The notes below the pieces were generated by a model. The model made no database searches and was not told the origin of the DNA. It saw nothing but the letters and a program-made list of their open reading frames with translations. Below, piece after piece: positions 1-64,000 of a stretch of 64,000 nt of DNA. The translations under genes were made by a program, and so were the position numbers. This stretch comes from Photobacterium sp. DA100. GTDB lineage: Bacteria > Pseudomonadota > Gammaproteobacteria > Enterobacterales > Vibrionaceae. The stretch is taken from contig NZ_CP119424.1 in assembly GCF_029223585.1 (NCBI RefSeq), positions 1 through 64,000 of the forward strand. The letters are read 5' to 3'. Position 1 is the first letter of the stretch, and the number at the start of each line of letters is the position of its first letter.

Positions 1-180
1 ATGTTAAAGACCTCAGGCAGCCAAAATATTATGGGTCTTTCAAGTGTAACAGCGGGCTGAAAGTTTGCTGGTGAGGAGGAAGTGGAAAATCGTTTGAACC
101 CCAAATAAGTTGGCTGAAAATGAAAAGGCAGTGGAATTTCCACTGCCTTGGAGAATGTGGTTGGTAGCTACAATAGCCAA
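1..180. other. Left-edge region without an assignable gene
   Basis: No recognisable gene. A short open frame on the + strand closes with TGA at 58-60 and could be the last 19 codons of a gene lying outside the window, but 19 residues are too few to assign. The right part holds the terminator of the eda gene. Confidence 0.3.
126..148 (-). terminator. Intrinsic terminator after eda
   Basis: An inverted repeat (AAGGCAGTGG arms) is followed on the minus strand by CCTTTTCATTTT, about 35 bases after the eda stop codon. It would end the kdgK-eda transcript. Confidence 0.75.
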
Positions 181-804
181 TTAGGCTACAACGTTGGCCA
201 CTTCTTTAACTAGCACTGCTAGCTCATCCCAACGCTCTTCGTCGATCAGGTTGCCAGGAACCATCCAAGTACCGCCACAAGCAAAGACAGATTTAACCGC
301 TAGGTAATCTTTGACGTTGGCAGGGCTGACGCCGCCTGTCGGCATGAAGCTGACAGGGTAAACCGCTGTCATCGCTTTTAGCATGTTTACACCGCCAGAA
401 GGTTCAGCCGGGAAGAACTTCAGTGTATTAAGGCCTAGCTCCATCGCTTGCTCAACCATGCTTGGGTTGTTCACGCCTGGGATGATTGGCATTTCGCGCT
501 GCTGGCAGTATTTCACGGTAGTCGGGTTGAAGCCCGGGCTCACGATGAAATCCACGCCGGCGTCGATAGCTTGGTCTACCTGCTCGGCATTTAGCACGGT
601 ACCGGCACCGATTAGCATCTCAGGGAAGGCATCGCGCATGTTGCGGATAGCTTGTGCAGCCGCTTCGGTACGGAAAGTTACCTCTGCACAAGGCAGGCCG
701 TTCTCAGACAGCACCTGAGCCAGTTTTACCGCTTTGTCTGCATCTTTGATAGCAATTACAGGGATAACTTTCAGCTCGGCCATGCGAGCGTTTAACGTAG
801 TCAT
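181..804 (-). CDS. eda: KDPG/KHG aldolase
   Basis: 2-dehydro-3-deoxy-6-phosphogluconate aldolase, 207 residues, cytoplasmic. It splits KDPG into pyruvate and glyceraldehyde-3-phosphate, the last step for uronates and of the Entner-Doudoroff route. The sequence shows the class I TIM-barrel pattern: the general acid/base glutamate in EVTFRT (E41) and the Schiff-base lysine in NTLKFFPAEP (K129), plus GAGTV and PTGGV phosphate-site motifs. Length matches E. coli Eda (213). The ATG lies 10 bases after the kdgK stop, so the two are co-transcribed, giving KDG to KDPG to triose plus pyruvate in one operon. Confidence 0.95.
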   Translation of the reverse strand: MTTLNARMAELKVIPVIAIKDADKAVKLAQVLSENGLPCAEVTFRTEAAAQAIRNMRDAFPEMLIGAGTVLNAEQVDQAIDAGVDFIVSPGFNPTTVKYCQQREMPIIPGVNNPSMVEQAMELGLNTLKFFPAEPSGGVNMLKAMTAVYPVSFMPTGGVSPANVKDYLAVKSVFACGGTWMVPGNLIDEERWDELAVLVKEVANVVA

Positions 805-814
805 GATGTCTTCC

Positions 815-1753
815 TTAATTCGATTTGAACAACACAGGCATAGCTGTGGATGGAATAATGGCGCCCTGATGTTGGATCACGGTACCAGCTAATAAGTGAG
901 CATTTTGGGCCGCTTGCTCGGTATTGCCGCCGGTTAGGCGCGTTGCCAGATAGCCGGCACTGAACGAGTCACCAGCAGCCGTGGTATCAACCACGTTCTC
1001 GACTCGGGTTGCAGCAACAGACTGGCAGCCTTCTGCGGTAATGACAAGGCAGTCTTCAGCGCCGCGCTTGATGATGATTTCGCTCACACCGTGTTCCTGG
1101 GTACGGGCAATGCAGGTTTCGACACTGTGCTCGCCGTACAGCATCACTTCATCGTCAAAGGTCAGCAGGGCGATATCAGTCAGCGATAACATGGTCTGGT
1201 AATGCATGGCTGCAACATCCGTATTTTGCCACAGGCGTGGACGGTAGTTGTTGTCGAAGACAATTTTGCTGCCTTGCTCTTTGCATGCTCTTAGCACCCC
1301 GAACAGGGTCTCGCGGGCTTGGTCAGGCAAGATCGCCAGGCTGATCCCGCTCAGATAAATCATTTCAAAACGGCTCAGCTTTTCGATCAAGGCTTGGGTG
1401 TCGATATTATCCAGCCAGTAACGTGCCGCTGCATCGTTGCGCCAGTAATGGAAGGTGCGCTCGCCGGTATTGTCAGTTTCAATCAGGTACAAACCTGGGT
1501 TTTTGTCTTCAGATTGGAAAACAAGCTCAGTATTGATGTGCTCTTGTTGCCAAGCGTCAAGCATGTCGCGGCTGAAGCTGTCAGTACCCAGGCCGGTCAC
1601 ATAGCTTGTCTCAACACCATATTGATGGGTGAGACGGGAAAGGTAGAGTGCGGTATTGAGCGTATCGCCACCAAAACTCTGTTTGATGAGCTCGCCCTTG
1701 CGCTGTAGCTCGACCATACACTCTCCGATCACAGCGACATGTTTTAAAGACAT
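815..1753 (-). CDS. kdgK: 2-keto-3-deoxygluconate kinase
   Basis: PfkB/ribokinase-family kinase of 312 residues that phosphorylates KDG to KDPG. It has the N-terminal GECMVEL and SFGGDTLNTA substrate-side motifs and the C-terminal DTTAAGDSFSAGYLA anion-hole/catalytic Asp motif. I chose ATG at 1753 rather than the open extension to 1813: MSLKHVAVIGE is the usual family start and GAGGG lies 7 bases upstream. That Shine-Dalgarno is the 3' arm of a terminator-like hairpin (see separate entry). The neighbours kdgR, eda and kduD fix KDG as the most likely substrate. Confidence 0.93.
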   Translation of the reverse strand: MSLKHVAVIGECMVELQRKGELIKQSFGGDTLNTALYLSRLTHQYGVETSYVTGLGTDSFSRDMLDAWQQEHINTELVFQSEDKNPGLYLIETDNTGERTFHYWRNDAAARYWLDNIDTQALIEKLSRFEMIYLSGISLAILPDQARETLFGVLRACKEQGSKIVFDNNYRPRLWQNTDVAAMHYQTMLSLTDIALLTFDDEVMLYGEHSVETCIARTQEHGVSEIIIKRGAEDCLVITAEGCQSVAATRVENVVDTTAAGDSFSAGYLATRLTGGNTEQAAQNAHLLAGTVIQHQGAIIPSTAMPVLFKSN

Positions 1754-1783
1754 AAAAAAACCCTCAATATTGGTTACTGAGGG
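1754..1783 (-). promoter_or_regulatory. Terminator-like hairpin in the kdgK leader that contains the ribosome binding site
   Basis: On the minus strand CCCTCA (1783-1778) pairs with TGAGGG (1766-1761). Seven T residues follow, then directly the kdgK ATG (1753). The 3' arm supplies the only good Shine-Dalgarno (GAGGG). The element therefore looks like an intrinsic terminator for kdgR readthrough and also a structure that could mask kdgK translation initiation. The function is inferred. Confidence 0.55.
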
Positions 1784-1818
1784 TATTTTCAACAATAAGA
1801 ATACACAAGTCAATAAAA

Positions 1819-1837
1819 ATGAAATTGTGTTTCTATT
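1819..1837. promoter_or_regulatory. KdgR-like operator in front of kdgK-eda
   Basis: ATGAAATTGTGTTTCTATT matches the dyad GAAA-N5-TTTC expected for KdgR. It overlaps the last codons of kdgR and lies about 70 bases upstream of kdgK, so it would control a separate kdgK-eda promoter. Confidence 0.6.
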
Positions 1838-1839
1838 TT

Positions 1840-2622
1840 TTATGGGTAATTGTGAAACCCAAGCTGTTCCGAAACTTTTTTGCTGGCATTTTGCAGCAGT
1901 TCGACATAGTAGGACTTGCGTTTTTCATCGAAACGAATGGTTGGCAATGAAATTGATAGTCCGGCAATGACATTGCCAAAGCGGTCAAAGACCGGTGCTG
2001 CCAAGCAGCGAAGGCCTGGCTCCTGCTCTTCGTTATCTTCAGCGAAGGCTTGCTCTTTGACTGTTTTCAATTCGCTTAGTAGTTGGTCGATGTTCTCAAG
2101 GGTTTTATCGGTGTGTTTGATAAAATCTACATCTTGCAGGGCGCTTCGGGTGAACTCTTCACTGCGGTAGGCCAGCAGAACTTTGCCGATAGCGGTACTG
2201 TAGAGCGGATTTCGGCGACCAATGCGAGATTGCATGCGCAGGTTATAGCCGGAGTCTATTTTGTGGATATAGATGATGGCATTTTCATCCAACGCGCCAA
2301 GGTGAAGGGCTTCGTTGGTTTGCTGCGAGATAAGTTGCATTTCTTTATCGCACAAATCGATGAGATCAACATGCTCAAGCGAGGTGGCACCCAGTTCGAA
2401 CAGTTTTAGCGTCAGTGCATACTTATCTGTTTCGCCTTCTTGAGATACATACCCGAGCATTTTCATTGTCTGCAAAAAGCGATATACAGTGCTCTTTGAC
2501 ATCATCAGGCGCTGCGATAGTTCGGTGACACCAATTTCTTTCTGTTCGCCAAGCGCTTGCAGGATCCCGAACACCTTCATCACCGATGAGACGGCTTCAG
2601 GTTGTTTTGTTGACTCCATCAA
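1840..2622 (-). CDS. kdgR: IclR-family repressor of pectin/KDG genes, KdgR
   Basis: A 260-residue IclR-family regulator very close to enterobacterial KdgR as I recall it. The N-terminal winged helix includes VMKVFGILQALGE, ELSQRLMMSKSTVYRFLQTMK and LGYVSQEGE (about residues 15-65). The C-terminal effector domain carries IGRRNPLYSTAIGKVLLA and EDNEEQEPGLRCLAAPVFDRFG. KdgR binds KDG, which releases it from operators. Many matching operator-like dyads occur across the next 16 kb. A double ATG start is present; either could be used. It lies upstream of kdgK in the same direction and is divergent from kduD. Confidence 0.95.
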   Translation of the reverse strand: MMESTKQPEAVSSVMKVFGILQALGEQKEIGVTELSQRLMMSKSTVYRFLQTMKMLGYVSQEGETDKYALTLKLFELGATSLEHVDLIDLCDKEMQLISQQTNEALHLGALDENAIIYIHKIDSGYNLRMQSRIGRRNPLYSTAIGKVLLAYRSEEFTRSALQDVDFIKHTDKTLENIDQLLSELKTVKEQAFAEDNEEQEPGLRCLAAPVFDRFGNVIAGLSISLPTIRFDEKRKSYYVELLQNASKKVSEQLGFHNYP

Positions 2623-2738
2623 AAATTCCTTTCTATCTAATTCGTTTTGCCACCATTATACGACTTAACATTTTTTGTATCTATTTTTATAAAAACCTTT
2701 TTCAGAAAATATGAATCAACGCGAAATGTCCTCATTTT

Positions 2739-2754
2739 TGTGATGTGCGTCAAC
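2739..2754. promoter_or_regulatory. Possible CRP site upstream of kduD
   Basis: TGTGATGTGCGTCAAC has a perfect left CRP half-site (TGTGA) and a three-of-five right half, in the kdgR-kduD divergent region. CRP activation is known for pectin genes in enterobacteria. Assignment here is inference. Confidence 0.35.
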
Positions 2755-2768
2755 TCTGCTGTTATAAA

Positions 2769-2789
2769 AAATAAAACAGCTTTTCAAAA
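2769..2789. promoter_or_regulatory. KdgR-like operator upstream of kduD
   Basis: Read on the minus strand this is TTGAAAAGCTGTTTTATTT, matching the shared box in this region. It is about 105 bases upstream of kduD and could also affect kdgR. Confidence 0.5.
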
Positions 2790-2894
2790 AACTTGATGTG
2801 GGTTTTCGGTGTTGCTATAGTTGCACCACATTAACGGGAACACCAATTTCTTGTTCGGGGTCTGACGGCCGCGGACACACACCGAGGAAACGAC

Positions 2895-3656
2895 ATGATT
2901 TTGAATACATTCAACCTAGAAGGTAAGGTTGCCATCGTAACAGGCTGTGACACTGGTCTTGGTCAGGGTATGGCATTGGGTTTGGCTCAAGCTGGTTGTA
3001 ACATCGTTGGTGTCAACATTGTTGAACCTACTGAAACGATTGAAAAAATCAAAGAAACGGGTCGTGAGTTCCTTGATATCCGCGCTAACCTGATGAAGAC
3101 GGATGACATCGCAAGCATCGTTGATCAAGCAGTTACAAAATTCGGCAAAATCGATATTCTGGTAAACAACGCCGGTATCATTCGTCGTGAAGATGCGATC
3201 AACTTCAGCGAATCTGACTGGGATGATGTCATGAACATCAACATCAAGTCTGTGTTCTTCATGTCTCAGGCTGTTGCTAAGCAGTTCATCGCTCAGGGTC
3301 ACGGTGGCAAGATCGTAAACATCGCGTCTATGCTTTCGTTCCAGGGCGGTATCCGCGTACCTTCATACACTGCGTCTAAGAGTGGTGTAATGGGCGTAAC
3401 TCGCCTGATGGCTAACGAGTGGGCGAAGCACAACATCAACGTGAACGCGATCGCACCAGGTTACATGGCGACCAACAATACGGCTCAGCTACGTGCTGAC
3501 GAGAAGCGTAATGCTGAAATCCTAGAGCGCATTCCAGCGGATCGCTGGGGTGAGCCTTCAGATCTAGCTGGCCCATGTGTATTCCTAGCCTCTGATGCGG
3601 CTTCATACGTAAACGGCTACACACTGGCTGTAGATGGCGGCTGGCTAGCACGCTAA
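2895..3656 (+). CDS. kduD: 2-dehydro-3-deoxy-D-gluconate 5-dehydrogenase (first copy)
   Basis: Short-chain dehydrogenase of 253 residues that reduces 2,5-diketo-3-deoxygluconate to KDG with NAD(P)H. The Rossmann motif TGCDTGLGQGMA follows residue 15, NNAGI is present, and the catalytic set is Ser in ASMLSFQGG, YTASK and the C-terminal DGGWLAR typical of KduD. A GAGG ribosome site (GAGGAAACGAC) precedes the ATG. A second paralogue lies at 9128-9889 on the other strand; the two share most of the catalytic half but differ around residues 38-60. KdgR-like and CRP-like sites lie upstream. Confidence 0.92.
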   Translation: MILNTFNLEGKVAIVTGCDTGLGQGMALGLAQAGCNIVGVNIVEPTETIEKIKETGREFLDIRANLMKTDDIASIVDQAVTKFGKIDILVNNAGIIRREDAINFSESDWDDVMNINIKSVFFMSQAVAKQFIAQGHGGKIVNIASMLSFQGGIRVPSYTASKSGVMGVTRLMANEWAKHNINVNAIAPGYMATNNTAQLRADEKRNAEILERIPADRWGEPSDLAGPCVFLASDAASYVNGYTLAVDGGWLAR

Positions 3657-3674
3657 TCACAAATGTATGTGACA

Positions 3675-3708
3675 GCGGCTGCACCTGTAAGGGGGCGGCC
3701 GTTTTTTC
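3675..3708 (+). terminator. Terminator after kduD
   Basis: An imperfect hairpin (CGGCTGC with GGCGGCCG) is followed by GTTTTTTCG, 19 bases after the stop. Confidence 0.55.
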
Positions 3709-3794
3709 GTATATATCAGCTCAATTTTTGAGCCATGCGGGCGAAAGCCGTTGTTGATGCTGTTAGTGATGTTTATTGAGAGGGCAGGATAGTG

Positions 3795-4307
3795 ATGAGT
3801 GAATTGTCGCTTGCACAAGCGTTGGGATTTGTCAGTTTTGCTCTGGGGATCACGGCGTTTTACCAGAAAGATGACAAGAAGCTAAAAGTGGTGATGGTGA
3901 TTTTTAATATCAACCATATGCTGCATTTCTTTTTGCTTGGTGCCGTGACTGCGGGTTTCAGTGCCTTGCTGTCGGCTTTTCGTACTGCTTTGTCAGTAAA
4001 GTTTCAGTCGAAGCTCCTCGCTTATTTCTTTATCGCCTGTAACTTGGTTGTTGGTTTTTATCTGGCTGAGCAGTGGCTGGATTTACTGCCGATTGCTGGG
4101 GCATGTATCGGTACCTACGCGTTATTCTGCCTCGAAGGTATCAAGATGCGTTTGGCATTCTTGGTTGGGGCTCTGTGCTGGCTTAGCAACAATATCGCGG
4201 TGGGCTCGATTGGCGGTACGCTGCTCGAAGCAACCCTATTGAGTGTGAATGTGGTGACGATGCTACGGCTATATCGTCAGCAGCGGGTAGCAGTTGCTGG
4301 GTGTTGA
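3795..4307 (+). CDS. ygjV: YgjV-family inner-membrane protein
   Basis: A 170-residue hydrophobic protein with about five or six membrane segments and the conserved Asn/His-rich NINHMLHFFLLGA loop of the YgjV family. No biochemical role is known to me for the family. In E. coli ygjV sits beside uxaCA, so its presence in this uronate region fits a conserved link with hexuronate use. GTG at 3792 is in frame, but ATG at 3795 has the better spacing from AGGA (3785-3788). It stands alone between kduD and a converging surface-protein gene. Confidence 0.75.
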   Translation: MSELSLAQALGFVSFALGITAFYQKDDKKLKVVMVIFNINHMLHFFLLGAVTAGFSALLSAFRTALSVKFQSKLLAYFFIACNLVVGFYLAEQWLDLLPIAGACIGTYALFCLEGIKMRLAFLVGALCWLSNNIAVGSIGGTLLEATLLSVNVVTMLRLYRQQRVAVAGC

Positions 4308-4344
4308 AGGTGTGTATGATTCTGTTAACTGTCGCATAATTAAT

Positions 4345-4369
4345 GAAAAACAGCCCCTTAGGGGCTGTT
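4345..4369 (-). terminator. Terminator after the GlyGly-CTERM protein gene
   Basis: AACAGCCCC-TTA-GGGGCTGTT hairpin with TTTTTC on the minus strand. It lies between two converging genes and may serve both. Confidence 0.6.
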
Positions 4370-4401
4370 ATGTTAGTTGTCTTTCGTAATCATGCTCGGG
4401 C

Positions 4402-6423
4402 TTATCGCTGCAAAAGTTCGGTTTTCTTGCGTCTAACCCATGTAATGACACCGAGTAAAATGAGCGACCACATGCCGATTTGACCACCACCACTACCATT
4501 GGTATCAGTTTTGGCATCAGTACCAGTCCCGCTGTCGGTATCGGTGCCGCTGTCGGTATCGGTGCCGCTGTCGGTATCGGTGCCGTTGTCGGTATCGGTG
4601 CCGTTGTCGGTATCGGTGCCGTTGTCGGTATCAGTACCGTTGTCAGTGCCCGTATCTGGGGTACTTGGTTTTTCTACTACGGTGATATTGATAACAGCGG
4701 TGTTGGACGATGCGCCATCATTGTCTGTGACTTGGTATTCGATCGTGTCAGTGATCGGTTGGTCTCCTGTATGGCGGTATTCGATAACACCATTCGATTT
4801 GACAGTAGCTTCGCCATGCTGAGGATTAGAAATGATCTTTATTGAGTCGACAATAATAGTACCATCACTATCACTGTCGTTAGTGAGGCTTTCAACGTTA
4901 ATGGTTTCACCAACATATAATTCGACCTCATCATTTTGAGCCACAGGAGCTACGTTATTCTCAAGGACCTTGACGGTAACACTGTCTTTTGACTGATAGC
5001 CCTCATCATCTTCAATCAACAATTCAAGCACGAAGTCCTGACTTTCCACACGGTCTCCTAAACGAGGGGCGATGAAGCTAGCCCGAGAATTGGTGGCGTT
5101 GTTTAGATCAATACCTGATTCCGATGTTGACCATGTGTAAAGCGAGATGTTGCCAATATTATCGAATGAGGCCGAACCGTCTAGGTTAACCAGAGTCCCC
5201 TCAAGAACAGTAAGATCGTTACCGGCATTGGCAGTTGGCACACTTTCATGTGTTACATTAAAGGCAACTTGCCCTTTCAGCAGAGGGGCTGATGGGGATT
5301 CGCAATGCTGTTCAAAGTCAGCTTTGAAGGAGGTCGGCGTGTTGTTGTCCCAAGTTAACGTCGAGACATTGAAATTGCCAAACAGCACATTGCAGCCTCG
5401 ACTATCTCCTGAGATAGATAACCCCGCTATCCCAGCGCTATGGAAAGGAAATCTTTCTGCATCATCATAAGCGCCTTCAGTGAGCTGTGCCTGATCCGGA
5501 GCTGCAAAATCGGCACTCCACCATGTGCTACCCTGTACCGAGACAGTCACACCATTATCATGGTTTTTATCTAGGGAAATCGTGCTTGTTGCGGTATCAA
5601 AGTACCAATCTTGCCCTCCCCCGATGTAATCCCCGCTTTGGCTCTCCATTCTGAAGTAGGTAGCAGGATCGCTTTTACTGGAAAGGCTTATCTCTTTTTC
5701 TGCTGTAGCACTTTGCCCGAGTGTATCGGTGACGGTGAGTTTTAAAACGGCAGTTTCCCCACCCAGGGCAATCCCGTCAGCGACGGTTAGGCTCGAAACC
5801 TGCTCGGTAGCTGTCGATAGGTTGAGTAAAGCGTTTGGTAGCACCTCCCAATAATATCCTGAGATGCTGGCTGTTTTAGAAAATGAATGAGCGCCAGAAA
5901 TGTTAATGCGGCTTCCCTCAACATGAATGGACTTATCTGCTGTGATTACTGGGAAGGGGTAGGGGTAGGGTTCTGGAATATTCGAGTTGATACGAATACT
6001 GCCAGCGAGCTTCGCGGTTGAAGAGTCGCAGTACTGTATGAAGTCCATTGCCAACCGTTCATCGCTACCTGCAAAGGCGTATTCATAAATGTAAAACTCA
6101 CCGGCAATTTTATTACATCCGCGGTGAGCAGCGTTGACCTCTATCCCTGGGCTCATTGGGCCTCTGAAAGCAGCTCGTTCAGCATCTAAGTATGCTTGTT
6201 TACTGAGGTCACTATTATCAGGGGCAACAAACTCGAAAGAATAGCCACTAGGATGTGAGATCCTGATCGTCTGGCCACTAAAACTGGTCGTGAAATCTCC
6301 GGTTAACTCAACATTATTACCACCGCCAATCCAATCGCCGGTGTCACTGGATAATACGATATTCGAACCTGCATGAGATATTCCTGTAAAAAGAATGACA
6401 GGAAAAATAAATCCTTTTTTCAC
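4402..6423 (-). CDS. GlyGly-CTERM surface protein with a duplicated Cys-containing domain and a Thr-Asp repeat stalk
   Basis: Unrecognised as a whole; 673 residues. The start is GTG at 6423, preceded by AAGGAGAGAGAA; it begins MKKGFIFPVILFTGISHA, a signal peptide. Two copies of one domain (about residues 20-160 and 255-395) share GD-IGGG, F-APD, AY-DAER--F, RGCN and DF-Q-C. Between and after them are PKD/Ig-like and cadherin-like segments (NVAPVAQNDEVEL). A low-complexity GTDTDNGTDTD tract of about 50 residues follows, then SGGGQIGMWSLILLG and a basic tail: the GlyGly-CTERM signal processed by rhombosortase and exported by type II secretion. It lies within the pectin region, but no KdgR-like box was seen upstream. 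It may bind a polymer; that is a guess. Confidence 0.7.
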   Translation of the reverse strand: MKKGFIFPVILFTGISHAGSNIVLSSDTGDWIGGGNNVELTGDFTTSFSGQTIRISHPSGYSFEFVAPDNSDLSKQAYLDAERAAFRGPMSPGIEVNAAHRGCNKIAGEFYIYEYAFAGSDERLAMDFIQYCDSSTAKLAGSIRINSNIPEPYPYPFPVITADKSIHVEGSRINISGAHSFSKTASISGYYWEVLPNALLNLSTATEQVSSLTVADGIALGGETAVLKLTVTDTLGQSATAEKEISLSSKSDPATYFRMESQSGDYIGGGQDWYFDTATSTISLDKNHDNGVTVSVQGSTWWSADFAAPDQAQLTEGAYDDAERFPFHSAGIAGLSISGDSRGCNVLFGNFNVSTLTWDNNTPTSFKADFEQHCESPSAPLLKGQVAFNVTHESVPTANAGNDLTVLEGTLVNLDGSASFDNIGNISLYTWSTSESGIDLNNATNSRASFIAPRLGDRVESQDFVLELLIEDDEGYQSKDSVTVKVLENNVAPVAQNDEVELYVGETINVESLTNDSDSDGTIIVDSIKIISNPQHGEATVKSNGVIEYRHTGDQPITDTIEYQVTDNDGASSNTAVINITVVEKPSTPDTGTDNGTDTDNGTDTDNGTDTDNGTDTDSGTDTDSGTDTDSGTGTDAKTDTNGSGGGQIGMWSLILLGVITWVRRKKTELLQR
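4531..4650. repeat. 18-bp tandem repeat encoding the Thr-Asp stalk
   Basis: About 6.5 copies of the unit GCTGTCGGTATCGGTGCC (plus strand) or its GTTGTC variant. The unit length is a multiple of three, so copy-number changes would lengthen or shorten the stalk without shifting frame. Confidence 0.9.
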
Positions 6424-6757
6424 TTCTCTCTCCTTAGCTATTTGCAAACAGTAGTACCCACTACCTAAAAAGGTATCGACGTCCTTGAAACTGCATCAAT
6501 AAAGAGCGTTGACATTGCTTATCATGCCGAAAAAACAACTTTTAAAGGGCGCAACATACAAAAGACGAATATCACTTCACTAAAAGAATCGAGCTTGAGT
6601 GATCAAAAGGGCAAAATGGGGACAAAATAGTGCTCTGTTGGTGGGCAGATAACGCAATCAACGCATTGTTTCCCTGCAAGAACATCTTTGGTGAGATTAC
6701 GCGTCAGTAATCAGATATATTCTAGGTTCATCCGAAACAAGCGTGTGTGAGGGAGCC
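6424..6757. other. Intergenic region between divergent genes
   Basis: About 330 bases between the surface protein and the HAD phosphatase. It must contain both promoters. I see no clear KdgR-like box, repeat or small ORF in it. Confidence 0.4.
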
Positions 6758-7468
6758 ATGAAGCTAGATGCGATTTTATGGGATTACGATGGAACTATTG
6801 TCAATTCGGTGCCGAAAAATATCGATATTACCAAGCGGATCCTCTCTATTGTCGCCCCCCATTTAACCGGCGATAACCTCCCTTACTGCCTGCAAAGTGA
6901 AGCGGCATATCACCAAGTTAACCATGCCGCAAAAAACTGGCAGGAACTCTACGTGAAATACTACGGTATGACCGAGTCAGAAATGTTGGCAGCAGGCGCT
7001 TTGTGGACAGAGCATCAGTTGAGCAATACCACGCCAGTGACGCTTTTTGCCGGTGTGGAGGATACGGTAAGACGCTTGGCGGCTGTTCCCCATGGCATAT
7101 GCTCGCAAAATGCGGCCAAGAATATTAAAGGGGTACTTGCTGAAGCTCAGGTCGATACATTTTTTCAGGCGGTGATCGGTTATGACGATGTGTCACAGAG
7201 TGGCCAGAAACCTTCGCCAGAGGGGGGGATAAGATGCTTGGAGCAACTGTTTGCTACCCCTGAAAACAAGGTGATCATGTATGTCGGTGATCACGAAGCC
7301 GATGTGCAATTTGCCCGAAACCTGCAAACGGAACTCGGCCTGCACTCCACCGTCATTGCCGTTGCAGCGGCGTACAGCGGCGCAGCCCCCGAACAGTGGG
7401 ACACCCAACCAGATTTTATTATTCATGCACCGTCTGAATTGGCCATTATTTGTGAAAATTATTTGTAA
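6758..7468 (+). CDS. HAD-superfamily phosphatase
   Basis: A 236-residue HAD hydrolase of the phosphoglycolate-phosphatase/beta-phosphoglucomutase type. Motif I is DYDGTIVNS near residue 10, an alpha-helical cap follows (about residues 20-90), motif III is the lysine in SGQKPSPEGG, and motif IV is YVGDHEADVQFARN. ATG 6758 has GGGAG just upstream; the frame is open a few codons further. The substrate cannot be told. It sits next to the RpiB-type isomerase gene (converging), so a sugar-phosphate or uronate-derived substrate is possible. Confidence 0.75.
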   Translation: MKLDAILWDYDGTIVNSVPKNIDITKRILSIVAPHLTGDNLPYCLQSEAAYHQVNHAAKNWQELYVKYYGMTESEMLAAGALWTEHQLSNTTPVTLFAGVEDTVRRLAAVPHGICSQNAAKNIKGVLAEAQVDTFFQAVIGYDDVSQSGQKPSPEGGIRCLEQLFATPENKVIMYVGDHEADVQFARNLQTELGLHSTVIAVAAAYSGAAPEQWDTQPDFIIHAPSELAIICENYL

Positions 7469-7512
7469 GCGAAGGGTAAGAATGGACAGCGAATGTGTCA
7501 CACAGACAAACA

Positions 7513-7542
7513 AAAAGGCTCCGAGCATGCTCGGAGCCTTTT
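7513..7542. terminator. Bidirectional terminator
   Basis: Perfect palindrome AAAAGGCTCCGAGC-ATGC-style with A/T flanks on both sides, between converging genes. Confidence 0.85.
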
Positions 7543-7581
7543 CAAATTCCATAACCGTAATGTTAACTAAGGGCAGTCAAC

Positions 7582-8220
7582 TTACTTTTCAAGTACAGAC
7601 AGAACGTACTCTTTGATAGCTTCGTCTTGGCAGTTTGCGAAGAAGCACTCTTGGAAGTGCGCACTGCCAACAGCTGTCTTAACTAGCTCTTGGTCGATTG
7701 CACGCAGGCCTTCAACCACATCTTTCGATACTGCTGCTTTCACTTCGTTAAGGATCGCTGCGTTAGCTTGCTGTGGTGCAGCACGCTCGATTGGGTAACC
7801 TTCGCCACGCTTGCCAGTAAACGCTTTTTCGAAGATGTAACGAACGTTCAGCTCACCAGCCCAACCAAAACCTTTCGCGAACGCTAGAGAGATAGCGTTA
7901 CCGTTGTTGATTTGATTAAACAAGAATGCGTCAGATGGCTCTAGGCAGTAACCACAAACAACACCTGGGTGTAGGTTGCTGGCCATCAGTGCGCCTTGAC
8001 CTGTACCACAACCGGTTACAACGAAATCAACAGCTTTAGAGTTCAGAAGAATGCTCGCCATGATACCTAGGTGAATGTACGTTAGGTGGTGGTCGTTTTC
8101 ATCTTTCATGCCAACATTGAATACTTCGTGGCCAAGGCCACCTGCAACGTTGTTTAGCTCAGCTGCAACCATAGCATTTTTAGGCGCCTGGCTGTTTTCC
8201 ATCATAAGTGCGATTTTCAT
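7582..8220 (-). CDS. RpiB/LacAB-type sugar isomerase, probable 5-keto-4-deoxyuronate isomerase
   Basis: A 212-residue protein with the RpiB/LacA/LacB fold. MKIALMMENSQAPKN starts it, the active-site loop VVTGCGTGQGALMASN (about residues 66-82) carries the conserved cysteine, and VCGYCLEPSDAFLFNQINNGNAISLA follows. It is longer than RpiB (about 150) because of a C-terminal extension. No classical KduI is present in the window. Streptococcal DhuI, of this same superfamily, performs the KduI reaction on unsaturated uronate products, so replacement of KduI is the best reading. A KdgR-like box lies about 55 bases upstream. Function is inferred from context, not from residues. Confidence 0.7.
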   Translation of the reverse strand: MKIALMMENSQAPKNAMVAAELNNVAGGLGHEVFNVGMKDENDHHLTYIHLGIMASILLNSKAVDFVVTGCGTGQGALMASNLHPGVVCGYCLEPSDAFLFNQINNGNAISLAFAKGFGWAGELNVRYIFEKAFTGKRGEGYPIERAAPQQANAAILNEVKAAVSKDVVEGLRAIDQELVKTAVGSAHFQECFFANCQDEAIKEYVLSVLEK

Positions 8221-8271
8221 AACAATATCTCTCTGTCGTTGATGAGCTGATTATATGTGATGGCTTGAAAA

Positions 8272-8290
8272 ATGAAAAGCCTTTTCAAAA
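8272..8290. promoter_or_regulatory. KdgR-like operator upstream of the RpiB-type isomerase
   Basis: ATGAAAAGCCTTTTCAAAA; TGAAAA and TTTTCA arms form a perfect dyad, 52 bases before the isomerase ATG. Confidence 0.6.
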
Positions 8291-8515
8291 AATTAAAAAT
8301 TAACTTTTTGCTAATGGTGCGGCTTGCGGAAAGCGGGTTCAGGGTTTGGTCTCTGCTAAATGCTGGCATTTTTAGAGTAGAAGAAAAGTACTAACAATTA
8401 AATGCGAACGGTAAATTTATGTTTTTAAATGGCTTTGTTTCTATTGCGCTAACGGCTGTGTGCAAAAATAAGTCTATGTCGGTTTGAAAGGGCGGGTAAT
8501 GGCTATATCTCATTT

Positions 8516-8534
8516 GTGAAACATGGTTTCATTT
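8516..8534. promoter_or_regulatory. KdgR-like operator upstream of kdgF
   Basis: GTGAAACATGGTTTCATTT with TGAAAC/GTTTCA arms. This is the best match in the window to the enterobacterial KdgR box, about 85 bases before the kdgF start. Confidence 0.75.
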
Positions 8535-8616
8535 ATTTTGATTATTTCGATTGGTGGTGTAAGATGTCGCTATCGAGTGTTAAATGAAACTCCAGCAATA
8601 GAGGTAAGGTAGAGAA

Positions 8617-8940
8617 ATGTTTGTATTCAATAACGAAGTTGCGATGGAAGATCTGGGTGAAGGGATCAGCCGTAAAATCCTAGCCCACAGCGACAACATG
8701 ATGTCTGTCGAAGTCCACTTTGAAGAAGGTGCGATCGGTGCCCTGCACACTCACCCGCATGAGCAGCTGACTTACGTATTGTCTGGTGAATTCGAATTTA
8801 CAATTGGCAATGACACCAAAATTGTTAAAGCGGGTGATACGATGTACAAGGAGCCAGAAATTGTGCATGGCTGCCGTTGTCTAAAGGCTGGTGTATTGAT
8901 CGATACATTCACCCCGATGCGTAAAGACTTCATCAGCTAA
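8617..8940 (+). CDS. kdgF: KdgF-type cupin, uronate ring-opening enzyme
   Basis: A 107-residue single-domain cupin. KdgF is known to convert 4,5-unsaturated uronate monomers to the linear 5-keto form. The metal-binding cupin motif 1 is seen as GALHTHPHEQLTYVLSGEFEF (about residues 46-66, with two His, Gln and a distal His) and motif 2 as KAGDTMYKEPEIVHGCRC. GAGGTAAGGTAGAGAA precedes the ATG. The adjacent lyase genes and the KdgR-like box upstream support this role over a generic cupin. Confidence 0.88.
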   Translation: MFVFNNEVAMEDLGEGISRKILAHSDNMMSVEVHFEEGAIGALHTHPHEQLTYVLSGEFEFTIGNDTKIVKAGDTMYKEPEIVHGCRCLKAGVLIDTFTPMRKDFIS

Positions 8941-8966
8941 TTTGGTGAAAGTAAGATTAACGCAAG

Positions 8967-9001
8967 ATCCCTGAGCTCTTAGTCGCTCGGGGATTTTTTT
9001 T
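8967..9001 (+). terminator. Terminator after kdgF
   Basis: ATCCCTGAGC pairs with GCTCGGGGAT, followed by eight T. Confidence 0.8.
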
Positions 9002-9053
9002 GCCTATGTACCCAAGGATGCTAGGTTCAGCGAGATCTACTGGGTTGATAGGC

Positions 9054-9086
9054 AAAAAAACACCGAACGTTTTTTACGTTCGGTGT
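9054..9086 (-). terminator. Terminator after the second kduD
   Basis: CACCGAACGT/ACGTTCGGTG hairpin followed on the minus strand by TTTTTTTGCC. Confidence 0.8.
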
Positions 9087-9127
9087 TAAGGCATTCAGGA
9101 TATGCGTTTAACGTTTCCTGGCTGTGA

Positions 9128-9889
9128 TTAACGGGCCAGCCACCCACCGTCAACGGCAAGGGTATAGCCTTGAATATAGCTGGCGGCGTCAGATGCCAGG
9201 AAGACGGCTGGGCCGGAAAGATCTTCCGGCTTACCCCAGCGCTCCGCAGGGATACGATCCAAGATTTCCTGGTTGCGTTTTTCATCCTGGCGTAGCTGAG
9301 CGGTGTTATCTGTTGCCATATAACCAGGGGAGATGGCGTTGACATTGATACCGTGTTTAGCCCACTCATTAGCTAGCAGTTTCGTGAGGCCGGCAATACC
9401 GCTTTTGGATGCCGTGTAAGAGGGCACACGGATCCCACCCTGGAACGATAGCATCGACGCAATATTGATGATTTTTCCGCCGCTCCCCTGGGCGATGAAC
9501 TTTTTGGCGACAGCTTGGCTGAGGAAAAAAGCGGTTTTGAGATTAATATCCATGACATCATCCCAGTCGGATTCACTGAAATTGATGGCGTCTTCACGGC
9601 GGATGATACCGGCATTGTTCACTAAGATGTCGACTTTGCCAAAGTGCTCCACGGTTTGTTGCACGATTGCAGGAATATCATCCAATTTCATCAAATTGGC
9701 TCGGATATCAATAAACTGACGACCAATAGCTTCGACTTTCTTCTGCGTTTCTACGCTGCCAGAAGAGCTAACGCCGACAATATGGCATCCGGCTTGTGCT
9801 AGGCCTACAGCAATGCCCTGACCTAACCCTCTGTTGCAACCTGTAACAATGGCTACTTTACCATCAAGGTTAAATGAATTCAGAATCAT
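9128..9889 (-). CDS. kduD: 2-dehydro-3-deoxy-D-gluconate 5-dehydrogenase (second copy)
   Basis: A 253-residue SDR paralogue of the protein at 2895-3656, with the same length and the same start (MILNSFNLDGKVAIVTGC). It has TGCNRGLGQGIA, NNAGIIRRED, ASMLSFQGG, YTASKSG and DGGWLAR. AGGAAAAGGC precedes the ATG. It has its own KdgR-like box and terminator, so it is an independent unit rather than an operon duplicate. The two copies may differ in NADH/NADPH use or stereochemistry; residues after the first glycine motif (VGVSSSGSVET here, VGVNIVEPTET in the other) lie where cofactor choice is usually set. Confidence 0.9.
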   Translation of the reverse strand: MILNSFNLDGKVAIVTGCNRGLGQGIAVGLAQAGCHIVGVSSSGSVETQKKVEAIGRQFIDIRANLMKLDDIPAIVQQTVEHFGKVDILVNNAGIIRREDAINFSESDWDDVMDINLKTAFFLSQAVAKKFIAQGSGGKIINIASMLSFQGGIRVPSYTASKSGIAGLTKLLANEWAKHGINVNAISPGYMATDNTAQLRQDEKRNQEILDRIPAERWGKPEDLSGPAVFLASDAASYIQGYTLAVDGGWLAR

Positions 9890-9966
9890 GCCTTTTCCTC
9901 AAGGTGATGGCTGTTTGTGTAATGGTTGAGAGGGATAATACCATCATGATTCATCTTTTCAATAAA

Positions 9967-9985
9967 AAAGAAATGGCGTTTCAAT
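9967..9985. promoter_or_regulatory. KdgR-like operator upstream of the second kduD
   Basis: Minus-strand reading TTGAAACGCCATTTCTTTT, about 80 bases before the start codon. Confidence 0.55.
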
Positions 9986-10091
9986 TTATGTGATCTTAGC
10001 GATGTGTTAACGGGAGACTAATGGTCATAACAAATTGTGTTGCCGAGTCATAAATTTGATAGTGGTCACGTTTTTGATTTGTTTTTTTAAA

Positions 10092-10110
10092 TTGAACCAT
10101 TGTTTTGATT
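10092..10110. promoter_or_regulatory. KdgR-like operator 1 upstream of ogl
   Basis: TTGAACCATTGTTTTGATT. It differs from operator 2 at one position of 19 and lies 62 bases from it, about six helical turns. Confidence 0.6.
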
Positions 10111-10153
10111 TTTTGTGTGCTTGTCCGTCGAGGTAGGTTATAATCACTTTAAC

Positions 10154-10172
10154 TTGAAACATTGTTTTGATT
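10154..10172. promoter_or_regulatory. KdgR-like operator 2 upstream of ogl
   Basis: TTGAAACATTGTTTTGATT, about 90 bases before the ogl start and closest to the region consensus. Confidence 0.7.
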
Positions 10173-10264
10173 ATTGTGACGGTCGGGCTGTGTAAGTGTT
10201 CCTCTGCGTACTATGCTTACAGGTTATCCCAGCCTGGCTGCTGATTTAATATCGGAGAAATAGA

Positions 10265-11431
10265 ATGGCAAAAGGTAACGTAATCGACCTGAGCTTTGAG
10301 GTTTTTGAAGACAGTGATACTGGGGTGAAAGTGACTCGCCTTACCCCGAAAGGTATGACTTGCCACCGTAACTACTTTTACCAAAAGTGTTTTACTAATG
10401 ATGGTACTAAGTTACTTTTTGCCGGCGACTTCGATGGTAATCGTAACTACTATTTGCTGGAACTAGAAAAGCAGCAAGCTACACAGCTGACTGAAGGCGC
10501 AGGCGACAATACGTTTGGCGGTTTCATTTCAACGGATGAGAAAAGCTTCTTTTATGTGAAGAACGAGTTACACCTGATGAAGGTGGATCTAGAGACGCTG
10601 GAAGAGAGCGTTATCTATACCGTTGACAGCGAATGGAAAGGTTACGGTACGTGGGTGGCTAATTCTGACTGCACCAAGCTTGTTGGTATCGAGATTTTGA
10701 AATCGTGCTGGAAGCCATTGACAGATTGGCAGAAATTCCAAGACTTCTATCATACCAACCCAACGTGCCGCTTGATTAAGGTTGACATCCAGACGGGTGA
10801 ACTGGAAGTTGTTCATCAGGATGATGCGTGGCTGGGCCACCCAATCTACCGTCCTTTTGACGATTCGACGGTTGGCTTCTGCCATGAAGGGCCGCATGAT
10901 CTTGTGGATGCGCGCATGTGGCTGGTTAATGAAGACGGTTCGAACGTTCGTAAGATCAAAGAGCATGCCGAAGGCGAGTCTTGTACTCACGAGTTCTGGA
11001 TCCCAGACGGTTCGGCGATGGCCTATGTTTCTTACTTCAAGGGCCAGACGGATCGCGTCATTTACAAAGCTGATCCGGTGACGCTAGAAAATGAAGAAGT
11101 AATGGTGATGCCGCCGTGTTCACACTTGATGAGTAACTTCGATGGTTCTTTGATGGTCGGTGATGGCTGTGATGCGCCAGTGGATGTGGCTGATAGCGAC
11201 GGTTATAACATTGAGAATGACCCGTTCCTTTACATCTTGAACACCAAGACCAAAACGTCGACTCGCCTGGCGAAGCACTCGACTTCTTGGGAAGTGCTAG
11301 ATGGTGACCGCCAGATCACTCACCCGCACCCTTCATTTACGCCTGATGATAGTGGCGTGTTGTTCACGAGTGATTTTGAGGGCGTTCCGAGTCTGTATAT
11401 TGCAGAAATCCCAGAGCAGCTTAGATCATAG
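10265..11431 (+). CDS. ogl: Oligogalacturonate lyase (PL22)
   Basis: A cytoplasmic lyase of 388 residues without signal peptide. It turns short or unsaturated galacturonides into 4-deoxy-L-threo-5-hexosulose uronate. It matches enterobacterial Ogl almost from end to end as I recall it: MTCHRNYFYQKCF near residue 31, DNTFGGF, NEDGSNVRKIKEHAEGESCTHEFW, MPPCSHLMSN and the metal-site HPHPSFTPD (HxH) near residue 350. It has the repeated beta-propeller blades of the family. A CGGAGAAATAGA ribosome site precedes ATG. It stands alone behind two KdgR-like boxes and before a strong terminator. Confidence 0.96.
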   Translation: MAKGNVIDLSFEVFEDSDTGVKVTRLTPKGMTCHRNYFYQKCFTNDGTKLLFAGDFDGNRNYYLLELEKQQATQLTEGAGDNTFGGFISTDEKSFFYVKNELHLMKVDLETLEESVIYTVDSEWKGYGTWVANSDCTKLVGIEILKSCWKPLTDWQKFQDFYHTNPTCRLIKVDIQTGELEVVHQDDAWLGHPIYRPFDDSTVGFCHEGPHDLVDARMWLVNEDGSNVRKIKEHAEGESCTHEFWIPDGSAMAYVSYFKGQTDRVIYKADPVTLENEEVMVMPPCSHLMSNFDGSLMVGDGCDAPVDVADSDGYNIENDPFLYILNTKTKTSTRLAKHSTSWEVLDGDRQITHPHPSFTPDDSGVLFTSDFEGVPSLYIAEIPEQLRS

Positions 11432-11474
11432 CGATCAAGGTTGAGTGCGATTGCCCTCAGACGCTGGAAAGAAA

Positions 11475-11497
11475 AACCCACTTCGGTGGGTTTTTTT
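11475..11497 (+). terminator. Terminator after ogl
   Basis: AACCCA-CTTCGG-TGGGTT hairpin (stable UUCG-type loop) plus T7. Confidence 0.85.
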
Positions 11498-11686
11498 ATG
11501 AACGGCCATCAAGAAGACATTAATTTACTATCCACTGAGCTATTCCCCTCCTCGCCTAAATGCTCCCCAACATTCTTTTAACAAGCTGAATTCTACTTGT
11601 GACAAGTGTGATCTTATTTCATAAAGCTATGAATTAATTGATTTTAAATTGGGTTTATTGACTATTATTCGCCTTTGATCACTTAA

Positions 11687-11705
11687 TTGAAATATTGTTT
11701 TAAAT
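11687..11705. promoter_or_regulatory. KdgR-like operator upstream of the PL9 lyase
   Basis: TTGAAATATTGTTTTAAAT, about 90 bases upstream of the GTG start chosen for the lyase. TGTGATCTTATTTCAT, a CRP half-site candidate, is about 80 bases further upstream (11607-11622). Confidence 0.6.
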
Positions 11706-11795
11706 ATATTGGCTGTTCGTTTTGACTTGTTGGTGAAATTGGCTGTCAGGTTAATTTCTGCGGTTATCTATAACTTTCGATATAGGGAGCAAAAG

Positions 11796-14057
11796 GTGCA
11801 TCATAATCTAATCAAGCTGAGCTTTGTGTGTTGTTCAGCATTAGTCGTTTTGGGGTGTAACAGTAGCAATAGTGGCAAGACAGGTCAGTCCCCCGAGCCT
11901 ACTTGGCAGGCTGTGACCTTTGGCCAGTCAACGGATTTAAACTTCAGCTCTAATGTCCTGCCTGACAAAATAGGTGTTAACGAAGTAACAGTAAATGGTA
12001 AGCCCGTTGAACCTGGGCCCCTTGCTGATGTTTTTACTATTGAAAGTCGGGGCGGTAAAATTACAGGCGGGCACGATGGTTTAACCTATTACTATACTAA
12101 GCTACCCACGGACAAGAACTTTACCTTAAGTGCTGATATTGTGATTGAGCAATTTGGCCCCGAAACGGATGCCAATCCGAATAATCAGGATGGTGCCGGC
12201 ATAATGATTCGAGACATCATAGGTACACCGCGTGCAAATCCCCAGCCGGAAGGGCATGAAGAGTTCCCTGCCGCATCAAATATGGTGTTAAATGAAATCC
12301 GTCGTCATAACTCCAGTGATAGAGAAAATATAACATTAGCCGCTACATTTCGTGAAGGTGTCTACCAGCCATGGGGGACGGCAGGGACCCGGATGACCCG
12401 AAACGAGTATCAAGTTGCTACGCCATGGGGCAAGGAATACACCTACTCCTTAAGTGTCTCGCGAACGAATGCTGGCTTTGAAATGACGGCAGAAGGTGAG
12501 GGTTTTAGCTACTCGGAAACGGTTCGCGGCGCCAATGCGAATATTGTAGAGGTGATGGATCCCGATTATCAGTACGTCGGATTTGTTGCTGCCCGCAATG
12601 CAAAAATTACGGTGAGCAATGTTAGCCTCACTTTATCCGACGCCGAGACGGAAGATGCGCCGCTATTTAAACCTGAGGAAAAAGCGCTTAAGTGGGATAT
12701 TTCATCAAGTAAGAAAACAGCCAGTGAGAATTACATCGTTCAAGCTCGTGCCAGTTACACTGGCTCCTACGAGGTATTTCAAGACCGAGTAAGCTTAGGC
12801 AGTAAAACGGTTGCTGCCGGTGAAATGTTAGTGATGCCAGCAACGATCACCTCAGCCAGCAGTCTGTTCGAGCTTGTATTCAATCCGTCGGAAGGGCCTG
12901 ACCGACTTCCTCAGTCGAAGCATTTCACCGTTGAAAAAGTGACAGTTGATAATCCCTTGTCCATTGTTGTAAGTGCTGATGGTTCATCGAGTGGAGATGG
13001 CAGTCAGTTAAACCCTCTGGATTTAGATACTGCGATAGAGTTGGTTTCGCCGGGCGGGGAAATTATCTTGAAGCCTGGTGAATACAGCGCAATTGCAATT
13101 CCTGTATCAGTAAGTGGTACGCCTGAGCTACCGAAGACACTTCGGGGTGAGGTGGGGGTTGTGTTTAAAAATGCCGCTTTTACTCATGAAGCAAGTTACT
13201 GGAATATTGAAAATATCACAGTGGAAGGGGCGCGAACTCAGGTAAGTGGTAGTTACAACCACTTTAAGGATATCGTGACCCATAGCGCACCAGATACTGG
13301 TTTCCAAATATCCTCGGGTGATATCGGACGAGCATTGTGGCCATCTCATAATGTTGTCGAAAATGCGATCAGCTACAACAATGAAGATGAAGGCCAGATC
13401 GACGCAGACGGCTTTGCCGCCAAGCTCGGTGTTGGTGACGGCAATGTTTTCATCAACTGTATTTCCCACAGTAACATCGATGATGGTTGGGATCTGTTCA
13501 ATAAGACCGAGAAGGGTGCCAATGGTGTAGTGACCATCATTGATTCAATCGCCTATAACAATGGTCGAACTTTTAATACATCTGATCGCCCGGTGGGATC
13601 TATCGGCAATGGTTTCAAGTTAGGGGGCGAGGGTATTGCTGTCCCACATATATTGAAAAACAGTGTTTCGTACAACAACAACATGGATGGCATAACGGAT
13701 AACTTTAACCCTGGCGCTCTAGAGGTCGATAATGTGCTCGTGGTTGATAACGCACGTTACAACTTATTGATCCGCAAGAACCCATACGGTGATGATTTGA
13801 AGCAGGGTGATTTCAGTAACATTCTGTCAATGCGTTTTGCGGTAGATAGCCAGTACGATGATGTCGTTCACTATGAAAATGGCAGCAGTAACTGGTTTAT
13901 CGCTGGCGGTGAGCCAGTGAATCCTGATGGTGGCGAACTTGATTCCCAACTGACTGCGGATATTGCAGCAGCCGTTGCAATTGATGATGGCACCCAGGAT
14001 GGAATGCACCAGACGGTCATGGCATTGAAGGCCATTATCGATGCACGCAAACAATAG
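11796..14057 (+). CDS. Secreted PL9-family pectate lyase lipoprotein (exopolygalacturonate lyase type)
   Basis: I place the start at GTG 11796 (AGGGAGCAAAAG upstream), giving 753 residues. The open frame reaches 11709, but only this start puts a signal peptide at the N-terminus, ending in the lipobox VVLGC (Cys near residue 21), so the enzyme is probably anchored to the outer membrane. An N-terminal region of unknown fold (about residues 35-300) precedes a right-handed beta-helix. DADGFAAKLGVGDG (Lys about 543, the family's catalytic base) and NIDDGWDLFNKTEKG (calcium Asp cluster, about 560-575) mark PL9, as in Pel9A and PelX. It cuts pectate outside the inner membrane and supplies Ogl. Confidence 0.88.
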   Translation: MHHNLIKLSFVCCSALVVLGCNSSNSGKTGQSPEPTWQAVTFGQSTDLNFSSNVLPDKIGVNEVTVNGKPVEPGPLADVFTIESRGGKITGGHDGLTYYYTKLPTDKNFTLSADIVIEQFGPETDANPNNQDGAGIMIRDIIGTPRANPQPEGHEEFPAASNMVLNEIRRHNSSDRENITLAATFREGVYQPWGTAGTRMTRNEYQVATPWGKEYTYSLSVSRTNAGFEMTAEGEGFSYSETVRGANANIVEVMDPDYQYVGFVAARNAKITVSNVSLTLSDAETEDAPLFKPEEKALKWDISSSKKTASENYIVQARASYTGSYEVFQDRVSLGSKTVAAGEMLVMPATITSASSLFELVFNPSEGPDRLPQSKHFTVEKVTVDNPLSIVVSADGSSSGDGSQLNPLDLDTAIELVSPGGEIILKPGEYSAIAIPVSVSGTPELPKTLRGEVGVVFKNAAFTHEASYWNIENITVEGARTQVSGSYNHFKDIVTHSAPDTGFQISSGDIGRALWPSHNVVENAISYNNEDEGQIDADGFAAKLGVGDGNVFINCISHSNIDDGWDLFNKTEKGANGVVTIIDSIAYNNGRTFNTSDRPVGSIGNGFKLGGEGIAVPHILKNSVSYNNNMDGITDNFNPGALEVDNVLVVDNARYNLLIRKNPYGDDLKQGDFSNILSMRFAVDSQYDDVVHYENGSSNWFIAGGEPVNPDGGELDSQLTADIAAAVAIDDGTQDGMHQTVMALKAIIDARKQ

Positions 14058-14087
14058 GCTAAATTGAGCCAGTCCAATGCGGACAGT

Positions 14088-14117
14088 AAGGCCAAGTCAT
14101 TCTGTGACTTGGCCTTT
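14088..14117 (+). terminator. Terminator after the PL9 lyase
   Basis: AAGGCCAAGTCA-TTCTG-TGACTTGGCC followed by T6; lies between converging genes. Confidence 0.85.
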
Positions 14118-14134
14118 TTTGGGCTTTCGTGATA

Positions 14135-15541
14135 CTACAGGCCGAAGTAGCGTTTGGCATTGTGGTAACAGATATCGCTGATCAGACGTTCCAATAACGT
14201 CTCGTCGTCTGGCAGCTCGCCGAGCTCAACCCACTCGCCGATCAGGTTGCACAATATACGGCGGAAGTATTCATGGCGGGGGTAGGACAGAAAACTTCTG
14301 GAGTCGGTTAGCATGCCTACAAAGCGACCCAGAGCCCCCAGATTCCCCAAAGTTTGCAGTTGGTTTAGGATGCCATCCTTCTGATCGTTAAACCACCAAG
14401 CCGCACCCAGCTGAACTTTGCCCGGCCCACAGTCACTATCTTGGAAAGCGCCGATCATTGCGCCAAGCACATAGTTGTCCTTTGGGTTGAGGCAGTACAG
14501 GATGGTTTTGGGCATGGAGTGCTGGTAATCCAGCGAGCTCAGCAGTTTGCTCAGGGGCTGGGCAATACAGGTATCGTCTATGGCGCTGAAGCCGGTTGCT
14601 CCGCCCAGTTGTTCGAAGCGGCGGCGGTTCGCATCTTGCAGTACCCCGATGTGTATTTGCATGACCCAGCCAAGATCATGGTTCTTTTGACCCAGGTATT
14701 GGAACAATTGGGTCTTGAACTGCGCGACTTCTAGGCTTGACAATGGCTGGCCTGCAAGGGCCTTTTTGAATGCTCTGTTGGCGTCATCTGGGGTTGCATC
14801 GGTATAAGGGACAGTTTTGAGCCCAAGATCTGATAAGCGACAGCCGTGTTGATGGAAGTATTCAAAGCGTTGCTCTAATGCCCGGTAGAGATCTTCAATA
14901 TTGTTGATTCTGGTATCGGTTAGCGAGGCAAGCTTGGCCACCCAGGTGACAAACTTTTTGTTGTTTTCGATATTGAAGGCATCGTCGGCCCGGAAGGTTG
15001 GCAGTACCTTTACCTTGAAGTCCGTCTCAGCTAAGTGGCGGTGATAGCGAAGATCGCTTAAAGGGTCATCGGTCGTACACAATGACTCAACATTCATTCG
15101 CTCTAGTAGCTGCCTGGCTGAAAAACCGTCGCCGCTGATCTGTTCATTACACTGCTGCCAGATTTTGTGACAGTTCTCGGGACAGATCAGTTCGGTAATA
15201 CCAAAGTAGCGCTGCAACTCCATGTGGGCCCAATGGTAGAAAGGGTTGCCGATCAAATAAGGAACGGTTTCACACCATTTCTCAAATTTCTCGAAATCGC
15301 TCGCATCACCTGTGATGTAGTGCTCGTCGATCCCGTTACTGCGCATTGCCCGCCAAACATAATGATCATGGGAGAGCCATGCATCGGCGATAGAGCGGTA
15401 GTGGATATCGTGGTAGATATCCTGGGCACTGAGGTGGTTGTGATAATCAATAATCGGAAGGTCTTTGGCAACGCTGTGATATAGGTGTTGTGCTGTTGGG
15501 GTGTGCAGCAAAAAGTGCTGATCAAGAAAAGGCTTCTTCAT
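14135..15541 (-). CDS. uxaC: Uronate isomerase
   Basis: Glucuronate/galacturonate isomerase, 468 residues. It is a metal-dependent amidohydrolase-fold enzyme that turns D-galacturonate to D-tagaturonate. The N-terminal IIDYHNHLS (the HxH metal motif) and the C-terminal LTDSRSFLSYPRHEYFRRILC are characteristic, and length agrees with E. coli UxaC (470). The next enzymes, UxaB and UxaA, are not in the window. It follows the symporter gene in the same direction after a hairpin, suggesting an operon in which saturated galacturonate is imported and isomerised. Confidence 0.95.
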   Translation of the reverse strand: MKKPFLDQHFLLHTPTAQHLYHSVAKDLPIIDYHNHLSAQDIYHDIHYRSIADAWLSHDHYVWRAMRSNGIDEHYITGDASDFEKFEKWCETVPYLIGNPFYHWAHMELQRYFGITELICPENCHKIWQQCNEQISGDGFSARQLLERMNVESLCTTDDPLSDLRYHRHLAETDFKVKVLPTFRADDAFNIENNKKFVTWVAKLASLTDTRINNIEDLYRALEQRFEYFHQHGCRLSDLGLKTVPYTDATPDDANRAFKKALAGQPLSSLEVAQFKTQLFQYLGQKNHDLGWVMQIHIGVLQDANRRRFEQLGGATGFSAIDDTCIAQPLSKLLSSLDYQHSMPKTILYCLNPKDNYVLGAMIGAFQDSDCGPGKVQLGAAWWFNDQKDGILNQLQTLGNLGALGRFVGMLTDSRSFLSYPRHEYFRRILCNLIGEWVELGELPDDETLLERLISDICYHNAKRYFGL

Positions 15542-15591
15542 AACATACTCTTCAATGAACGATTAGCCTAACTGGCATGGAAGCTTGGTGA

Positions 15592-15627
15592 AAATAAAAT
15601 GCCGCCTCAGGTCAATGAGGCGGCATT
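15592..15627 (-). terminator. Hairpin between the symporter gene and uxaC
   Basis: AATGCCGCCTCA/TGAGGCGGCATT, 12-bp arms, followed by TTATTTTC on the minus strand. It may be a leaky terminator lowering uxaC expression relative to the symporter; no other uxaC promoter signal is obvious. Confidence 0.6.
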
Positions 15628-15647
15628 AGTTGGCAATATTTCAGCGG

Positions 15648-17423
15648 TTAGTTCTGAGTAGCCAACTCAGCTGTTGACTCCGGCTTGCTCTGGGCGCTCT
15701 TTTTAAGTAAGTAGCCCGTCAGCAAGATGATGCCCGAGCAGCCTAGGAACATGGCGCGGCCCCATAGCGGGTTTGGTACCAGTACCATGGCCAGCAGACC
15801 CACACCCATCATCATGGTGATGGTGCCCAGTTTTTCACGCTGCATTTTGTCGAACTCGTCTTGAGAGTCGTCTGCAACACACTCGGTTTCAACGTTTTCG
15901 AAGAAGGTGTTGACTTCAGCTTTCTCTTGTTCAGTGAACGACTCTTCTTTGTAGAACAGGGTTGTTGCCCAGAAGAAGCTCGCGGTCAGGAACAGGTGAG
16001 CTGCGATGGTGATCATGGTGCGTAGTTCACCAATTTCACGGCCGGTAAACTCGATACCTAGCAGCTGGCCTAGAGCCTGAGGCGTGAAGACATTGATACA
16101 TAGCCAAGAGACGAACATACCGAAGACCACTGTCGCCCATGCTGCCCACTTAGGTGTTTTCTTGATGAGCATACCCATAAATAGCGGAACTAGGATTGGT
16201 GACTGAGCCAGTGTTGAAACTGTCATCATCAGGTCGAACAGGCTCAGCTCCTTCAGGCTGCTAAATAGCTGGGCCATCATGATAACAACGATGCCGTTTA
16301 CCACACACACAATCTGGCCAACGCGTAGCTGTGATTTTTCGCTGGTTGGTTTGTTCTTGCAGATCACTGGGGTCCAGAAGCTGCGAACAAAGATGCCCGA
16401 GTTACGGTTTAGTGCCGAGTCCATTGAAGACATGGTCGCGGCGAATAGACCGGCAACAAGCAGACCAACTGTACCCAGTGGCATCGCATTTTCAGCAAAT
16501 ACAAGGTAAACCGCATCTGAAGCCTTGTTACCAAGAGCTGCGTATTGCGTTGCCGCTTCTGGGTATAGGATGGCAGAGGCCCAAGGCGGGATGAACCAAA
16601 TAATGCTTCCCACAGCCATTAGGCCCATCGCCATCAGTGCTGCTTTGCTGGCATTCTTGGAGTCTTTGGCATTCAGGAAGCGGTAAGAATCCTGCATGTT
16701 GTTGATACTTTGTAGCTGCTTAACCACGAAGAACAGGAAGGTACCAACAAAGATCAGGCCGTAGTTCATATCAGGCCCCATCATGAAGTCAGATGGGAAG
16801 TTGGTGACAATTTCACCCGGGCCACCGACTTTGATAAGTGCGACAACGGCACAAGCAATAGAAATGATGGCAACAACCAGAGTCTGAACGAAGTCCGATG
16901 CAACCACACCCCATGCGCCACTTAGTAGCGAGATAGCCAGTACGGCAAGACCTGTGATCCAAATGGTTGTTGACATGTCATAGCCAAACACGGCACTCAC
17001 GAAGATCGACAGGCCATTTAGCCAAACACCGGCATTCAATACACTCAGAGGGATAATCGCCCAGGTAAAGAACTGCTCATTGGTTGTACCAAAGCGGTTG
17101 CGCACGGCCTGGGTTGGGGTATCAACACGGGTCTGGCGGAAACGCTTTGCAAAATAAAGGTAGGAAACACCGTAGGCAAGGGTGTTTCCAAAGAATACTG
17201 CCGTGGCCATAAAACCATCGTTAAAGCCTTTACCTGCGGCTCCGGTGAAGGTCCATGCCGAGAACTGGGTCATGAAGGCGGTTGCCCCCACCATCCACCA
17301 CAGCATCCTGCCGCCCCCACGGAAGTAGTCGCTAGAAGAGTTACTGGCCATTTTTTTGAAGGCGAGACTGATGAAAATCATCAGCATAAAGTAGCCGCCT
17401 ATTACCATAATCTCTGTATTCAT
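15648..17423 (-). CDS. Sodium:solute symporter (SSS family), probable uronide importer
   Basis: A 591-residue inner-membrane transporter with about 13-15 transmembrane segments. The start at ATG 17423 has AAAGAGAG upstream; the frame is open to 17450. DYFRGGGRMLWWMVGATAFMT, FSAWTFTGAAGKGF and GLFAATMSSMDSALNRNSGIF are typical of the SSS (SLC5) branch found in polysaccharide loci. A hydrophilic loop of about 60 residues (FFENVETEC...) precedes the last two helices. A KdgR-like box lies upstream and uxaC downstream, so galacturonate or unsaturated galacturonides are the likely cargo; this is inferred. Confidence 0.85.
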   Translation of the reverse strand: MNTEIMVIGGYFMLMIFISLAFKKMASNSSSDYFRGGGRMLWWMVGATAFMTQFSAWTFTGAAGKGFNDGFMATAVFFGNTLAYGVSYLYFAKRFRQTRVDTPTQAVRNRFGTTNEQFFTWAIIPLSVLNAGVWLNGLSIFVSAVFGYDMSTTIWITGLAVLAISLLSGAWGVVASDFVQTLVVAIISIACAVVALIKVGGPGEIVTNFPSDFMMGPDMNYGLIFVGTFLFFVVKQLQSINNMQDSYRFLNAKDSKNASKAALMAMGLMAVGSIIWFIPPWASAILYPEAATQYAALGNKASDAVYLVFAENAMPLGTVGLLVAGLFAATMSSMDSALNRNSGIFVRSFWTPVICKNKPTSEKSQLRVGQIVCVVNGIVVIMMAQLFSSLKELSLFDLMMTVSTLAQSPILVPLFMGMLIKKTPKWAAWATVVFGMFVSWLCINVFTPQALGQLLGIEFTGREIGELRTMITIAAHLFLTASFFWATTLFYKEESFTEQEKAEVNTFFENVETECVADDSQDEFDKMQREKLGTITMMMGVGLLAMVLVPNPLWGRAMFLGCSGIILLTGYLLKKSAQSKPESTAELATQN

Positions 17424-17557
17424 AGTGCTCTCTTTGCTTATGCCAATCATTGCATTCGATGACTGGGCTGTTGCGATTTATAGTTAAAAATCTTATGTGG
17501 CGAATTTTATGTGTTATTGAGCGATAAAACTGTGATCAAAATCCATTTAAGAAAAAA

Positions 17558-17576
17558 ATGAAACGTGATTTTGTTT
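17558..17576. promoter_or_regulatory. KdgR-like operator upstream of the symporter
   Basis: ATGAAACGTGATTTTGTTT, a weaker match, about 135 bases before the symporter start. Confidence 0.45.
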
Positions 17577-17748
17577 TTGTTGGTGGTGTTGTTTCGTATG
17601 TGTTTTTTGATAGTCATTTAATAACAACGGCTTAGCCGTTTAAGGTTTTAAAGCTGTTGAAATATGCGAACTTAAGTTCTTTTTCTTGAATGTGATCTTA
17701 CTTGTTTTTTGCGTAAATTTTACCAATGGCCTTGCTGTTTGTGTATAA

Positions 17749-17767
17749 TTGAAACACTGGTTCATAA
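17749..17767. promoter_or_regulatory. KdgR-like operator at the heparinase-family lyase gene
   Basis: TTGAAACACTGGTTCATAA ends about 15 bases before the ATG at 17782, so bound repressor would cover the transcript start or leader. TGTGATCTTA (17691-17700), a possible CRP half-site, lies upstream. Confidence 0.65.
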
Positions 17768-17781
17768 AAAGCGGGTGTTTC

Positions 17782-19779
17782 ATGCTTCAGTTTTCTAGCG
17801 AAGAAATGACTAAGATCAAAACCAAGGATTGCTCAGCGATCATTGATAATTTGATCCAGAACAATCAGACAGTTTTGACATCGGAGACCTTGGTTCCGCC
17901 AGATTCACGGGCGACATGGAATTTATACTATTTCTGTCCAGAACACGGTGTTCGCCTTGATTGGCAACGTAATAGTCCGTTGGAGCATTGTTGTCCGGTA
18001 GACGGTAAGGTATTTACCGGCGAACCGTACGATGGCGCATGGTGGCGCTGGCTTAATGGGCTAAACTCCAAAGCCTGTAATGAACTGGGGCTACTGTGGC
18101 ACTTGACGGGTGAACAACAATATTTGGCTAAAGTTCGTGATATTTTGATGGCCTATGCGGATCATTACCCCGACTACGAAGAGCACGGCGGTATCCCGTA
18201 CAATGGTCCAGGTAAAGCTAATGCCCAGACCTTGTGTGAAGCCAACTGCCATATGGACTTTGCCCGTGGCTATGACTTTGTTCGGGAAGCGCTGACAGAA
18301 GCAGAGCGTGGTCACATCGAACAGAACTTGTTGCGTGAAGGGGCGGAGTTCATGATGCAGCACCGCAGTGATCAGCTCCATAACCACGAAATGAAGATCA
18401 GCTCAACTATTGGTGTGATTGGTTTGTTGCTTGATGAGCAGCGGTTTATTGATTTTGCTGTAAATAGCCCCTACGGTCTTCGCTATCAGTTGGAGCATGG
18501 TATTATCGGCGAAGGACTGTGGTTCGAAGGTTCTATCCATTATCACTATTACGCGTTGCAGGCTCTTATGGGCTACGAGATGATGGCGCGTGGCAGTGAG
18601 TATTCGCTAAAAGATCATCCTAGTTTTTTCCAGATGCTCGCTTTTCCACTGCAGCTCGTGCAGATCGATGGCCGTTTCCCTCGCTTGAACGATTGCATTG
18701 CCGGTCAGGAAGTCCTTACTCACTCTCACTTGTTCGAATACGCCTACAGTGAATTCAAACATCCACTGTTTGCTTCAGCGCTGGCGAGTATTTATCAAAA
18801 CAAGAGCCGGGACAATATCGATGCCTTGCTTTACGGTGTCGAGGAGCTGCCGGCTGCTGAGCCTTTGGCAACCCAGCCAATCCATGCGCCGGGCGTTGGG
18901 ATAACTATCTGCAAAGATCAGCAGCGCAGCAATATGCTGCTGGTTAAGCACACTCCGTATGGCGGCGAGCATGATCACTATGATCGGTTAGGTATTATCA
19001 TCTGCCGTGACGGCAAGGAAATTTTGCCGGATCTGGGTACAACTGGGTACGGTGCCGAGCTGCATTATGGTTATTATAAAAATACCGTGACCCACAATAC
19101 CCTTGCGGTTAATCAGCAAAACCAGCCACCGGCAATACCGCAGGTACTGAGCTTCGAAGAGCATGATGGTGTCACTTGCCTCGATACTATTGTCGATTGG
19201 TCTAAAGCCCACCCAGGCTTGGACAGCCATACGCTGGTTCAGTGGGATGAAGATGCCTACCGGGACGTTACTTTCCGCCGTAGCGTGATTTGGCTCGGCC
19301 ATACGGCGATTGAAATCAACCAGGTAGAAAACCCGCACGCCCAGCAACTGGATTTAGTCTGGCATGTGCGCGGCCAGCATCAGGTACATCCGGCCGCAGT
19401 TGAGTGCGACAACCCATTGCAGGGGCCGCTTGCACGTATGACCGACTGCAAGGTGCAACCCGTATCTGGCGTATCAGCACAGCAGTTTGACATTGAAGGG
19501 CAAGCGCCATACCACTGCTATGTTGTTGCGCAAGGGGAGCTGCTGACCGGGCAAGCGCCGGATAACCCTGCAACTAGCAACCTGTCTTACATGCTGTTGA
19601 GAAGTAAGAATACCCACTACAAAGCCGCGGTGATCCATGATCTGGATAGTGCTCGACCACTCGAAAATGTCGATGTCCAATGGGTCGGAGACAGTGCCTA
19701 TATCAGCCTGAGCCGGGGCGGTGAAGCGCATTCAATCAAAGTGGCTTTTTCAGCCAACGGAATGCAGTATCAATCCTAG
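17782..19779 (+). CDS. Heparinase II/III-family polysaccharide lyase of unknown substrate
   Basis: A 665-residue protein without a signal peptide, so probably cytoplasmic. The N-terminal alpha-toroid holds LHNHEMKIS (His near 202) and EGSIHYHYYALQ (Tyr near 256). The C-terminal beta-sandwich holds GGEHDHYDRLG (His near 397). This His/Tyr/His set is the catalytic arrangement of heparinase II and related PL12/PL15/PL17/PL21 lyases. The start is uncertain: ATG 17806 (MTKIKTK) is an alternative. The KdgR-like box and neighbours place it in pectin or uronate breakdown, perhaps on unsaturated oligouronides or alginate-like pieces. I could not assign it to a named family. Confidence 0.8.
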   Translation: MLQFSSEEMTKIKTKDCSAIIDNLIQNNQTVLTSETLVPPDSRATWNLYYFCPEHGVRLDWQRNSPLEHCCPVDGKVFTGEPYDGAWWRWLNGLNSKACNELGLLWHLTGEQQYLAKVRDILMAYADHYPDYEEHGGIPYNGPGKANAQTLCEANCHMDFARGYDFVREALTEAERGHIEQNLLREGAEFMMQHRSDQLHNHEMKISSTIGVIGLLLDEQRFIDFAVNSPYGLRYQLEHGIIGEGLWFEGSIHYHYYALQALMGYEMMARGSEYSLKDHPSFFQMLAFPLQLVQIDGRFPRLNDCIAGQEVLTHSHLFEYAYSEFKHPLFASALASIYQNKSRDNIDALLYGVEELPAAEPLATQPIHAPGVGITICKDQQRSNMLLVKHTPYGGEHDHYDRLGIIICRDGKEILPDLGTTGYGAELHYGYYKNTVTHNTLAVNQQNQPPAIPQVLSFEEHDGVTCLDTIVDWSKAHPGLDSHTLVQWDEDAYRDVTFRRSVIWLGHTAIEINQVENPHAQQLDLVWHVRGQHQVHPAAVECDNPLQGPLARMTDCKVQPVSGVSAQQFDIEGQAPYHCYVVAQGELLTGQAPDNPATSNLSYMLLRSKNTHYKAAVIHDLDSARPLENVDVQWVGDSAYISLSRGGEAHSIKVAFSANGMQYQS

Positions 19780-19810
19780 CATTGCTGATTTAATGAAAGG
19801 GTAGTTTTTG

Positions 19811-19837
19811 AAGCCAGCACAAAAGTGCTGGCTTTTT
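19811..19837 (+). terminator. Terminator after the heparinase-family lyase
   Basis: AAGCCAGCAC/GTGCTGGCTT plus T4-T6, between converging genes. Confidence 0.85.
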
Positions 19838-20713
19838 TCATCCTTTCCCCCTCTCTCTAAATGCTGAGGCGGTGATACCCGCGTTTTTGCGGAAGAAGCG
19901 GGCGAAGTAGGCTGGATCGGTAAATCCTAGCTCGTAGCCGATCTCTGAAATTGATAATGCGGTAAGGAGAAGTAAGCGCCGGGCTTCCTGCATGACCCGT
20001 TCTGTGATTAATTTTTTTGAAGACAGGCCGCTGACTCTACGGCAAATATCATTGAGTCGAGAAGTCGTCAGACCTATCTGTTCGGCATACTGGGGAAGCG
20101 CTTGGTGAGACTTGTAATGCTCTTCAATCAGTTGGTTGAACAGGTTGAAGACACTAACATCACTACAGCGATAACTAGTCGTAGCCTGCTGGTTATTGGC
20201 GTAACGCATTATTTCTATCAGGATTAATTGTAGCCAGCAAAGGCTGGCAGACTCTGCCATGAACTGCTGATGTTCCGACTCTTTTTCGAGCATTTCAAAT
20301 AACGTCTCCAGTGGAGATGAGTTTGGCAAAGCAATACAAAAGGGTTGCATGGCCGTAGAGGCGATATCATTGCGGCCAATTTCGATATCCAATAATCGCC
20401 AAACCAACTGCTGGCTCGCGGTAATAACAAAACCGCTGGCATGATCATCGGTGACAAAAGAGTGGGGCACGGTGGGAGGGGTGAAAAATAAGGTTTTTCC
20501 ATGCATTGAGTAGTGGGATTGATCCAGCAGCACATGGGTATTGCCTTCCAGAATACAGTGGATTTGGTAATAGCGGTCGTGGTAATGCGTTGGCATGTTG
20601 CGACCAAAAAATACGGCCAAGCTATTTAGTCGCTCAAGGTGAAACTCGTTATCGCTGTAACGCGTGTCATAAACTTTACCAATGTTTAGGTTGGGGATTT
20701 TAAGTGCTTCCAT
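19838..20713 (-). CDS. AraC-family regulator, HpaA-like
   Basis: A 291-residue regulator. The cupin-like N-terminal ligand domain (MPTHYHDRYYQIHCILEG, TPPTVPHSFVTDD) and C-terminal double helix-turn-helix (LSISEIGYELGFTDPAYFARFFRKNAG region, about residues 245-275) resemble HpaA, the activator of 4-hydroxyphenylacetate hydroxylase genes. It is divergent from the hydroxylase oxygenase at 20895, with a shared upstream region of about 180 bases, so it most likely controls that gene in response to an aromatic acid. Confidence 0.8.
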   Translation of the reverse strand: MEALKIPNLNIGKVYDTRYSDNEFHLERLNSLAVFFGRNMPTHYHDRYYQIHCILEGNTHVLLDQSHYSMHGKTLFFTPPTVPHSFVTDDHASGFVITASQQLVWRLLDIEIGRNDIASTAMQPFCIALPNSSPLETLFEMLEKESEHQQFMAESASLCWLQLILIEIMRYANNQQATTSYRCSDVSVFNLFNQLIEEHYKSHQALPQYAEQIGLTTSRLNDICRRVSGLSSKKLITERVMQEARRLLLLTALSISEIGYELGFTDPAYFARFFRKNAGITASAFRERGKG

Positions 20714-20894
20714 AGCATGACCTTCCGTTTTTTGATTTTATTATAGTAGTGATAGTTAACATGTTATCTAAATCGGCGAAAAGTACAACCGAACGCCTGT
20801 AACATCCATTTAACACGCTGTGGTCATTTTCCATAATGAATGCAAAGAAGCCGCGAACAAGAAACGGCTGGCTCACAATCAAAAGGAACTGGAC

Positions 20895-22064
20895 ATGAAG
20901 CGACCGAATCCCCTGCTAGAAAAAATGCAAGCTATTTTGCCGACTATTGCTGCCAATGCGGCTCAAGCTGAGCTTGACCGCACCCCACCCGAAGAGAATA
21001 TCCGACTATTGCGCGAAGTCGGTTTTTTCCGCGCTTTCCAACCGAGGGCCTACGGTGGTTTGGAAATTTCACTGCCAGAGTTTACAGATTGTGTTGCGGC
21101 CTTAGCTGGCGCTTGTGGTGGAACTGCGTGGGGGGCAAGCTTGCTCGCCACTCACAGCCACCAGATGGCAATGTTCTCCAAGCCGGCCCAGGAAGAGTTT
21201 TGGGGGGGGAATCCTGACGCCACAGCTAGCAGCAGTATTGCCCCGTTTGGGCAAACGGAAGAGACCGAGGGCGGGGTGATCTTTAACGGTAATATGCGTT
21301 GGAGCAGCGGTAGCGACCATGCCGACTGGGCTATTCTAGGCTTCAACCGTACCGATGTCAGTGGCAATAAAGTCTATTGTTTCGGTGTGGTGCCGCGTCA
21401 TGAGTACACTATCATTGATGACTGGTATGCAGCAGGCATGCGCTCGAGCGGAACCAAAACCTTGGTGCTCAAAGATGTGTTTATCCCCGAGCATAGAATT
21501 GAAACAGCTAAGGGGATGATGGAAGGGCGTTCTGCGGGGTTTGGTTTGTATCCAGACAGTGACATCTTTTATACCCCTTACCGACCATACTTCGCTTGTG
21601 GTTTTGCCGCAATTAGCTTGGGGATTGCTGAGCGTATGCTGGAGCTCTATAAAGAAAAAACCAAAAACCGGGTACGTGCCTACACCGGTGCCAAGGTGGG
21701 GGCGGCGACACCGGCCTTGATGCGGCTAGCCGAGTCTACCCACCAGGTGGCCGCCGCCCGCGCGTTCCTGGAAAAGACATGGGAAGATCATAAGGATCAC
21801 GGAGAACGTCAAGAATACCCGTCTGCTGAGACCCTAGCCTATTGGCGTACCAATCAGGCTTATGCGGTAAAAATGTGTATCCAGGCAGTTGATCGGTTGT
21901 TTGAAGCGATGGGAGGCATGTCGTGGTTTAACGATAATGAAGCACAGCGATTATTCCGTGATTCCCATATGACGGCTGCCCATGCCTATACCGACTATGA
22001 TGTATGTGCCCAGATTTTAGGCCGCCAGCTCATGGGCTTGGAGCCAGACCCTAGCATGGTTTGA
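20895..22064 (+). CDS. 4-hydroxyphenylacetate 3-hydroxylase, oxygenase component (acyl-CoA-dehydrogenase-fold type)
   Basis: A 389-residue flavin-dependent monooxygenase. It closely follows the C2 oxygenase of the Acinetobacter baumannii two-component enzyme: LEKMQAILPTIAANA, FRAFQPRAYGGLE, SSSIAPFGQTEE, WSSGSDHADW, GFGLYPDSDIFYTPYRPYFACGF and a C-terminus LMGLEPDPSMV nearly identical to what I recall. It uses reduced FMN from a partner reductase to turn 4-hydroxyphenylacetate into homoprotocatechuate. The start ATG 20895 has AAAAGGAAC upstream; the frame is open further 5'. No reductase (C1) or homoprotocatechuate ring-cleavage gene is in the window. Confidence 0.88.
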   Translation: MKRPNPLLEKMQAILPTIAANAAQAELDRTPPEENIRLLREVGFFRAFQPRAYGGLEISLPEFTDCVAALAGACGGTAWGASLLATHSHQMAMFSKPAQEEFWGGNPDATASSSIAPFGQTEETEGGVIFNGNMRWSSGSDHADWAILGFNRTDVSGNKVYCFGVVPRHEYTIIDDWYAAGMRSSGTKTLVLKDVFIPEHRIETAKGMMEGRSAGFGLYPDSDIFYTPYRPYFACGFAAISLGIAERMLELYKEKTKNRVRAYTGAKVGAATPALMRLAESTHQVAAARAFLEKTWEDHKDHGERQEYPSAETLAYWRTNQAYAVKMCIQAVDRLFEAMGGMSWFNDNEAQRLFRDSHMTAAHAYTDYDVCAQILGRQLMGLEPDPSMV

Positions 22065-22083
22065 TAATGGCTTGGTTATGTTC

Positions 22084-22112
22084 AGCCCCCTGTTAGGGGG
22101 CTAGTTTGTTTT
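22084..22112 (+). terminator. Terminator after the hydroxylase oxygenase
   Basis: AGCCCCC-TGTTA-GGGGGCT followed by a T-rich stretch. Confidence 0.7.
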
Positions 22113-22310
22113 AGGGGTATTACATTCAAATTTTGTTGAAGGGAAGATATGGTTCCATTTCTGCTCTTACACCGTTATCACGTTTACGGGATGTGTTTTA
22201 TCTGTGGATATACTTGGCTCTATATTATTAAGCTGTTGTTTTTTTGGTTTTTATTTCTGTTCTCTAATGCGCTGTATCTAATGGAAGCACTGATGCTATG
22301 AAACTGCTTG

Positions 22311-22328
22311 TTGTAAAGCCATTTACAA
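22311..22328. promoter_or_regulatory. Palindrome upstream of the candidate small RNA
   Basis: TTGTAAAGCCATTTACAA, seven-base perfect arms. Its core TGTAA...TTACA recalls the GacA/UvrY/VarA upstream site (TGTAAG-N6-CTTACA), but the spacing is two bases shorter, so this identity is doubtful. It lies about 100 bases upstream of the proposed RNA start. Confidence 0.35.
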
Positions 22329-22430
22329 TCCAATCAACAGGAAAAGAAATATCTGATGATTTTAATCAAAAAAATCAGCAATCACTCAAATATTTTTTGC
22401 ATTACTAAAATTATGTGATAAATTGCTGCC

Positions 22431-22617
22431 ATGATTTGAGAGCATCCATTTGCGAACAAAGTACTATTCTCCTTAGAACGGGGGAGGGTAGTGAAAGGTC
22501 TGTTAATCAACTTGCATGATTGAGACCGGCTGGGGAAACCCAGTAGATATCCTGCTTGGAACCCAGGGTATTAGGAACGGGAAACGGCCCTGAGTGAAAA
22601 CTCAGGGCCTTTTTTCT
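22431..22617 (+). ncRNA. Candidate structured small RNA of about 185 nt
   Basis: No ORF fits. A promoter-like TTGCAT-16-TAAATT lies at 22397-22424. Hairpins follow one another: 22463-22492 (10 bp), 22497-22527 (two-part stem), 22530-22543 (CTGGG/CCCAG with a GGAA-type loop) and 22548-22570 (7 bp, loop containing GGA). A perfect terminator follows at 22586-22616. GGA triplets sit in two loops and in two single-stranded linkers, which resembles CsrA/RsmA-binding RNAs but is not enough to assign. It does not match 6S, tmRNA, RNase P, Spot 42, RyhB or Qrr RNAs as I know them. Confidence 0.55.
22586..22616 (+). terminator. Terminator of the candidate small RNA
   Basis: GGCCCTGAG-TGAAAA-CTCAGGGCC followed by TTTTTTCTT. 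Confidence 0.9.
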
Positions 22618-22649
22618 TATCAAACCATAGCTTGATGGCTCTGGAACAG

Positions 22650-22829
22650 CTACGTATTGGCCGTGTTGTAACGCCGGTTTCGCCCTGCCCAGATTGTGCT
22701 TTCTGCCAAATTTTCAATGGGATTTTCTTCTCTTACCCTACTTCTTCTGCGGCGATGAATACTGCCTTGAGTATTTTTTTGATAGTGGCTGTTAAGCTGC
22801 CGGAGGCTCTTGATATCAGCTAATTTCAT
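22650..22829 (-). CDS. Small basic protein of 59 residues, unrecognised
   Basis: ATG at 22829 is preceded by AGGAGAGAACG, a near-perfect Shine-Dalgarno at 5-7 bases. The protein MKLADIKSLRQLNSHYQ... has a run of arginines (HRRRRSRVR, about residues 25-33) and no signal peptide or membrane helix. It converges on the candidate small RNA. The strong ribosome site is the main support; no family was recognised. Confidence 0.5.
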   Translation of the reverse strand: MKLADIKSLRQLNSHYQKNTQGSIHRRRRSRVREENPIENLAESTIWAGRNRRYNTANT

Positions 22830-23189
22830 CGTTCTCTCCTTAAACAGATACTGATACCAGCATAGTGGTCTTACCTGAATGGAAGTTGACGGGTTTATTC
22901 ATTTAGTTGCATTTGTATCACAAACTTGGGTGGTGGTTCCATTGGGTGGGTGGATGCTTTGTGTGGCGTGAAGCGAAACCGCGAAAAGTGCCTTTTTCAA
23001 CTAAAAGCGCAAAATATTGTAGGGACTGGAAAAAGGGGGGGATAAATGGAGGAAAGTCTTTTTTCCTGTTCTGCTCACCCTTTATTGTTGTTTTATTACA
23101 TGGAAACAAGGAATTAATTTGAGCTTGGTCACACTTTGACGTAGTATTTCGCTGTTTTCTGATAACTAATTACACGATGAGGTCGAAAA
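22830..23189. other. Gene-poor stretch with a probable promoter
   Basis: No convincing gene. TTGACG (23136-23141) and CTGATA (23159-23164), 17 bases apart, form a plausible sigma-70 promoter for the 30-codon ORF that follows. Confidence 0.4.
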
Positions 23190-23282
23190 ATGATTGAGAT
23201 GTTAGCATTAACCCAAATTTTCCTAGCTCGTCAAAAAGCAGAGCAGCAAAAAGCCGAGCAGAAAAAGGCAGATCAACAGTAA
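23190..23282 (+). CDS. Very small protein of 30 residues
   Basis: MIEMLALTQIFLARQKAEQQ... followed by a Lys/Glu/Gln/Ala-rich tail: a short hydrophobic segment then a highly charged helix. GATGAGGTC precedes the ATG, a promoter-like pair lies upstream and a strong terminator lies downstream, so it forms a compact unit. No family is recognised and the function is unknown. Confidence 0.45.
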   Translation: MIEMLALTQIFLARQKAEQQKAEQKKADQQ

Positions 23283-23337
23283 GCTCGCAGCATGGCTTAG
23301 CGGATTACCGGTTTTGACCTAGATGACATGTTGAGAA

Positions 23338-23372
23338 ATAAAAAAGCGGCTTCCACGAAAGCCGCTTTTTTG
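23338..23372. terminator. Bidirectional terminator
   Basis: AAAAAAGCGGCTT-CCACG-AAAGCCGCTTTTTT, between the 30-residue ORF and the DUF2799 lipoprotein gene. Confidence 0.85.
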
Positions 23373-23378
23373 TAGAGG

Positions 23379-23765
23379 CTATTCAGTGTTTAACCAGAGT
23401 TGATCCTGCTCGGCAACATATTCTTTGTAACCGGCTTCCCAACCTTGGATAGCAAGTCTTTCATTTTTAGTATTGAGGCACTGGCCTGTGTATTGTTGAC
23501 CTTTTTTACCGTGTTTGTAGGTTTTGTAAGGTAGGCAGTAATCTTCAATACCTTGTTGGTAGCCAAGGCGATATTCGTTAACCGCTCCTGCCGGCAAATC
23601 GCTGAGTTTTCTAAGTTCGGCCTCGGTGCGAACCAAACGGCCATTTTCACCGTCTTTAACACCAAGCATTTTCCATTGGTTTTCCTTGGCCAGTTCCGTG
23701 TCATAGGACTGGCCGGTACAGGCCGCTAAGCCGAGGACAGCTACAAGAAAAACTAGGTGTTTCAT
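23379..23765 (-). CDS. DUF2799-family lipoprotein
   Basis: A 128-residue predicted lipoprotein. The signal peptide ends in LGLAAC (lipobox Cys near residue 16). The mature part has the features of DUF2799: GxxDGENGR near residue 35, YRLGYQQGIEDYC near residue 66, GQCLN and WEAGYKEYV at the C-terminus. The role is unknown. Single gene with a terminator close to its stop. Confidence 0.75.
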   Translation of the reverse strand: MKHLVFLVAVLGLAACTGQSYDTELAKENQWKMLGVKDGENGRLVRTEAELRKLSDLPAGAVNEYRLGYQQGIEDYCLPYKTYKHGKKGQQYTGQCLNTKNERLAIQGWEAGYKEYVAEQDQLWLNTE

Positions 23766-23865
23766 CGTCTACCTCCGCAAGCAAGTGTGAAATTATCCCC
23801 CGTTAGCGCAAATAGTTGGCTATCTGGCTGCTGGACAGGTCTTACACTTCAATTATATACCCAAT

Positions 23866-23894
23866 AAAAAAACGGGCTTAAAAGCCCGCTTTTT
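23866..23894 (-). terminator. Terminator after the TDT transporter gene
   Basis: CGGGCTT/AAGCCCG stem with TTTTTTATTGGG on the minus strand. Confidence 0.75.
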
Positions 23895-23911
23895 GAATAT
23901 GGTTTCTTGTC

Positions 23912-24904
23912 TCAATTATTAGAAAGCAGCCTTGAGGGCGAGGCCTGAGGCCAGTAGTAGCCCAGGTAGTTCCAGCCCACCCAGAGAACAAGTCCGGTGG
24001 CGACACTCATTTCAAAGATACCCAAACGTTCCAGCCAAGACCAATGCGGGTAATGGATGGCGAACCAATCAGTAAGGCGCTCGAGGGCAACAGCGCTGAT
24101 CACCGATGGAAAGGTGACCGCAGCCAGTGAGGGCTGAAAGCGTTTCTTGAGCAAATAGAAATAGCACAGGTAGACTAGGATCGTCATAGTGATCCCTACC
24201 CCCGCCAAGGCACCGGTCAAGACCGGGTCCGGCTCACTAACATTGAGTAGGTAAGCTGTCAGTGAGAGGTTGACGGGAGCAGCCATGATAGCCAGCGTCG
24301 GCCTTGCTGGCCTAGGCAGCCGCCCGGCAAAGCATAAGCGGTAGAGCACTACGGGCAGCATGAGGAAGTAAATGGCGATACAGGCATCCGTCATCGCCAA
24401 GGCAAAGTCATGATGCCCAAGCTGAGGGCCAGCCAAGGTGCCGCTGATCGCCCCCACCGGGTAGAGAAACCAGCTAGGATACATGTTGGTCAGCCGGAAA
24501 TTTTTGATTTGGCAAAAAAAGAAGAAACCCATCATAAACATATGCAGGGCCAAAGCGGGATACCAAAGCACGCGGGCAACTTCAACATGGATTGATGACA
24601 AATAATCGGATAGCACCAGCATGGTCATTGACATGGGGGCCATTAAGCTGCCGTACAGTGGATGGCGGAGATCTTGAATGAACCGCTTGGGGTTGAGCAG
24701 GTACTTTAGCACAACGGGAAGCAGCAGGATTGCTCCAATCAAGGCCCCTATCCCGCGGTACCAGTTGGCATGATCCGGGAAGTATAGTGACCAGGCCAGG
24801 CCTGTTCCCATGGAGGCTAAAGCCAGCGCGGCTTGGGCTGTGGGTATATGTATCAAAGCATTAGTAAATGCTGGCATTGCGCTAAAAAAACCTCGTCTGG
24901 ACAT
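23912..24904 (-). CDS. TehA/SLAC1-like (TDT family) transporter
   Basis: About 330 residues with ten predicted membrane helices, in the tellurite-resistance/dicarboxylate transporter family. Typical pieces are MPAFTNALIHIPTAQAALALASMGTGLAWSL at the start, KYLLNPKRFIQDLRHPLYGSLMAPM and YPSWFLYPVG. Family members are anion channels or C4-dicarboxylate/sulfite/tellurite exporters; the substrate here is unknown. The start is uncertain: TTG 24967, ATG 24904 and ATG 24877 are all possible and none has a good ribosome site. Confidence 0.75.
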   Translation of the reverse strand: MSRRGFFSAMPAFTNALIHIPTAQAALALASMGTGLAWSLYFPDHANWYRGIGALIGAILLLPVVLKYLLNPKRFIQDLRHPLYGSLMAPMSMTMLVLSDYLSSIHVEVARVLWYPALALHMFMMGFFFFCQIKNFRLTNMYPSWFLYPVGAISGTLAGPQLGHHDFALAMTDACIAIYFLMLPVVLYRLCFAGRLPRPARPTLAIMAAPVNLSLTAYLLNVSEPDPVLTGALAGVGITMTILVYLCYFYLLKKRFQPSLAAVTFPSVISAVALERLTDWFAIHYPHWSWLERLGIFEMSVATGLVLWVGWNYLGYYWPQASPSRLLSNN

Positions 24905-24967
24905 AAAACAATCGGGAGACGGGCATTCTACACTAGTTTCGGGGACGGGCGGCGTGGAGTGGATCAA

Positions 24968-25705
24968 AACACAGTTTGGCGTCGGTCACATTTTAGGAGA
25001 TGATGTGGTAAATCAGGTTTGCTAAAAGTGGAATTTAGTACCATATTTAAGTTGTGACCTGTAAATGAGCTGACTCATATATAGCTTACGGAGGAATGAG
25101 CTGTTTTCATTCATTGGCTCAAGGGTACAGGGAGCAGGTTGATGTGAATCAACCATCGCTAAGCGTCGGTATTGCTTAGTTTACAATTTGGTTAAGTGAC
25201 AAACAAAGTGATTATACTTCTTCGCCAAGCACAATTGATGTCCGATTTAAATTTGTGACTGTATCGGGCACGGCATACTCAACGTAATGAGTGGCGAAGC
25301 CTCAAGTTGTATTTCAATCAACGCTCTATGTGTGCTGTGTAGGTAGACTAGGGCAACAGAACAGAGATAAAAACTAAGCCGCATCGCAATGGTGCGGCTT
25401 TTCTTTTGCTGCTAAAAAATACTGTTATTGTCTTGAAAATACTAACCTGCTGTTTTTAAACGCTTGTTTGGTGTTATCCACAAAAACAGTGGGTAACTTG
25501 GCAAGGGATATTGGGCCGATGACTGAAATACCGGCAGCATGGCTCTGATGTACCAGCCTCCCGGTATTGTTGCGGGGCTTGTCATTATCACTTGCGGTGA
25601 TTAGCGTCAATCTTTTCTCAATTGGTGATTGAACCATCAGATATCCTAGCCTTAATTTGCTATTTTTAATTCGTAAAAGGAATTATAAATATCAAGAGGT
25701 TAACC
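24968..25705. other. Long intergenic region with an orphan terminator
   Basis: About 740 bases without a convincing gene. It contains a palindrome GGTTGAT-GTGA-ATCAACC (25137-25154) and an intrinsic terminator at 25376-25406 that serves no visible gene, so a small RNA on the + strand ending there is possible. An open frame of 70 codons on the minus strand (25425-25637) has weak support. Confidence 0.4.
25376..25406 (+). terminator. Orphan intrinsic terminator
   Basis: AAGCCGCA-TCGCAATGG-TGCGGCTTTTCTTTT. No annotated gene ends here on the + strand. Confidence 0.7.
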
Positions 25706-27712
25706 ATGATCAGTCCGCTCAAGTCTTTGACCATACGCCAAACCTTGCTTGTTACCTTCATTGTTCCTACTTTTTTGCTGCTGTCGGTGATAGGGTGGCA
25801 AACTCACCTGTTAATGGATAAACGCACGCAAACTGATGTCGCCCAAGAAACGGTGGCGTTATTCCATCTATACGATGAGGTCGCCCATCAGTTTGCGGTT
25901 GAACGGGGGTTAACGGCTGGGGTGATCGGAGCCAAAGGGCAAGGGCCACAGGTGGAGGCTTTGAGACAGCAAAGAATCTTGGCGGACAAGGCTTATCAGG
26001 CATTGTTGGCTTTTGCACCACAGTATCTTAGTCGCCAGTCTGTCGATCCGTTATTGGCGGCGGTTCGTTCCGAGCTGGATAAACGGCAAAAGATCCGCCA
26101 GCAGGTCGACAGTCTACGCTTGGTTGACTCACCGTTTGCGTATTACTCCAATGTGAACCGCCTGGCCTTGGATAACCTCTCGATATTGTTGGCCCAAATC
26201 AGTAATGCGGCCCTCAAGCAGGAGCTGCAAGGCTTGCTGCAGTTGCTTGTTACCAAAGAGCAGGCGGGGATGGCTCGCGGGGCGCTCAACGGGGTGTTTG
26301 CCAGTAAGCAGTCTAGCCTCGATCGGTATGCGCAAATTCAGGAATATATCAATGATGAGGCCTATGCGATCCGGCAGGCCGGTTTACTGCTCAGTGGTCA
26401 ACATCTACAGCAACTGGAGGCTGTTATGCGTTCATCGATCTGGCAGCAGGTGATGGCGATCCAGCAGCAATTTCTTGCTCAGAAAGCGTCATTGTCAGCA
26501 GTGGAAGGACCGGCGGCACCGAGCTGGTTTGGGCTGGCTACCGACAGAATTGCCCTGGTCAAAGGTTTGCGAGACCAGATGACCGCTGAGTTAACGGCCG
26601 CGGTAAAGTTTGAACAACAACAGGTCTCGAATCAGCTGTGGTTTTTTGCCGGCATTATTATGTTGGTCGTTGTACCGCTGATAGTGTTTACCATTGTTTC
26701 GCTAAAACGCTTAACTCGACGGGTCACCGCCTTTTCAGACAAGCTATCGACGATGGCTGCGAGTAAAGATCTGACGATTCGCTTGGCTGATAGCCGCGAC
26801 GATGAGATTGGTGAAATTGGCAAAAAGCTCGATAGGTTATCGGAGAGCGTTTGCGATACCCTCAACAAGGCTCACGGTGTGGCTAACCAAACCCAACAAG
26901 AAATGGCGGAGATGGTGAAGTTGATTGCGCTGGCCAGAACGGACAGTCAGCAAACCCATACACGTTGTGACAGTATCGCGACGGCCATGACCGAAATGGC
27001 ACAAACCAGTGAGCAAGTGGCGGGAATCACCAACGAGGCGCAGCGCAGTACCGAATTGGCCCGTGAGAGTGCCGAGTCAAGCTATGCCCAAAGTGAGCAA
27101 TCGCAGCAGACGACGGCGCGTCTGCTGGACAGTGTCAATGAAACCTATCTGTGCATTGAAAATCTCGAGCAGCAAATGGCTGGGGTGACGGTTATCCTCG
27201 ATACTATCAACGCCATTTCTGAGCAAACTAATCTGTTGGCCTTGAATGCAGCGATAGAAGCGGCAAGGGCCGGCGAGCAAGGGCGGGGCTTTGCCGTCGT
27301 TGCTGACGAGGTGAGAACCTTGGCTCAGCGCAGCAAAAAGTCTACCGAAGATATTCGTCTGTTACTTGATGGCATCACGCAAAATGCCAAAGACTCCTAT
27401 ACCAATATGCAGCAAAGCCGAGAGGCGACAGTGGAAACTCAAGATGTGGTGTTCGAAGCCAAATCATTGGTCGAAGGGCTGATCGGCAGCGTGAATGAAA
27501 TCGCCGAGTTCAATACGGGTATCGCCACGGCGGCTAGCCAGCAATCTCAAACCGCGCAGAGTGTCGATGCCGATGTCGATGGTTTGCTCGAGCTTGCCGG
27601 AAATACCATGCAGGCGATTGCCGATATCCATGACGAGATGGACTTGATCAGGCAGCGCATGGGGGAACTGTCATCCGAAGTCGACAAGTTCCATATCCGT
27701 ACCACAGGCTAG
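25706..27712 (+). CDS. Methyl-accepting chemotaxis protein with NIT sensor domain
   Basis: A 668-residue chemoreceptor. A membrane segment (about residues 12-32) leads into a periplasmic all-helical NIT domain with the family signature VERGLTAG near residue 70; NIT domains are proposed nitrate/nitrite sensors. A second membrane segment (about 310-332) precedes HAMP and a methyl-accepting domain. The latter has the conserved hairpin tip [19 protein letters not shown] (about 505-525) and [15 protein letters not shown]. It would signal to CheA/CheW at the cell pole. It is a single gene. The ligand cannot be read from the sequence. Confidence 0.93.
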
Positions 27713-27736
27713 CCATGAGCAGCTGAAAGTCACAGA

Positions 27737-27756
27737 CAGGGGCTGCTTAGCCCCTG
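27737..27756. terminator. Probable terminator between converging genes
   Basis: CAGGGGCT-GCTT-AGCCCCTG hairpin; T-runs are short on both sides. Confidence 0.45.
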
Positions 27757-28115
27757 TTTATGGTTGGCAAAGTCCCGCTCCAGAATGATTCTACGATCCC
27801 GTGGCACTTGGCATCATGAAGGCTGCTGTTAGCAGAGTGCAGCCGGTCTGCGTATTGCCTCCCTTCAACCCTTGCTTCCACCCAGGCGACATGATGTTCG
27901 GTGTTGTCGGTCGTGAGCGTGGTTTGAATCAAATAGTCGCTGACACGCTGGAGCGTCATTTTCGGCAGGGTTTCAAAGAACTGGCATGAGTCCAGCACAC
28001 CGTGGAGCTGACCGGCGGAGGTAACCGTAGCCAGAGTGTTTGCAGAGGCCCCCGCGGTTGCTATTGAACCTAGCAGCAGGCTGAAGATGACACTTGGTAG
28101 TCTCAGGTTTTTCAT
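27747..28115 (-). CDS. Exported protein of unknown function, 122 residues
   Basis: Start at ATG 28115: MKNLRLPSVIFSLLLGSIATAGASA is a clear signal peptide, whereas the open frame further 5' lies in the intergenic and YbiB region. The mature protein of about 97 residues has two cysteines (DSCQFFETLP, DAKCHGIVES) that could form a disulfide. The family is not recognised. It lies about 100 bases downstream of ybiB in the same direction and may share its transcript. Confidence 0.65.
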   Translation of the reverse strand: MKNLRLPSVIFSLLLGSIATAGASANTLATVTSAGQLHGVLDSCQFFETLPKMTLQRVSDYLIQTTLTTDNTEHHVAWVEARVEGRQYADRLHSANSSLHDAKCHGIVESFWSGTLPTINRG

Positions 28116-28213
28116 ACATTCTGTCTCGTGGCAAGAGGTTGGGAATGCAGCTAATCTACCTGTATTTGACGACCAAATGTGGTTATCAGTTATGCAGGTT
28201 AATTGAGGATATA

Positions 28214-29185
28214 TTAGCTCAGACGCTTCTCCCACCACTCGCGGGCCATCGACAGCGCCTGTTCTTGCTCGCGGCAGATCCCCATCATTTTGAGCACGAT
28301 GGCTAGGGTGGAAATGACGGCACATTCACCGTAATGGTTGTCGGCATCCCCCTGCCAGATCGTTTGCAAGAACTCGCCGCTTATCTCACCATGCTTGCCC
28401 GACGCCCCCTCCAAGTAGGTTGGCCACTCTTCGGTGAACAATTGCCCCTGGCTGACACCGGACAAACGGCAGGCAGTGCGCGGGCTGCGCTCACTCTCCC
28501 CGCCTTCTCCTTTGAAGGCGACCATGTTCTTGTCTCCCACCAACTGCGCCGCTTCGGCGTGGAGTTGTTCATAGCCCTGGTGGAAAATCCCGTGGATTGA
28601 ATACGGTGCAGCAGTCGGGTTGAGGGCCCGGGCCACGGTATTGAGCGGGGTCCGCAGCCCGACCAGGTTGCGCAGTGCCAGCAGATCGATCAACGGCTCG
28701 CAGTAGCTCGAAAGCGGAATATAACAGATATTATCCTCGGCCAGGATCCGCCTTGCGTCATCGGGTGTTTCGGCCTGTTGGATATTCAGCGCTGGACAGG
28801 CACTTTCTATCTGGTATTTGATGGCATCGACAGCCATATGGCCGCTCAGCATTACACGGATACCGTTCTTTGCAAGCAGTTTGGCTGCTAGCAATAGCCA
28901 TGGCGGCTGACGGCGCTTGCCTGCAAAGCAAGGCCAGTCGACATCAATGTCCAGCTCATGCCACTCAGGTGAAATACGGCCGCGCAATGATTGGATGTAG
29001 CCAGCAGCCTCTTCGCTGGTTTCGCAGCGCACGCGCTGCAGCATAAGTAACGTGGCAAGTTGAAGTAATTCGGCTTTGCCGTCGAGGTACATATCTAGTG
29101 CTTCTCGCGCTTCTTCCTGGGTAAGTGGGCGACGGCCCTTTTCCCCGCGGCCAACGTGTTTAATGAACTCTGAAAATGCTGTCAT
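28214..29185 (-). CDS. ybiB: YbiB-like protein (TrpD2 family)
   Basis: A 323-residue homologue of anthranilate phosphoribosyltransferase. The TrpD fold is visible (LTQEEAREALDMYLDGKAELLQLATLLMLQ), but the catalytic PRPP motif of true TrpD is not preserved. Family members such as E. coli YbiB are reported to bind DNA, not to make tryptophan. GGAAGGCACC precedes the ATG. No trp genes are near, which agrees with TrpD2 rather than TrpD. Confidence 0.85.
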   Translation of the reverse strand: MTAFSEFIKHVGRGEKGRRPLTQEEAREALDMYLDGKAELLQLATLLMLQRVRCETSEEAAGYIQSLRGRISPEWHELDIDVDWPCFAGKRRQPPWLLLAAKLLAKNGIRVMLSGHMAVDAIKYQIESACPALNIQQAETPDDARRILAEDNICYIPLSSYCEPLIDLLALRNLVGLRTPLNTVARALNPTAAPYSIHGIFHQGYEQLHAEAAQLVGDKNMVAFKGEGGESERSPRTACRLSGVSQGQLFTEEWPTYLEGASGKHGEISGEFLQTIWQGDADNHYGECAVISTLAIVLKMMGICREQEQALSMAREWWEKRLS

Positions 29186-29378
29186 GGTGCCTTCCGTGTA
29201 AATGTACCCAAGTCATCAGTTGACCTTAACCTAGGTATATTAGCACTAAGCCAATAAATTTATTCACAATAATGAAACGGGCGTAGTCAGGCTATTCCTA
29301 CACTTTCGTCATCGATTGCCTACACTTATTTCTGGGAACTCAGTTGTAAAGCAATCAATAGGGATAACTGGAGCGGAT

Positions 29379-30155
29379 ATGAAAACACTGTTTACGCCAG
29401 GTAGATTGACATTAGGAACATTGACGATTGGATCGATACTGACACTGATGACCTTTGCAACCAACGCTGCCGAGGGCAGGGCTATTGAGTACAAGGTGAA
29501 TGATGAAGCCTATGAGGGGTACTATATTTCGCCTTCGGAAGATGCGCCTTTGGTACTGTTGATCCATGACTGGGATGGGCTCACCGACTATGAGGTTAAG
29601 CGGGCTGAAATGTTGGCAGAGCAAGGCTATGCCGTGTTTGCCGCCGATCTGTTTGGCGCTGGGGTAAGGCCAACAGAGGTGAAAGACAAACGCCAGCATA
29701 CAGGAGAGCTGTACAAAGACCGGCAGAAAATGCGTGACTTGATGAACGGCGCGTTGCAAATGGCTGACTCGCTCGGTGCCAATACCGATAAGTCTGTGGC
29801 CATGGGCTATTGCTTCGGCGGCGCGGCGGTGTTGGAACTCGCACGTTCTGGCTCAGATATGAAAGGCTTTGTGACGTTCCACGGTGGGTTACAAACCCCG
29901 GAAGGGCAAGACTACTTGAAATCCAAGGGCAACATTCTGGTACTGCATGGCGCAGCGGATAGCGCGATCCCAATGTCTGATTTCGCGGTATTATCGGGCG
30001 AGCTGGAAAAAGCCGGGGTGAGTAATGAAATGATTGTCTATAGCGGCGCACCGCATGCGTTTACTGTCTACGGTTCGGATAACTACCGCCAAGATGCCGA
30101 TTACAAATCCTGGCAGCGTTTTTTGACCTTCCTCGATGATATTGAATGGGAATAG
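29379..30155 (+). CDS. Exported dienelactone hydrolase-family protein
   Basis: An alpha/beta hydrolase of 258 residues. ATG 29379 has GGAGCGG upstream and starts a signal peptide (MKTLFTPGRLTLG... ending near ATNAAEG). The family triad is present: Cys in MGYCFGGAA (about residue 147), Asp in HGAADSAIP and His in GAPHAF. Dienelactone hydrolases open lactone rings, but exported members of this group have unknown substrates. No aromatic-degradation operon surrounds it. A terminator follows. Confidence 0.82.
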   Translation: MKTLFTPGRLTLGTLTIGSILTLMTFATNAAEGRAIEYKVNDEAYEGYYISPSEDAPLVLLIHDWDGLTDYEVKRAEMLAEQGYAVFAADLFGAGVRPTEVKDKRQHTGELYKDRQKMRDLMNGALQMADSLGANTDKSVAMGYCFGGAAVLELARSGSDMKGFVTFHGGLQTPEGQDYLKSKGNILVLHGAADSAIPMSDFAVLSGELEKAGVSNEMIVYSGAPHAFTVYGSDNYRQDADYKSWQRFLTFLDDIEWE

Positions 30156-30183
30156 ACCATTCTTCACTTTTGTGAGCCATTCT

Positions 30184-30212
30184 AAGCCAGCAGAACTGTT
30201 GCTGGCTTTTTG
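30184..30212 (+). terminator. Terminator after the dienelactone hydrolase gene
   Basis: AAGCCAGCA/TGCTGGCTT followed by TTTG. Confidence 0.75.
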
Positions 30213-30275
30213 CTCTCTGAACCTTTGTAATGGGGTACAGTCAAAAAAGTAGCGAATAAAGATAAGGATAACAAT

Positions 30276-30590
30276 ATGCTCTATGTAACCACCCCTGAAA
30301 TCCATGGTCGCGAAATTGCAGAGGTGCTCGGCACGGTCACTGGCAACGTAGTGCAGTCCAAGCATGTTGGCCGAGATATCATGGCAGGGTTTAAGACTAT
30401 CTTCGGCGGTGAGATCCGTGGCTATACTGAGATGCTGACCGAAGCCCGGCAGGAGGCGACCCAGCGAGCGATCGCAGAAGCCGAATCCTTGGGTGCCGAT
30501 GCGATTGTCAATGTTCGTTTTACCACGAGTGCAATTATGCAGGGCGCATCAGAAATCTTGGTATACGGCACGGCGGTGAAGCTGAAGTAG
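30276..30590 (+). CDS. YbjQ/UPF0145-family protein
   Basis: A 104-residue protein with the whole UPF0145 pattern: VTTPEIHGREIAEVLGTVTGNVV, GRDIMAGFKTIFGGEIRGYTEML, ARQEATQRAIAEAESLGADAIVNVRF and a final EILVYGTAVKL. Family members form pentameric or decameric rings and may bind metals; the role is unknown. A good AAGGATAAC ribosome site precedes the ATG. Single gene. Confidence 0.88.
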   Translation: MLYVTTPEIHGREIAEVLGTVTGNVVQSKHVGRDIMAGFKTIFGGEIRGYTEMLTEARQEATQRAIAEAESLGADAIVNVRFTTSAIMQGASEILVYGTAVKLK

Positions 30591-30765
30591 TCACCGCGGT
30601 ATTGCTGTCGCTGAAAGCATATCCCGGTTTCAGCGACAATTGCGGTGACTGGCACTGCCAGTATCAATCAACAAATGCGTCATGAGGCAGGCTGCTTACA
30701 TCCAGTGAGTAAATGGCATTAAACGCCTGAGTTATTTCTCAAATTTATCCATATTCTCTTCCTCC

Positions 30766-31377
30766 TTACACCATGATGACTTTTACCGCTAAACCAAGCA
30801 GGACAACTCCGGATAAACGGTCGATGAGCACGGCATGGGTGCGTAGTCGGGTCATGGTATTTGGACGTGACAGCACACAAGCAATGAACGAATACCACAG
30901 CGCGTCAAGGAGGACGGGTGTTAGCACAATGATTAGCCTACTTGTCAAATCATTGCCATCGGCAACAAATTGGCTGAATAGTGCCAGAAAGAAAATAATT
31001 ATTTTGGAGTTCAGGAGAGAAATCATAAAGCCATCACGCGCAGACTGCTGCAGTGTATTCTCTTTGCCCTTGTTGATTTTATCCGATAGTCCGCCCTTGG
31101 AGCGAAGTGAGCATAGTCCAAGGTAAGCTAGGTAAGCAGCTCCTGCGTAGGCAATTGCATGGAAAAAGATCGGGGAGTTTTTCAGGGTAACGGCCAAGCC
31201 GGCTAAGGATAATGCGGCATAGATACCAACACCAACAGCATGCGAGACAGCCGTGATGATACCGTGGCGTCTACCGCCGGCGAGTGTATTTCTTGACACC
31301 ATGATGACAGATTGTCCCGGTGTCATCGTGCCGAGAAGTGTGACGACAAATAAAGAAATGAATACAGTTAGAGACAC
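30766..31377 (-). CDS. LysE/RhtB-family exporter
   Basis: A 203-residue inner-membrane protein with six predicted helices. The family signature GTMTPGQSVIMVSRNTLAGGRRHGI lies near residue 15 and LNSKIIIFFLALFSQF in the middle. Members export amino acids, homoserine lactones or related small molecules; the substrate here is unknown. The start is GTG at 31377 with AAGAGG upstream. It stands alone. Confidence 0.85.
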   Translation of the reverse strand: MSLTVFISLFVVTLLGTMTPGQSVIMVSRNTLAGGRRHGIITAVSHAVGVGIYAALSLAGLAVTLKNSPIFFHAIAYAGAAYLAYLGLCSLRSKGGLSDKINKGKENTLQQSARDGFMISLLNSKIIIFFLALFSQFVADGNDLTSRLIIVLTPVLLDALWYSFIACVLSRPNTMTRLRTHAVLIDRLSGVVLLGLAVKVIMV

Positions 31378-31694
31378 AATAACCTCTTAATATTAAACGT
31401 ATAAATATGAATTTTTGATACAGCTTGGTCTTTGATGGTGTGATTACCAAGGAACGTTTAATAGGTTATTGTGCGTAGCTGCGTGAGCTACTGATGTTTT
31501 AAAACTGCTCATGGGGGCGATAATACATAAAAATAAATAACTGGAAAAGGCTTTGATTTGGATTTTTATTCCGCTTCCAGCAAAGACACCATGATTAAAT
31601 GATGGCAATGATTGAGTTCCGAAAGTGGCTAGTTTTGTTCCGCTAGCTGGGTAGACTATAGAAGAGTTCACTATCCAGCACAGGACCCGCCACC

Positions 31695-33071
31695 ATGATG
31701 ACTCCAGCCCAATGCCAGCAGGCCCGCTTGGCCCGGGACAGGCGTTACGACGGATTGTTCTTTACCGCCGTGAAAACGACAGGTATTTACTGCCGCCCAA
31801 TCTGTCCGGCGCCACCGCCATTGGAAAAAAACGTGGAGTATTTTCCCTCGGCCGTTACTGCGGCTCAGGCAGGGTACCGGCCTTGCTTGCGCTGCCGGCC
31901 TGATAGTGCGCCGGGATCGCCGGCATGGCGGGGCAAGAGTACGACCTTTGTTCGGGCGCAGCGCTTGATTGATGAAGGGGCACTGATTGACAGTGGCCTG
32001 GCACAGCTGGCCGGACGCCTCGGGGTTACCGATCGCTACCTGCGCAGGCTGTTCAATGATGAAATGGGTCTGTCGCCCAAAGCCTACAGCCTTTACCAGC
32101 AATGCCTGCTGGCCAAGAAGCTTCTGCACGAAAGCCAACTGTCCATCACCGATATTGCGTTGGCCAGTGGCTTTAACAGTATTCGGCGTTTCAATGATTG
32201 TTTTTACCAGCACTTTTCGCTGACACCAACGCAAGTGCGCAAGCAGCTCAATGGCGCCGAGCAAGGCGAAGGGAAAAACCAGATGAAGACGGTGACCGTC
32301 ACCCTATCATATCGCCCGCCTTACGACTGGCCGTCGGTACGCGATTTCTTCGCTTCTCGGCTGATCGAGGGCTTGGAGTGGCTCGATGAAAACAGTTATG
32401 GCAGGACATTTGGCAAAGAATACGGTCAGGGCTGGTTCACCGCACACTATGAACAAGACAAAGCGTGTTTTCGGGTTGAGCTGAGCCTTTCCAATCTGCA
32501 GTGCTTGCCCCGCGCGATTGCCAATATCCGCCGCTGCCTCGATTTGGATGCCGACTCTGCGGTGATTGATAGTGCCATAGAAGTCGCAATGGGGGAGCCC
32601 CTTGGGCAAACGGGCCTGCGCCTTCCTGGCATTTGGAGTCCTTTCGAAGCCGGCATCCGCGCCATATTGGGTCAGCAGGTCTCAGTGAAGGCGGCGAGGA
32701 ACCTGGTTGAAAAGCTGATATTGATGAATCCGGGTCACCATTCAGGACGATATTTTTTCCCTGAGCCGGAGGCTTTAGGCGAGTATGATCTGAACTTGCT
32801 CGGTATGCCTGAGCGTCGCCGTGAGACCTTGCGGATCTTTGGGCGTTATGTGGCAGAGCAAGGTATTGAGGATGCAAATGAATTGCTGGCGCTACCGGGA
32901 ATAGGGCCGTGGACGGTGGATTACCTTAAGATGCGCGGCTTGAGTGACCCCAATATTTTTCTTGTCGGCGACCTGGGAGTAAAAAAGGCCTTGGAAAAAC
33001 GGCCTTGTCAGCCGGAGCTGGCCGCGCCTTGGCAAAGTTATTTGACCCTTTATTTATGGAAAACGTTATGA
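31695..33071 (+). CDS. Ada N-terminal domain - AraC helix-turn-helix - AlkA DNA glycosylase fusion
   Basis: A 458-residue three-part DNA repair protein. Residues 1-75 form the Ada zinc domain with all four cysteines (TTGIYCRPICP and CLRC). The first Cys accepts methyl groups from phosphotriesters and switches the protein into an activator. Residues 85-185 form an AraC helix-turn-helix (ITDIALASGFNSIRRFNDCF). Residues 200-458 form 3-methyladenine glycosylase II, with the helix-hairpin-helix LPGIGPWTVDYL and the catalytic Asp in LVGDLGVKK. The stop overlaps the ogt start by ATGA. Together they can act as a two-gene adaptive response to alkylation. Confidence 0.92.
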   Translation: MMTPAQCQQARLARDRRYDGLFFTAVKTTGIYCRPICPAPPPLEKNVEYFPSAVTAAQAGYRPCLRCRPDSAPGSPAWRGKSTTFVRAQRLIDEGALIDSGLAQLAGRLGVTDRYLRRLFNDEMGLSPKAYSLYQQCLLAKKLLHESQLSITDIALASGFNSIRRFNDCFYQHFSLTPTQVRKQLNGAEQGEGKNQMKTVTVTLSYRPPYDWPSVRDFFASRLIEGLEWLDENSYGRTFGKEYGQGWFTAHYEQDKACFRVELSLSNLQCLPRAIANIRRCLDLDADSAVIDSAIEVAMGEPLGQTGLRLPGIWSPFEAGIRAILGQQVSVKAARNLVEKLILMNPGHHSGRYFFPEPEALGEYDLNLLGMPERRRETLRIFGRYVAEQGIEDANELLALPGIGPWTVDYLKMRGLSDPNIFLVGDLGVKKALEKRPCQPELAAPWQSYLTLYLWKTL

Positions 33072-33529
33072 GCAACCAACTGATCAATACCCCCATTGGC
33101 TGGCTGAATGTACGGGCAAGCGGTGGTGCGATTACCGCCATTGAGTTTGCGGCTGATCCTGAGCTGGAACAACAGCCATCAGAAACCACCGCGCACTGCT
33201 GCCGGCAGCTGGCAGAATATTTCAACGGGCAGCGGGAGCATTTTGAGGTCGAACTGAATATGGCCGGGACGGATTTCCAGAAAATGGTGTGGCAGGCGCT
33301 GGACGGTATCGAGTATGGCGAGACGTGCTCATACGGTGATATTGCCAATTATATTGGCAACCCCAAAGCCGTGCGGGCTGTCGGTGCGGCCAACGGCAAA
33401 AACCCTGTGCCGATCATTGTGCCTTGCCATCGGGTGATTGGCCGCTCTGGCAAGTTGACCGGTTATGCCGGGGGGCTGGATATCAAGGTGTGGCTGCTTG
33501 AGCACGAGAAGCAGCACCTGACCAAATAG
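33068..33529 (+). CDS. ogt: Methylated-DNA-protein cysteine methyltransferase
   Basis: O6-methylguanine repair protein of 153 residues. It has the acceptor motif VPCHRVIG (Cys near residue 121), the helix KAVRAVGAANGKNP and GKLTGYAGG. I use ATG 33068, which overlaps the upstream stop codon (ATGA) and implies translational coupling to the Ada-AlkA gene, although the frame is open further 5'. This part supplies the C-terminal activity that E. coli Ada carries and the upstream fusion lacks. Confidence 0.93.
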   Translation: MSNQLINTPIGWLNVRASGGAITAIEFAADPELEQQPSETTAHCCRQLAEYFNGQREHFEVELNMAGTDFQKMVWQALDGIEYGETCSYGDIANYIGNPKAVRAVGAANGKNPVPIIVPCHRVIGRSGKLTGYAGGLDIKVWLLEHEKQHLTK

Positions 33530-33662
33530 GCCGGTATGAATATCAGGTGCTGCCGTACATTTATTGATTTGCTGGCTGTTGCGATGGGTTAATTTCCGTT
33601 AGGGTGGCATCAGTATTGACTCTTAATTTGTGGTTTTTTGATTTCTGTTTTTGGAGTAAACA

Positions 33663-34874
33663 ATGATTATTGAACCGGTGATCAAAGGTGTCGTAGCCCG
33701 TTCGGCCCACCCTTATGGCTGCCAGCAAGCGGTACGCAAGCAAATTGACTACGTACAACAGGCCAAACCCATCGCGCGTGGCGCGAAGCGGGTGCTGGTG
33801 TTGGGGGCGTCGTCCGGGGTCGGGCTGGCATCACGTATTGCCCATACCTTTGGGGGGGCAGAAGCGGACACCATTGGCGTTTCGTTCGAACGTGGCCCCA
33901 GTGATAAAGGGGTTGGTAGCGCCGGGTGGTATAACAATATTTTCTTCAGGCAGGAAGCCGAGAAGGCCGGCCGTATTGCGACAAATATCGTTGGTGATGC
34001 CTTTTCACAGCAGGTTCGCCGGCAAGTGATCGGGGCGATCAACAAAGATCTGGGCGGGAAGGTGGATTTGGTGGTCTACAGCCTGGCGACCGGTGTTCGT
34101 CCGAACCCAGAAACCGGCGAGATGTGGCGTTCGGTGATAAAGACCACAGCGGAGCCTGTCGTGGGCCCTACCCTGAACCTGGAAACTGACAGCCTGGCGG
34201 AAATGACCGTTGAAAAGGCGACAGAGCAGGAGATTGCCGATACGGTAAAAGTGATGGGCGGCGAGGATTGGGCTGACTGGATACAGTGCCTGTCTGAGGC
34301 GGGGGTGCTGGCACAAGGCTGCCGCACGGTAGCTTACTCCTATATTGGCCCCGAAGTGACCTATCCGATCTACCACCATGGTACCCTTGGCCGGGCCAAA
34401 GAACATATGCATACTACCGCCAATACACTCAATACGCAGCTCGCAGCGATTGGTGGGCAGGCCCATGTTGCGGTTTGCAAAGCCCTCGTGACCAAAGCCA
34501 GCGTGTTTATTCCGGCCTTTACCCCTTATATGCTTGCCTTATTCAAGGTGATGAAGCAGAAGGGAACCCACGAAGGGTGCATCGAGCAAATGCAGCGGCT
34601 GTTCAATGGCCGTTTTTATGGCCCCATAGATCACCCGCAAGACGTGCCCACCGACGAGCAGCGCTTGATCCGCATGGATGATTGGGAGCTTGATCCCGAA
34701 GTGCAGCAGCAGGTCAGTGAAATCATGGCCAGGATGACAGCGGAGAACTTCACCGAGCTGGGAGACTACGCCGGCTACAAGCAAGACTTTATGGCGCTGA
34801 ACGGTTTCGGCCTGGCAGGGGTGGACTATCAGCAAGACATCAGTCTTGATAGCCTTACAGCACTGCAGCCTTAA
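33663..34874 (+). CDS. fabV: Enoyl-ACP reductase [NADH], FabV type
   Basis: A 403-residue trans-2-enoyl-ACP reductase of fatty-acid synthesis, membrane-associated SDR superfamily. It has the NADH motif VLGASSGVGLASR near residue 47 and the enlarged Y-x8-K active site YHHGTLGRAK (Tyr about 238). The start MIIEPVIKGVVARSAHPYGC is diagnostic of FabV. FabV is less sensitive to triclosan than FabI. TTTTGGAGTAAACA precedes the ATG. It is a single gene. Confidence 0.95.
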   Translation: MIIEPVIKGVVARSAHPYGCQQAVRKQIDYVQQAKPIARGAKRVLVLGASSGVGLASRIAHTFGGAEADTIGVSFERGPSDKGVGSAGWYNNIFFRQEAEKAGRIATNIVGDAFSQQVRRQVIGAINKDLGGKVDLVVYSLATGVRPNPETGEMWRSVIKTTAEPVVGPTLNLETDSLAEMTVEKATEQEIADTVKVMGGEDWADWIQCLSEAGVLAQGCRTVAYSYIGPEVTYPIYHHGTLGRAKEHMHTTANTLNTQLAAIGGQAHVAVCKALVTKASVFIPAFTPYMLALFKVMKQKGTHEGCIEQMQRLFNGRFYGPIDHPQDVPTDEQRLIRMDDWELDPEVQQQVSEIMARMTAENFTELGDYAGYKQDFMALNGFGLAGVDYQQDISLDSLTALQP

Positions 34875-35146
34875 CTTTTCGCCATGCCCATTAGTGAGAT
34901 AAGCAATCATACTGATATTATCGTCATTATCTTGTCGCCCAAATATTGGCGAAAGTAATGGCGATTTTTATTTTCTCTCGGTCACAACCTTTGTGGGGAT
35001 GAAAGTTCCCGCTAGATCGGCAATCTTTCAGTATTCAGATCATAAAACCTCAAGTTTGTTAATTCTGCATTAGGATAAATCTGGTTTAATCAGTGAAGAA
35101 TCATTAGAATTAGTTTAATAAAAGAACAACAAAGAATGCAGTGATT

Positions 35147-35530
35147 ATGGTTGAACGTCGTCACTTTAGTCGTATTTTATATCAGGCTCCGGCTACGCTG
35201 AACAATGCCAATGGTGAATGGCAGGCGGAAGTTCGGGACCTGTCCCTGCAGGGTATCCTACTGACCAAGCCGGAGAGCTGGTCGCCACAAGATACTGACG
35301 ATAGGTATTTTATATCGTTTTGCCTGCACGACTCAGACATCGAACTGCGGATGGAAACCCGGTTAGTTCACCATGATGCTGCTTATTTACGTATGCATAT
35401 CTTCCATATTGATTTAGAAAGTGCCGGACACCTCCGGCGTTTGGTCGAATTAAATGTTGGCACTGATGAACTATTACATCGTGAGCTGGAACAGCTAACT
35501 GATTTGCACAAACATTCCGGTGAGTCGTGA
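35147..35530 (+). CDS. PilZ-domain protein
   Basis: About 127 residues, a stand-alone PilZ domain and putative c-di-GMP receptor. It shows the two binding motifs RRHFSR (RxxxR, residues 4-9) and DLSLQG ([D/N]xSxxG, about 30-35). The C-terminal helix may contact a partner. GTG at 35141 is an alternative start. It ends nine bases before the M23 peptidase gene, suggesting co-expression; a link between c-di-GMP and cell-wall hydrolysis is only an inference. Confidence 0.85.
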   Translation: MVERRHFSRILYQAPATLNNANGEWQAEVRDLSLQGILLTKPESWSPQDTDDRYFISFCLHDSDIELRMETRLVHHDAAYLRMHIFHIDLESAGHLRRLVELNVGTDELLHRELEQLTDLHKHSGES

Positions 35531-35539
35531 ATAGTCATC

Positions 35540-36532
35540 ATGTCAGAAAATATTTGTATTTCGGTGTCCGATCATCGTGGCACCTCTCATTACCTTATTA
35601 ACCGTTTCAAGAAACGGTATATCGCATTGGCTGCGACAGCGTTGTTGGCTGTCGCCGCTGGTGGTGGGTACAGTGTTTATAACCTCTACCAAGACAACCT
35701 CCATTCGAGCCAGCAGCTCAGTCTGCTAAACGTTCATGCCAAGCAATTGAGTGCCTCTTTGTCCGAAGAAAGTGCCAGTAATCGAGAGTTGCTTGAAGAG
35801 CTCAATGAAAAAAAGGCGGAGCTGGATGCGCTGTCATTGCGGATTGATGATGTGGAAACCATCCTTGGTCTGCAAACCTCCGAAGACGGTGAGGTCTTTA
35901 CCCTCGAAGAGCGGGTAGACAGTGCCGCTATTAGCTCGGCGGTGAGGGGGACCCTGTTTCGGATGATCCCCAATGGTAGTCCGACTCCGGGGATCCGGAT
36001 GTCATCGCAATTCGGTACCCGAGTCCATCCGGTAACGGGCAAACGCAAGAGCCACCTAGGATTGGACTTCGCTGCCAATACTGGTACCGAGATCTATGCA
36101 CCAGCAGATGGTGTGGTGGAAGTCACTCGGCCGAGCAACAAGGGCTCCGGCAACTTCCTCAAACTGGATCATACCATGGGCTTCACCTCGACCTATTCGC
36201 ACATGAAGAAATTCAATGTGAAGCGTGGGCAGTTTGTCCGTAAAGGGGAGCTGATCGGTTGGACCGGCAATACCGGCTTGTCGACCGGGCCGCACCTGCA
36301 TTATGAGATCCGTTTTTTGGGACGGGCGTTGAATCCACGGCCTTTTGTTGAATGGACACCGGATAATTTTGATAGCCTGTTCGAAAAAGAGAAAACGGTT
36401 CAATGGGCATCTTTGCTCACGATGATCAATAATGTGGTGTCGATGCAGGTACAGCTTACCCAGTCGCCTCATATTGCACGCCCGATCCAGACGGCAAGCA
36501 ATGAAAAGGGCCTGGCAGGGGAAGAAGGCTAG
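35540..36532 (+). CDS. M23-family (LytM) envelope peptidase
   Basis: A 330-residue bitopic inner-membrane protein. It has a short cytoplasmic N-terminus, a membrane helix (YIALAATALLAVAAGGGYSV, about residues 27-46), a coiled coil (about 55-110) and a C-terminal LytM domain. Metal ligands are seen in KSHLGLDFA (HxxxD) and HLHYEIRF (HxH), so it is probably an active peptidoglycan endopeptidase rather than an EnvC-like regulator. It follows the PilZ gene closely and precedes anmK, a peptidoglycan recycling gene. Confidence 0.9.
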   Translation: MSENICISVSDHRGTSHYLINRFKKRYIALAATALLAVAAGGGYSVYNLYQDNLHSSQQLSLLNVHAKQLSASLSEESASNRELLEELNEKKAELDALSLRIDDVETILGLQTSEDGEVFTLEERVDSAAISSAVRGTLFRMIPNGSPTPGIRMSSQFGTRVHPVTGKRKSHLGLDFAANTGTEIYAPADGVVEVTRPSNKGSGNFLKLDHTMGFTSTYSHMKKFNVKRGQFVRKGELIGWTGNTGLSTGPHLHYEIRFLGRALNPRPFVEWTPDNFDSLFEKEKTVQWASLLTMINNVVSMQVQLTQSPHIARPIQTASNEKGLAGEEG

Positions 36533-36589
36533 TCCATCGGCTGGTTTAACTGTGTTTGGGTATATGCGGTGTCGGTGAGAGAAAACGCG

Positions 36590-37717
36590 ATGGTTCGTGA
36601 GCTTTATATTGGTGTGATGTCAGGTACCAGCCTCGATGGCGTGGATACTGCGCTGGTGGCCTTTGAGGCTGGGGAGCACCAAGCTTCAGCGCCTCACTTA
36701 TTGGCAACCGATGCCTATCCGATGCCCGAGGGCTTGAAGTCAGCATTGCTCGATGTTTGCCTTGGGCAGGCGACGACCCTAGTACAGATCGGACAGCTGG
36801 ATCACCAGTTGGGGCATCTGTTTGCCGATGCGGTCAACCAACTGCTGGAAAAAGCGGGTATTGAGGCCTCTGCGGTAACGGCGGTGGGGAACCATGGCCA
36901 GACAGTCTTCCATCAGCCGGATGGTGACCACCCGTTCACCATGCAGCTGGGGGATGCCAATATCGTTGCGGCCAAAACGGGCGTCACGACAGTCGCCGAC
37001 TTTCGCCGCAAGGATATGGCGCTGGGAGGGCAGGGAGCCCCTTTGGTACCGGCATTCCATAAAGGCTTGTTCTCGGAGCAAGATTCTACCACGGTGGTAC
37101 TGAATATTGGGGGCATTGCCAACATTTCGGTGCTGCGTCCCCAGCAGGTTGTGATTGGCTATGACACCGGCCCCGGCAACATGTTGATGGATGCCTGGGT
37201 GTATCGCCACCTTGGCCGTAAATATGACGAAGACGGCGCTTTTGCCGCCTCCGGCACAGTCAATCCGCAGCTGCTGAGCCAGCTAATGGCCGACCCATAC
37301 CTAAGCCGCCCCTATCCGAAAAGTACCGGACGGGAGCACTACAACCTTCCTTGGCTGGAAGGGCAACTGGCCGCTCTGGCTCAAGAGATCCCCGAACAAG
37401 ATGTCCAGGCAACCCTGTTGCAATTTACCGCCAAATCGATTGCCGAGCAGGTTGCCCTGTTCTCTCATGGCGGGCAACCTCGCTTGCTGGTTTGCGGTGG
37501 CGGCGTGAATAATCCCCTCTTGATGCGCCGACTGGCTGAGCTGCTGCCCACATGGACAGTAGCGAGTACCCGTGAGGCAGGCATCGACCCGGATTACATG
37601 GAAGCCATGGCCTTTGCCTGGCTGGCCCGTCAGCGTATCCACGGCCAACCGAGCAATGTTCCTGAGGTAACAGGGGCGTCCGGGTTAGCGTCGCTCGGTG
37701 TCATCTATCCAGCCTAG
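36590..37717 (+). CDS. anmK: Anhydro-N-acetylmuramic acid kinase
   Basis: A 375-residue kinase that opens and phosphorylates 1,6-anhydroMurNAc to MurNAc-6-phosphate in cell-wall recycling. The N-terminal GVMSGTSLDGVDTALV nucleotide motif, GNHGQTVFHQP, GDANIVAAKTGVTTVADFRRKDMALGGQGAPLVP and LNIGGIANI are all present. I prefer ATG 36590 (GTGAGAG upstream) over GTG 36569. It lies 57 bases after the M23 gene. Confidence 0.94.
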   Translation: MVRELYIGVMSGTSLDGVDTALVAFEAGEHQASAPHLLATDAYPMPEGLKSALLDVCLGQATTLVQIGQLDHQLGHLFADAVNQLLEKAGIEASAVTAVGNHGQTVFHQPDGDHPFTMQLGDANIVAAKTGVTTVADFRRKDMALGGQGAPLVPAFHKGLFSEQDSTTVVLNIGGIANISVLRPQQVVIGYDTGPGNMLMDAWVYRHLGRKYDEDGAFAASGTVNPQLLSQLMADPYLSRPYPKSTGREHYNLPWLEGQLAALAQEIPEQDVQATLLQFTAKSIAEQVALFSHGGQPRLLVCGGGVNNPLLMRRLAELLPTWTVASTREAGIDPDYMEAMAFAWLARQRIHGQPSNVPEVTGASGLASLGVIYPA

Positions 37718-37842
37718 GTGTGCCCATTGAAGCGAAGGGCCTTTTTCTGGAAAATAAGTGTGCGACAGCTCATAGGCATTGTTTTTTACAAAGCGATGGT
37801 TTACATATTTTATAGGTGTATGTGGTGAGTTCTGAGGTGCAT

Positions 37843-38184
37843 ATGATAGGTCACTGGCGACACGGATTGTTGATAGCTGCGTTGATGGCTGGAACTGCTC
37901 ACGCTAAAGAGCGTGCTCTGGGGGAAATATTTATCGAGGACTCCAAGTCCAAACAAGCTGTTGAGTTTGTTGGTCAGGGCAGCCGTCCGGTCGATAATAC
38001 GGGGCGCGATAATTACAGCATTTACCAAAATAAGAATATTGAAGATCCTACTGAGTTTGGTGCCGGGCTGAAGTTCAATGCGACGGATGACTTCAGCATC
38101 TCTGTCGAAGCGGGCGGGGCCATGGTGGATAACAGCAATATCGATATTGACAGCGGCGCGGTGAAATTTGAGCTGACTTATTGA
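37843..38184 (+). CDS. Exported small protein, possible beta-strand envelope protein
   Basis: 113 residues, start ATG 37843 after TGAGGTGCAT. The signal peptide MIGHWRHGLLIAALMAGTAHA is followed by an acidic mature protein with alternating residues and a C-terminal aromatic (VKFELTY). That pattern is seen in small outer-membrane beta-barrels, but the length allows only a few strands. The family is not recognised. Confidence 0.55.
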   Translation: MIGHWRHGLLIAALMAGTAHAKERALGEIFIEDSKSKQAVEFVGQGSRPVDNTGRDNYSIYQNKNIEDPTEFGAGLKFNATDDFSISVEAGGAMVDNSNIDIDSGAVKFELTY

Positions 38185-38383
38185 TTTTTTCCTTCCCGTT
38201 TCCCGTGCTGCCATTGAGGCTCGAGTGACTAAGTATCTAATTACTCTCAATTTGCCTAGCAATTAATCATCAAAGGCCAGAACCTGGCCAGCTCTGTCAA
38301 ATGTCAGTTAATTCTCTGACTTCTTAACATTTTATCGTTTGCGTCGTTTTAATATTTCAGATTTTTATCGCAGTGGAAATATT

Positions 38384-38770
38384 ATGAAAAAGATAATGAC
38401 GCTAGTTCTGGCGCTTGGCATGTTCGCGTCGATGAGCGCACAGGCAGGCACTGGCATTGGTTTGTCAGTTGGTGATCCGTTCTGGGGCGTAGACTTCAAG
38501 CACAATGGTTTTCGATTCAATGTGAGCCTTGATGACAATTTCGGTGTTGGGGTGAATAAAACTTATGCTGTTCAGGGGACGCCGTTGTATTTGTTCCTGG
38601 GGGGCCAATACGTCGATCGAAACAAACACTATGTCGCCGTGACGCCGGGGATTGGTGCAGAATTCCGTGTCCGTCCTATGGGTTTCTATGTCGATTTGAC
38701 GCCTGCGGTTTACCTGGACGAACTCGATATTGAGCTAGAAGCCAGAGCGGGCTTTAGAGTGTACTTTTAA
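38384..38770 (+). CDS. Exported small protein, probable outer-membrane beta-barrel
   Basis: 128 residues from ATG 38384. The signal peptide MKKIMTLVLALGMFASMSAQA is followed by amphipathic strands rich in Gly, Phe and Tyr, ending in AGFRVYF with a terminal phenylalanine, the usual outer-membrane assembly signal. The family is not recognised. It lies 200 bases after the previous small exported protein. Confidence 0.6.
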   Translation: MKKIMTLVLALGMFASMSAQAGTGIGLSVGDPFWGVDFKHNGFRFNVSLDDNFGVGVNKTYAVQGTPLYLFLGGQYVDRNKHYVAVTPGIGAEFRVRPMGFYVDLTPAVYLDELDIELEARAGFRVYF

Positions 38771-38809
38771 CACGCCAGATAGGTAGCGCTATTTGTTGCT
38801 GTGCCGGCA

Positions 38810-39523
38810 TCATTTTGCGGGCACAGCGTTATGACTGATCTCTACAACCCCACTCGCCATATCCACTTGCGCATGATACACCGCGCGCGGATCACCATAG
38901 TGCTTGAACGTAAAATGGTAGATACTGCTCGGTGCCCATATCTTTGTTGCTCTAGAAGGGGCAATATCGTATCCATCTTGCTGGTAAAGCTCGGTCTCCT
39001 CCACTTTAGCCATTGCTGCTTGTTGGCTGGCATTTCTATCTACTTCCGGCTCGAGTGAAGGGTTAGTCGGATAAGAGTCTCCGCTAGATTTCATCAGACG
39101 AAACGCACCGTTGCTCCATACCATAAAATCGCGCCAGCCGTTGCTGGTACTTTCCGCTAGCAATACCGGGGGTTTAACCACGGACATCTGGCTGATGATG
39201 TTCCCTTGATTGTCGAAAATCACGGCAGTACAGCCTCCGCTGCCACAAAAATATCGGTCTTGTATCAAGACAAAGTGTTCTGCAGCTCCGTCGCTGTTGA
39301 GATCGGCTTTGCCTGACAGGTAGCGGATATTGTCTTGTTCAAGCGAAAGTCCTTCGGGGGCCAAAATGTTGCTATCAACCCACTGGGCAATGGTGTTTTC
39401 ACTTGCGGCCCTGGGTTGATTAAGTGGAGCCAGGCCTTGGTTATCTAGGTTGTTTGACGTACTGCAGCCAAAAAGAGCGAGTGAGCAGGCAAGGGTGGTT
39501 TTTCCTGATTTGAGGCTGAACAT
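38810..39523 (-). CDS. Predicted lipoprotein, 237 residues
   Basis: The N-terminal signal has a lipobox SLALFGC (Cys near residue 20). The mature protein holds a calcium-loop-like DLNSDGAAEHFVLIQDRYFCGSGGC segment (about residues 74-98), as found in VCBS/FG-GAP-like repeats and in DUFs that read mineral or integrin-like loops. A C-terminal YHFTFKHYGDPRAVYHAQVDMASGVV block follows. Role unknown. Single gene converging with the small barrel gene. Confidence 0.65.
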   Translation of the reverse strand: MFSLKSGKTTLACSLALFGCSTSNNLDNQGLAPLNQPRAASENTIAQWVDSNILAPEGLSLEQDNIRYLSGKADLNSDGAAEHFVLIQDRYFCGSGGCTAVIFDNQGNIISQMSVVKPPVLLAESTSNGWRDFMVWSNGAFRLMKSSGDSYPTNPSLEPEVDRNASQQAAMAKVEETELYQQDGYDIAPSRATKIWAPSSIYHFTFKHYGDPRAVYHAQVDMASGVVEISHNAVPAK

Positions 39524-39672
39524 TGGGCTTGGCTCTTAGATAACGGGTCTTGGCTTCAAGTATATATCCAAGTTATGGCGGAGGCTGCAGGAGCTTGAAT
39601 TAGGGAGGTTTATAACGGCGGAGTCTGCGTTGGTTAGGCTAACGTGGGTGAGATCTCTTTGTGCCCAGAAAC

Positions 39673-39712
39673 AACAGCGGTGCTGCAGCCCGAAAGCTGC
39701 AGCACCGCTGTT
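39673..39712 (-). terminator. Hairpin after the beta-hydroxyacid dehydrogenase gene
   Basis: Perfect 17-base arms AACAGCGGTGCTGCAGC, followed by TGTTTCTGG on the minus strand. Very stable, though the T-run is short. Confidence 0.6.
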
Positions 39713-39725
39713 AGATTGGTTCGAA

Positions 39726-40607
39726 TTACTTCTTAAGGTTAGTGAAGTAGTCGAAGATAACTGGTACGTCGTTGTTACCCATACCTGCATCAACAGCAGC
39801 CTGTAGGCTAGTAGAAGTACCTTCAGCGATTAGAGACTGAGTACCTAGCTCTTCACATAGAGCAAGGAAGTAACCAAGGTCTTTGTTTGCGTTTGCAACA
39901 GAGAAGCCTAGTTTCTCTTCACCGTCTACCGCGTAGAACTTACAGAACTGCATGAACGGAGAGTTAGAAGGACCTGCTGACATGATGTCGAATAGCTGCT
40001 GACCGTCAACGCCTGCTAGCTTAGCTACAGCGAACGCCTGAGACATCGTCGCAACAGTCGTCATACCCATGAAGTTGTTCACAAGCTTAGTCACATGACC
40101 TGAACCTAGTGCACCTAGGTGGAATACGTTTTCGCCTTGCTCGTCAAGAACGGGCTTAACTTTGTTGAAAGTCTCGATGTCGCCAGCGGCCATGATGTTC
40201 AGAAGACCATCTTTAGCGTGAGCTGGAGTACGGCCTAGAGGCGCATCGATCATACCGGCACCGATTGCAGCAAGATCAGCACCGATCTTCTTAGTAGAAG
40301 CTGGGATAGACGTACCGAAGTCGATTAGTGTTTTGCCTTCAGACATCCCCGCTAGGATACCGGTTTCGCCGTAAACGACTTTCTCAACCACTTCAGAAGT
40401 TGTCAGGCAAAGCATCACGATGTCACTTTTCTCTGCCAGTTCTTTACCAGAAGCAGCTTCAGAAGCGTTGCCACGAGCTAGCACTGCTGTAACTGCATCT
40501 TTGTTAAGATCCATTACGTTAACTTCGTAACCACGGTTTTGAAGGTTCTCAACCATGTTGCCGCCCATAAGGCCAAGACCGATGAAACCAATTACTGGTT
40601 TAGTCAT
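39726..40607 (-). CDS. 3-hydroxyisobutyrate dehydrogenase-family reductase
   Basis: A 293-residue beta-hydroxyacid dehydrogenase. NAD(P)-binding FIGLGLMGGNM begins at residue 8, the substrate-binding DAPLGRTPAHAKDGLLNIMAAG is at about 121-142, and the catalytic lysine is in GHVTKLVNNFM (about 173). Possible reactions are tartronate semialdehyde, 3-hydroxyisobutyrate or related reductions; in alginate-using vibrios a related enzyme reduces the unsaturated-uronate product DEH. AGGAGTCTGAA precedes ATG. Codon choice is rather uniform, as in well expressed genes. It lies about 20 kb from the uronate cluster, so the substrate is open. Confidence 0.8.
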   Translation of the reverse strand: MTKPVIGFIGLGLMGGNMVENLQNRGYEVNVMDLNKDAVTAVLARGNASEAASGKELAEKSDIVMLCLTTSEVVEKVVYGETGILAGMSEGKTLIDFGTSIPASTKKIGADLAAIGAGMIDAPLGRTPAHAKDGLLNIMAAGDIETFNKVKPVLDEQGENVFHLGALGSGHVTKLVNNFMGMTTVATMSQAFAVAKLAGVDGQQLFDIMSAGPSNSPFMQFCKFYAVDGEEKLGFSVANANKDLGYFLALCEELGTQSLIAEGTSTSLQAAVDAGMGNNDVPVIFDYFTNLKK

Positions 40608-40797
40608 TTCAGACTCCTACTAAAATACTATTGTATGACTATATGGCTTAAGGATATACGCCTGCTCGTCGTAAAGCAATTGCAGAATGCGCTGAAACCT
40701 CCTCTAGTTCACAGTTTTTTGATCTAACCCCAATCCATCGGTGTTTGAACTGTGATGCCAAGAGCGCGTTTCAGCCGCATTACTGACGATGTAACGA

Positions 40798-42144
40798 TCA
40801 GTGATAATTCAGCGCTGCCGCTTTGTCATGGTCAAATTCATTGAGTGTCTTGCGGGCTAAGTGGCGGAACGGGATGGCTTTGATGCATTCTTCAAGTGGC
40901 ATGATGGCAAAGGCCCAGAAAAGCGGCGCGTCAAACCACACAATCAGCAGCGCCAGTAGAGGGAGTGATACCAGCCATTGACCGGAAAAGTTAATGGCAA
41001 AGACCGCTTTGGTTTTTCCCAATGCCCGCAGTGCGTGGCCGTGAACCGTGTTGTAGCCACGGACCAAAGGCAGGCTGATATAGAGCGGGGCGATGATCGC
41101 CAGTGCCTGGAAGGTCTGTTGCTCCATTTCTGGGTAGATGACCGGAAGGCACAAGCTGAGGACAAAAAACAAGCCGCAAGTGATGATCGACATTATGACC
41201 GCAATATTGATGCTGGTATCGACTTTTTCCCGCAGGTCATCGAGCTTGTTTGCTCCGATGGCTTGGCTGATCAGGATTGCTGTTGAGTGGGCTGCCGCTG
41301 TTGTCATTTGGGTACCCATACGAATCCACGGCATGATTAGGGTGATTGCCACGTAAGCATAGAGGGAAAGTTGTGAGTAGAGCAGTTGATAAATTGTTGC
41401 TCCGACTGCCAGCATGGCCATATTGGCTGCAATCGGAAAGATTTCGTTAAAGTGGTGCTTGGTCAGAGAACAGAAATGGTCCAGCTTGTCTGGCAGACGC
41501 AGGGTGATAACGTTATCCAGGCGGAGGCAGTAAACTAGAAAAGCAGTGCGGACCAAGATAGCGATCAAGCTACCGATTGCAGCGCCCAGTACCCCGAAGC
41601 CAAGCTGGTGGATTAGTATATAAGTAGCGGCAGTATTGACAGGTAATTCAATTAGATAGCCTTTAAATGGGATCTTGGTTTTGCCTAACCCATTGAAACA
41701 GGCAATCATGATTTGAGTCAAAGCGCTGAACAACAGGGTTAAGGTGGAGACTTTCAGGTAGTCGACAGTGGGGCTGTGTAACTCCGGCTCTTGTGTGATA
41801 TAGCCGACTAACTGATCACCAAAGATAAACAGCAACAGCGAGAAGAGAGCGGCAACGCCCAAGTTAATCGCCATCCCGCTTAACACGGAGTCGCTCAGAG
41901 CGTCAGACCGGCCAGAACCGTACGCACGGCTGATCACCAACTGGGTGCCGTTTGCCAATGCATTCTGGAATCCGAGCAGAAAAGCAACTACGGCGGTGGC
42001 GATCCCTATCGCTGCAATAGGGACCTCGCCAAGTGGAGAGATCAGCAGGGTGTCGATCAGCAGCATCGACTGCATCAGCAGGGCATTCATGGCCAGTGGC
42101 CACGCGGTCGAGAGGTTTTTCTTAACAAATGGCGAGAGTTGCAA
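40798..42144 (-). CDS. MATE-family efflux transporter
   Basis: A 448-residue membrane protein with twelve predicted helices in two similar halves, DinF/NorM-like. NALLMQSMLLIDTLLIS, AIGIATAVVAFLLGFQNALANGTQLVISRAYGSG and the second-half equivalent MPWIRMGTQMTTAAAHSTAILISQAIGA are seen. MATE pumps exchange sodium or protons for cationic drugs or metabolites. It uses a TTG start (42144) with AAGGAGCCCTC upstream. Single gene. Confidence 0.88.
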   Translation of the reverse strand: MQLSPFVKKNLSTAWPLAMNALLMQSMLLIDTLLISPLGEVPIAAIGIATAVVAFLLGFQNALANGTQLVISRAYGSGRSDALSDSVLSGMAINLGVAALFSLLLFIFGDQLVGYITQEPELHSPTVDYLKVSTLTLLFSALTQIMIACFNGLGKTKIPFKGYLIELPVNTAATYILIHQLGFGVLGAAIGSLIAILVRTAFLVYCLRLDNVITLRLPDKLDHFCSLTKHHFNEIFPIAANMAMLAVGATIYQLLYSQLSLYAYVAITLIMPWIRMGTQMTTAAAHSTAILISQAIGANKLDDLREKVDTSINIAVIMSIITCGLFFVLSLCLPVIYPEMEQQTFQALAIIAPLYISLPLVRGYNTVHGHALRALGKTKAVFAINFSGQWLVSLPLLALLIVWFDAPLFWAFAIMPLEECIKAIPFRHLARKTLNEFDHDKAAALNYH

Positions 42145-42264
42145 GAGGGCTCCTTGTTGGCGCGATAGGTATCAGAGAGCGATAAATTGTATTATTATAT
42201 TTCAATCCTGTCGCTAACTTCCAGAGCCTTCCTGCTGAAACCCCAAATCAATTCTGATTGCCTG

Positions 42265-43479
42265 CTATTGTCCCTCGTGTTCGGCCTGATGTGTGCCGCA
42301 ATGAATATCATTGATCAATGCACGGAATAGGTTGCAGGCGGTGTCGATGAGCGTGTCTGGAAAATCATAGTCGGGGTTATGCAGTTGAGGGTGATGTTCA
42401 CCGCTACCAAGACAGAACAGGGCGCCGGGCCATTGGGCAAGGAATTCGGCCATATCCTCGGACCATCGCATCGGCTCTTTGAGCCGTTCGACAGGCAGGT
42501 CAAGTGATCGGGCTTGTTCGATAACCTGCTGACAGTGCTGTTGGGAGTTGACGGCGGCGTTGAACCATTCCTGCCATGAGATTTCACTTCGCAACTGTTC
42601 TGTTGCGCACAGTGCGCTGATCTGCTGTTCGATAAGTGACTTCATCGCCACCAGGGTTTGGCTGTCATCACTGCGTAAGGTGGCCAGCACTTTGGCATAA
42701 CCCGGTGCGGTGCCAAATGCCGCTTCGCCATTAGTCGTTTCGCCCAGTGAGGCATGGACCACGGTAGTCAGTGCAAAAACCTCAGGAAACTGTAGGGGTA
42801 AACGCTGGATGAGTTCAATCGTATTAATCATCGCTGCCGTTGGTGGCAAGCCATCCTCAGGCTTGGCGGCATGGGAGGTTTTGCCAAACAGCTCAATGGT
42901 GACGCCGGTTGAGGCACAGGCAAAGCTATTGGGCTTGATGAGCACAGTGTTAAGCGGGTAACCGGGCAGGTTATGGTAGGCAAAAACACTATCGATGTGT
43001 TGCTCGGCGAGCCAGGGATCTTGCAGCATTGCGGCTGCGCCCGCTCCCGTTTCTTCGGCGGGTTGAAACAGCAAGAGTACCCGTCCTGACTGCGGCGGAT
43101 GTTCGCTAAGGTGTTTGGCGACGGCCATCAGGGAAGCCGTATGGCCATCATGGCCGCAGGCATGCATGACCCCGGCTTGGCGCGACGCATAAGGGCGATC
43201 TGCTTGCTCTTGAATGGGAAGGGCATCGAAATCGGCGCGGAATAGGCTGGTTTTGCCTGGTTTGCCACTGTCGAACTCGACCACTGTGCCATGGCCGCCA
43301 AGCCCGGTTCTCGGTGTCAGGCCAAACTGGCGTAGTTGCTGGTTGATCATTTCTGCAGTGCGGTGCTCGCAGTGTGACAGTTCGGGATATTGATGGAGGC
43401 AGCGGCGAAAGGCTACCGGGTCAAACGATTCGTTCGGAGCTATCATAATTTTTTGTACAGCTAGGGATTTGAGTTGCAT
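42265..43479 (-). CDS. M20-family amidohydrolase/peptidase
   Basis: A 404-residue metallohydrolase of the IAA-amino acid hydrolase/hippuricase subgroup. Conserved parts are LHQYPELSHCEHRTAEM, FRADFDALPI, MHACGHDGHTASL (metal ligands), LFQPAEETGAGAAAM (catalytic Glu) and the lid domain VTIELFGKTSHAAKPEDGLPPT. It probably removes an acyl or amide group from an amino-acid conjugate; the substrate is unknown. ATG 43446 (MIAPNESF) is an alternative start. No transporter gene is adjacent in the same direction. Confidence 0.85.
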   Translation of the reverse strand: MQLKSLAVQKIMIAPNESFDPVAFRRCLHQYPELSHCEHRTAEMINQQLRQFGLTPRTGLGGHGTVVEFDSGKPGKTSLFRADFDALPIQEQADRPYASRQAGVMHACGHDGHTASLMAVAKHLSEHPPQSGRVLLLFQPAEETGAGAAAMLQDPWLAEQHIDSVFAYHNLPGYPLNTVLIKPNSFACASTGVTIELFGKTSHAAKPEDGLPPTAAMINTIELIQRLPLQFPEVFALTTVVHASLGETTNGEAAFGTAPGYAKVLATLRSDDSQTLVAMKSLIEQQISALCATEQLRSEISWQEWFNAAVNSQQHCQQVIEQARSLDLPVERLKEPMRWSEDMAEFLAQWPGALFCLGSGEHHPQLHNPDYDFPDTLIDTACNLFRALINDIHCGTHQAEHEGQ

Positions 43480-43552
43480 ATCTTACGCTGATGGGGGGGA
43501 GGCGAGTGTGATGGCTATCGCAAGGTTCGGGGAGCAGGTTGTTTTGCCAATA

Positions 43553-43576
43553 TAAGACCCAGCACGATGCTGGGCC
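43553..43576 (-). terminator. Terminator after the envelope-protein gene at 43738
   Basis: GCCCAGCA-TCG-TGCTGGGT followed by CTTATATTGG on the minus strand; the T-run is weak. Confidence 0.5.
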
Positions 43577-43737
43577 TGAACTAAAGAATATAATTTTTAA
43601 TTACCAAGGGCGTGTCGTCTTTACTTTTATTATAAATATCAATCTTCATATTGGTATTTTCTTTAATGGCCTCAACAACTTTACCAAACAGATAAAAAGG
43701 GATTGATGTCATGACTAAGTAATAGCAAACATAAATC

Positions 43738-44508
43738 TTACACCTGATAAGTGAACATTAATCTATGGTCACCATTGGCATAGCGAATATCATCAGACCA
43801 ATTGGCAAAATACCTAATATTCGCGCGGGTTGTTAATTGGTATGAGATCGCGGCTTCATGCAGAAGCAGCGACTCGCCAGACAGTTCTCCAGTGGCTCCA
43901 AATAACGACATAGGGTTATAGTTAAGCCAAATGTTGTCTGTCACACTGTAGCGACTATACATTCCGGCAAGGCCGTAAAACCCCAGTAAATGATGGCCGC
44001 CGATGGTCCCATTTTCTGTGTCGAGGCGGTGATCGGTTTTGTTCAAATCTATGATGGTAGTCCCGACAGCCAGCATTGGGTAGGCCTGAAAACGCCCGGC
44101 TTTTGGCAAGGCCTGAATGATGCCATAGGTACCGGTTCCAACGCCCGAGTCAAGGTTGTAATGCAAGTCGATATTGGTCCCCGTACCGGTAACCGTGCTG
44201 GCTTCAAAGTGACGATAGCGCAACTCGCTGACTGAGTTGTTATTATCATCACGCCACCCTAGTGCTTCGCCACCAATCCCCTTTGCTTCAAAGATGTGCA
44301 TCGCTTTTTTGTTGGCGATGCCAGTATCATAGGCATGGCCAAACATTAGATTTATGCCTTTGTCACCATATCCCGCACCGAATTGAGAAAATACAGCCAT
44401 GGGATCGGACATGTCTTGTAATGCTTCTGAGCTTTGTGAAGCAATTGAAGAAAAAGAAAACAGAGAAGTCATTGTAAAGATAAATAACTTTTTGCTATTC
44501 AATGTCAT
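43738..44508 (-). CDS. Exported probable outer-membrane barrel, 256 residues
   Basis: The signal peptide MTLNSKKLFIFTMTSLFSFSSIA is followed by about ten amphipathic strands (for example SELRYRHFEAS, TNIDLHYNLD, HRLMFTYQV) ending in an aromatic-hydrophobic motif, as expected for a beta-barrel. The family is not recognised. Its ATG overlaps the stop of the small Cys-rich gene upstream (ATGA), indicating translational coupling. Confidence 0.65.
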   Translation of the reverse strand: MTLNSKKLFIFTMTSLFSFSSIASQSSEALQDMSDPMAVFSQFGAGYGDKGINLMFGHAYDTGIANKKAMHIFEAKGIGGEALGWRDDNNNSVSELRYRHFEASTVTGTGTNIDLHYNLDSGVGTGTYGIIQALPKAGRFQAYPMLAVGTTIIDLNKTDHRLDTENGTIGGHHLLGFYGLAGMYSRYSVTDNIWLNYNPMSLFGATGELSGESLLLHEAAISYQLTTRANIRYFANWSDDIRYANGDHRLMFTYQV

Positions 44509-44705
44509 TTTGGTTTACCGTTTTTACAGCCATTATCGCAACAGGCATAATAAAAGTCGCAACTGGGAATAGAGTGAATTTTCTCGCATAGGTGACATTT
44601 GGCACGAATCATATAAATATTGATTAACGCGTGTTCATGTCGTTTGCTTAGAATGTTTGTTTCGCGAATAAATTCGAGTGTATTACGGTTTATAAACTTC
44701 ACCAT
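44505..44705 (-). CDS. Small Cys-rich protein coupled to the envelope gene
   Basis: 66 residues with six cysteines in AKCHLCEKIHSIPSCDFYYACCDNGC, a possible zinc-binding knuckle. There is no signal peptide. The stop overlaps the next start by four bases, which is the strongest argument that it is real; an AAGGT about 12 bases upstream is a weak ribosome site. Function unknown; a role in expression or assembly of the barrel protein is conceivable. Confidence 0.55.
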   Translation of the reverse strand: MVKFINRNTLEFIRETNILSKRHEHALINIYMIRAKCHLCEKIHSIPSCDFYYACCDNGCKNGKPK

Positions 44706-44770
44706 AAAATATTACTACCTTGAAAGATGGGGAGTCCGCAACAGTTTGTAGGCGCACTCCCCCGAAGCGA

Positions 44771-46771
44771 TTAGTTCATGATTGGAACGATTTCAAAATC
44801 TTGTTTAAATTCTACCGATACACTTTTTAACTGACTGAGGATTGAGGTATCACCGTCTACTTTGGCTTTTTGGCTCTCGATGAGCTGTTCGAGCGATGCC
44901 TGTCCCGTGATAACCGCAATCAAGTCGTTACGCGCAATGGAAAGCGTTAGGTCAGCCTCACTCACAGCAGTTTCGACTTTAAGCGGCGCGAGGTTGGCGT
45001 TGCTAAACTCAACGTAGTAGACCTCGCTTACTTCAGGGTGAACAATATTAAAGTTGAACGCCATATCGGCCGGTACTTTGCTGGCATCGATAGAAACGGC
45101 CATGAAGTCCAGGAATCCTGCCGTCGTCATTTGCGACATAATATCAGGCGAAACCGCCTTCAATGCTTCTGGAATATGATTGGTACGCAGCTCCGAAGCG
45201 CCTTGCAAGTAGGAGTTTCGCCATGCCATGGTCTCGGACTGATACCCTTGCTGTTCCCAGCTATCCGCCAGTAACTCCCGTGCTTCAATATTGGTAGGTT
45301 CACAATTTACGATGTCATTCAATAAGGTCGAGGCTTCTTGGTAGGCCCCCTGATTGAAGTGATGCTGAGCTTGCTTGTACATTGTGTCAGCTCCCGCTGT
45401 TTGTACGTACAGACACGAGCGATCGACATTGGTCAAAGGGTTAATGTTTGTCGGGTTCATGTCGTGGTAGCCCAAATACAGGTTGATGACCCCTCGGGCG
45501 TTGTGGGAGTAGGAGCCATGGTAGCCGCGACTTGCCCAGTTTTGCTGCTGTGACTCCGGGACAATGGCTTCAACCGCGCGGCCGATGTCATTGATCTTCA
45601 CTCCTTGGTTAGCAAGGCGAAGCGTCTGGTTATGGATAAAGCCATAATTGTCACGCTGCATCGTTAGGTAATCTGCGATCTCATTGACCTCTGTCTCCGG
45701 GTTGTTCCAGACCGGGGCTGAGTGTGCGGCATGAATATTGTCGATATTATCGGCAAATCGGTGCTTTATTTCGGACAGGTATTTGGTCCAGGCCAGTGAG
45801 TCACGCGTTTGTGCGCCTCGGAAGGTATAAATGTTGTGCTGGCCGTCATAGGTGAGTTCGGCGGTGTTTAACGCGTTATAGGCTGGCACATAATTGATCA
45901 TCTCGGTTGGCGCTTCGGCGCCTGGCATATTGATGAATAGCATCTCCAACCCATCAATTACGACGGTTTCTTCACGATCCTCAATGATCACCGTCGGCGG
46001 GATCAAGGTGATTTCCCCTTTGGTGGTGCCCATGCCGAGGGCATTGTCGACTACGCCGTAAGCAGAGTCGGGCAAGGTATTACCGTATTGGTACTGAGCG
46101 CGACGGCCCATGGCGTTGCCAGCCAGCAGCCCTTCGCTGAGCAGCTCTTCCATGAAGTCTTTAGGGGCATAGATTTCGACGCCTTCGGGCAACTGACCAT
46201 CCTCAAACAAGCCACGAACACCACCGTAGTGATCCGGGTGAGTATGGGAGTAGATCACGCCGGTAATTGTGTGATTACCATTGATTGGCGGTAGGTGTTT
46301 TTTAGCAAAATCCCAAGCCGCCGTAGCGGCTTCCCTTGTGATTAGCGGGTCATGGATAATATAACCGTTATCAGAGCGGTATATGGTCATGTTGGAAAGA
46401 TCGGCACCACGGATTTGGTATACACCGTCAGTTACCTCATACAGACCGCCCGAGGCATAGTTCATCGCTCCCTGGCGCCAGAGCGACGGGTTTACCGTGT
46501 CAGGCCGATCGCGGCGAACGTCGTCGACTTCCAGGTAACCGCGTGAATTTCGCAGTTCAGCGGCACTATGATCGCCAAAAGCGGCAATTAAACCGCGCTC
46601 GGAGCGCTCAAAGGCTGCAGTGTCGTGCCATGGGAGGGTTTTGTCCAACGCATTGTTGGCCACGATGGTATGCTTGGTTGCTGGCTTTCCGGTGTAATCT
46701 AATGAGTCATAATCAGCCACTGCCACGCACGAGGTGGCAGCAACGGCTATCGATAATAGGGTTCTTTTCAT
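44771..46771 (-). CDS. Exported alkyl sulfatase (SdsA/BDS1 family)
   Basis: A 666-residue metallo-beta-lactamase-fold alkyl sulfatase that hydrolyses sulfate esters such as dodecyl sulfate to alcohol and sulfate. The signal peptide MKRTLLSIAVAATSCVAVA is followed by the zinc motif YSHTHPDHYGG (about residue 173), further metal sites in NIDNIHAAHSAPVWNNPE, the dimerisation region RGYHGSYSHNARGVINLYLGYHD, and a C-terminal SCP2-like substrate domain (about 540-666). Length fits the family. It is a single gene; the two upstream genes are unrelated in sequence. Confidence 0.92.
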   Translation of the reverse strand: MKRTLLSIAVAATSCVAVADYDSLDYTGKPATKHTIVANNALDKTLPWHDTAAFERSERGLIAAFGDHSAAELRNSRGYLEVDDVRRDRPDTVNPSLWRQGAMNYASGGLYEVTDGVYQIRGADLSNMTIYRSDNGYIIHDPLITREAATAAWDFAKKHLPPINGNHTITGVIYSHTHPDHYGGVRGLFEDGQLPEGVEIYAPKDFMEELLSEGLLAGNAMGRRAQYQYGNTLPDSAYGVVDNALGMGTTKGEITLIPPTVIIEDREETVVIDGLEMLFINMPGAEAPTEMINYVPAYNALNTAELTYDGQHNIYTFRGAQTRDSLAWTKYLSEIKHRFADNIDNIHAAHSAPVWNNPETEVNEIADYLTMQRDNYGFIHNQTLRLANQGVKINDIGRAVEAIVPESQQQNWASRGYHGSYSHNARGVINLYLGYHDMNPTNINPLTNVDRSCLYVQTAGADTMYKQAQHHFNQGAYQEASTLLNDIVNCEPTNIEARELLADSWEQQGYQSETMAWRNSYLQGASELRTNHIPEALKAVSPDIMSQMTTAGFLDFMAVSIDASKVPADMAFNFNIVHPEVSEVYYVEFSNANLAPLKVETAVSEADLTLSIARNDLIAVITGQASLEQLIESQKAKVDGDTSILSQLKSVSVEFKQDFEIVPIMN

Positions 46772-46931
46772 TTTACTCGTCTCTTTGGTTGTAATATTAA
46801 CTAGTCGGGAACACCAGGAGTGATGAGATCAGGTGGCATATCCCTAATGGCAATAAGTGACCTCTACCTTCAATCAGAGGTATTCCACTGGTATATTTAA
46901 ACTCTGCTGTGTTGCCTTTTTTGGTAAAAGG

Positions 46932-47156
46932 CTAGTTATAGCGACAATTCCTTTTTTCATATTTATAGAATTTATAAACGCCAATAATAACTCTATAGAT
47001 GCTAGCAATAGCGAATATAAAACCACCCAAAGTTCCTATCGGTGTTCCAATTCCAATCGCTAATATAAGAAAGCTAATAAGTATAGTTATATTGGTTATA
47101 ACCAATTGTAATTTTAAAAAACGACTTGGCTGCAATATAAAAATTGTCCGAGACAT
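46932..47156 (-). CDS. Small membrane protein of 74 residues
   Basis: MSRTIFILQPSRFLKLQ... with two hydrophobic helices (about 18-38 and 42-60, LGGFIFAIASIYRVIIG) and a basic C-terminus. TAGAGAAACCG precedes the ATG. No family is recognised. The region is AT-rich compared with its surroundings, so it may be a recent or poorly conserved insertion. Confidence 0.4.
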   Translation of the reverse strand: MSRTIFILQPSRFLKLQLVITNITILISFLILAIGIGTPIGTLGGFIFAIASIYRVIIGVYKFYKYEKRNCRYN

Positions 47157-47275
47157 CGGTTTCTCTATTTATTGTTTATCTCATGCATATCTATTCTTTG
47201 GGTATAAGAAGCGATGCAAACCTTTCGTCAATAAGAGCGACTAATGAGCCTAAAGTTATATGAATAAATTTGTTG

Positions 47276-47306
47276 CTAAAAAGTCCCCCGCATGTAATAG
47301 CGGGGG
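47276..47306 (-). terminator. Terminator on the minus strand
   Basis: GCCCCCGC-TATTACAT-GCGGGGG followed by ACTTTTTAG. It lies about 155 bases downstream of the decayed Cys-rich ORF and would end a transcript coming from 47,460-47,700. Confidence 0.6.
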
Positions 47307-47460
47307 CTGCCAAATGGCACTGCTAGGAATACTAAGTTATACAAATTCAAGAGTGTCGTATGCTCATAACAACGTTATGAGTCAAAAGGTTATACCAAAG
47401 TTTAACCGGAGTTGGTCTAAATCAATATATGCTTCTCCTATGTTGAAGTGATGCGTGCTT

Positions 47461-47654
47461 TTAACAAACGGCACATTTACTTACTGAATGTCTGGAACCA
47501 AAACCATAGTAGATGTGGGTATCTCTATCGCTGGCAGTGAGACAGTTATTATAGAGACAATATTCTTCTCTGCTAAAGTCAAGACGATAATCACCCGAGA
47601 AACCTGCACCAGAGGTTAACGAGCAATTAGTAATTAAAAATAAAAATGAATCAT
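47461..47654 (-). pseudogene. Possible frameshifted small Cys-rich exported protein
   Basis: A minus-strand frame reads FLFLITNCSLTSGAGFSG... then YCLYNNCLTASDRDTH...SKCAVC to the stop at 47461, but has no start codon. ATG at 47654 is in another frame, and one extra T in the T5 tract just after it would join the two into MIHFLFLITNC..., a lipoprotein-like start. It may be a pseudogene, a phase-variable tract or chance. Confidence 0.3.
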
Positions 47655-47981
47655 TTAATTTTCTGATTAAATAACAAAATAAAATTGTTAGAAATATGAC
47701 TGTTAAGATGCCGTTAAGGGAAATATAAATTTATTATGCTATGTGGCCTTGTTGGTTAAATTTATTTTGATGTTCTTGGAGTGACGTTGAATAAAGGCTG
47801 GTGAGGTTTGTTTGTGTTTTTGTCAGACAATTTTTAAGCTTGATAAATATTGCGCTATAAGTGTTAAATCATTTCAAAGCTAAGGGAATGTTTGATATTT
47901 TATTAATATCTCCTTTTTTGTGTATCAAAATTTCTTTTTGGGTTTTCGCTACATTTAATCATAGGTAAAGGGGGACGTAAT

Positions 47982-48074
47982 ATGTTCAATGTGGAATATA
48001 TAGGCCTTATGTCTCAATCTCCTAATGGTGCAAAAAATTGGGAGTCGCTTTATCTTCCCAGTTTTCCAAGATAA
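47982..48074 (+). CDS. Possible 30-residue ORF antisense to the 3' end of the next gene
   Basis: MFNVEYIGLMSQSPNGAKNW... with GGGGGACGTAAT directly upstream, a good ribosome site. Its last 53 bases lie antisense to the membrane-protein gene at 48022. There is no other support. Confidence 0.28.
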   Translation: MFNVEYIGLMSQSPNGAKNWESLYLPSFPR

Positions 48075-48423
48075 ATTGCCGCTTGGCTTCAAGTCGCTGA
48101 TGAAGATGCTGGATGTGGCCTTCGGATTCCTTCAACTGGCGGGCAAGCTCGACAGCGATCGCTTCGAGATCTTCATAACTAAAAGTATCCCCGTCGGGGG
48201 TGAGGGACTCATCGGCTTGATTGGCTTGAAACGCAAACTGGGGCGGAGAAGGGGGAAGGGCCCTGAGGCGCTTTTCATCTTGCAGGTGTTCGAACAGAAA
48301 AAAGCCGGTAACGAGAAAGGTGATAATAGCGCAGGCGGCATACAGTTGGCGGTACTGCCCACTTTCTTTGAGCGCCAATAGGGTCAGCAGACCAAAAACA
48401 ATGCATAGCAGGGAGAGAACCAT
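48022..48423 (-). CDS. Membrane protein with coiled-coil tail, 133 residues
   Basis: Two N-terminal membrane helices (MVLSLLCIVFGLLTLLAL and LYAACAIITFLVTGFFLFEHL) precede a soluble part with a heptad-like stretch (YEDLEAIAVELARQLKESEGHIQHLHQRLEAK, about 85-118). Start ATG 48423 has TGAGG nine bases upstream; TTG 48438 is possible. The family is not recognised. Single gene. Confidence 0.55.
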   Translation of the reverse strand: MVLSLLCIVFGLLTLLALKESGQYRQLYAACAIITFLVTGFFLFEHLQDEKRLRALPPSPPQFAFQANQADESLTPDGDTFSYEDLEAIAVELARQLKESEGHIQHLHQRLEAKRQFILENWEDKATPNFLHH

Positions 48424-48558
48424 TCCATGTAACCTCAATCGCTTACTGTTAGTGATTAGGTTATCAAAATGAATAGTTAGTCACTATCACCATAGTGTTA
48501 CTGAATGCAAATTGTCAGATAGCGACGCCGTTGTATCTGGCATCGCTATCTTTACTGG

Positions 48559-49731
48559 CTAGTCTTGGAGTTGCCTGATGGCGGCGATCAGTGCATCTAG
48601 GCCTGCCTCCACCTTGCTTCGCGGGCAGCCGACATTCAAGCGAATATAGCCCTTGCCTTCTTCACCATAGGTATCGCCGCGCATGATGGCGACCTTGTGG
48701 TCGTGGATAAGGATCCGTTGCAGGGCATCCATATCGATGTTCAGTGGGTTGAGATCGATCCAGGCCAAGTAGGTCCCTTCCGGCACGCGGTAGTTGATGG
48801 CGGGGTAAGCGTGGTTGAGCCGCTCTGCTACCGTTTTCAAGTTCTGCTGCAGGTAATCCCTGAGAGCATCGAGCCATTCACCGCCTTGCTGGTAAGCGGC
48901 AATATGGGCGATAACGCCCAAGATCGAAGGGGAGGACAGGCCGTGTGCGGCCTTGAGTAGCTGCAGGTACTGTTCACGCGATTGCGACTCCGGGATAAAG
49001 GCATAGGCACCGTTTAGTGCCGGAATATTGAATGACTTCGAGCCCGAGCTTACCAGCGCCCAATCGTTGCCAGTGGCAACGCCAGACCATGGTAAGTAGC
49101 CGGCGTAGGCCATATCCATGTGGATGTCATCGGAAATGACTTTGACACCGTGGCGTTGGCAGAGCTTGCCCATTCGTTCCAGCTCGTCACGGCGCCAGAC
49201 TCTTCCCGTTGGGTTTTGCGGGCTGCAAAGCAGCAGGATTTTGCATTCTTCACGCGCCGCTTGCTGCTCGAACTGCGGCCAGTCTATCTCGTACCCTTGC
49301 TCGGTTTTGAGTAGCGGGCTAGCCAGCAATTTCCGCTGGTTGGCCTTGAGCATGTTGCCAAAGGCATCGTAGGCCGGAGTATGGACCAACACCCCCTCAC
49401 CAGGCTGGCTCCACAGGGTAATAAGCTGGGCAATAATGTAGATCACCGAAGGGCCGTAGACGAGCGATTGAGGATCAAGCTCAGCCTGGTAGCGTTTGGC
49501 AAACCAGCCGGTAATAGCCTGCTTGAAGTCATCGTGGTTCCAGCGGCTGTACCCCAATACGCCATGGGCCAGACGTTGCTGCAAGGCGCGCTGGATACAG
49601 GGGGCTGTTTCGAAATCCATGTCGGAGATGGTAAAGGGCAGTAAATCGGCCTCGCCAAAACGGTCTTGGACATAATCCCACTGGGTACAATAAGTGCCGT
49701 AGCGGTTAACGGGAGTGGAAAAATCAAACAT
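48559..49731 (-). CDS. malY: PLP-dependent beta-C-S lyase, MalY
   Basis: A 390-residue fold-type I aminotransferase-like enzyme with cystathionine beta-lyase activity; E. coli MalY also represses MalT. It is very close to E. coli MalY as I recall it: start MFDFSTPVNRYGTYCTQWDYVQ, DLLPFTISDMDFETAPCI, YGPSVIYIIAQLI, LLCSPQNPTGRVW and the PLP lysine in SSGSKSFNIPALNGAY (Lys near 232). ATG 49731 follows GAGGCACTT; the open frame upstream is not conserved. It is downstream of malX with two hairpins between them. Confidence 0.93.
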   Translation of the reverse strand: MFDFSTPVNRYGTYCTQWDYVQDRFGEADLLPFTISDMDFETAPCIQRALQQRLAHGVLGYSRWNHDDFKQAITGWFAKRYQAELDPQSLVYGPSVIYIIAQLITLWSQPGEGVLVHTPAYDAFGNMLKANQRKLLASPLLKTEQGYEIDWPQFEQQAAREECKILLLCSPQNPTGRVWRRDELERMGKLCQRHGVKVISDDIHMDMAYAGYLPWSGVATGNDWALVSSGSKSFNIPALNGAYAFIPESQSREQYLQLLKAAHGLSSPSILGVIAHIAAYQQGGEWLDALRDYLQQNLKTVAERLNHAYPAINYRVPEGTYLAWIDLNPLNIDMDALQRILIHDHKVAIMRGDTYGEEGKGYIRLNVGCPRSKVEAGLDALIAAIRQLQD

Positions 49732-49750
49732 AAGTGCCTCGCAGAACAAC

Positions 49751-49818
49751 GTATAAGACTGCGCTCTGGTTGATAGTAAAGCGCAGTCTTATACCGTGCG
49801 GGGAGCGGACTCCCCGCA
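49751..49818 (-). repeat. Two tandem hairpins between malX and malY
   Basis: The first has perfect 14-base arms GTATAAGACTGCGC (49751-49764) and its complement (49781-49794). The second has 9-base arms TGCGGGGAG (49797-49805) and complement (49810-49818). They sit in the intercistronic gap, as REP-like or processing/stabilising elements do in other operons. Confidence 0.8.
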
Positions 49819-49855
49819 GGTGACTTTTGTGCCGTTAGATAGTCATGGTTGGTGA

Positions 49856-51427
49856 TTAAGCTGGCATCAGGCTCTGGATTTCATTTTTCACCAAGTGAAC
49901 TTGAGGGCCAATCACTACCTGAAGGTTGTGGGCATCAAGTTTGACAACACCCAATGCGCCATTGGCTTTGAGCACGGCATCATTAACCAGCGCCATATCT
50001 TTTACCGACAAGCGCAGGCGGGTGATGCAGTTATCCAGTGATTCGATGTTGTCGGCACCGCCCAGGGCATTGAGGATGATATCCCCCTTGTAGCCTGTGG
50101 TTTTCTCACCGGTCACTGCCGCGGCAATCTGCTCGGCACTTTCGACTTCGCGACCTGGTGTTTTCAGGTTGAAGCGGGTGATGGCAAAACGGAACACCGA
50201 GTAGTAAACCGCAAACCAGATCCCGGCAACAACCGGTACCAAGTACCATTTTGTTGCCGTACCCTGGAGAATACCGAAGATGAAGAAGTCGATGATATTA
50301 CCGTCGGTGTTACCGATTGTGACATCCAGCAAGCCCATCACCATGAAGCCAAGGCCGGTCAGTACCGCGTGGATCAGGTAAAGCGCCGGTGCGACGAACA
50401 GGAACAGGAATTCAAGTGGCTCGGTGATACCACCGACCACACAGGCAACCACACCCGATAGCAGTAGTGCCTTAACTTTGCCACGGTTTTCAGGGCGAGA
50501 GCAGTGGTACATCGCCAGTGCCGCACCTGGCAAACCGCCAAGGAAGGCTGGCATCTTGCCCTGGGACAAGAAGGCTGTAGCCGAAGCCGAGAAGCTGTCG
50601 GTGGTGCTACAAGATAGCTCAGAGTAGAAGATATTCAGCGCGCCGCTAACGGTATTGCCACACACTTCCATGGTGCCACCGGCTTCGGTAAAGCGGATCA
50701 GGGCAACCAGGATATGGTGCAGGCCGAAAGGAAGAAGCAGACGTTCGCCGGCACCGAATAGGAATGGGCCAAATGGGCCTGCGTGGGAAATCGCCGTGCC
50801 CACGCCGTTGATGCCGGCGGCAAAGTAAGGCCAGATCAGCGGAACGATAAGGCCGACCACACCCAGCACAACCGTGGTGATGATAGGGACAAAGCGGGCG
50901 CCGCCGAAGAAGGCTAGGGCATCCGGCATCTTGTAGGTATAGAAGCGGGCATGCAGTTTCGCCACGATAATACCGACAATCACCGCACCCAAGATACCGG
51001 TGTCGATAGAGTCGATACCGATGATCGATTTCACGCCGTAGGCCGCTTCCTGCTCGGCATTGCCCAGCACGCCGGCAACGGTGAGGTAGAAGTTGATGGA
51101 GAGGTTCAGTGCCGCGTAACCAACGAAACCGGCGAAAGCCGCCACCCCTTTCTCTTCACGCGCCAAGCCAAGCGGGATGGCAACTGCGAACATGATTGGC
51201 AGGTAGATAAAGGCGACCAGGCCGATCTTGGTCATCCACATGAACAGTAGCTGCAGTGGCATGAAATCCAGAAACGGGATGCTCTCTTTTACCGCGCTGC
51301 TCGAAAGCGAGCTGCCGACACCGAGCAAAATACCGGAGAATGCCAGCAAGGCGACCGGCAGCATGAAGGTTTTCCCGAGGCTTTGGAAAAACTCCCATAA
51401 GGTTGTTTTCTTTGATGTGTTGGACAT
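49856..51427 (-). CDS. malX: PTS permease MalX, maltose/glucose-type EIICB
   Basis: A 523-residue phosphotransferase-system permease. The EIIC domain has about ten membrane helices (residues 15-430; GAGERLLLPFGLHHILVALIRFTEAGG, QGKMPAFLGGLPGAALAMYH, GGITEPLEFLFLFVAPALY). It is joined to an EIIB domain with the phosphorylated cysteine in ESLDNCITRLRL (Cys about 467). No EIIA is present, so it would use a EIIA in trans, as E. coli MalX does with Crr. AGGGG precedes ATG. Controlled by MalI through two operators in the divergent region. Confidence 0.93.
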   Translation of the reverse strand: MSNTSKKTTLWEFFQSLGKTFMLPVALLAFSGILLGVGSSLSSSAVKESIPFLDFMPLQLLFMWMTKIGLVAFIYLPIMFAVAIPLGLAREEKGVAAFAGFVGYAALNLSINFYLTVAGVLGNAEQEAAYGVKSIIGIDSIDTGILGAVIVGIIVAKLHARFYTYKMPDALAFFGGARFVPIITTVVLGVVGLIVPLIWPYFAAGINGVGTAISHAGPFGPFLFGAGERLLLPFGLHHILVALIRFTEAGGTMEVCGNTVSGALNIFYSELSCSTTDSFSASATAFLSQGKMPAFLGGLPGAALAMYHCSRPENRGKVKALLLSGVVACVVGGITEPLEFLFLFVAPALYLIHAVLTGLGFMVMGLLDVTIGNTDGNIIDFFIFGILQGTATKWYLVPVVAGIWFAVYYSVFRFAITRFNLKTPGREVESAEQIAAAVTGEKTTGYKGDIILNALGGADNIESLDNCITRLRLSVKDMALVNDAVLKANGALGVVKLDAHNLQVVIGPQVHLVKNEIQSLMPA

Positions 51428-51467
51428 AGTGGGTAACCCCTAACCTTATTCTTGTTGTAGGTAGAGT

Positions 51468-51485
51468 TGATAAAACGTTTTATCA
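51468..51485. promoter_or_regulatory. MalI operator 1
   Basis: TGATAAAACGTTTTATCA, a perfect palindrome containing GATAAAACGTTTTATC, identical to the MalI operator known from E. coli. It is 40 bases before malX. Confidence 0.9.
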
Positions 51486-51561
51486 AACTTTTGTAAAAAA
51501 ACGCTGGTGCAGAGACGCTTTCGCCTGTGCATCAACGTGCTGAATGTATTAACGCAAATAG

Positions 51562-51577
51562 GATAAAACGTTTTATC
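51562..51577. promoter_or_regulatory. MalI operator 2
   Basis: A second exact copy of GATAAAACGTTTTATC, 93 bases from operator 1 (about nine helical turns). Confidence 0.9.
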
Positions 51578-51664
51578 AGTTGATTTCGCTGGTTTGATCA
51601 CGAAATCTACACCGCTTTCTGCGGGTGATTTAAACTGTGATCGAGATAAAAGTGTGAAAAGCTC

Positions 51665-51680
51665 GATAGAACGTTTTACT
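51665..51680. promoter_or_regulatory. Degenerate MalI-like operator 3
   Basis: GATAGAACGTTTTACT, 13 of 16 positions matching the operator, 45 bases before malI. Probably autoregulatory. TGTGATCGAG at 51637 upstream is a possible CRP half-site. Confidence 0.5.
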
Positions 51681-51725
51681 TGCATGTAATATGCTTGGGC
51701 TCTCGCAAATGGATACGTACTGCCA

Positions 51726-52748
51726 ATGAGCCAAAGAAAAGTAAAAATTACAGATGTTGCTGAGTATGCGGGAGTGTCGGTATCGACCGTGTCTCTTGTC
51801 CTTGGCAACAAAGGACGGATCTCCGAGGCCACGATTAACAAGGTCAATGAGGCCATCAAGGCCTTGGGCTATGTACGCAACAAAGCGGCCGCAAACTTGC
51901 GCTCTAACCAGTCCAACCTGGTCGGTTTGGTACTGAAAGATATTACCGATCCCTTCTATACTGAGATCACCGCTGGATTTAGCCAGATCCTCGAAAAACA
52001 TGGCTTTATGCTATTTCTCGCCCAATGCGGCGATTCACCAGAGCGGCTTGAGAAATGTGTGCAATCGATGATCCAGCAGGGGGTTGCCGGGGTGGCATTT
52101 AGCCCGCTGCGAGGAGCGAGCCAGCGGGTGATTGATATGCTGGCGCAGGCCGAAGTCCCTGCGGTTTGCGTAGCCAGGGCGACGGTGAACGATGATATTG
52201 ATTATGTGGTACCCGATAATACCTTGGCGGCCAAGCGAGCCACCCAGCACCTCGTGGAGCAGGGGCACAGGCACATTGCCTATGTCGGTGGGCAAGGGGA
52301 CTCACTGACCCGCGCCGAGCGCATTGGGGGCTATTGCACCACTCTTATCCAATATGGGTTGCCGTTTAAAAGCGAGTGGATTGTCGAATGCGAGGGCAGC
52401 CAGAAGGCGGCGGCTAGTACCGTTCAAGAACTGCTGACCCAACACCCGAAGATCACCGCTATTTTGTGCCATCGCCCGGCGACGGCCTTGGGGGCGGTTT
52501 ACGGTGTCGAGCGTGCCAACCGCACTGTCGGGCGTGATAATTATATCGGCCAGCAAGTGGCTCTGATTGGTTTTGATGATGTGGCCGAGGCAGAACTTAC
52601 CCACCCTCCGCTGACTTTCATGTCGTCGACGGCCAATGATATCGGCGATCAAGCCGGCAAGCGTTTGGTGCAGAAAATGAAAGCCAGCGAATTGGCGGTA
52701 GAGAAAGTGGTGTTGGCCCCCGAGCTGATCATCCGCGGCTCGGCGTAA
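51726..52748 (+). CDS. malI: LacI-family repressor MalI
   Basis: A 340-residue repressor with the N-terminal helix-turn-helix ITDVAEYAGVSVSTVSLVLGNKGRISEAT (residues 8-36), the hinge ANLRSNQSNLVGLVL and a periplasmic-binding-protein-like effector domain (about 60-335, ending VLAPELIIRGS). Its divergent position next to malX and the exact MalI operators fix the identity. The effector in E. coli is not settled. Confidence 0.93.
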   Translation: MSQRKVKITDVAEYAGVSVSTVSLVLGNKGRISEATINKVNEAIKALGYVRNKAAANLRSNQSNLVGLVLKDITDPFYTEITAGFSQILEKHGFMLFLAQCGDSPERLEKCVQSMIQQGVAGVAFSPLRGASQRVIDMLAQAEVPAVCVARATVNDDIDYVVPDNTLAAKRATQHLVEQGHRHIAYVGGQGDSLTRAERIGGYCTTLIQYGLPFKSEWIVECEGSQKAAASTVQELLTQHPKITAILCHRPATALGAVYGVERANRTVGRDNYIGQQVALIGFDDVAEAELTHPPLTFMSSTANDIGDQAGKRLVQKMKASELAVEKVVLAPELIIRGSA

Positions 52749-52881
52749 AGTGCCATAACTTGGGTTTACCTTAATCTAGATTAAGTTCTACCAGCAGGAT
52801 CCTCTGTAGTATCTGCTCCCCTCATCACCTTGCCCATTCTGGTGTTGATAGCTAGTACGTACCACTTTAAGAGGATTGGAC

Positions 52882-53994
52882 TTGAGCACTTTGTTTACTG
52901 AAACCCGCATTGGCAGCATGGTATTGAAGAACCGCTTTATGCGCAGCGCGACGTGGGAAAATATGGCGACAGAAGATGGCCATATGACGGATAAGCTTTA
53001 CGCTATCTATGAAGAGCTTGCGCAAGGTGAAGTCGGCCTGATTGTAACGGGGTATGCCAACATTGTCGCAGAAGAAAAGCCCAATGCAGGCATGATGGGG
53101 ATCTACAACGATTCCTTTATCGATGAATACAAAACGCTGACCGAACTGGTCCATCGCAATGACTCTAAAATCGTCATGCAGCTGGCCTACGGCGGCACCA
53201 AGACCACTTTTAACCTCGGCGAGCGGGTGATCTTTGCGCCAAGTGAAGTGCCGGAAAAAGGCACCCAAACACTGGGCAAGGCAATGACCAAAGAAGACAT
53301 TGATTACATCGTCAGGGCGTTTGCCGAAGCCAGCCTGCGGGCGCAAAAGTCAGGGTTTGACGGGGTTGAAATCCACGCCGCCCATACTTACCTGATCAAC
53401 CAGTTCCTCAGCCCTTACTACAACCGCCGTGAAGACGAGTACGGCGGCAGCTTGGCAAACCGCATGCGCTTTTTGATGGAGATCTACGCTGAGACCAGGA
53501 AGTTAGTCGGTGACGATTTCCCAATCCTAGTGAAACTGACGGCGACCGAGTTTTTTGAAGGCGGTTTGACCTTCGATGATACTCGCACCGTTTGCCGAAA
53601 ACTCGAGGAAGTCGGCGTTGATGCCATTATCATTTCGGGCAATATCCACGGCAAGGCAAACACCATGATTGGCCAGTCTTTCGATGGGTATACCATCCAG
53701 AAAGAAGGGTATTTCCATGAATACGGTCATGCGATCAGCCAGGAAGTCAGTGTGCCGGTTATTACTGTCGGCGGCCTAACGGATATTGCGGCGATTGAAC
53801 AGATTGCACAGAACACCAATATTCAATATTTCGCACTGTCACGCCCTTTGCTTTCCGAACCACGCTTGATCAAGCGATGGAAAGACGGGGACAGAGCGCC
53901 TGTCGAGTGTGAGCGCTGTTCCAAGTGCCGCACCAAGCGCGGTAACTTCTGCGTGGTAAACAAGGAAAGGAAGACGCAGCTCGCTCAAATGTAA
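52882..53994 (+). CDS. Old-yellow-enzyme-family NADH:flavin oxidoreductase
   Basis: A TIM-barrel FMN enzyme of about 370 residues. It has LKNRFMRSATWENMATEDGHMTD at the N-terminus, QLAYGGTKT, GFDGVEIHAAHTYLINQFLSPYYNRREDEYGGS (substrate His pair) and a C-terminal CERCSKCRTKRGNFC, a four-cysteine cluster that could bind a metal. No Fe-S/FAD extension as in 2,4-dienoyl-CoA reductase is present. The start is probably TTG 52882 (GAGG at seven bases); an in-frame TTG at 52876 sits too close to it. The substrate is unknown. Confidence 0.82.
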   Translation: MSTLFTETRIGSMVLKNRFMRSATWENMATEDGHMTDKLYAIYEELAQGEVGLIVTGYANIVAEEKPNAGMMGIYNDSFIDEYKTLTELVHRNDSKIVMQLAYGGTKTTFNLGERVIFAPSEVPEKGTQTLGKAMTKEDIDYIVRAFAEASLRAQKSGFDGVEIHAAHTYLINQFLSPYYNRREDEYGGSLANRMRFLMEIYAETRKLVGDDFPILVKLTATEFFEGGLTFDDTRTVCRKLEEVGVDAIIISGNIHGKANTMIGQSFDGYTIQKEGYFHEYGHAISQEVSVPVITVGGLTDIAAIEQIAQNTNIQYFALSRPLLSEPRLIKRWKDGDRAPVECERCSKCRTKRGNFCVVNKERKTQLAQM

Positions 53995-54024
53995 CTGGGT
54001 CGCGTTTTATTCCTTTTGAGTGTA

Positions 54025-54053
54025 AAGCCAGCAAAAGACTGCTGGCTTTTTTG
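54025..54053 (+). terminator. Terminator after the OYE-family gene
   Basis: AAGCCAGCA/TGCTGGCTT with T6. Confidence 0.85.
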
Positions 54054-54230
54054 ACCTTGCCGGGCGTCATGGAATACTGACACCACCATGACTTGATGCG
54101 GCCAGAAATAGTGTATTGATGGTAGCCAAACAAAGAACCTGTAACTAGGTCACATGGTGATGTAGATAGGTCTGCAATACTTTTCTGTTGCTGTGCTAAC
54201 AATAGAAAGGTAGACAGTGAAGAGTAGTGA

Positions 54231-54791
54231 ATGATGATAAGAACAAAAGCCAAAATACTGACTGTGGCATTTGCTGCTGCGGTGCTTGGGGGCTGTGCCA
54301 GTTACAGCATTTCAGAGCAAGATATGACAAACTACCTGCAAGACTCGGTCAGCCTGGAGCAATCGGTTGGGGTTGAAAATGTCATGTATGCCCAGGTTGC
54401 GGTTGAGGATCTCGAAGTAAAAATAGGCCGGGCCGATGCCGACCGAGTCTCTGTGTTTGCCAGTACCAATGCGCAGGTCCAGATGCTCAGTATGCAGAGC
54501 ATGGGACTGGATCTGGATGTCGAGTTCAGTGCTGTCCCTGAATATGACAAAGAGAGCGGGGAAGTGTATTTGAAATCCCTGCGCTTGGAACGCTTTGATG
54601 AGAGCAGCCAGCAACTGCCGCCCGAGGTGAAAAAGCTACTGAAGCCAGCGGTCTCTATGATTGGTTATGCGCTATCCAAGCAGCCGGTTTATAAGCTGGA
54701 TAGTTCCAAGGTGCAGGAAGCCTTGATCAAATCGGCCGAGCCCAACTTGGTGATCAGGAATAACAAGCTGGTGATCGAGCTGTTTGATTAA
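54231..54791 (+). CDS. YceB-like lipoprotein (DUF1439)
   Basis: 186 residues. The signal peptide ends in the lipobox AVLGGC (Cys near residue 22), followed by SYSISEQDMTNYLQDSVSLEQSVGV, the start typical of DUF1439. The mature domain resembles the tubular lipid-binding fold proposed for YceB; its role is not known. Two ATG codons are adjacent. Single gene. Confidence 0.78.
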   Translation: MMIRTKAKILTVAFAAAVLGGCASYSISEQDMTNYLQDSVSLEQSVGVENVMYAQVAVEDLEVKIGRADADRVSVFASTNAQVQMLSMQSMGLDLDVEFSAVPEYDKESGEVYLKSLRLERFDESSQQLPPEVKKLLKPAVSMIGYALSKQPVYKLDSSKVQEALIKSAEPNLVIRNNKLVIELFD

Positions 54792-55166
54792 ACAATGCAC
54801 CATATAGGTAACGTTAGTTTTCCTGAACACTGATCACAATGGGGTTGACCGAGAGCGGTCTATCGCTAAGATAGCCGCTATCGTTTAAATTCAACACCAA
54901 TAAATAACGGAGGTGCACAAAATGACTAAGCTTACCCGCAAGCGCTCGTGCGTCTTCGTTGCTAAAATTGCATATCTCAAGCAGCCCCATATCGCCTAGT
55001 GCAGGCAGTAAATAACTTCAATTATTTACTGCCGACGAAAAAAGCGAGGCCACCCCACTGACACATTTCTGTTTGCTGCCATCACGGCCGGTGCGAACAT
55101 TTGGCTGTGGCTCTCGAACTGCTTTTCATCGGTTACTGTTTTTCCTGTTTCAAAGAGAACTGAGCA
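54792..55166. other. Intergenic region with a very short ORF
   Basis: About 375 bases. Apart from the 25-codon ORF at 54922, nothing with a recognisable role was seen. Confidence 0.4.
54922..54999 (+). CDS. Possible 25-residue ORF with a strong ribosome site
   Basis: MTKLTRKRSCVFVAKIAYLK... preceded by CGGAGGTGCACAAA, an excellent Shine-Dalgarno. It could be a short peptide, a leader, or the remnant 5' end of a lost gene. Confidence 0.3.
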   Translation: MTKLTRKRSCVFVAKIAYLKQPHIA

Positions 55167-55796
55167 ATGATGGGCAACAAGCACTGGACGAAAATGGAAA
55201 TGCTCCATGAAACCGTCAAAAACAAAAACATTATCATCAAAGGCAGCCATAGCTATTACAGCGATGCTTACGATAATGGGTTCGAGCGTTCTGTGGTGCG
55301 TTACCTCCACGGCGATGAGCAAACCTGCCACCGTGAACCTCGCTGGGAAATCGACAAACTCTATATTGGCGACTATGTCTGTATCGGTGCCGAAGCGGTG
55401 ATACTGATGGGGGGTAACCATACCCACCGTGCCGATTGGTTTTCGCTTTACCCGTTCATGGACAAGATCGATGAGGCCTACCAGTCCAAAGGCGATACCC
55501 ACCTTGGTGATGGCTGCTGGATAGGTATGCGCGCGATGATCATGCCTGGCGTTACCATTGGCGAAGGGGCGATTGTCGCTGCCAATAGCGTGATCACCAA
55601 AGATGTCGAGCCCTATACTATTGTCGGCGGCAGTCCTGCGAAAACTATCCGTAAACGGTTTGAGCCAGCGACCATCGCGCGTTTGCTGGCCCTGAACATC
55701 TACGAATGGCCCGAGAGCAAGTTCGACGCCTTGAGAGAGCTGATCTGCAGTGATGATATCTATGCGTTGGAGAAAGCCCACTTGTTATTTGAGTAA
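55167..55796 (+). CDS. CatB-like xenobiotic acetyltransferase
   Basis: A 209-residue left-handed beta-helix (hexapeptide repeat) acyltransferase of the XAT class, which includes chloramphenicol CatB and virginiamycin Vat enzymes. The active-site loop GGNHTHRADWFSLYPF (catalytic His about residue 85) and hexapeptide rungs GDGCWIGMRAMIMPGVTIGEGAIVAANSVITKDV are plain. It transfers acetyl from acetyl-CoA to a hydroxyl. Chromosomal members may or may not give resistance. ATG codons at 55167 and 55170 are both possible. Confidence 0.88.
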   Translation: MMGNKHWTKMEMLHETVKNKNIIIKGSHSYYSDAYDNGFERSVVRYLHGDEQTCHREPRWEIDKLYIGDYVCIGAEAVILMGGNHTHRADWFSLYPFMDKIDEAYQSKGDTHLGDGCWIGMRAMIMPGVTIGEGAIVAANSVITKDVEPYTIVGGSPAKTIRKRFEPATIARLLALNIYEWPESKFDALRELICSDDIYALEKAHLLFE

Positions 55797-55805
55797 CGAC
55801 AAGAG

Positions 55806-55831
55806 AGGAGCCTTTTGGGCTCCTTTTTTCT
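55806..55831 (+). terminator. Terminator after the acetyltransferase gene
   Basis: AGGAGCC-TTTT-GGGCTCCT plus T6. Confidence 0.85.
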
Positions 55832-55945
55832 GCCGGGCACTTAGCAGTGCTCAATTTCGTATCGCGGATGTGCTTGATTATTATTGAACCTCGATGAGGT
55901 AAAGCATAAATTAGATTTCAATTGTCAACGGGGTAAGGTGCGGCT

Positions 55946-56860
55946 GTGTTAAATATGAAAGAGCTCCCTTCGATAAGGGCGCTTAGAACTTTCATCGCTG
56001 TGGCGAATCATTTGAGCTTTTCCAAAGCCGCCAGGGAGCTCTCGCTCACCCAAGGGGCTGTGAGTAAACAGATTTCCCTGCTGGAACAACAGCTGGGGCA
56101 GCCTTTGTTCGAGCGGCACCTCAATGGAATTCGGCTCACCCGCATAGGGCTGCGCTATTTACCGCAAATCGTCGAAGCCTTGGAAGCGCTGCAAAACGCC
56201 ACGGCGGGGTTGCGCCAGCTCGATCAGGTTGAGGAGGTGCTGACGGTCAATGTGTCCCCTTCATTTGCTAGCCTTTGGCTGATTCCGCGGATAAACGGCT
56301 TTGCCCGAGCTTTTCCCCACCTTCAGGTGCAGCTCAAAACCGGGGACGGGCTTGTGCATGATATCAGCGGTGATAATGACATTGTTATTCGTTGCCTGCC
56401 GTTGGCTAAGCACTACGACAATGCCACCTTGTTGTGCAGAGAGAACCTAAGGCTGGTGGCTTCGGCAGCGTTATTGCGTCAGCAGCCAATTAGGGAAATT
56501 GATGATCTGGTAAAGCATGTATTCCTGCCCCAGGTTACCCGGCCGCAGTTGTGGGAGCAGTTCAGAATCCACCACAAGATTGCCTACCCGATGGAATTTT
56601 ATGGAGTTGGGTTCGAGCATTTCTATATGTCGCTGGAAGCGGTGAAAAACCAGCAGGGGCTGGCATTGTTACCTGATTTTATGGTCGATGACTTAATCAT
56701 CAACACATCTGAGCTATTCAACCCACTCAAATCAATGATGGCCAGTCATTATGGCTATTACATTATTGTGCCTCACTATAAACGCCATGCCCGCAAGGTG
56801 TGTGTATTTACCCAGTGGCTCACTGAAATGATGGCCAGCAGCCAAGGTCATGCTTCCTAG
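55946..56860 (+). CDS. LysR-family regulator, GcvA-like
   Basis: A 304-residue regulator with the N-terminal helix-turn-helix LSFSKAARELSLTQGAVSKQISLLEQQLGQPLF (about residues 25-57) and a periplasmic-type effector domain (95-300) of the GcvA/AmpR subgroup (NVSPSFASLWLIPRINGF). Second in-frame ATG at 55955. The target is unclear: the dipeptidase follows in the same direction and the aminotransferase/BKACE operon converges from the right. Confidence 0.85.
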   Translation: MLNMKELPSIRALRTFIAVANHLSFSKAARELSLTQGAVSKQISLLEQQLGQPLFERHLNGIRLTRIGLRYLPQIVEALEALQNATAGLRQLDQVEEVLTVNVSPSFASLWLIPRINGFARAFPHLQVQLKTGDGLVHDISGDNDIVIRCLPLAKHYDNATLLCRENLRLVASAALLRQQPIREIDDLVKHVFLPQVTRPQLWEQFRIHHKIAYPMEFYGVGFEHFYMSLEAVKNQQGLALLPDFMVDDLIINTSELFNPLKSMMASHYGYYIIVPHYKRHARKVCVFTQWLTEMMASSQGHAS

Positions 56861-57037
56861 CATTAATTTTCTCGTAAATCCTTATTCGTGATCTTATCAG
56901 CAAACATTCTCCCTGTTTGTGTTTACACTGCTTTTTGATTTGTTAGTCGATCATTGTGCTAATTTAATCGAAATAAAAAGAATAAATGAATAATATTTCA
57001 CTTCCTCAATAGGTGTTCACACCATAGGAGAGATACG

Positions 57038-58510
57038 ATGACGAAATTGTCTGTTACGCTGTTGAGTGCGGCTGTGCTGTCTGCACTGAGTATGAGTGCC
57101 AATGCCTGTACGGGATTGATTGTCGGTAAAGGCGCATCGGTCGATGGCAGTATCATGATTGCCCGCAACGAAGACTTTGGTATTAATAACTGGAATAAAT
57201 ACCTCGCCTACCGCCCGCAGCAAATCAACGAACAGGGCGATTGGACCTTGGGCAATGGGTTGGTTGTGCCTATGCCTACCCAGTTTTATGCCTACTCGGC
57301 AATACCGGATTGGGATGCGCTAACGGTCGACAAAGACGGCAAGTATTACGAAGAGCGCGGTATCAATCAGTACAATGTTGCAGTTTCTGCGACCACCAGT
57401 GCCGAGGTTAACGAAAAAGCCGCCAAGGCCGATCCTTTGGTGAAGCCGGGGATCATCGAAGCGGTGATCCCGACCCTGATCCTGCCGCAGGTGAAAACCG
57501 CCAAACAAGGCGTCGAGCTGCTTGGCCACTACATTGAAGAGTACGGCGCTGGCGAAGGTAACAGCCTGTACATTGCCGATATTAATGAAGCATGGCTGTT
57601 CGAAATCGGCTCGGGGCATCACTGGATTGCGGTGAAAGTGCCGGATGACAGCTATGCGATGATTGCCAATGGCTTGCGGATCCACGGTGTCGACCTGGAT
57701 GCACCGGATGTAATGCACTCCAAAGGGCTGCTGCAGTTTGTTAAACAGCATAAATTGCTGGATAAACCCGATGCTCGTTCATTCAATTTTGCCAAGGCCT
57801 TTGGGGTCATTGGTGATACCTATAATGTTGACCGCGAGTGGTTGGGGCAGGCGATGCTGACACCTTCGCAGGTACAGGACACCCGTGAGCAGCAGTATCC
57901 GCTGTTCATGAGGCCCGATGACAAAATTTCGGTCAAGGATGTGGCCAGCGTACTGAGCTCGACCTATGAAGGCACCGAGCTGGCAGAGAAGGGTGAGCGG
58001 CCTATTCGGGTAGAGCGCCAGCTTGAATCGCATATTATTCAGCTTCGCCCGGACATGCCTGAAGAGTTCCAGGGGATCATCTGGCAGAGTTATGGTGTGC
58101 TGTCCGAGTCTGTGTTGGTTCCGCTCTATACCAGTCTGCAAGAGTACCCAGTGCCTTATACGGTCGGGACTGATACCTACAGTGATGACTCGGCTTACTG
58201 GCAGTTCCGCAGCCTGACGGCATTGGCAACCGCCAATCCGGATAAGTACCTGCTAATGTTGAAAGCAACTTGGGATAAGGAAGAGAGCAAGTTGTACAAG
58301 CAAGTCAGCAACATGGATATGCTGCTCAAAGATATGTACAACCAGGACAAGGCGACAGCGGTAGAAATGGCGTCGGATTTCTCTTACGGCCAACTGCAGC
58401 GTACCTTGAGTATGGCAACAGAGATCCGCTACAAGATGATGACGGATCTGACTAAGAGCACCGAGAAGAAATATAGCGAAGAAGAGTTCAAGAAGATCAT
58501 GAGTCTTTAA
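57038..58510 (+). CDS. Exported C69-family dipeptidase
   Basis: A 490-residue N-terminal-nucleophile hydrolase of the PepD/U34 group. The signal peptide MTKLSVTLLSAAVLSALSMSANA ends just before CTGLIVGKGASVDGS, so cleavage by signal peptidase would expose Cys24 as the catalytic N-terminal nucleophile. ARNEDFGINNWNKYL, EGNSLYIADINEAWLFEIGSGHHW and a C-terminal region are as in the family. It probably cleaves dipeptides in the periplasm or outside the cell. GGAGAGATACG precedes the ATG. Confidence 0.9.
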   Translation: MTKLSVTLLSAAVLSALSMSANACTGLIVGKGASVDGSIMIARNEDFGINNWNKYLAYRPQQINEQGDWTLGNGLVVPMPTQFYAYSAIPDWDALTVDKDGKYYEERGINQYNVAVSATTSAEVNEKAAKADPLVKPGIIEAVIPTLILPQVKTAKQGVELLGHYIEEYGAGEGNSLYIADINEAWLFEIGSGHHWIAVKVPDDSYAMIANGLRIHGVDLDAPDVMHSKGLLQFVKQHKLLDKPDARSFNFAKAFGVIGDTYNVDREWLGQAMLTPSQVQDTREQQYPLFMRPDDKISVKDVASVLSSTYEGTELAEKGERPIRVERQLESHIIQLRPDMPEEFQGIIWQSYGVLSESVLVPLYTSLQEYPVPYTVGTDTYSDDSAYWQFRSLTALATANPDKYLLMLKATWDKEESKLYKQVSNMDMLLKDMYNQDKATAVEMASDFSYGQLQRTLSMATEIRYKMMTDLTKSTEKKYSEEEFKKIMSL

Positions 58511-58576
58511 CTAGGTATTGTTTTAGTAGGTCTGCTGAACTTAACCTTATTCTTTCTGAAATGTTTGCCATCAATA

Positions 58577-58602
58577 AAAAGAGCGCGTAAGCGCTCTTTT
58601 TT
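58577..58602. terminator. Bidirectional terminator
   Basis: AAAAAGAGCGC-GTAA-GCGCTCTTTTTT between the dipeptidase and the TAXI-protein gene. Confidence 0.85.
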
Positions 58603-58631
58603 AGTTTTAGCATGGCTTGCTGTTAATCAAA

Positions 58632-59603
58632 CTACATCAAGCCGACTTCTTTGTAGTACTTCTCTGCGCCCGGGTGAAGCGGGGCAGAAAGACCGTCTCT
58701 GATCATCTCTTCTTTTTTCAAGTGAGCAAAGGCAGGGTGAAGTCTCTTGAAGTCATCGAAGTTTTCGAATACCGATTTGACGATGCTGTACACCACATCG
58801 TCCGGCACTGACGTTGAAGAAACAAAGGTGGCACCGACTCCAAAGGTAGTGACATCAATCGCATTCCCCTTGTACATACCGCCTGGCACTGTCGCCACAC
58901 GGTAGAAACTGTTGTCCTCGATTAGCTTGTTAACCTTGTCGCCGGCAACGGTAATGATTTTGCTATCGCAAGATGTGGTGGCTTCTTTGATGGCGCCGCT
59001 AGGGTGGCCAACGGTATAAATCATGGCATCAATCTTGTTGTCACACAGTGCTTTGGATTGTTCGGAGGCTTTTAGCTCAGAGGCCAGTTTGAAGTCTTTC
59101 ATTGTCCAGCCGTACCTGTCCATCAGCACTTCCATGGTGCCGCGCTGGCCAGAACCTGGGTTGCCGATATTGACGCGCTTGCCCTTGAGATCTTCGAAGG
59201 TTTTGATCCCCGAGTCAGCACGGGCAACAATGGTAAACGGCTCTGGGTGGATGGAGAACACAGCTCGCAGATCTTTGTATGCCCCGTTATCGGCAAATTT
59301 GCTGGTGCCGTTGTAGGCGTGGTATTGCCAGTCAGACTGGGCGATACCTAAATCAAGCTCGCCAGCACGGATAGTATTGATGTTGTAAATAGAACCACCG
59401 GTACTTTCGACCGAGCAGCGGATATTGTGATCTTTTCTGTCTTTATTGACCAAGCGGCAGATTGCCCCACCCGTTGGGTAATATACTCCTGTCACGCCTC
59501 CGGTACCTATGGTGACAAAACGGCTTTCGGCAAAAGATAGTGCCGAGGTACCCAGTAGAACGGCGGCACTGGTGTAGGCAAGAAGCTTGTTGATAGATCC
59601 CAT
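58632..59603 (-). CDS. TAXI-family TRAP transporter solute-binding protein
   Basis: 323 residues from ATG 59603 (AAGGGAATTTT upstream). The signal peptide [25 protein letters not shown] precedes a TAXI receptor domain: [44 protein letters not shown] and [21 protein letters not shown] proteins feed TRAP permeases with carboxylates or amino acids. No TRAP membrane component is in the window. It is the last gene of the aminotransferase-BKACE-TAXI operon, so the ligand may be the substrate of those enzymes. Confidence 0.9.
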
Positions 59604-59662
59604 AAAATTCCCTTTATGATGAGTGTTATACAAAAAGCAAAGCCAATGTTTACTGCTTCTGG

Positions 59663-60514
59663 CTAGGCAGTGAGGAGCTGGCGAAAATGGTAAGCGTCAA
59701 GGGTCGCCAGGCCAAGTTGCTTGGCGGTTTCGGCAAGGTTAGCCACTTGTTGTGCGTTGCTTGAGGCTAATGTACCTAGATGATTAACATGATTATTTTC
59801 AAAGCCAACTCGAATATCTCCACCCATAATCATAGACGCTGTCAGGCAAAGGTGTTCATATTTTCCGAACGCGCAGACAGCCCAGCGCTTGCCATGGCTG
59901 AACAGACGCTCCTGTAAAAAAGGTGGCAGATCTTTCGGCGAGGCGGTTTGGTGTTTATCGTAGCGACCGAGCACCAGCAGTATGTGGTGGTTGCTTGTTG
60001 GCAGCAGCCCTTGATCAAACAGGGTAAAATAACGCTCGAGATCTCGCGGGCTGTAGAGAATGTACTGGGCGATGATCCCCTGTTCAGCAACATGGTGGAA
60101 AAAGGCGCTCGCCTTATCTAGCTGTGCTGTATCTGGGCCGTATCCGTCGGCGAGCAACTCGCTAAGAGCCAAAGAAGCCGCTTCCGGCCTGACCTCATTG
60201 ATCAAGGCCATTTGTTGGGCTGGGGAATATTGCCCGATGGCTTCGGTGGTCAACTGGACAATAATACTCTCACCAACCCGTGCTTTGAGGCCATGGTATA
60301 GGTGGAGGTTATCTTCGATCTCCAAGGAGTGTTTGCCGCTTTTATCTCTGGCATGGAGGTGCACCATTGCCGCCCCTGCGTCGCGGCAGGCGATAACCTC
60401 GTCAATAATTTCCTGCTGCTCCATTGGTAGGGCAGGGTGATCGGTTTTGGTTTTCCTTGCCCCGTTGGGAGCCACAATAATGGCCGATTGCACGACTGAC
60501 TGTATTGGCTGCAT
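59663..60514 (-). CDS. Beta-keto acid cleavage enzyme (BKACE, DUF849)
   Basis: A 283-residue zinc-dependent TIM-barrel enzyme. BKACEs condense a beta-keto acid with acetyl-CoA to give a CoA ester and acetoacetate; the founder acts on 3-keto-5-aminohexanoate in lysine fermentation. Family marks seen are [36 protein letters not shown] (zinc His pair) and [17 protein letters not shown]. The subgroup substrate cannot be read. AGGAAACAAA precedes the ATG; it lies 44 bases after the aminotransferase, whose keto product may be its substrate. Confidence 0.9.
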
Positions 60515-60558
60515 TTTGTTTCCTTTTTAAGCCTGAGAGTTTCTACAATTCCTAGTTC

Positions 60559-61890
60559 CTAGCTCCATAGAGCCGAAGCTTGCAACAGGGAGGTATGTAG
60601 TTTGCTAACCAGTTCATCCAATTGGTGTTCTTCAATAATGAAAGGCGGTGCCAACAAAATATGGTGGCCGGCTTTACCGTCGATTGTCCCAGCCATGGGG
60701 TAGCACATCAGCCCGTTGTTCATGGCGACTGTTTTAATGGCTTTGTGGGCCTGCGAACAGCTGGGAAGGGGGGCTTTCGACTGTTTGTCTGCGACTAACT
60801 CAATACCAATAAACAACCCCTTCCCACGGATATCGCCGACATAGGGCAGTGGCCCCAGTGTGTCGTTGAGCTTTGACAAAAGTTGCTTACCACGCAGCTT
60901 AACCTTGTCGAGTAGGCTGTCTTCGATAATGGTATCGATAGTTGCCAGGGCCGCTGCACACGCCATCGGGTGACCCATAAAAGTGTGACCATGCTGGAAG
61001 AAGCCAGATCCTGAGGCGATCGCCTGGTAGATATCGTCATGGACAATAGCTGCACCGATAGGCTGGTAGCCTGCGCCAAGCCCTTTGGCGACAGTGACAA
61101 TATCAGGCACGATAACTTCCTGCTCAAAGGCGAAAAAGGTGCCGGTCCGACCGATACCGCACATCACTTCATCAAGGATCAGTAATACATCATAGGTATC
61201 GCAAATCTCCCTGATCCGCTTGAAATAGCCTTCAGTAGCAGGCAGGGCCCCAGCGGTTGCACCGACCACGGGCTCGGCAATGAATGCCATTACGTTGTCG
61301 GCGCCTAGCTCAAGGATCTTTTGCTCTAGCTCATTCGCTACCCTCATGCTGTAGGCCAGCTCTGATTCTCCCGGCTGCTGATCACGGTAGGCATAGCAAG
61401 GGGCGATATGGTGGGCTGCGGAGAGTATCGGCCTGAAAGGTTCGCGCCGCCATTCGTTGCCGCCGACCGAAAGTGCCCCGAGGGTATTGCCGTGATAGCT
61501 CTGGCGCCGGGCGATGAACTGGCTTTTCTGCGGCTTTCCCTTCTCGACAAAGTATTGCCGCGCCATTTTCAGCGCCGCTTCTACCGCTTCGGAGCCGCCG
61601 CTGACAAAGTAAGTGTGTTTCAAAGCATCGGGTGCGAGTTCTGCCAGTCGTTTGGCGAGTTGCTCACTGCTAATGCTGGTGAAAAAACCGGAATGGGCGT
61701 AGGGAATAGCCCCAAGTTGTTGGGCGATTGCGGCTTTTACCCGCTGGTGGTTATGGCCCAAATTAGAGACGGCGGCACCGCCGCAGCCATCGAGGTATAG
61801 CTTTCCGTCGCTGTCGGACAGGTATATTCCATGCCCGCTAACTACTGTGGGAAGCGGGGTATGGCAGTGGCGGTGGAAAACATGGCTCAT
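60559..61890 (-). CDS. Class III (omega) aminotransferase
   Basis: A 443-residue PLP enzyme. YFVSGGSEAVEAALKMARQY, SYHGNTLGALSVGG, ILDEVMCGIGRTGTFFAFE (PLP Asp) and VTVAKGLGAGYQPIGA (Schiff-base Lys) are in order. Class III enzymes of this kind transfer omega-amino groups (beta-alanine, GABA, taurine and similar) to pyruvate or 2-oxoglutarate. The alanine dehydrogenase gene next to it would suit a pyruvate-dependent enzyme that makes alanine, but that gene is truncated here. First gene of an operon with BKACE and the TAXI protein. Confidence 0.88.
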   Translation of the reverse strand: MSHVFHRHCHTPLPTVVSGHGIYLSDSDGKLYLDGCGGAAVSNLGHNHQRVKAAIAQQLGAIPYAHSGFFTSISSEQLAKRLAELAPDALKHTYFVSGGSEAVEAALKMARQYFVEKGKPQKSQFIARRQSYHGNTLGALSVGGNEWRREPFRPILSAAHHIAPCYAYRDQQPGESELAYSMRVANELEQKILELGADNVMAFIAEPVVGATAGALPATEGYFKRIREICDTYDVLLILDEVMCGIGRTGTFFAFEQEVIVPDIVTVAKGLGAGYQPIGAAIVHDDIYQAIASGSGFFQHGHTFMGHPMACAAALATIDTIIEDSLLDKVKLRGKQLLSKLNDTLGPLPYVGDIRGKGLFIGIELVADKQSKAPLPSCSQAHKAIKTVAMNNGLMCYPMAGTIDGKAGHHILLAPPFIIEEHQLDELVSKLHTSLLQASALWS

Positions 61891-61988
61891 TGTTAGATTC
61901 CTTGCATATCAACAGATGTGTTGATTGTTGAGCCAATTCACTTTCGTGGGCAAACGAATAAAAGTGGAGGGGTATGAGAAAAGGGAAT

Positions 61989-62028
61989 AGGCCGGTAAGC
62001 GTTGAGTGACTCGCTACCGGCCTTTTTT
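61989..62028. terminator. Hairpin between the ald remnant and the aminotransferase gene
   Basis: AGGCCGGTAAGCG/CGCTACCGGCCT stem with T6 on the + strand and a weaker T-rich tail on the minus strand, where it would end ald. Confidence 0.6.
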
Positions 62029-62030
62029 GC

Positions 62031-62840
62031 TTACGCTAACTCGAGCGCTTTATCCTGAGCGATGAAAGACAAATCAAGGCTCTTGGCGACACTTTCGTTG
62101 GTCACCTTGCCGTGGATGACATTCAGGCCATTCTTGAGGTGCTGATCGGCCTGCAAGGCCCGCTTGTAGCCAAGGTTGGCCAGGCGCAGAATATAGGGCA
62201 GGGTCGCATTGTTGAGGGCAAAGGCCGAGGTACGGGCGAGGGCGCCTGGCATATTACCGACACAGTAGTGCACCACATCATCAACAATGTAGGTGGGTGC
62301 ATCATGGGTGGTGACCCTTGAGGTGGCAAAACAGCCCCCCTGATCAATTGCCACGTCAACCAAGGCCGAGCCGGGGTGCATTGCCTTTACCATGGCTTCA
62401 CTGACCAGCTTCGGTGCCGCGGCTCCCGGTATAAGTACCCCGCCAATGACCAAATCAGCGCCGACGACGGCATCTTCGAGGTTTTGCTGGTTCGAGTAGA
62501 CCGTTTTCACGCTCGCGCCAAACTGGACGTTGAGCTTGCGCAGGGTATCGATGTTGTTATCCAGAATTGTGGTTTCTGCACCGAGGCCAACCGCCATTTG
62601 AGCAGCATTGGAGCCAACCACGCCGCCGCCAATAATGGTCACTTTGGCCGGAGCGACCCCGGCGACCCCGCCCAGCAGCAGGCCGATCCCACCATGGGAT
62701 TTTTCTAAACAGGCCGCGCCGGCTTGTATCGACATGCGCCCTGCTACCTCAGACATCGGTGCCAGCAAAGGCAGGCTATTGTTAGGCCCGGTCACCGTTT
62801 CATAGGCAATACACACCGCCTCGCTTGCCAGCAGATCCAG
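62031..62840 (-). pseudogene. ald: Alanine dehydrogenase, 5' third missing
   Basis: About 268 residues remain of an enzyme that is normally about 370. The alignment begins at DLLASEAVCIAYETV (near residue 108 of the family) and runs to the natural C-terminus: LLAPMSEVAGRMSIQAGA, VTIIGGGVVGSNAAQMAVGLGA (NAD fold), VDVAIDQGGCFATSRVTTHD and HYCVGNMPGALARTSAFALNNA. The missing part includes substrate-binding Arg and Lys residues (RVG, KVKEP), so activity is unlikely. Upstream the frame meets TGA at 62850-62852, and sequence of another gene begins. A GTG at 62816 could start a fragment, without a clear ribosome site. Confidence 0.88.
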
Positions 62841-63140
62841 GCGGCTTATTCAATGGGCGCAAGTAAATTTCAGGTGCTTTACCATGTGATCATCAAAAGT
62901 GCGATGCCGGAAATTCTGACCGGTTTGCGTATCGGGATCGGTTTCGGTTGGACAACCCTTGTAGCGAGTGAGATGGTCGCAGCCCAAGCCGGGATCGGGT
63001 ATATGGTGCTCAACGCCGCAGAGTTTCTGGTAACGGATGTCGTGATTGCCGGGATCATTATCATCGGCTTGATAGCTTACTCTTTTGATCTTTTTATGCG
63101 CTGGTTAGAGAAGAAACTGGTTCCATGGAAGGGGTATTAA
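62841..63140 (+). pseudogene. ABC-transporter permease (TauC/SsuC type), only the C-terminal third left
   Basis: The frame reads AAYSMGASKFQVLYHVIIKSAMPEILTGLRIGIGFGWTTLVASEMVAA and ends VPWKGY, matching the last 100 or so residues of taurine/sulfonate-type permeases (EAA loop and the last membrane helices). The first 150 or more residues and any start signal are absent; sequence upstream is ald on the opposite strand. With no cognate ATPase or binding protein nearby, it is a remnant. Confidence 0.85.
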
Positions 63141-63482
63141 TCTGTTAGCCCACTTGAGAGCGCCAGCCTTGTACTTGTAGGTGCTCCCAAGGTAGTAAAA
63201 ACGACATCAAAGCATCCCGAAACAGTCATTCTATGCTGCGATGATAAAGAGGCTAAGAACCAGTGCCTGGCTATAGGCACATACTTCTCCCGCTTTTTGC
63301 ACCAAACGAGGCTGTTTTGGCTGGCTCTGAGTACTTCACTATTTTGCGTTATCTTGAGACAGTTGTTTTCCGCTCAAATCATTATGATGGTTTGAGCGGA
63401 TTTTTTATTTGTTGAAGTTATAGCTTGAGGTGAAAAAGGTGGTCATTTTAGCGACTGGCCACCTTCTGTTTAGAGAGTGAAT
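63141..63482. other. Intergenic region with a terminator
   Basis: About 340 bases. Besides the terminator at 63370-63408 I see no gene or repeat. Confidence 0.45.
63370..63408 (+). terminator. Terminator after the permease remnant
   Basis: CCGCTCAAA/TTTGAGCGG stem followed by ATTTTTTATTT; probably the original terminator of the lost transporter operon. Confidence 0.8.
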
Positions 63483-64000
63483 TTAGTTCTGATGCGCAGG
63501 TAGCGACTTGTTCTCGTAGGCATCGGCAAAACCATGGTTCCTGTCTCGGTGGCCCGCTTCGTCTTCGCGGATACGCAGGATGACATCCCTTAACTTGGCA
63601 TTGGCCGCGAGCTGGTAGTATTCAATCGCAATGTCTGGTGCGTTGATGTTCTCAACTTCACCGGCATCGATTTTTTCGAGATATTCGGTGTAGCTTTTGC
63701 AGGCTTCTTCCTCGAAATACCCCACCACACGATGGGCGATCCGTGATGATAGTAAGTAGATGAAACTGTACACCACAATAAAGACACCTTGTCCGAGCAA
63801 GACTAGCATCCGCTCTATCCAGCTTGGCTTAGCGATATCCAGGAAGATCATTAGGTGCATCCGCTCGTTCTGCGCTTCATCAAGCAGCTGTTTGATCCAA
63901 CCTTCGTCATCTCTCATTCGGCGCAGAGACTTAAGGTGGTTGAACATACCTGCAACCATACCCGGTACGGCAGCAATGGTTTCTAAAATGACGGCTCTTT
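63483..64000 (-). CDS. Alternative oxidase (ubiquinol oxidase), 5' end outside the window
   Basis: 172 residues are visible and the frame runs off the right edge. It is a di-iron, membrane-bound ubiquinol oxidase that reduces oxygen without pumping protons. Iron-ligand motifs in order are RAVILETIAAVPGM, DEAQNERMHLM, FEEEACKSY and REDEAGHRDRNHGFAD. A hydrophobic stretch (VLLGQGVFIVVYSFIYLLSS) gives membrane binding. An internal ATG at 63959 lies inside the conserved LET-AVPGM region and is not the start. In vibrios such genes respond to nitric oxide; no regulator is visible here. Confidence 0.92.
   Translation of the reverse strand, partial: RAVILETIAAVPGMVAGMFNHLKSLRRMRDDEGWIKQLLDEAQNERMHLMIFLDIAKPSWIERMLVLLGQGVFIVVYSFIYLLSSRIAHRVVGYFEEEACKSYTEYLEKIDAGEVENINAPDIAIEYYQLAANAKLRDVILRIREDEAGHRDRNHGFADAYENKSLPAHQN

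Follow-up and report, generated by a model that had tools for sequence, protein, structure and literature searches.

Truncated ald and tauC genes joined head to head in Photobacterium sp. DA100: a probable recent deletion within a taurine-type gene cluster

Two kinds of described gene clusters for the use of taurine are closest to the locus analysed here. In the nitrogen-assimilation clusters of Chromohalobacter salexigens and Klebsiella oxytoca TauN1, as they are described in the relevant passages of PMC6616044, TauABC imports taurine, an aminotransferase removes its amino group, and IsfD forms isethionate, which leaves the cell through an exporter. In the dissimilation of taurine, as set out in section 14 of PMC5320631, Tpa/Ald or TauXY act together with Xsc. 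The cluster found intact in three relatives of strain DA100 resembles the former kind in its TauABC importer, aminotransferase, IsfD-like SDR and putative exporter, and the lack of an xsc gene is common to it and the IsfD-type clusters as presented in those passages of PMC6616044. It differs from them in having an additional ald gene and an additional gene for a MocR-type regulator, and in strain DA100 it is reduced to two gene ends. Moreover, the IsfD-type aminotransferase uses 2-oxoglutarate according to the same passages, whereas the adjoining ald suggests that the Photobacterium enzyme would use pyruvate as the amino acceptor. Our literature search for taurine use with xsc or tauABC in Photobacterium found no report, and a search on Vibrionaceae, taurine and isethionate gave nothing on the topic, as judged by titles.

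The window, i.e. the whole stretch of DNA analysed, is the first 64 kb of the smaller contig (C2, 2.14 Mb) of the 6.01-Mb genome of strain DA100, which is assembled in two contigs and 99.98% complete. It was compared with 51 other Photobacterium genomes (52 in all), among them P. rosenbergii (G034; locus L004, NZ_PYMB01000020) and P. pectinilyticum (G028; locus L005, NZ_JANEYT010000046), which belong to the same genus, and a two-contig genome (G012) that is the sister of strain DA100 in the edd, LacI, TAXI and C69 trees and shows 93–95% identity to it in four sampled 20-kb segments elsewhere. For positions 1–25655 of the window, no match longer than 300 bp was seen in about 119 kb of syntenic G012 sequence except a 540-bp piece of 73% identity; this part may be specific to strain DA100 or located elsewhere in G012.

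Two gene ends and the intact cluster of relatives

The preliminary description reported an ald gene on the minus strand and a TauC-type permease gene on the plus strand, head to head and both truncated at the 5' side, and this is what is present there, both genes being full length in relatives (Table 1). The ald remnant is the 3' 72% of the gene and aligns to residues ~104/106–373 of 373. It reaches 359.5 bits with the TIGR00518 model (cut-off 391.85; profile positions 107–369 of 370), the intact ald of P. rosenbergii scores 510.8 bits, and a full ald of 373 amino acids is present in G012, P. rosenbergii and P. pectinilyticum. The tauC remnant is the 3' third of its gene (residues ~228–331 of 331); among the NCBIfam models TauC fits it best, at profile positions 175–272 of 275 and with a score below the cut-off, and over 99 amino acids 97–100% of its residues are identical to those of the intact TauC in the same three genomes. 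Each remnant is open up to its own stop codon.

Table 1. Features around the join and the separate xsc locus (window coordinates unless stated)
Feature	Position	Strand	Remark
TAXI-family TRAP solute-binding protein, left flank	58632–59633	-	
Beta-keto acid cleavage enzyme (BKACE) family, left flank	59663–60514	-	
Class III aminotransferase, left flank	60559–61890	-	passes the PRK07483 model; not the tpa-like enzyme
Sharp drop of identity to G012, ~99% to ~86%	61950–62050		probable recombination boundary, ~0.85 kb left of the junction
ald remnant	62031–62837	-	C-terminal ~268 of 373 residues; start and most of the N-terminal domain absent
138-aa reading frame over the join	62724–63140	+	antisense ald plus TauC tail; chance frame
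Probable deletion junction	62830–62837		AGCAGATC, could come from either parent gene
tauC remnant	62838–63140	+	C-terminal ~100 of 331 residues; taurine-type ABC permease
Post-tauC spacer	63141–63480		aligned in part to the same spacer in G012, G034 and G024
Alternative oxidase (AOX), right flank	63483–64000, continues beyond the window	-	collinear with G012 and G034
xsc locus	L125:1–19501 = C2:1184500–1204000 of strain DA100		TRAP transporter, FAD oxidoreductase, Xsc, Pta, TauE

Stop-free frames extend slightly beyond the join on both strands. The 138-aa ORF among them has no sign of being a gene and was rejected as one. All 120 listed of its 243 protein-database matches are PF00528 permeases with 68–83% coverage, except P0017 (97%); the best-scoring match is 72% identical and the highest identity among the matches listed is 76%, so this search is uninformative as to whether the truncation recurs in other strains.

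The intact cluster occurs in three of the 51 other genomes, i.e. G012, P. rosenbergii and P. pectinilyticum, with ald and the genes for an IsfD-like SDR, a TauE-family permease and a MocR-type regulator on one strand, and the gene for a tpa-like class III aminotransferase, tauA, tauB and tauC divergent from them. The same three genomes have a close full-length TauC (86–100% identity) and a close full-length ald (91–100%). The best TauC match in any remaining genome of the genus has E = 2.3e-29 and 33% identity; the next best ald has 72%, and any ald match at all is found in 50 of the 52 genomes. In a scan for TauC relatives, from which the best 80 of 509 confirmed loci were taken, the loci of P. 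rosenbergii and P. pectinilyticum are the top two among these 80. The missing length is 7785 bp compared with G012, 7781 bp with P. rosenbergii and 7851 bp with P. pectinilyticum. The flanks in G012 are collinear with the window on the left and on the right, and those in P. rosenbergii likewise on the stretches compared. Thus, a single deletion (7785 bp by comparison with G012) accounts for the join. The preliminary description had already proposed one deletion between an ancestrally divergent ald and a taurine-type ABC operon, and the three relatives, intact in the expected order and orientation with 7781–7851 bp more, together with the collinear flanks, bear this out. Its account of the lost DNA, namely the ABC operon and part of ald, is correct but incomplete, because the block also held the genes for the tpa-like aminotransferase, the IsfD-like reductase, the TauE-family permease and the MocR-type regulator.

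The lost DNA was searched for in the remainder of the genome. With the whole P. rosenbergii locus as DNA query, strain DA100 gives matches in the two remnants, in the spacer after tauC and in AOX. Otherwise, two ald paralogues (65 and 67% DNA identity), both located on the other contig, and 100 bp of the aminotransferase gene next to the scar were matched; the deleted interior gave no further match in the 6.01 Mb. Single-protein searches covered TauC, the tpa-like protein and TauA, and found no close copy (best 36% for the tpa-like protein, best 29% over part of the length for TauA, and 26% for another TauC-like protein among the matches listed), and the SDR, the TauE-family protein, the MocR-type regulator and TauB were covered by the DNA search. 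An inversion or translocation that joined the two 3' ends was therefore rejected as practically negligible: head-to-head 3' fragments could also stand at an inversion breakpoint, but the order and orientation of the flanks are those of G012 (and of P. rosenbergii on the stretches compared), and the missing halves turned up nowhere else in the searches of the genome. It is also very unlikely that the block is still in the cell and was dropped from the assembly by a misjoin or collapse. The little decay of the remnants would fit such an artefact; it is opposed by the two-contig assembly with its high completeness, by a break inside coding sequence with only 4–8 bp in common, by flanks collinear with the sister genome, and by the lack of a close copy of the searched lost genes elsewhere in the assembly. 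Hence, the gene loss is very probably real.

The decay itself was estimated from private changes. In both remnants together strain DA100 has 21 synonymous and 3 non-synonymous ones, and the same stretches of the intact genes have 19 and 0 in G012, 37 and 2 in P. rosenbergii, and 69 and 14 in P. pectinilyticum. For the constraint estimate G012 and P. rosenbergii were used, P. pectinilyticum with its longest branch being left out. The LacI counts of P. rosenbergii (512 non-synonymous), most likely distorted by a stop codon in the translated stretch, were left out as well. Had its private branch been unconstrained throughout, strain DA100 should carry about 64 non-synonymous changes; at most 0.115 of that branch may have been unconstrained (95% upper bound), and the remnants do not deviate significantly from the intact genes (p = 0.15). 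The remnants are thus little decayed, which means that the loss is recent when set against the divergence of the species, or else an artefact, which would look identical. The deletion may also have arisen in culture, with which the lack of decay likewise fits.

Junction sequence and origin of the join

Short-homology (illegitimate) deletions occur in bacterial chromosomes; their breakpoints share a few bases, of which one copy is retained. The scar probably resembles them in both respects, and nothing distinctive was seen. In the alignment with the relatives, ald at the junction reads AGCAGGTC in G012 and P. rosenbergii and AGTAGATC in P. pectinilyticum, and tauC reads AGCAAATT in G012, AGCAAATC in P. 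rosenbergii and AGCAGATC in P. pectinilyticum; AGCA is common to ald and tauC in both G012 and P. rosenbergii, the two nearest relatives. The junction homology is possibly up to 8 bp (AGCAGATC); its exact length depends on the true parent, and the relatives used as stand-ins give 4–8 bp. By a simple formula, the chance of at least 4 bp shared at the junction is ~0.016 and that of at least 8 bp ~1e-4. From 62838 onward the sequence is that of tauC alone. As to the preliminary description, which placed the join at 62838–62841, the truncation of both genes stands and the exact position does not, the aligned relatives giving the ambiguous stretch 62830–62837. Its candidate microhomology, CAG at 62838–62840, has to be given up, because the ald of G012, P. 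rosenbergii and P. pectinilyticum reads TTC there and the shared stretch is AGCAGATC, directly to the left.

We assume, at a probability of nearly nine in ten, that the scar is one recent deletion of ~7.8 kb, in which illegitimate recombination between short matching sequences joined ald and tauC. The ancestor would have had leftward ald, IsfD-like SDR, TauE-family permease and MocR-type regulator genes, and rightward genes for the tpa-like aminotransferase, tauA, tauB and tauC, and illegitimate recombination at AGCAGATC (4 to 8 bp) within ald and within tauC would have removed the intervening DNA.

It is possible, though rather doubtful, that recombination with another Photobacterium lineage formed or imported the scar, in that a foreign ald entered by homologous crossover near 61.98 kb, and the deletion either came with it or arose when it was joined to the resident tauC through the short match. 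The assumption above and this one overlap, as the latter concerns how the deletion arose and not whether it did. It would explain why the identity to G012, which is ~99% over 38–62 kb with a few kilobases lower, breaks at ~61.98 kb to ~86%; the one long BLAST match to G012 in this segment has 94%, a mean of the 99% and the 86% parts. It would also agree with a shift in the informative sites: the left flank (58632–61890), at 97% identity to G012, firmly puts strain DA100 with it (sites 163/19/7), whereas the ald remnant places strain DA100 outside G012 and P. rosenbergii (quartet sites 14/15/28, bootstrap 81). A Fisher test of the site patterns of the left block against those of ald gives 3.6e-18, a value to be read with the mutual dependence of sites in the same gene in mind. 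Furthermore, right of the scar, the AOX tree places strain DA100 with P. rosenbergii; the LacI and edd trees place it with G012, and the gntK site patterns (9/6/11) favour neither grouping and give no support for the pair with G012. Against such an import, the identity to G012 is mostly 84–93% per kb over the whole of 62–82 kb (with a 78% stretch at 63.3–64.2 kb), so that the shift is not specific to ald. In addition, the tauC tail does not discriminate between the groupings, the difference between its site patterns and those of ald reaching p = 0.08 only; the AU test for the species topology in the ald remnant is marginal (p = 0.047), and a search of the 52 genomes, with five candidates scored per genome, gave no nearer relative of this remnant. 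Taken together, the drop of identity and the conflicting trees and site patterns place the locus in or beside a recombined stretch. The conflict between the ald-remnant phylogeny and the left flank may reflect a contribution of recombination, and since the remnant does not group with the ald of G012, its history is not simply vertical descent plus deletion. We consider it unlikely that both processes were one, i.e. homology-facilitated illegitimate recombination, in which ald DNA of another species would have paired near 61.98 kb and its other end would have been joined to the resident tauC via 4–8 bp, with 7.8 kb deleted in the same event. If so, it would be a natural case of interspecies DNA uptake causing the loss of a metabolic cluster.

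Predicted function of the lost module and the retained route

The TauA of P. rosenbergii scores 349.6 bits, above the curated cut-off of 304.25, and for its TauB and TauC the taurine models are the best match with scores below the cut-off. The tpa-like class III aminotransferase of the intact cluster reaches 475 bits with its best model (cut-off 488), and there is no taurine-specific model among the 25 shown. For the SDR, the structure 6ixj (sulfoacetaldehyde reductase) gives 298 bits, second to 2nwq (uncharacterised dehydrogenase, 303 bits), and the best NCBIfam model is YdfG with a score below the cut-off. The TauE-family permease is a PF01925 (TauE/SafE) membrane protein (64 bits against 32.6) and a putative exporter. 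The regulator passes the NCBIfam PdxR model (364 against 320 bits), which names a regulator of pyridoxine biosynthesis. With the published consensus CTGGACYTAA, no TauR operator site was found in the mocR–tpa spacer of L004 or L118 at up to 2 mismatches, or in the xsc stretch L125 at up to 1 mismatch. Because of the PdxR match and the lack of the operator in the mocR–tpa spacer, we keep the regulator as MocR-type with a putative role. The lost module would import taurine, pass its amino group to pyruvate and release ammonia through Ald, and sulfoacetaldehyde would be reduced to isethionate and then exported. Against this reading stand the scores below the equivalog cut-offs for the aminotransferase, the SDR, TauB and TauC, the PdxR match of the regulator and the lack of a TauR operator in the mocR–tpa spacer. 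The neighbouring omega-aminotransferase, which the preliminary description took for the partner in the taurine route, is 36% identical to the tpa-like protein, and the tpa-like gene lay inside the deleted block.

Strain DA100 retains two further ald genes (70 and 66% protein identity) as well as an xsc gene at C2:1194319–1196154, which scores 1084 bits against a cut-off of 676 with a model that is over the cut-off in none of 14 control genomes. In the stretch around it there are genes for a TRAP transporter, a DAO-family FAD oxidoreductase, a 138-aa ORF, a YeiH-family protein, phosphate acetyltransferase and a TauE-family permease. By this combination of xsc with the TRAP transporter, FAD oxidoreductase, YeiH-family, TauE-family and Pta genes, the locus resembles the dissimilatory route as given in section 14 of PMC5320631, and it differs from the TauXY route of that section in that the FAD enzyme matches no TauXY subunit by any model used. 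It lies ~1.13 Mb from the scar on the same contig and stands apart from it. A TauD-family protein was not found in the genome (in the control it was found in 1 of 14 genomes, E. coli). Since these ald genes and the xsc locus are kept, probably one taurine route was lost and not all. Accordingly, the loss of an uptake and nitrogen-release route, as put forward in the preliminary description, is probable, but its extent is narrower than implied there. For taurine-type sulfonates the cell would now depend on the separate TRAP/FAD-oxidoreductase/Xsc locus.

Xsc at 94–100% identity is present in 7 of the 52 genomes (strain DA100, G034, G036, G008, G045, G014 and G031). P. rosenbergii has both routes, including the interior of the xsc locus, G012 and P. 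pectinilyticum have the ABC cluster only, and strain DA100 has xsc only. In G012 the flanks of the xsc locus are matched, and the interior was not found between them, where other ORFs lie (40 of 55 candidates scored). For these few genomes the likeliest course would be that the ancestor had both routes and that the sisters lost different ones.

Other losses at the locus and significance

In the genome G024 (L155:14787–15310), only the 3' end of BKACE, the aminotransferase–ald spacer, the post-tauC spacer and AOX are seen at the same locus; the aminotransferase, ald and the tau cluster are absent, and no close tauC or ald was found elsewhere in this genome. G024 is the sister of P. pectinilyticum in the edd (708 bases only), LacI and TAXI trees (support 1.0). 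Its condition is most simply an independent loss, and it may also be an ancestral absence of the ald–tau part. Outside the genus, the cluster of Vibrio sp. 10N.286.49.B3 (L016:5709–9300) is without the aminotransferase, tauA and TauE-family genes, and full-length tauB and tauC ORFs adjoin its MocR gene; a close aminotransferase was not found in this genome (best 32% identity). The absence of the TauE-family gene is not special to this locus, as a close one was also not seen in L006, L007, L012 and L013.

The loss in strain DA100 is mostly ordinary in kind, though cleanly documented. There is a lesson in it, in that a neighbouring aminotransferase was mistaken for the pathway partner when the likelier partner had been deleted. 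For the marine genus Photobacterium, it is a precisely delimited and fresh loss of an apparent taurine-nitrogen module. Moreover, related species appear to hold different taurine routes, the cluster without a close xsc in G012, xsc without the cluster in strain DA100 and both in P. rosenbergii, which offers a comparison for the nitrogen versus carbon roles of taurine.
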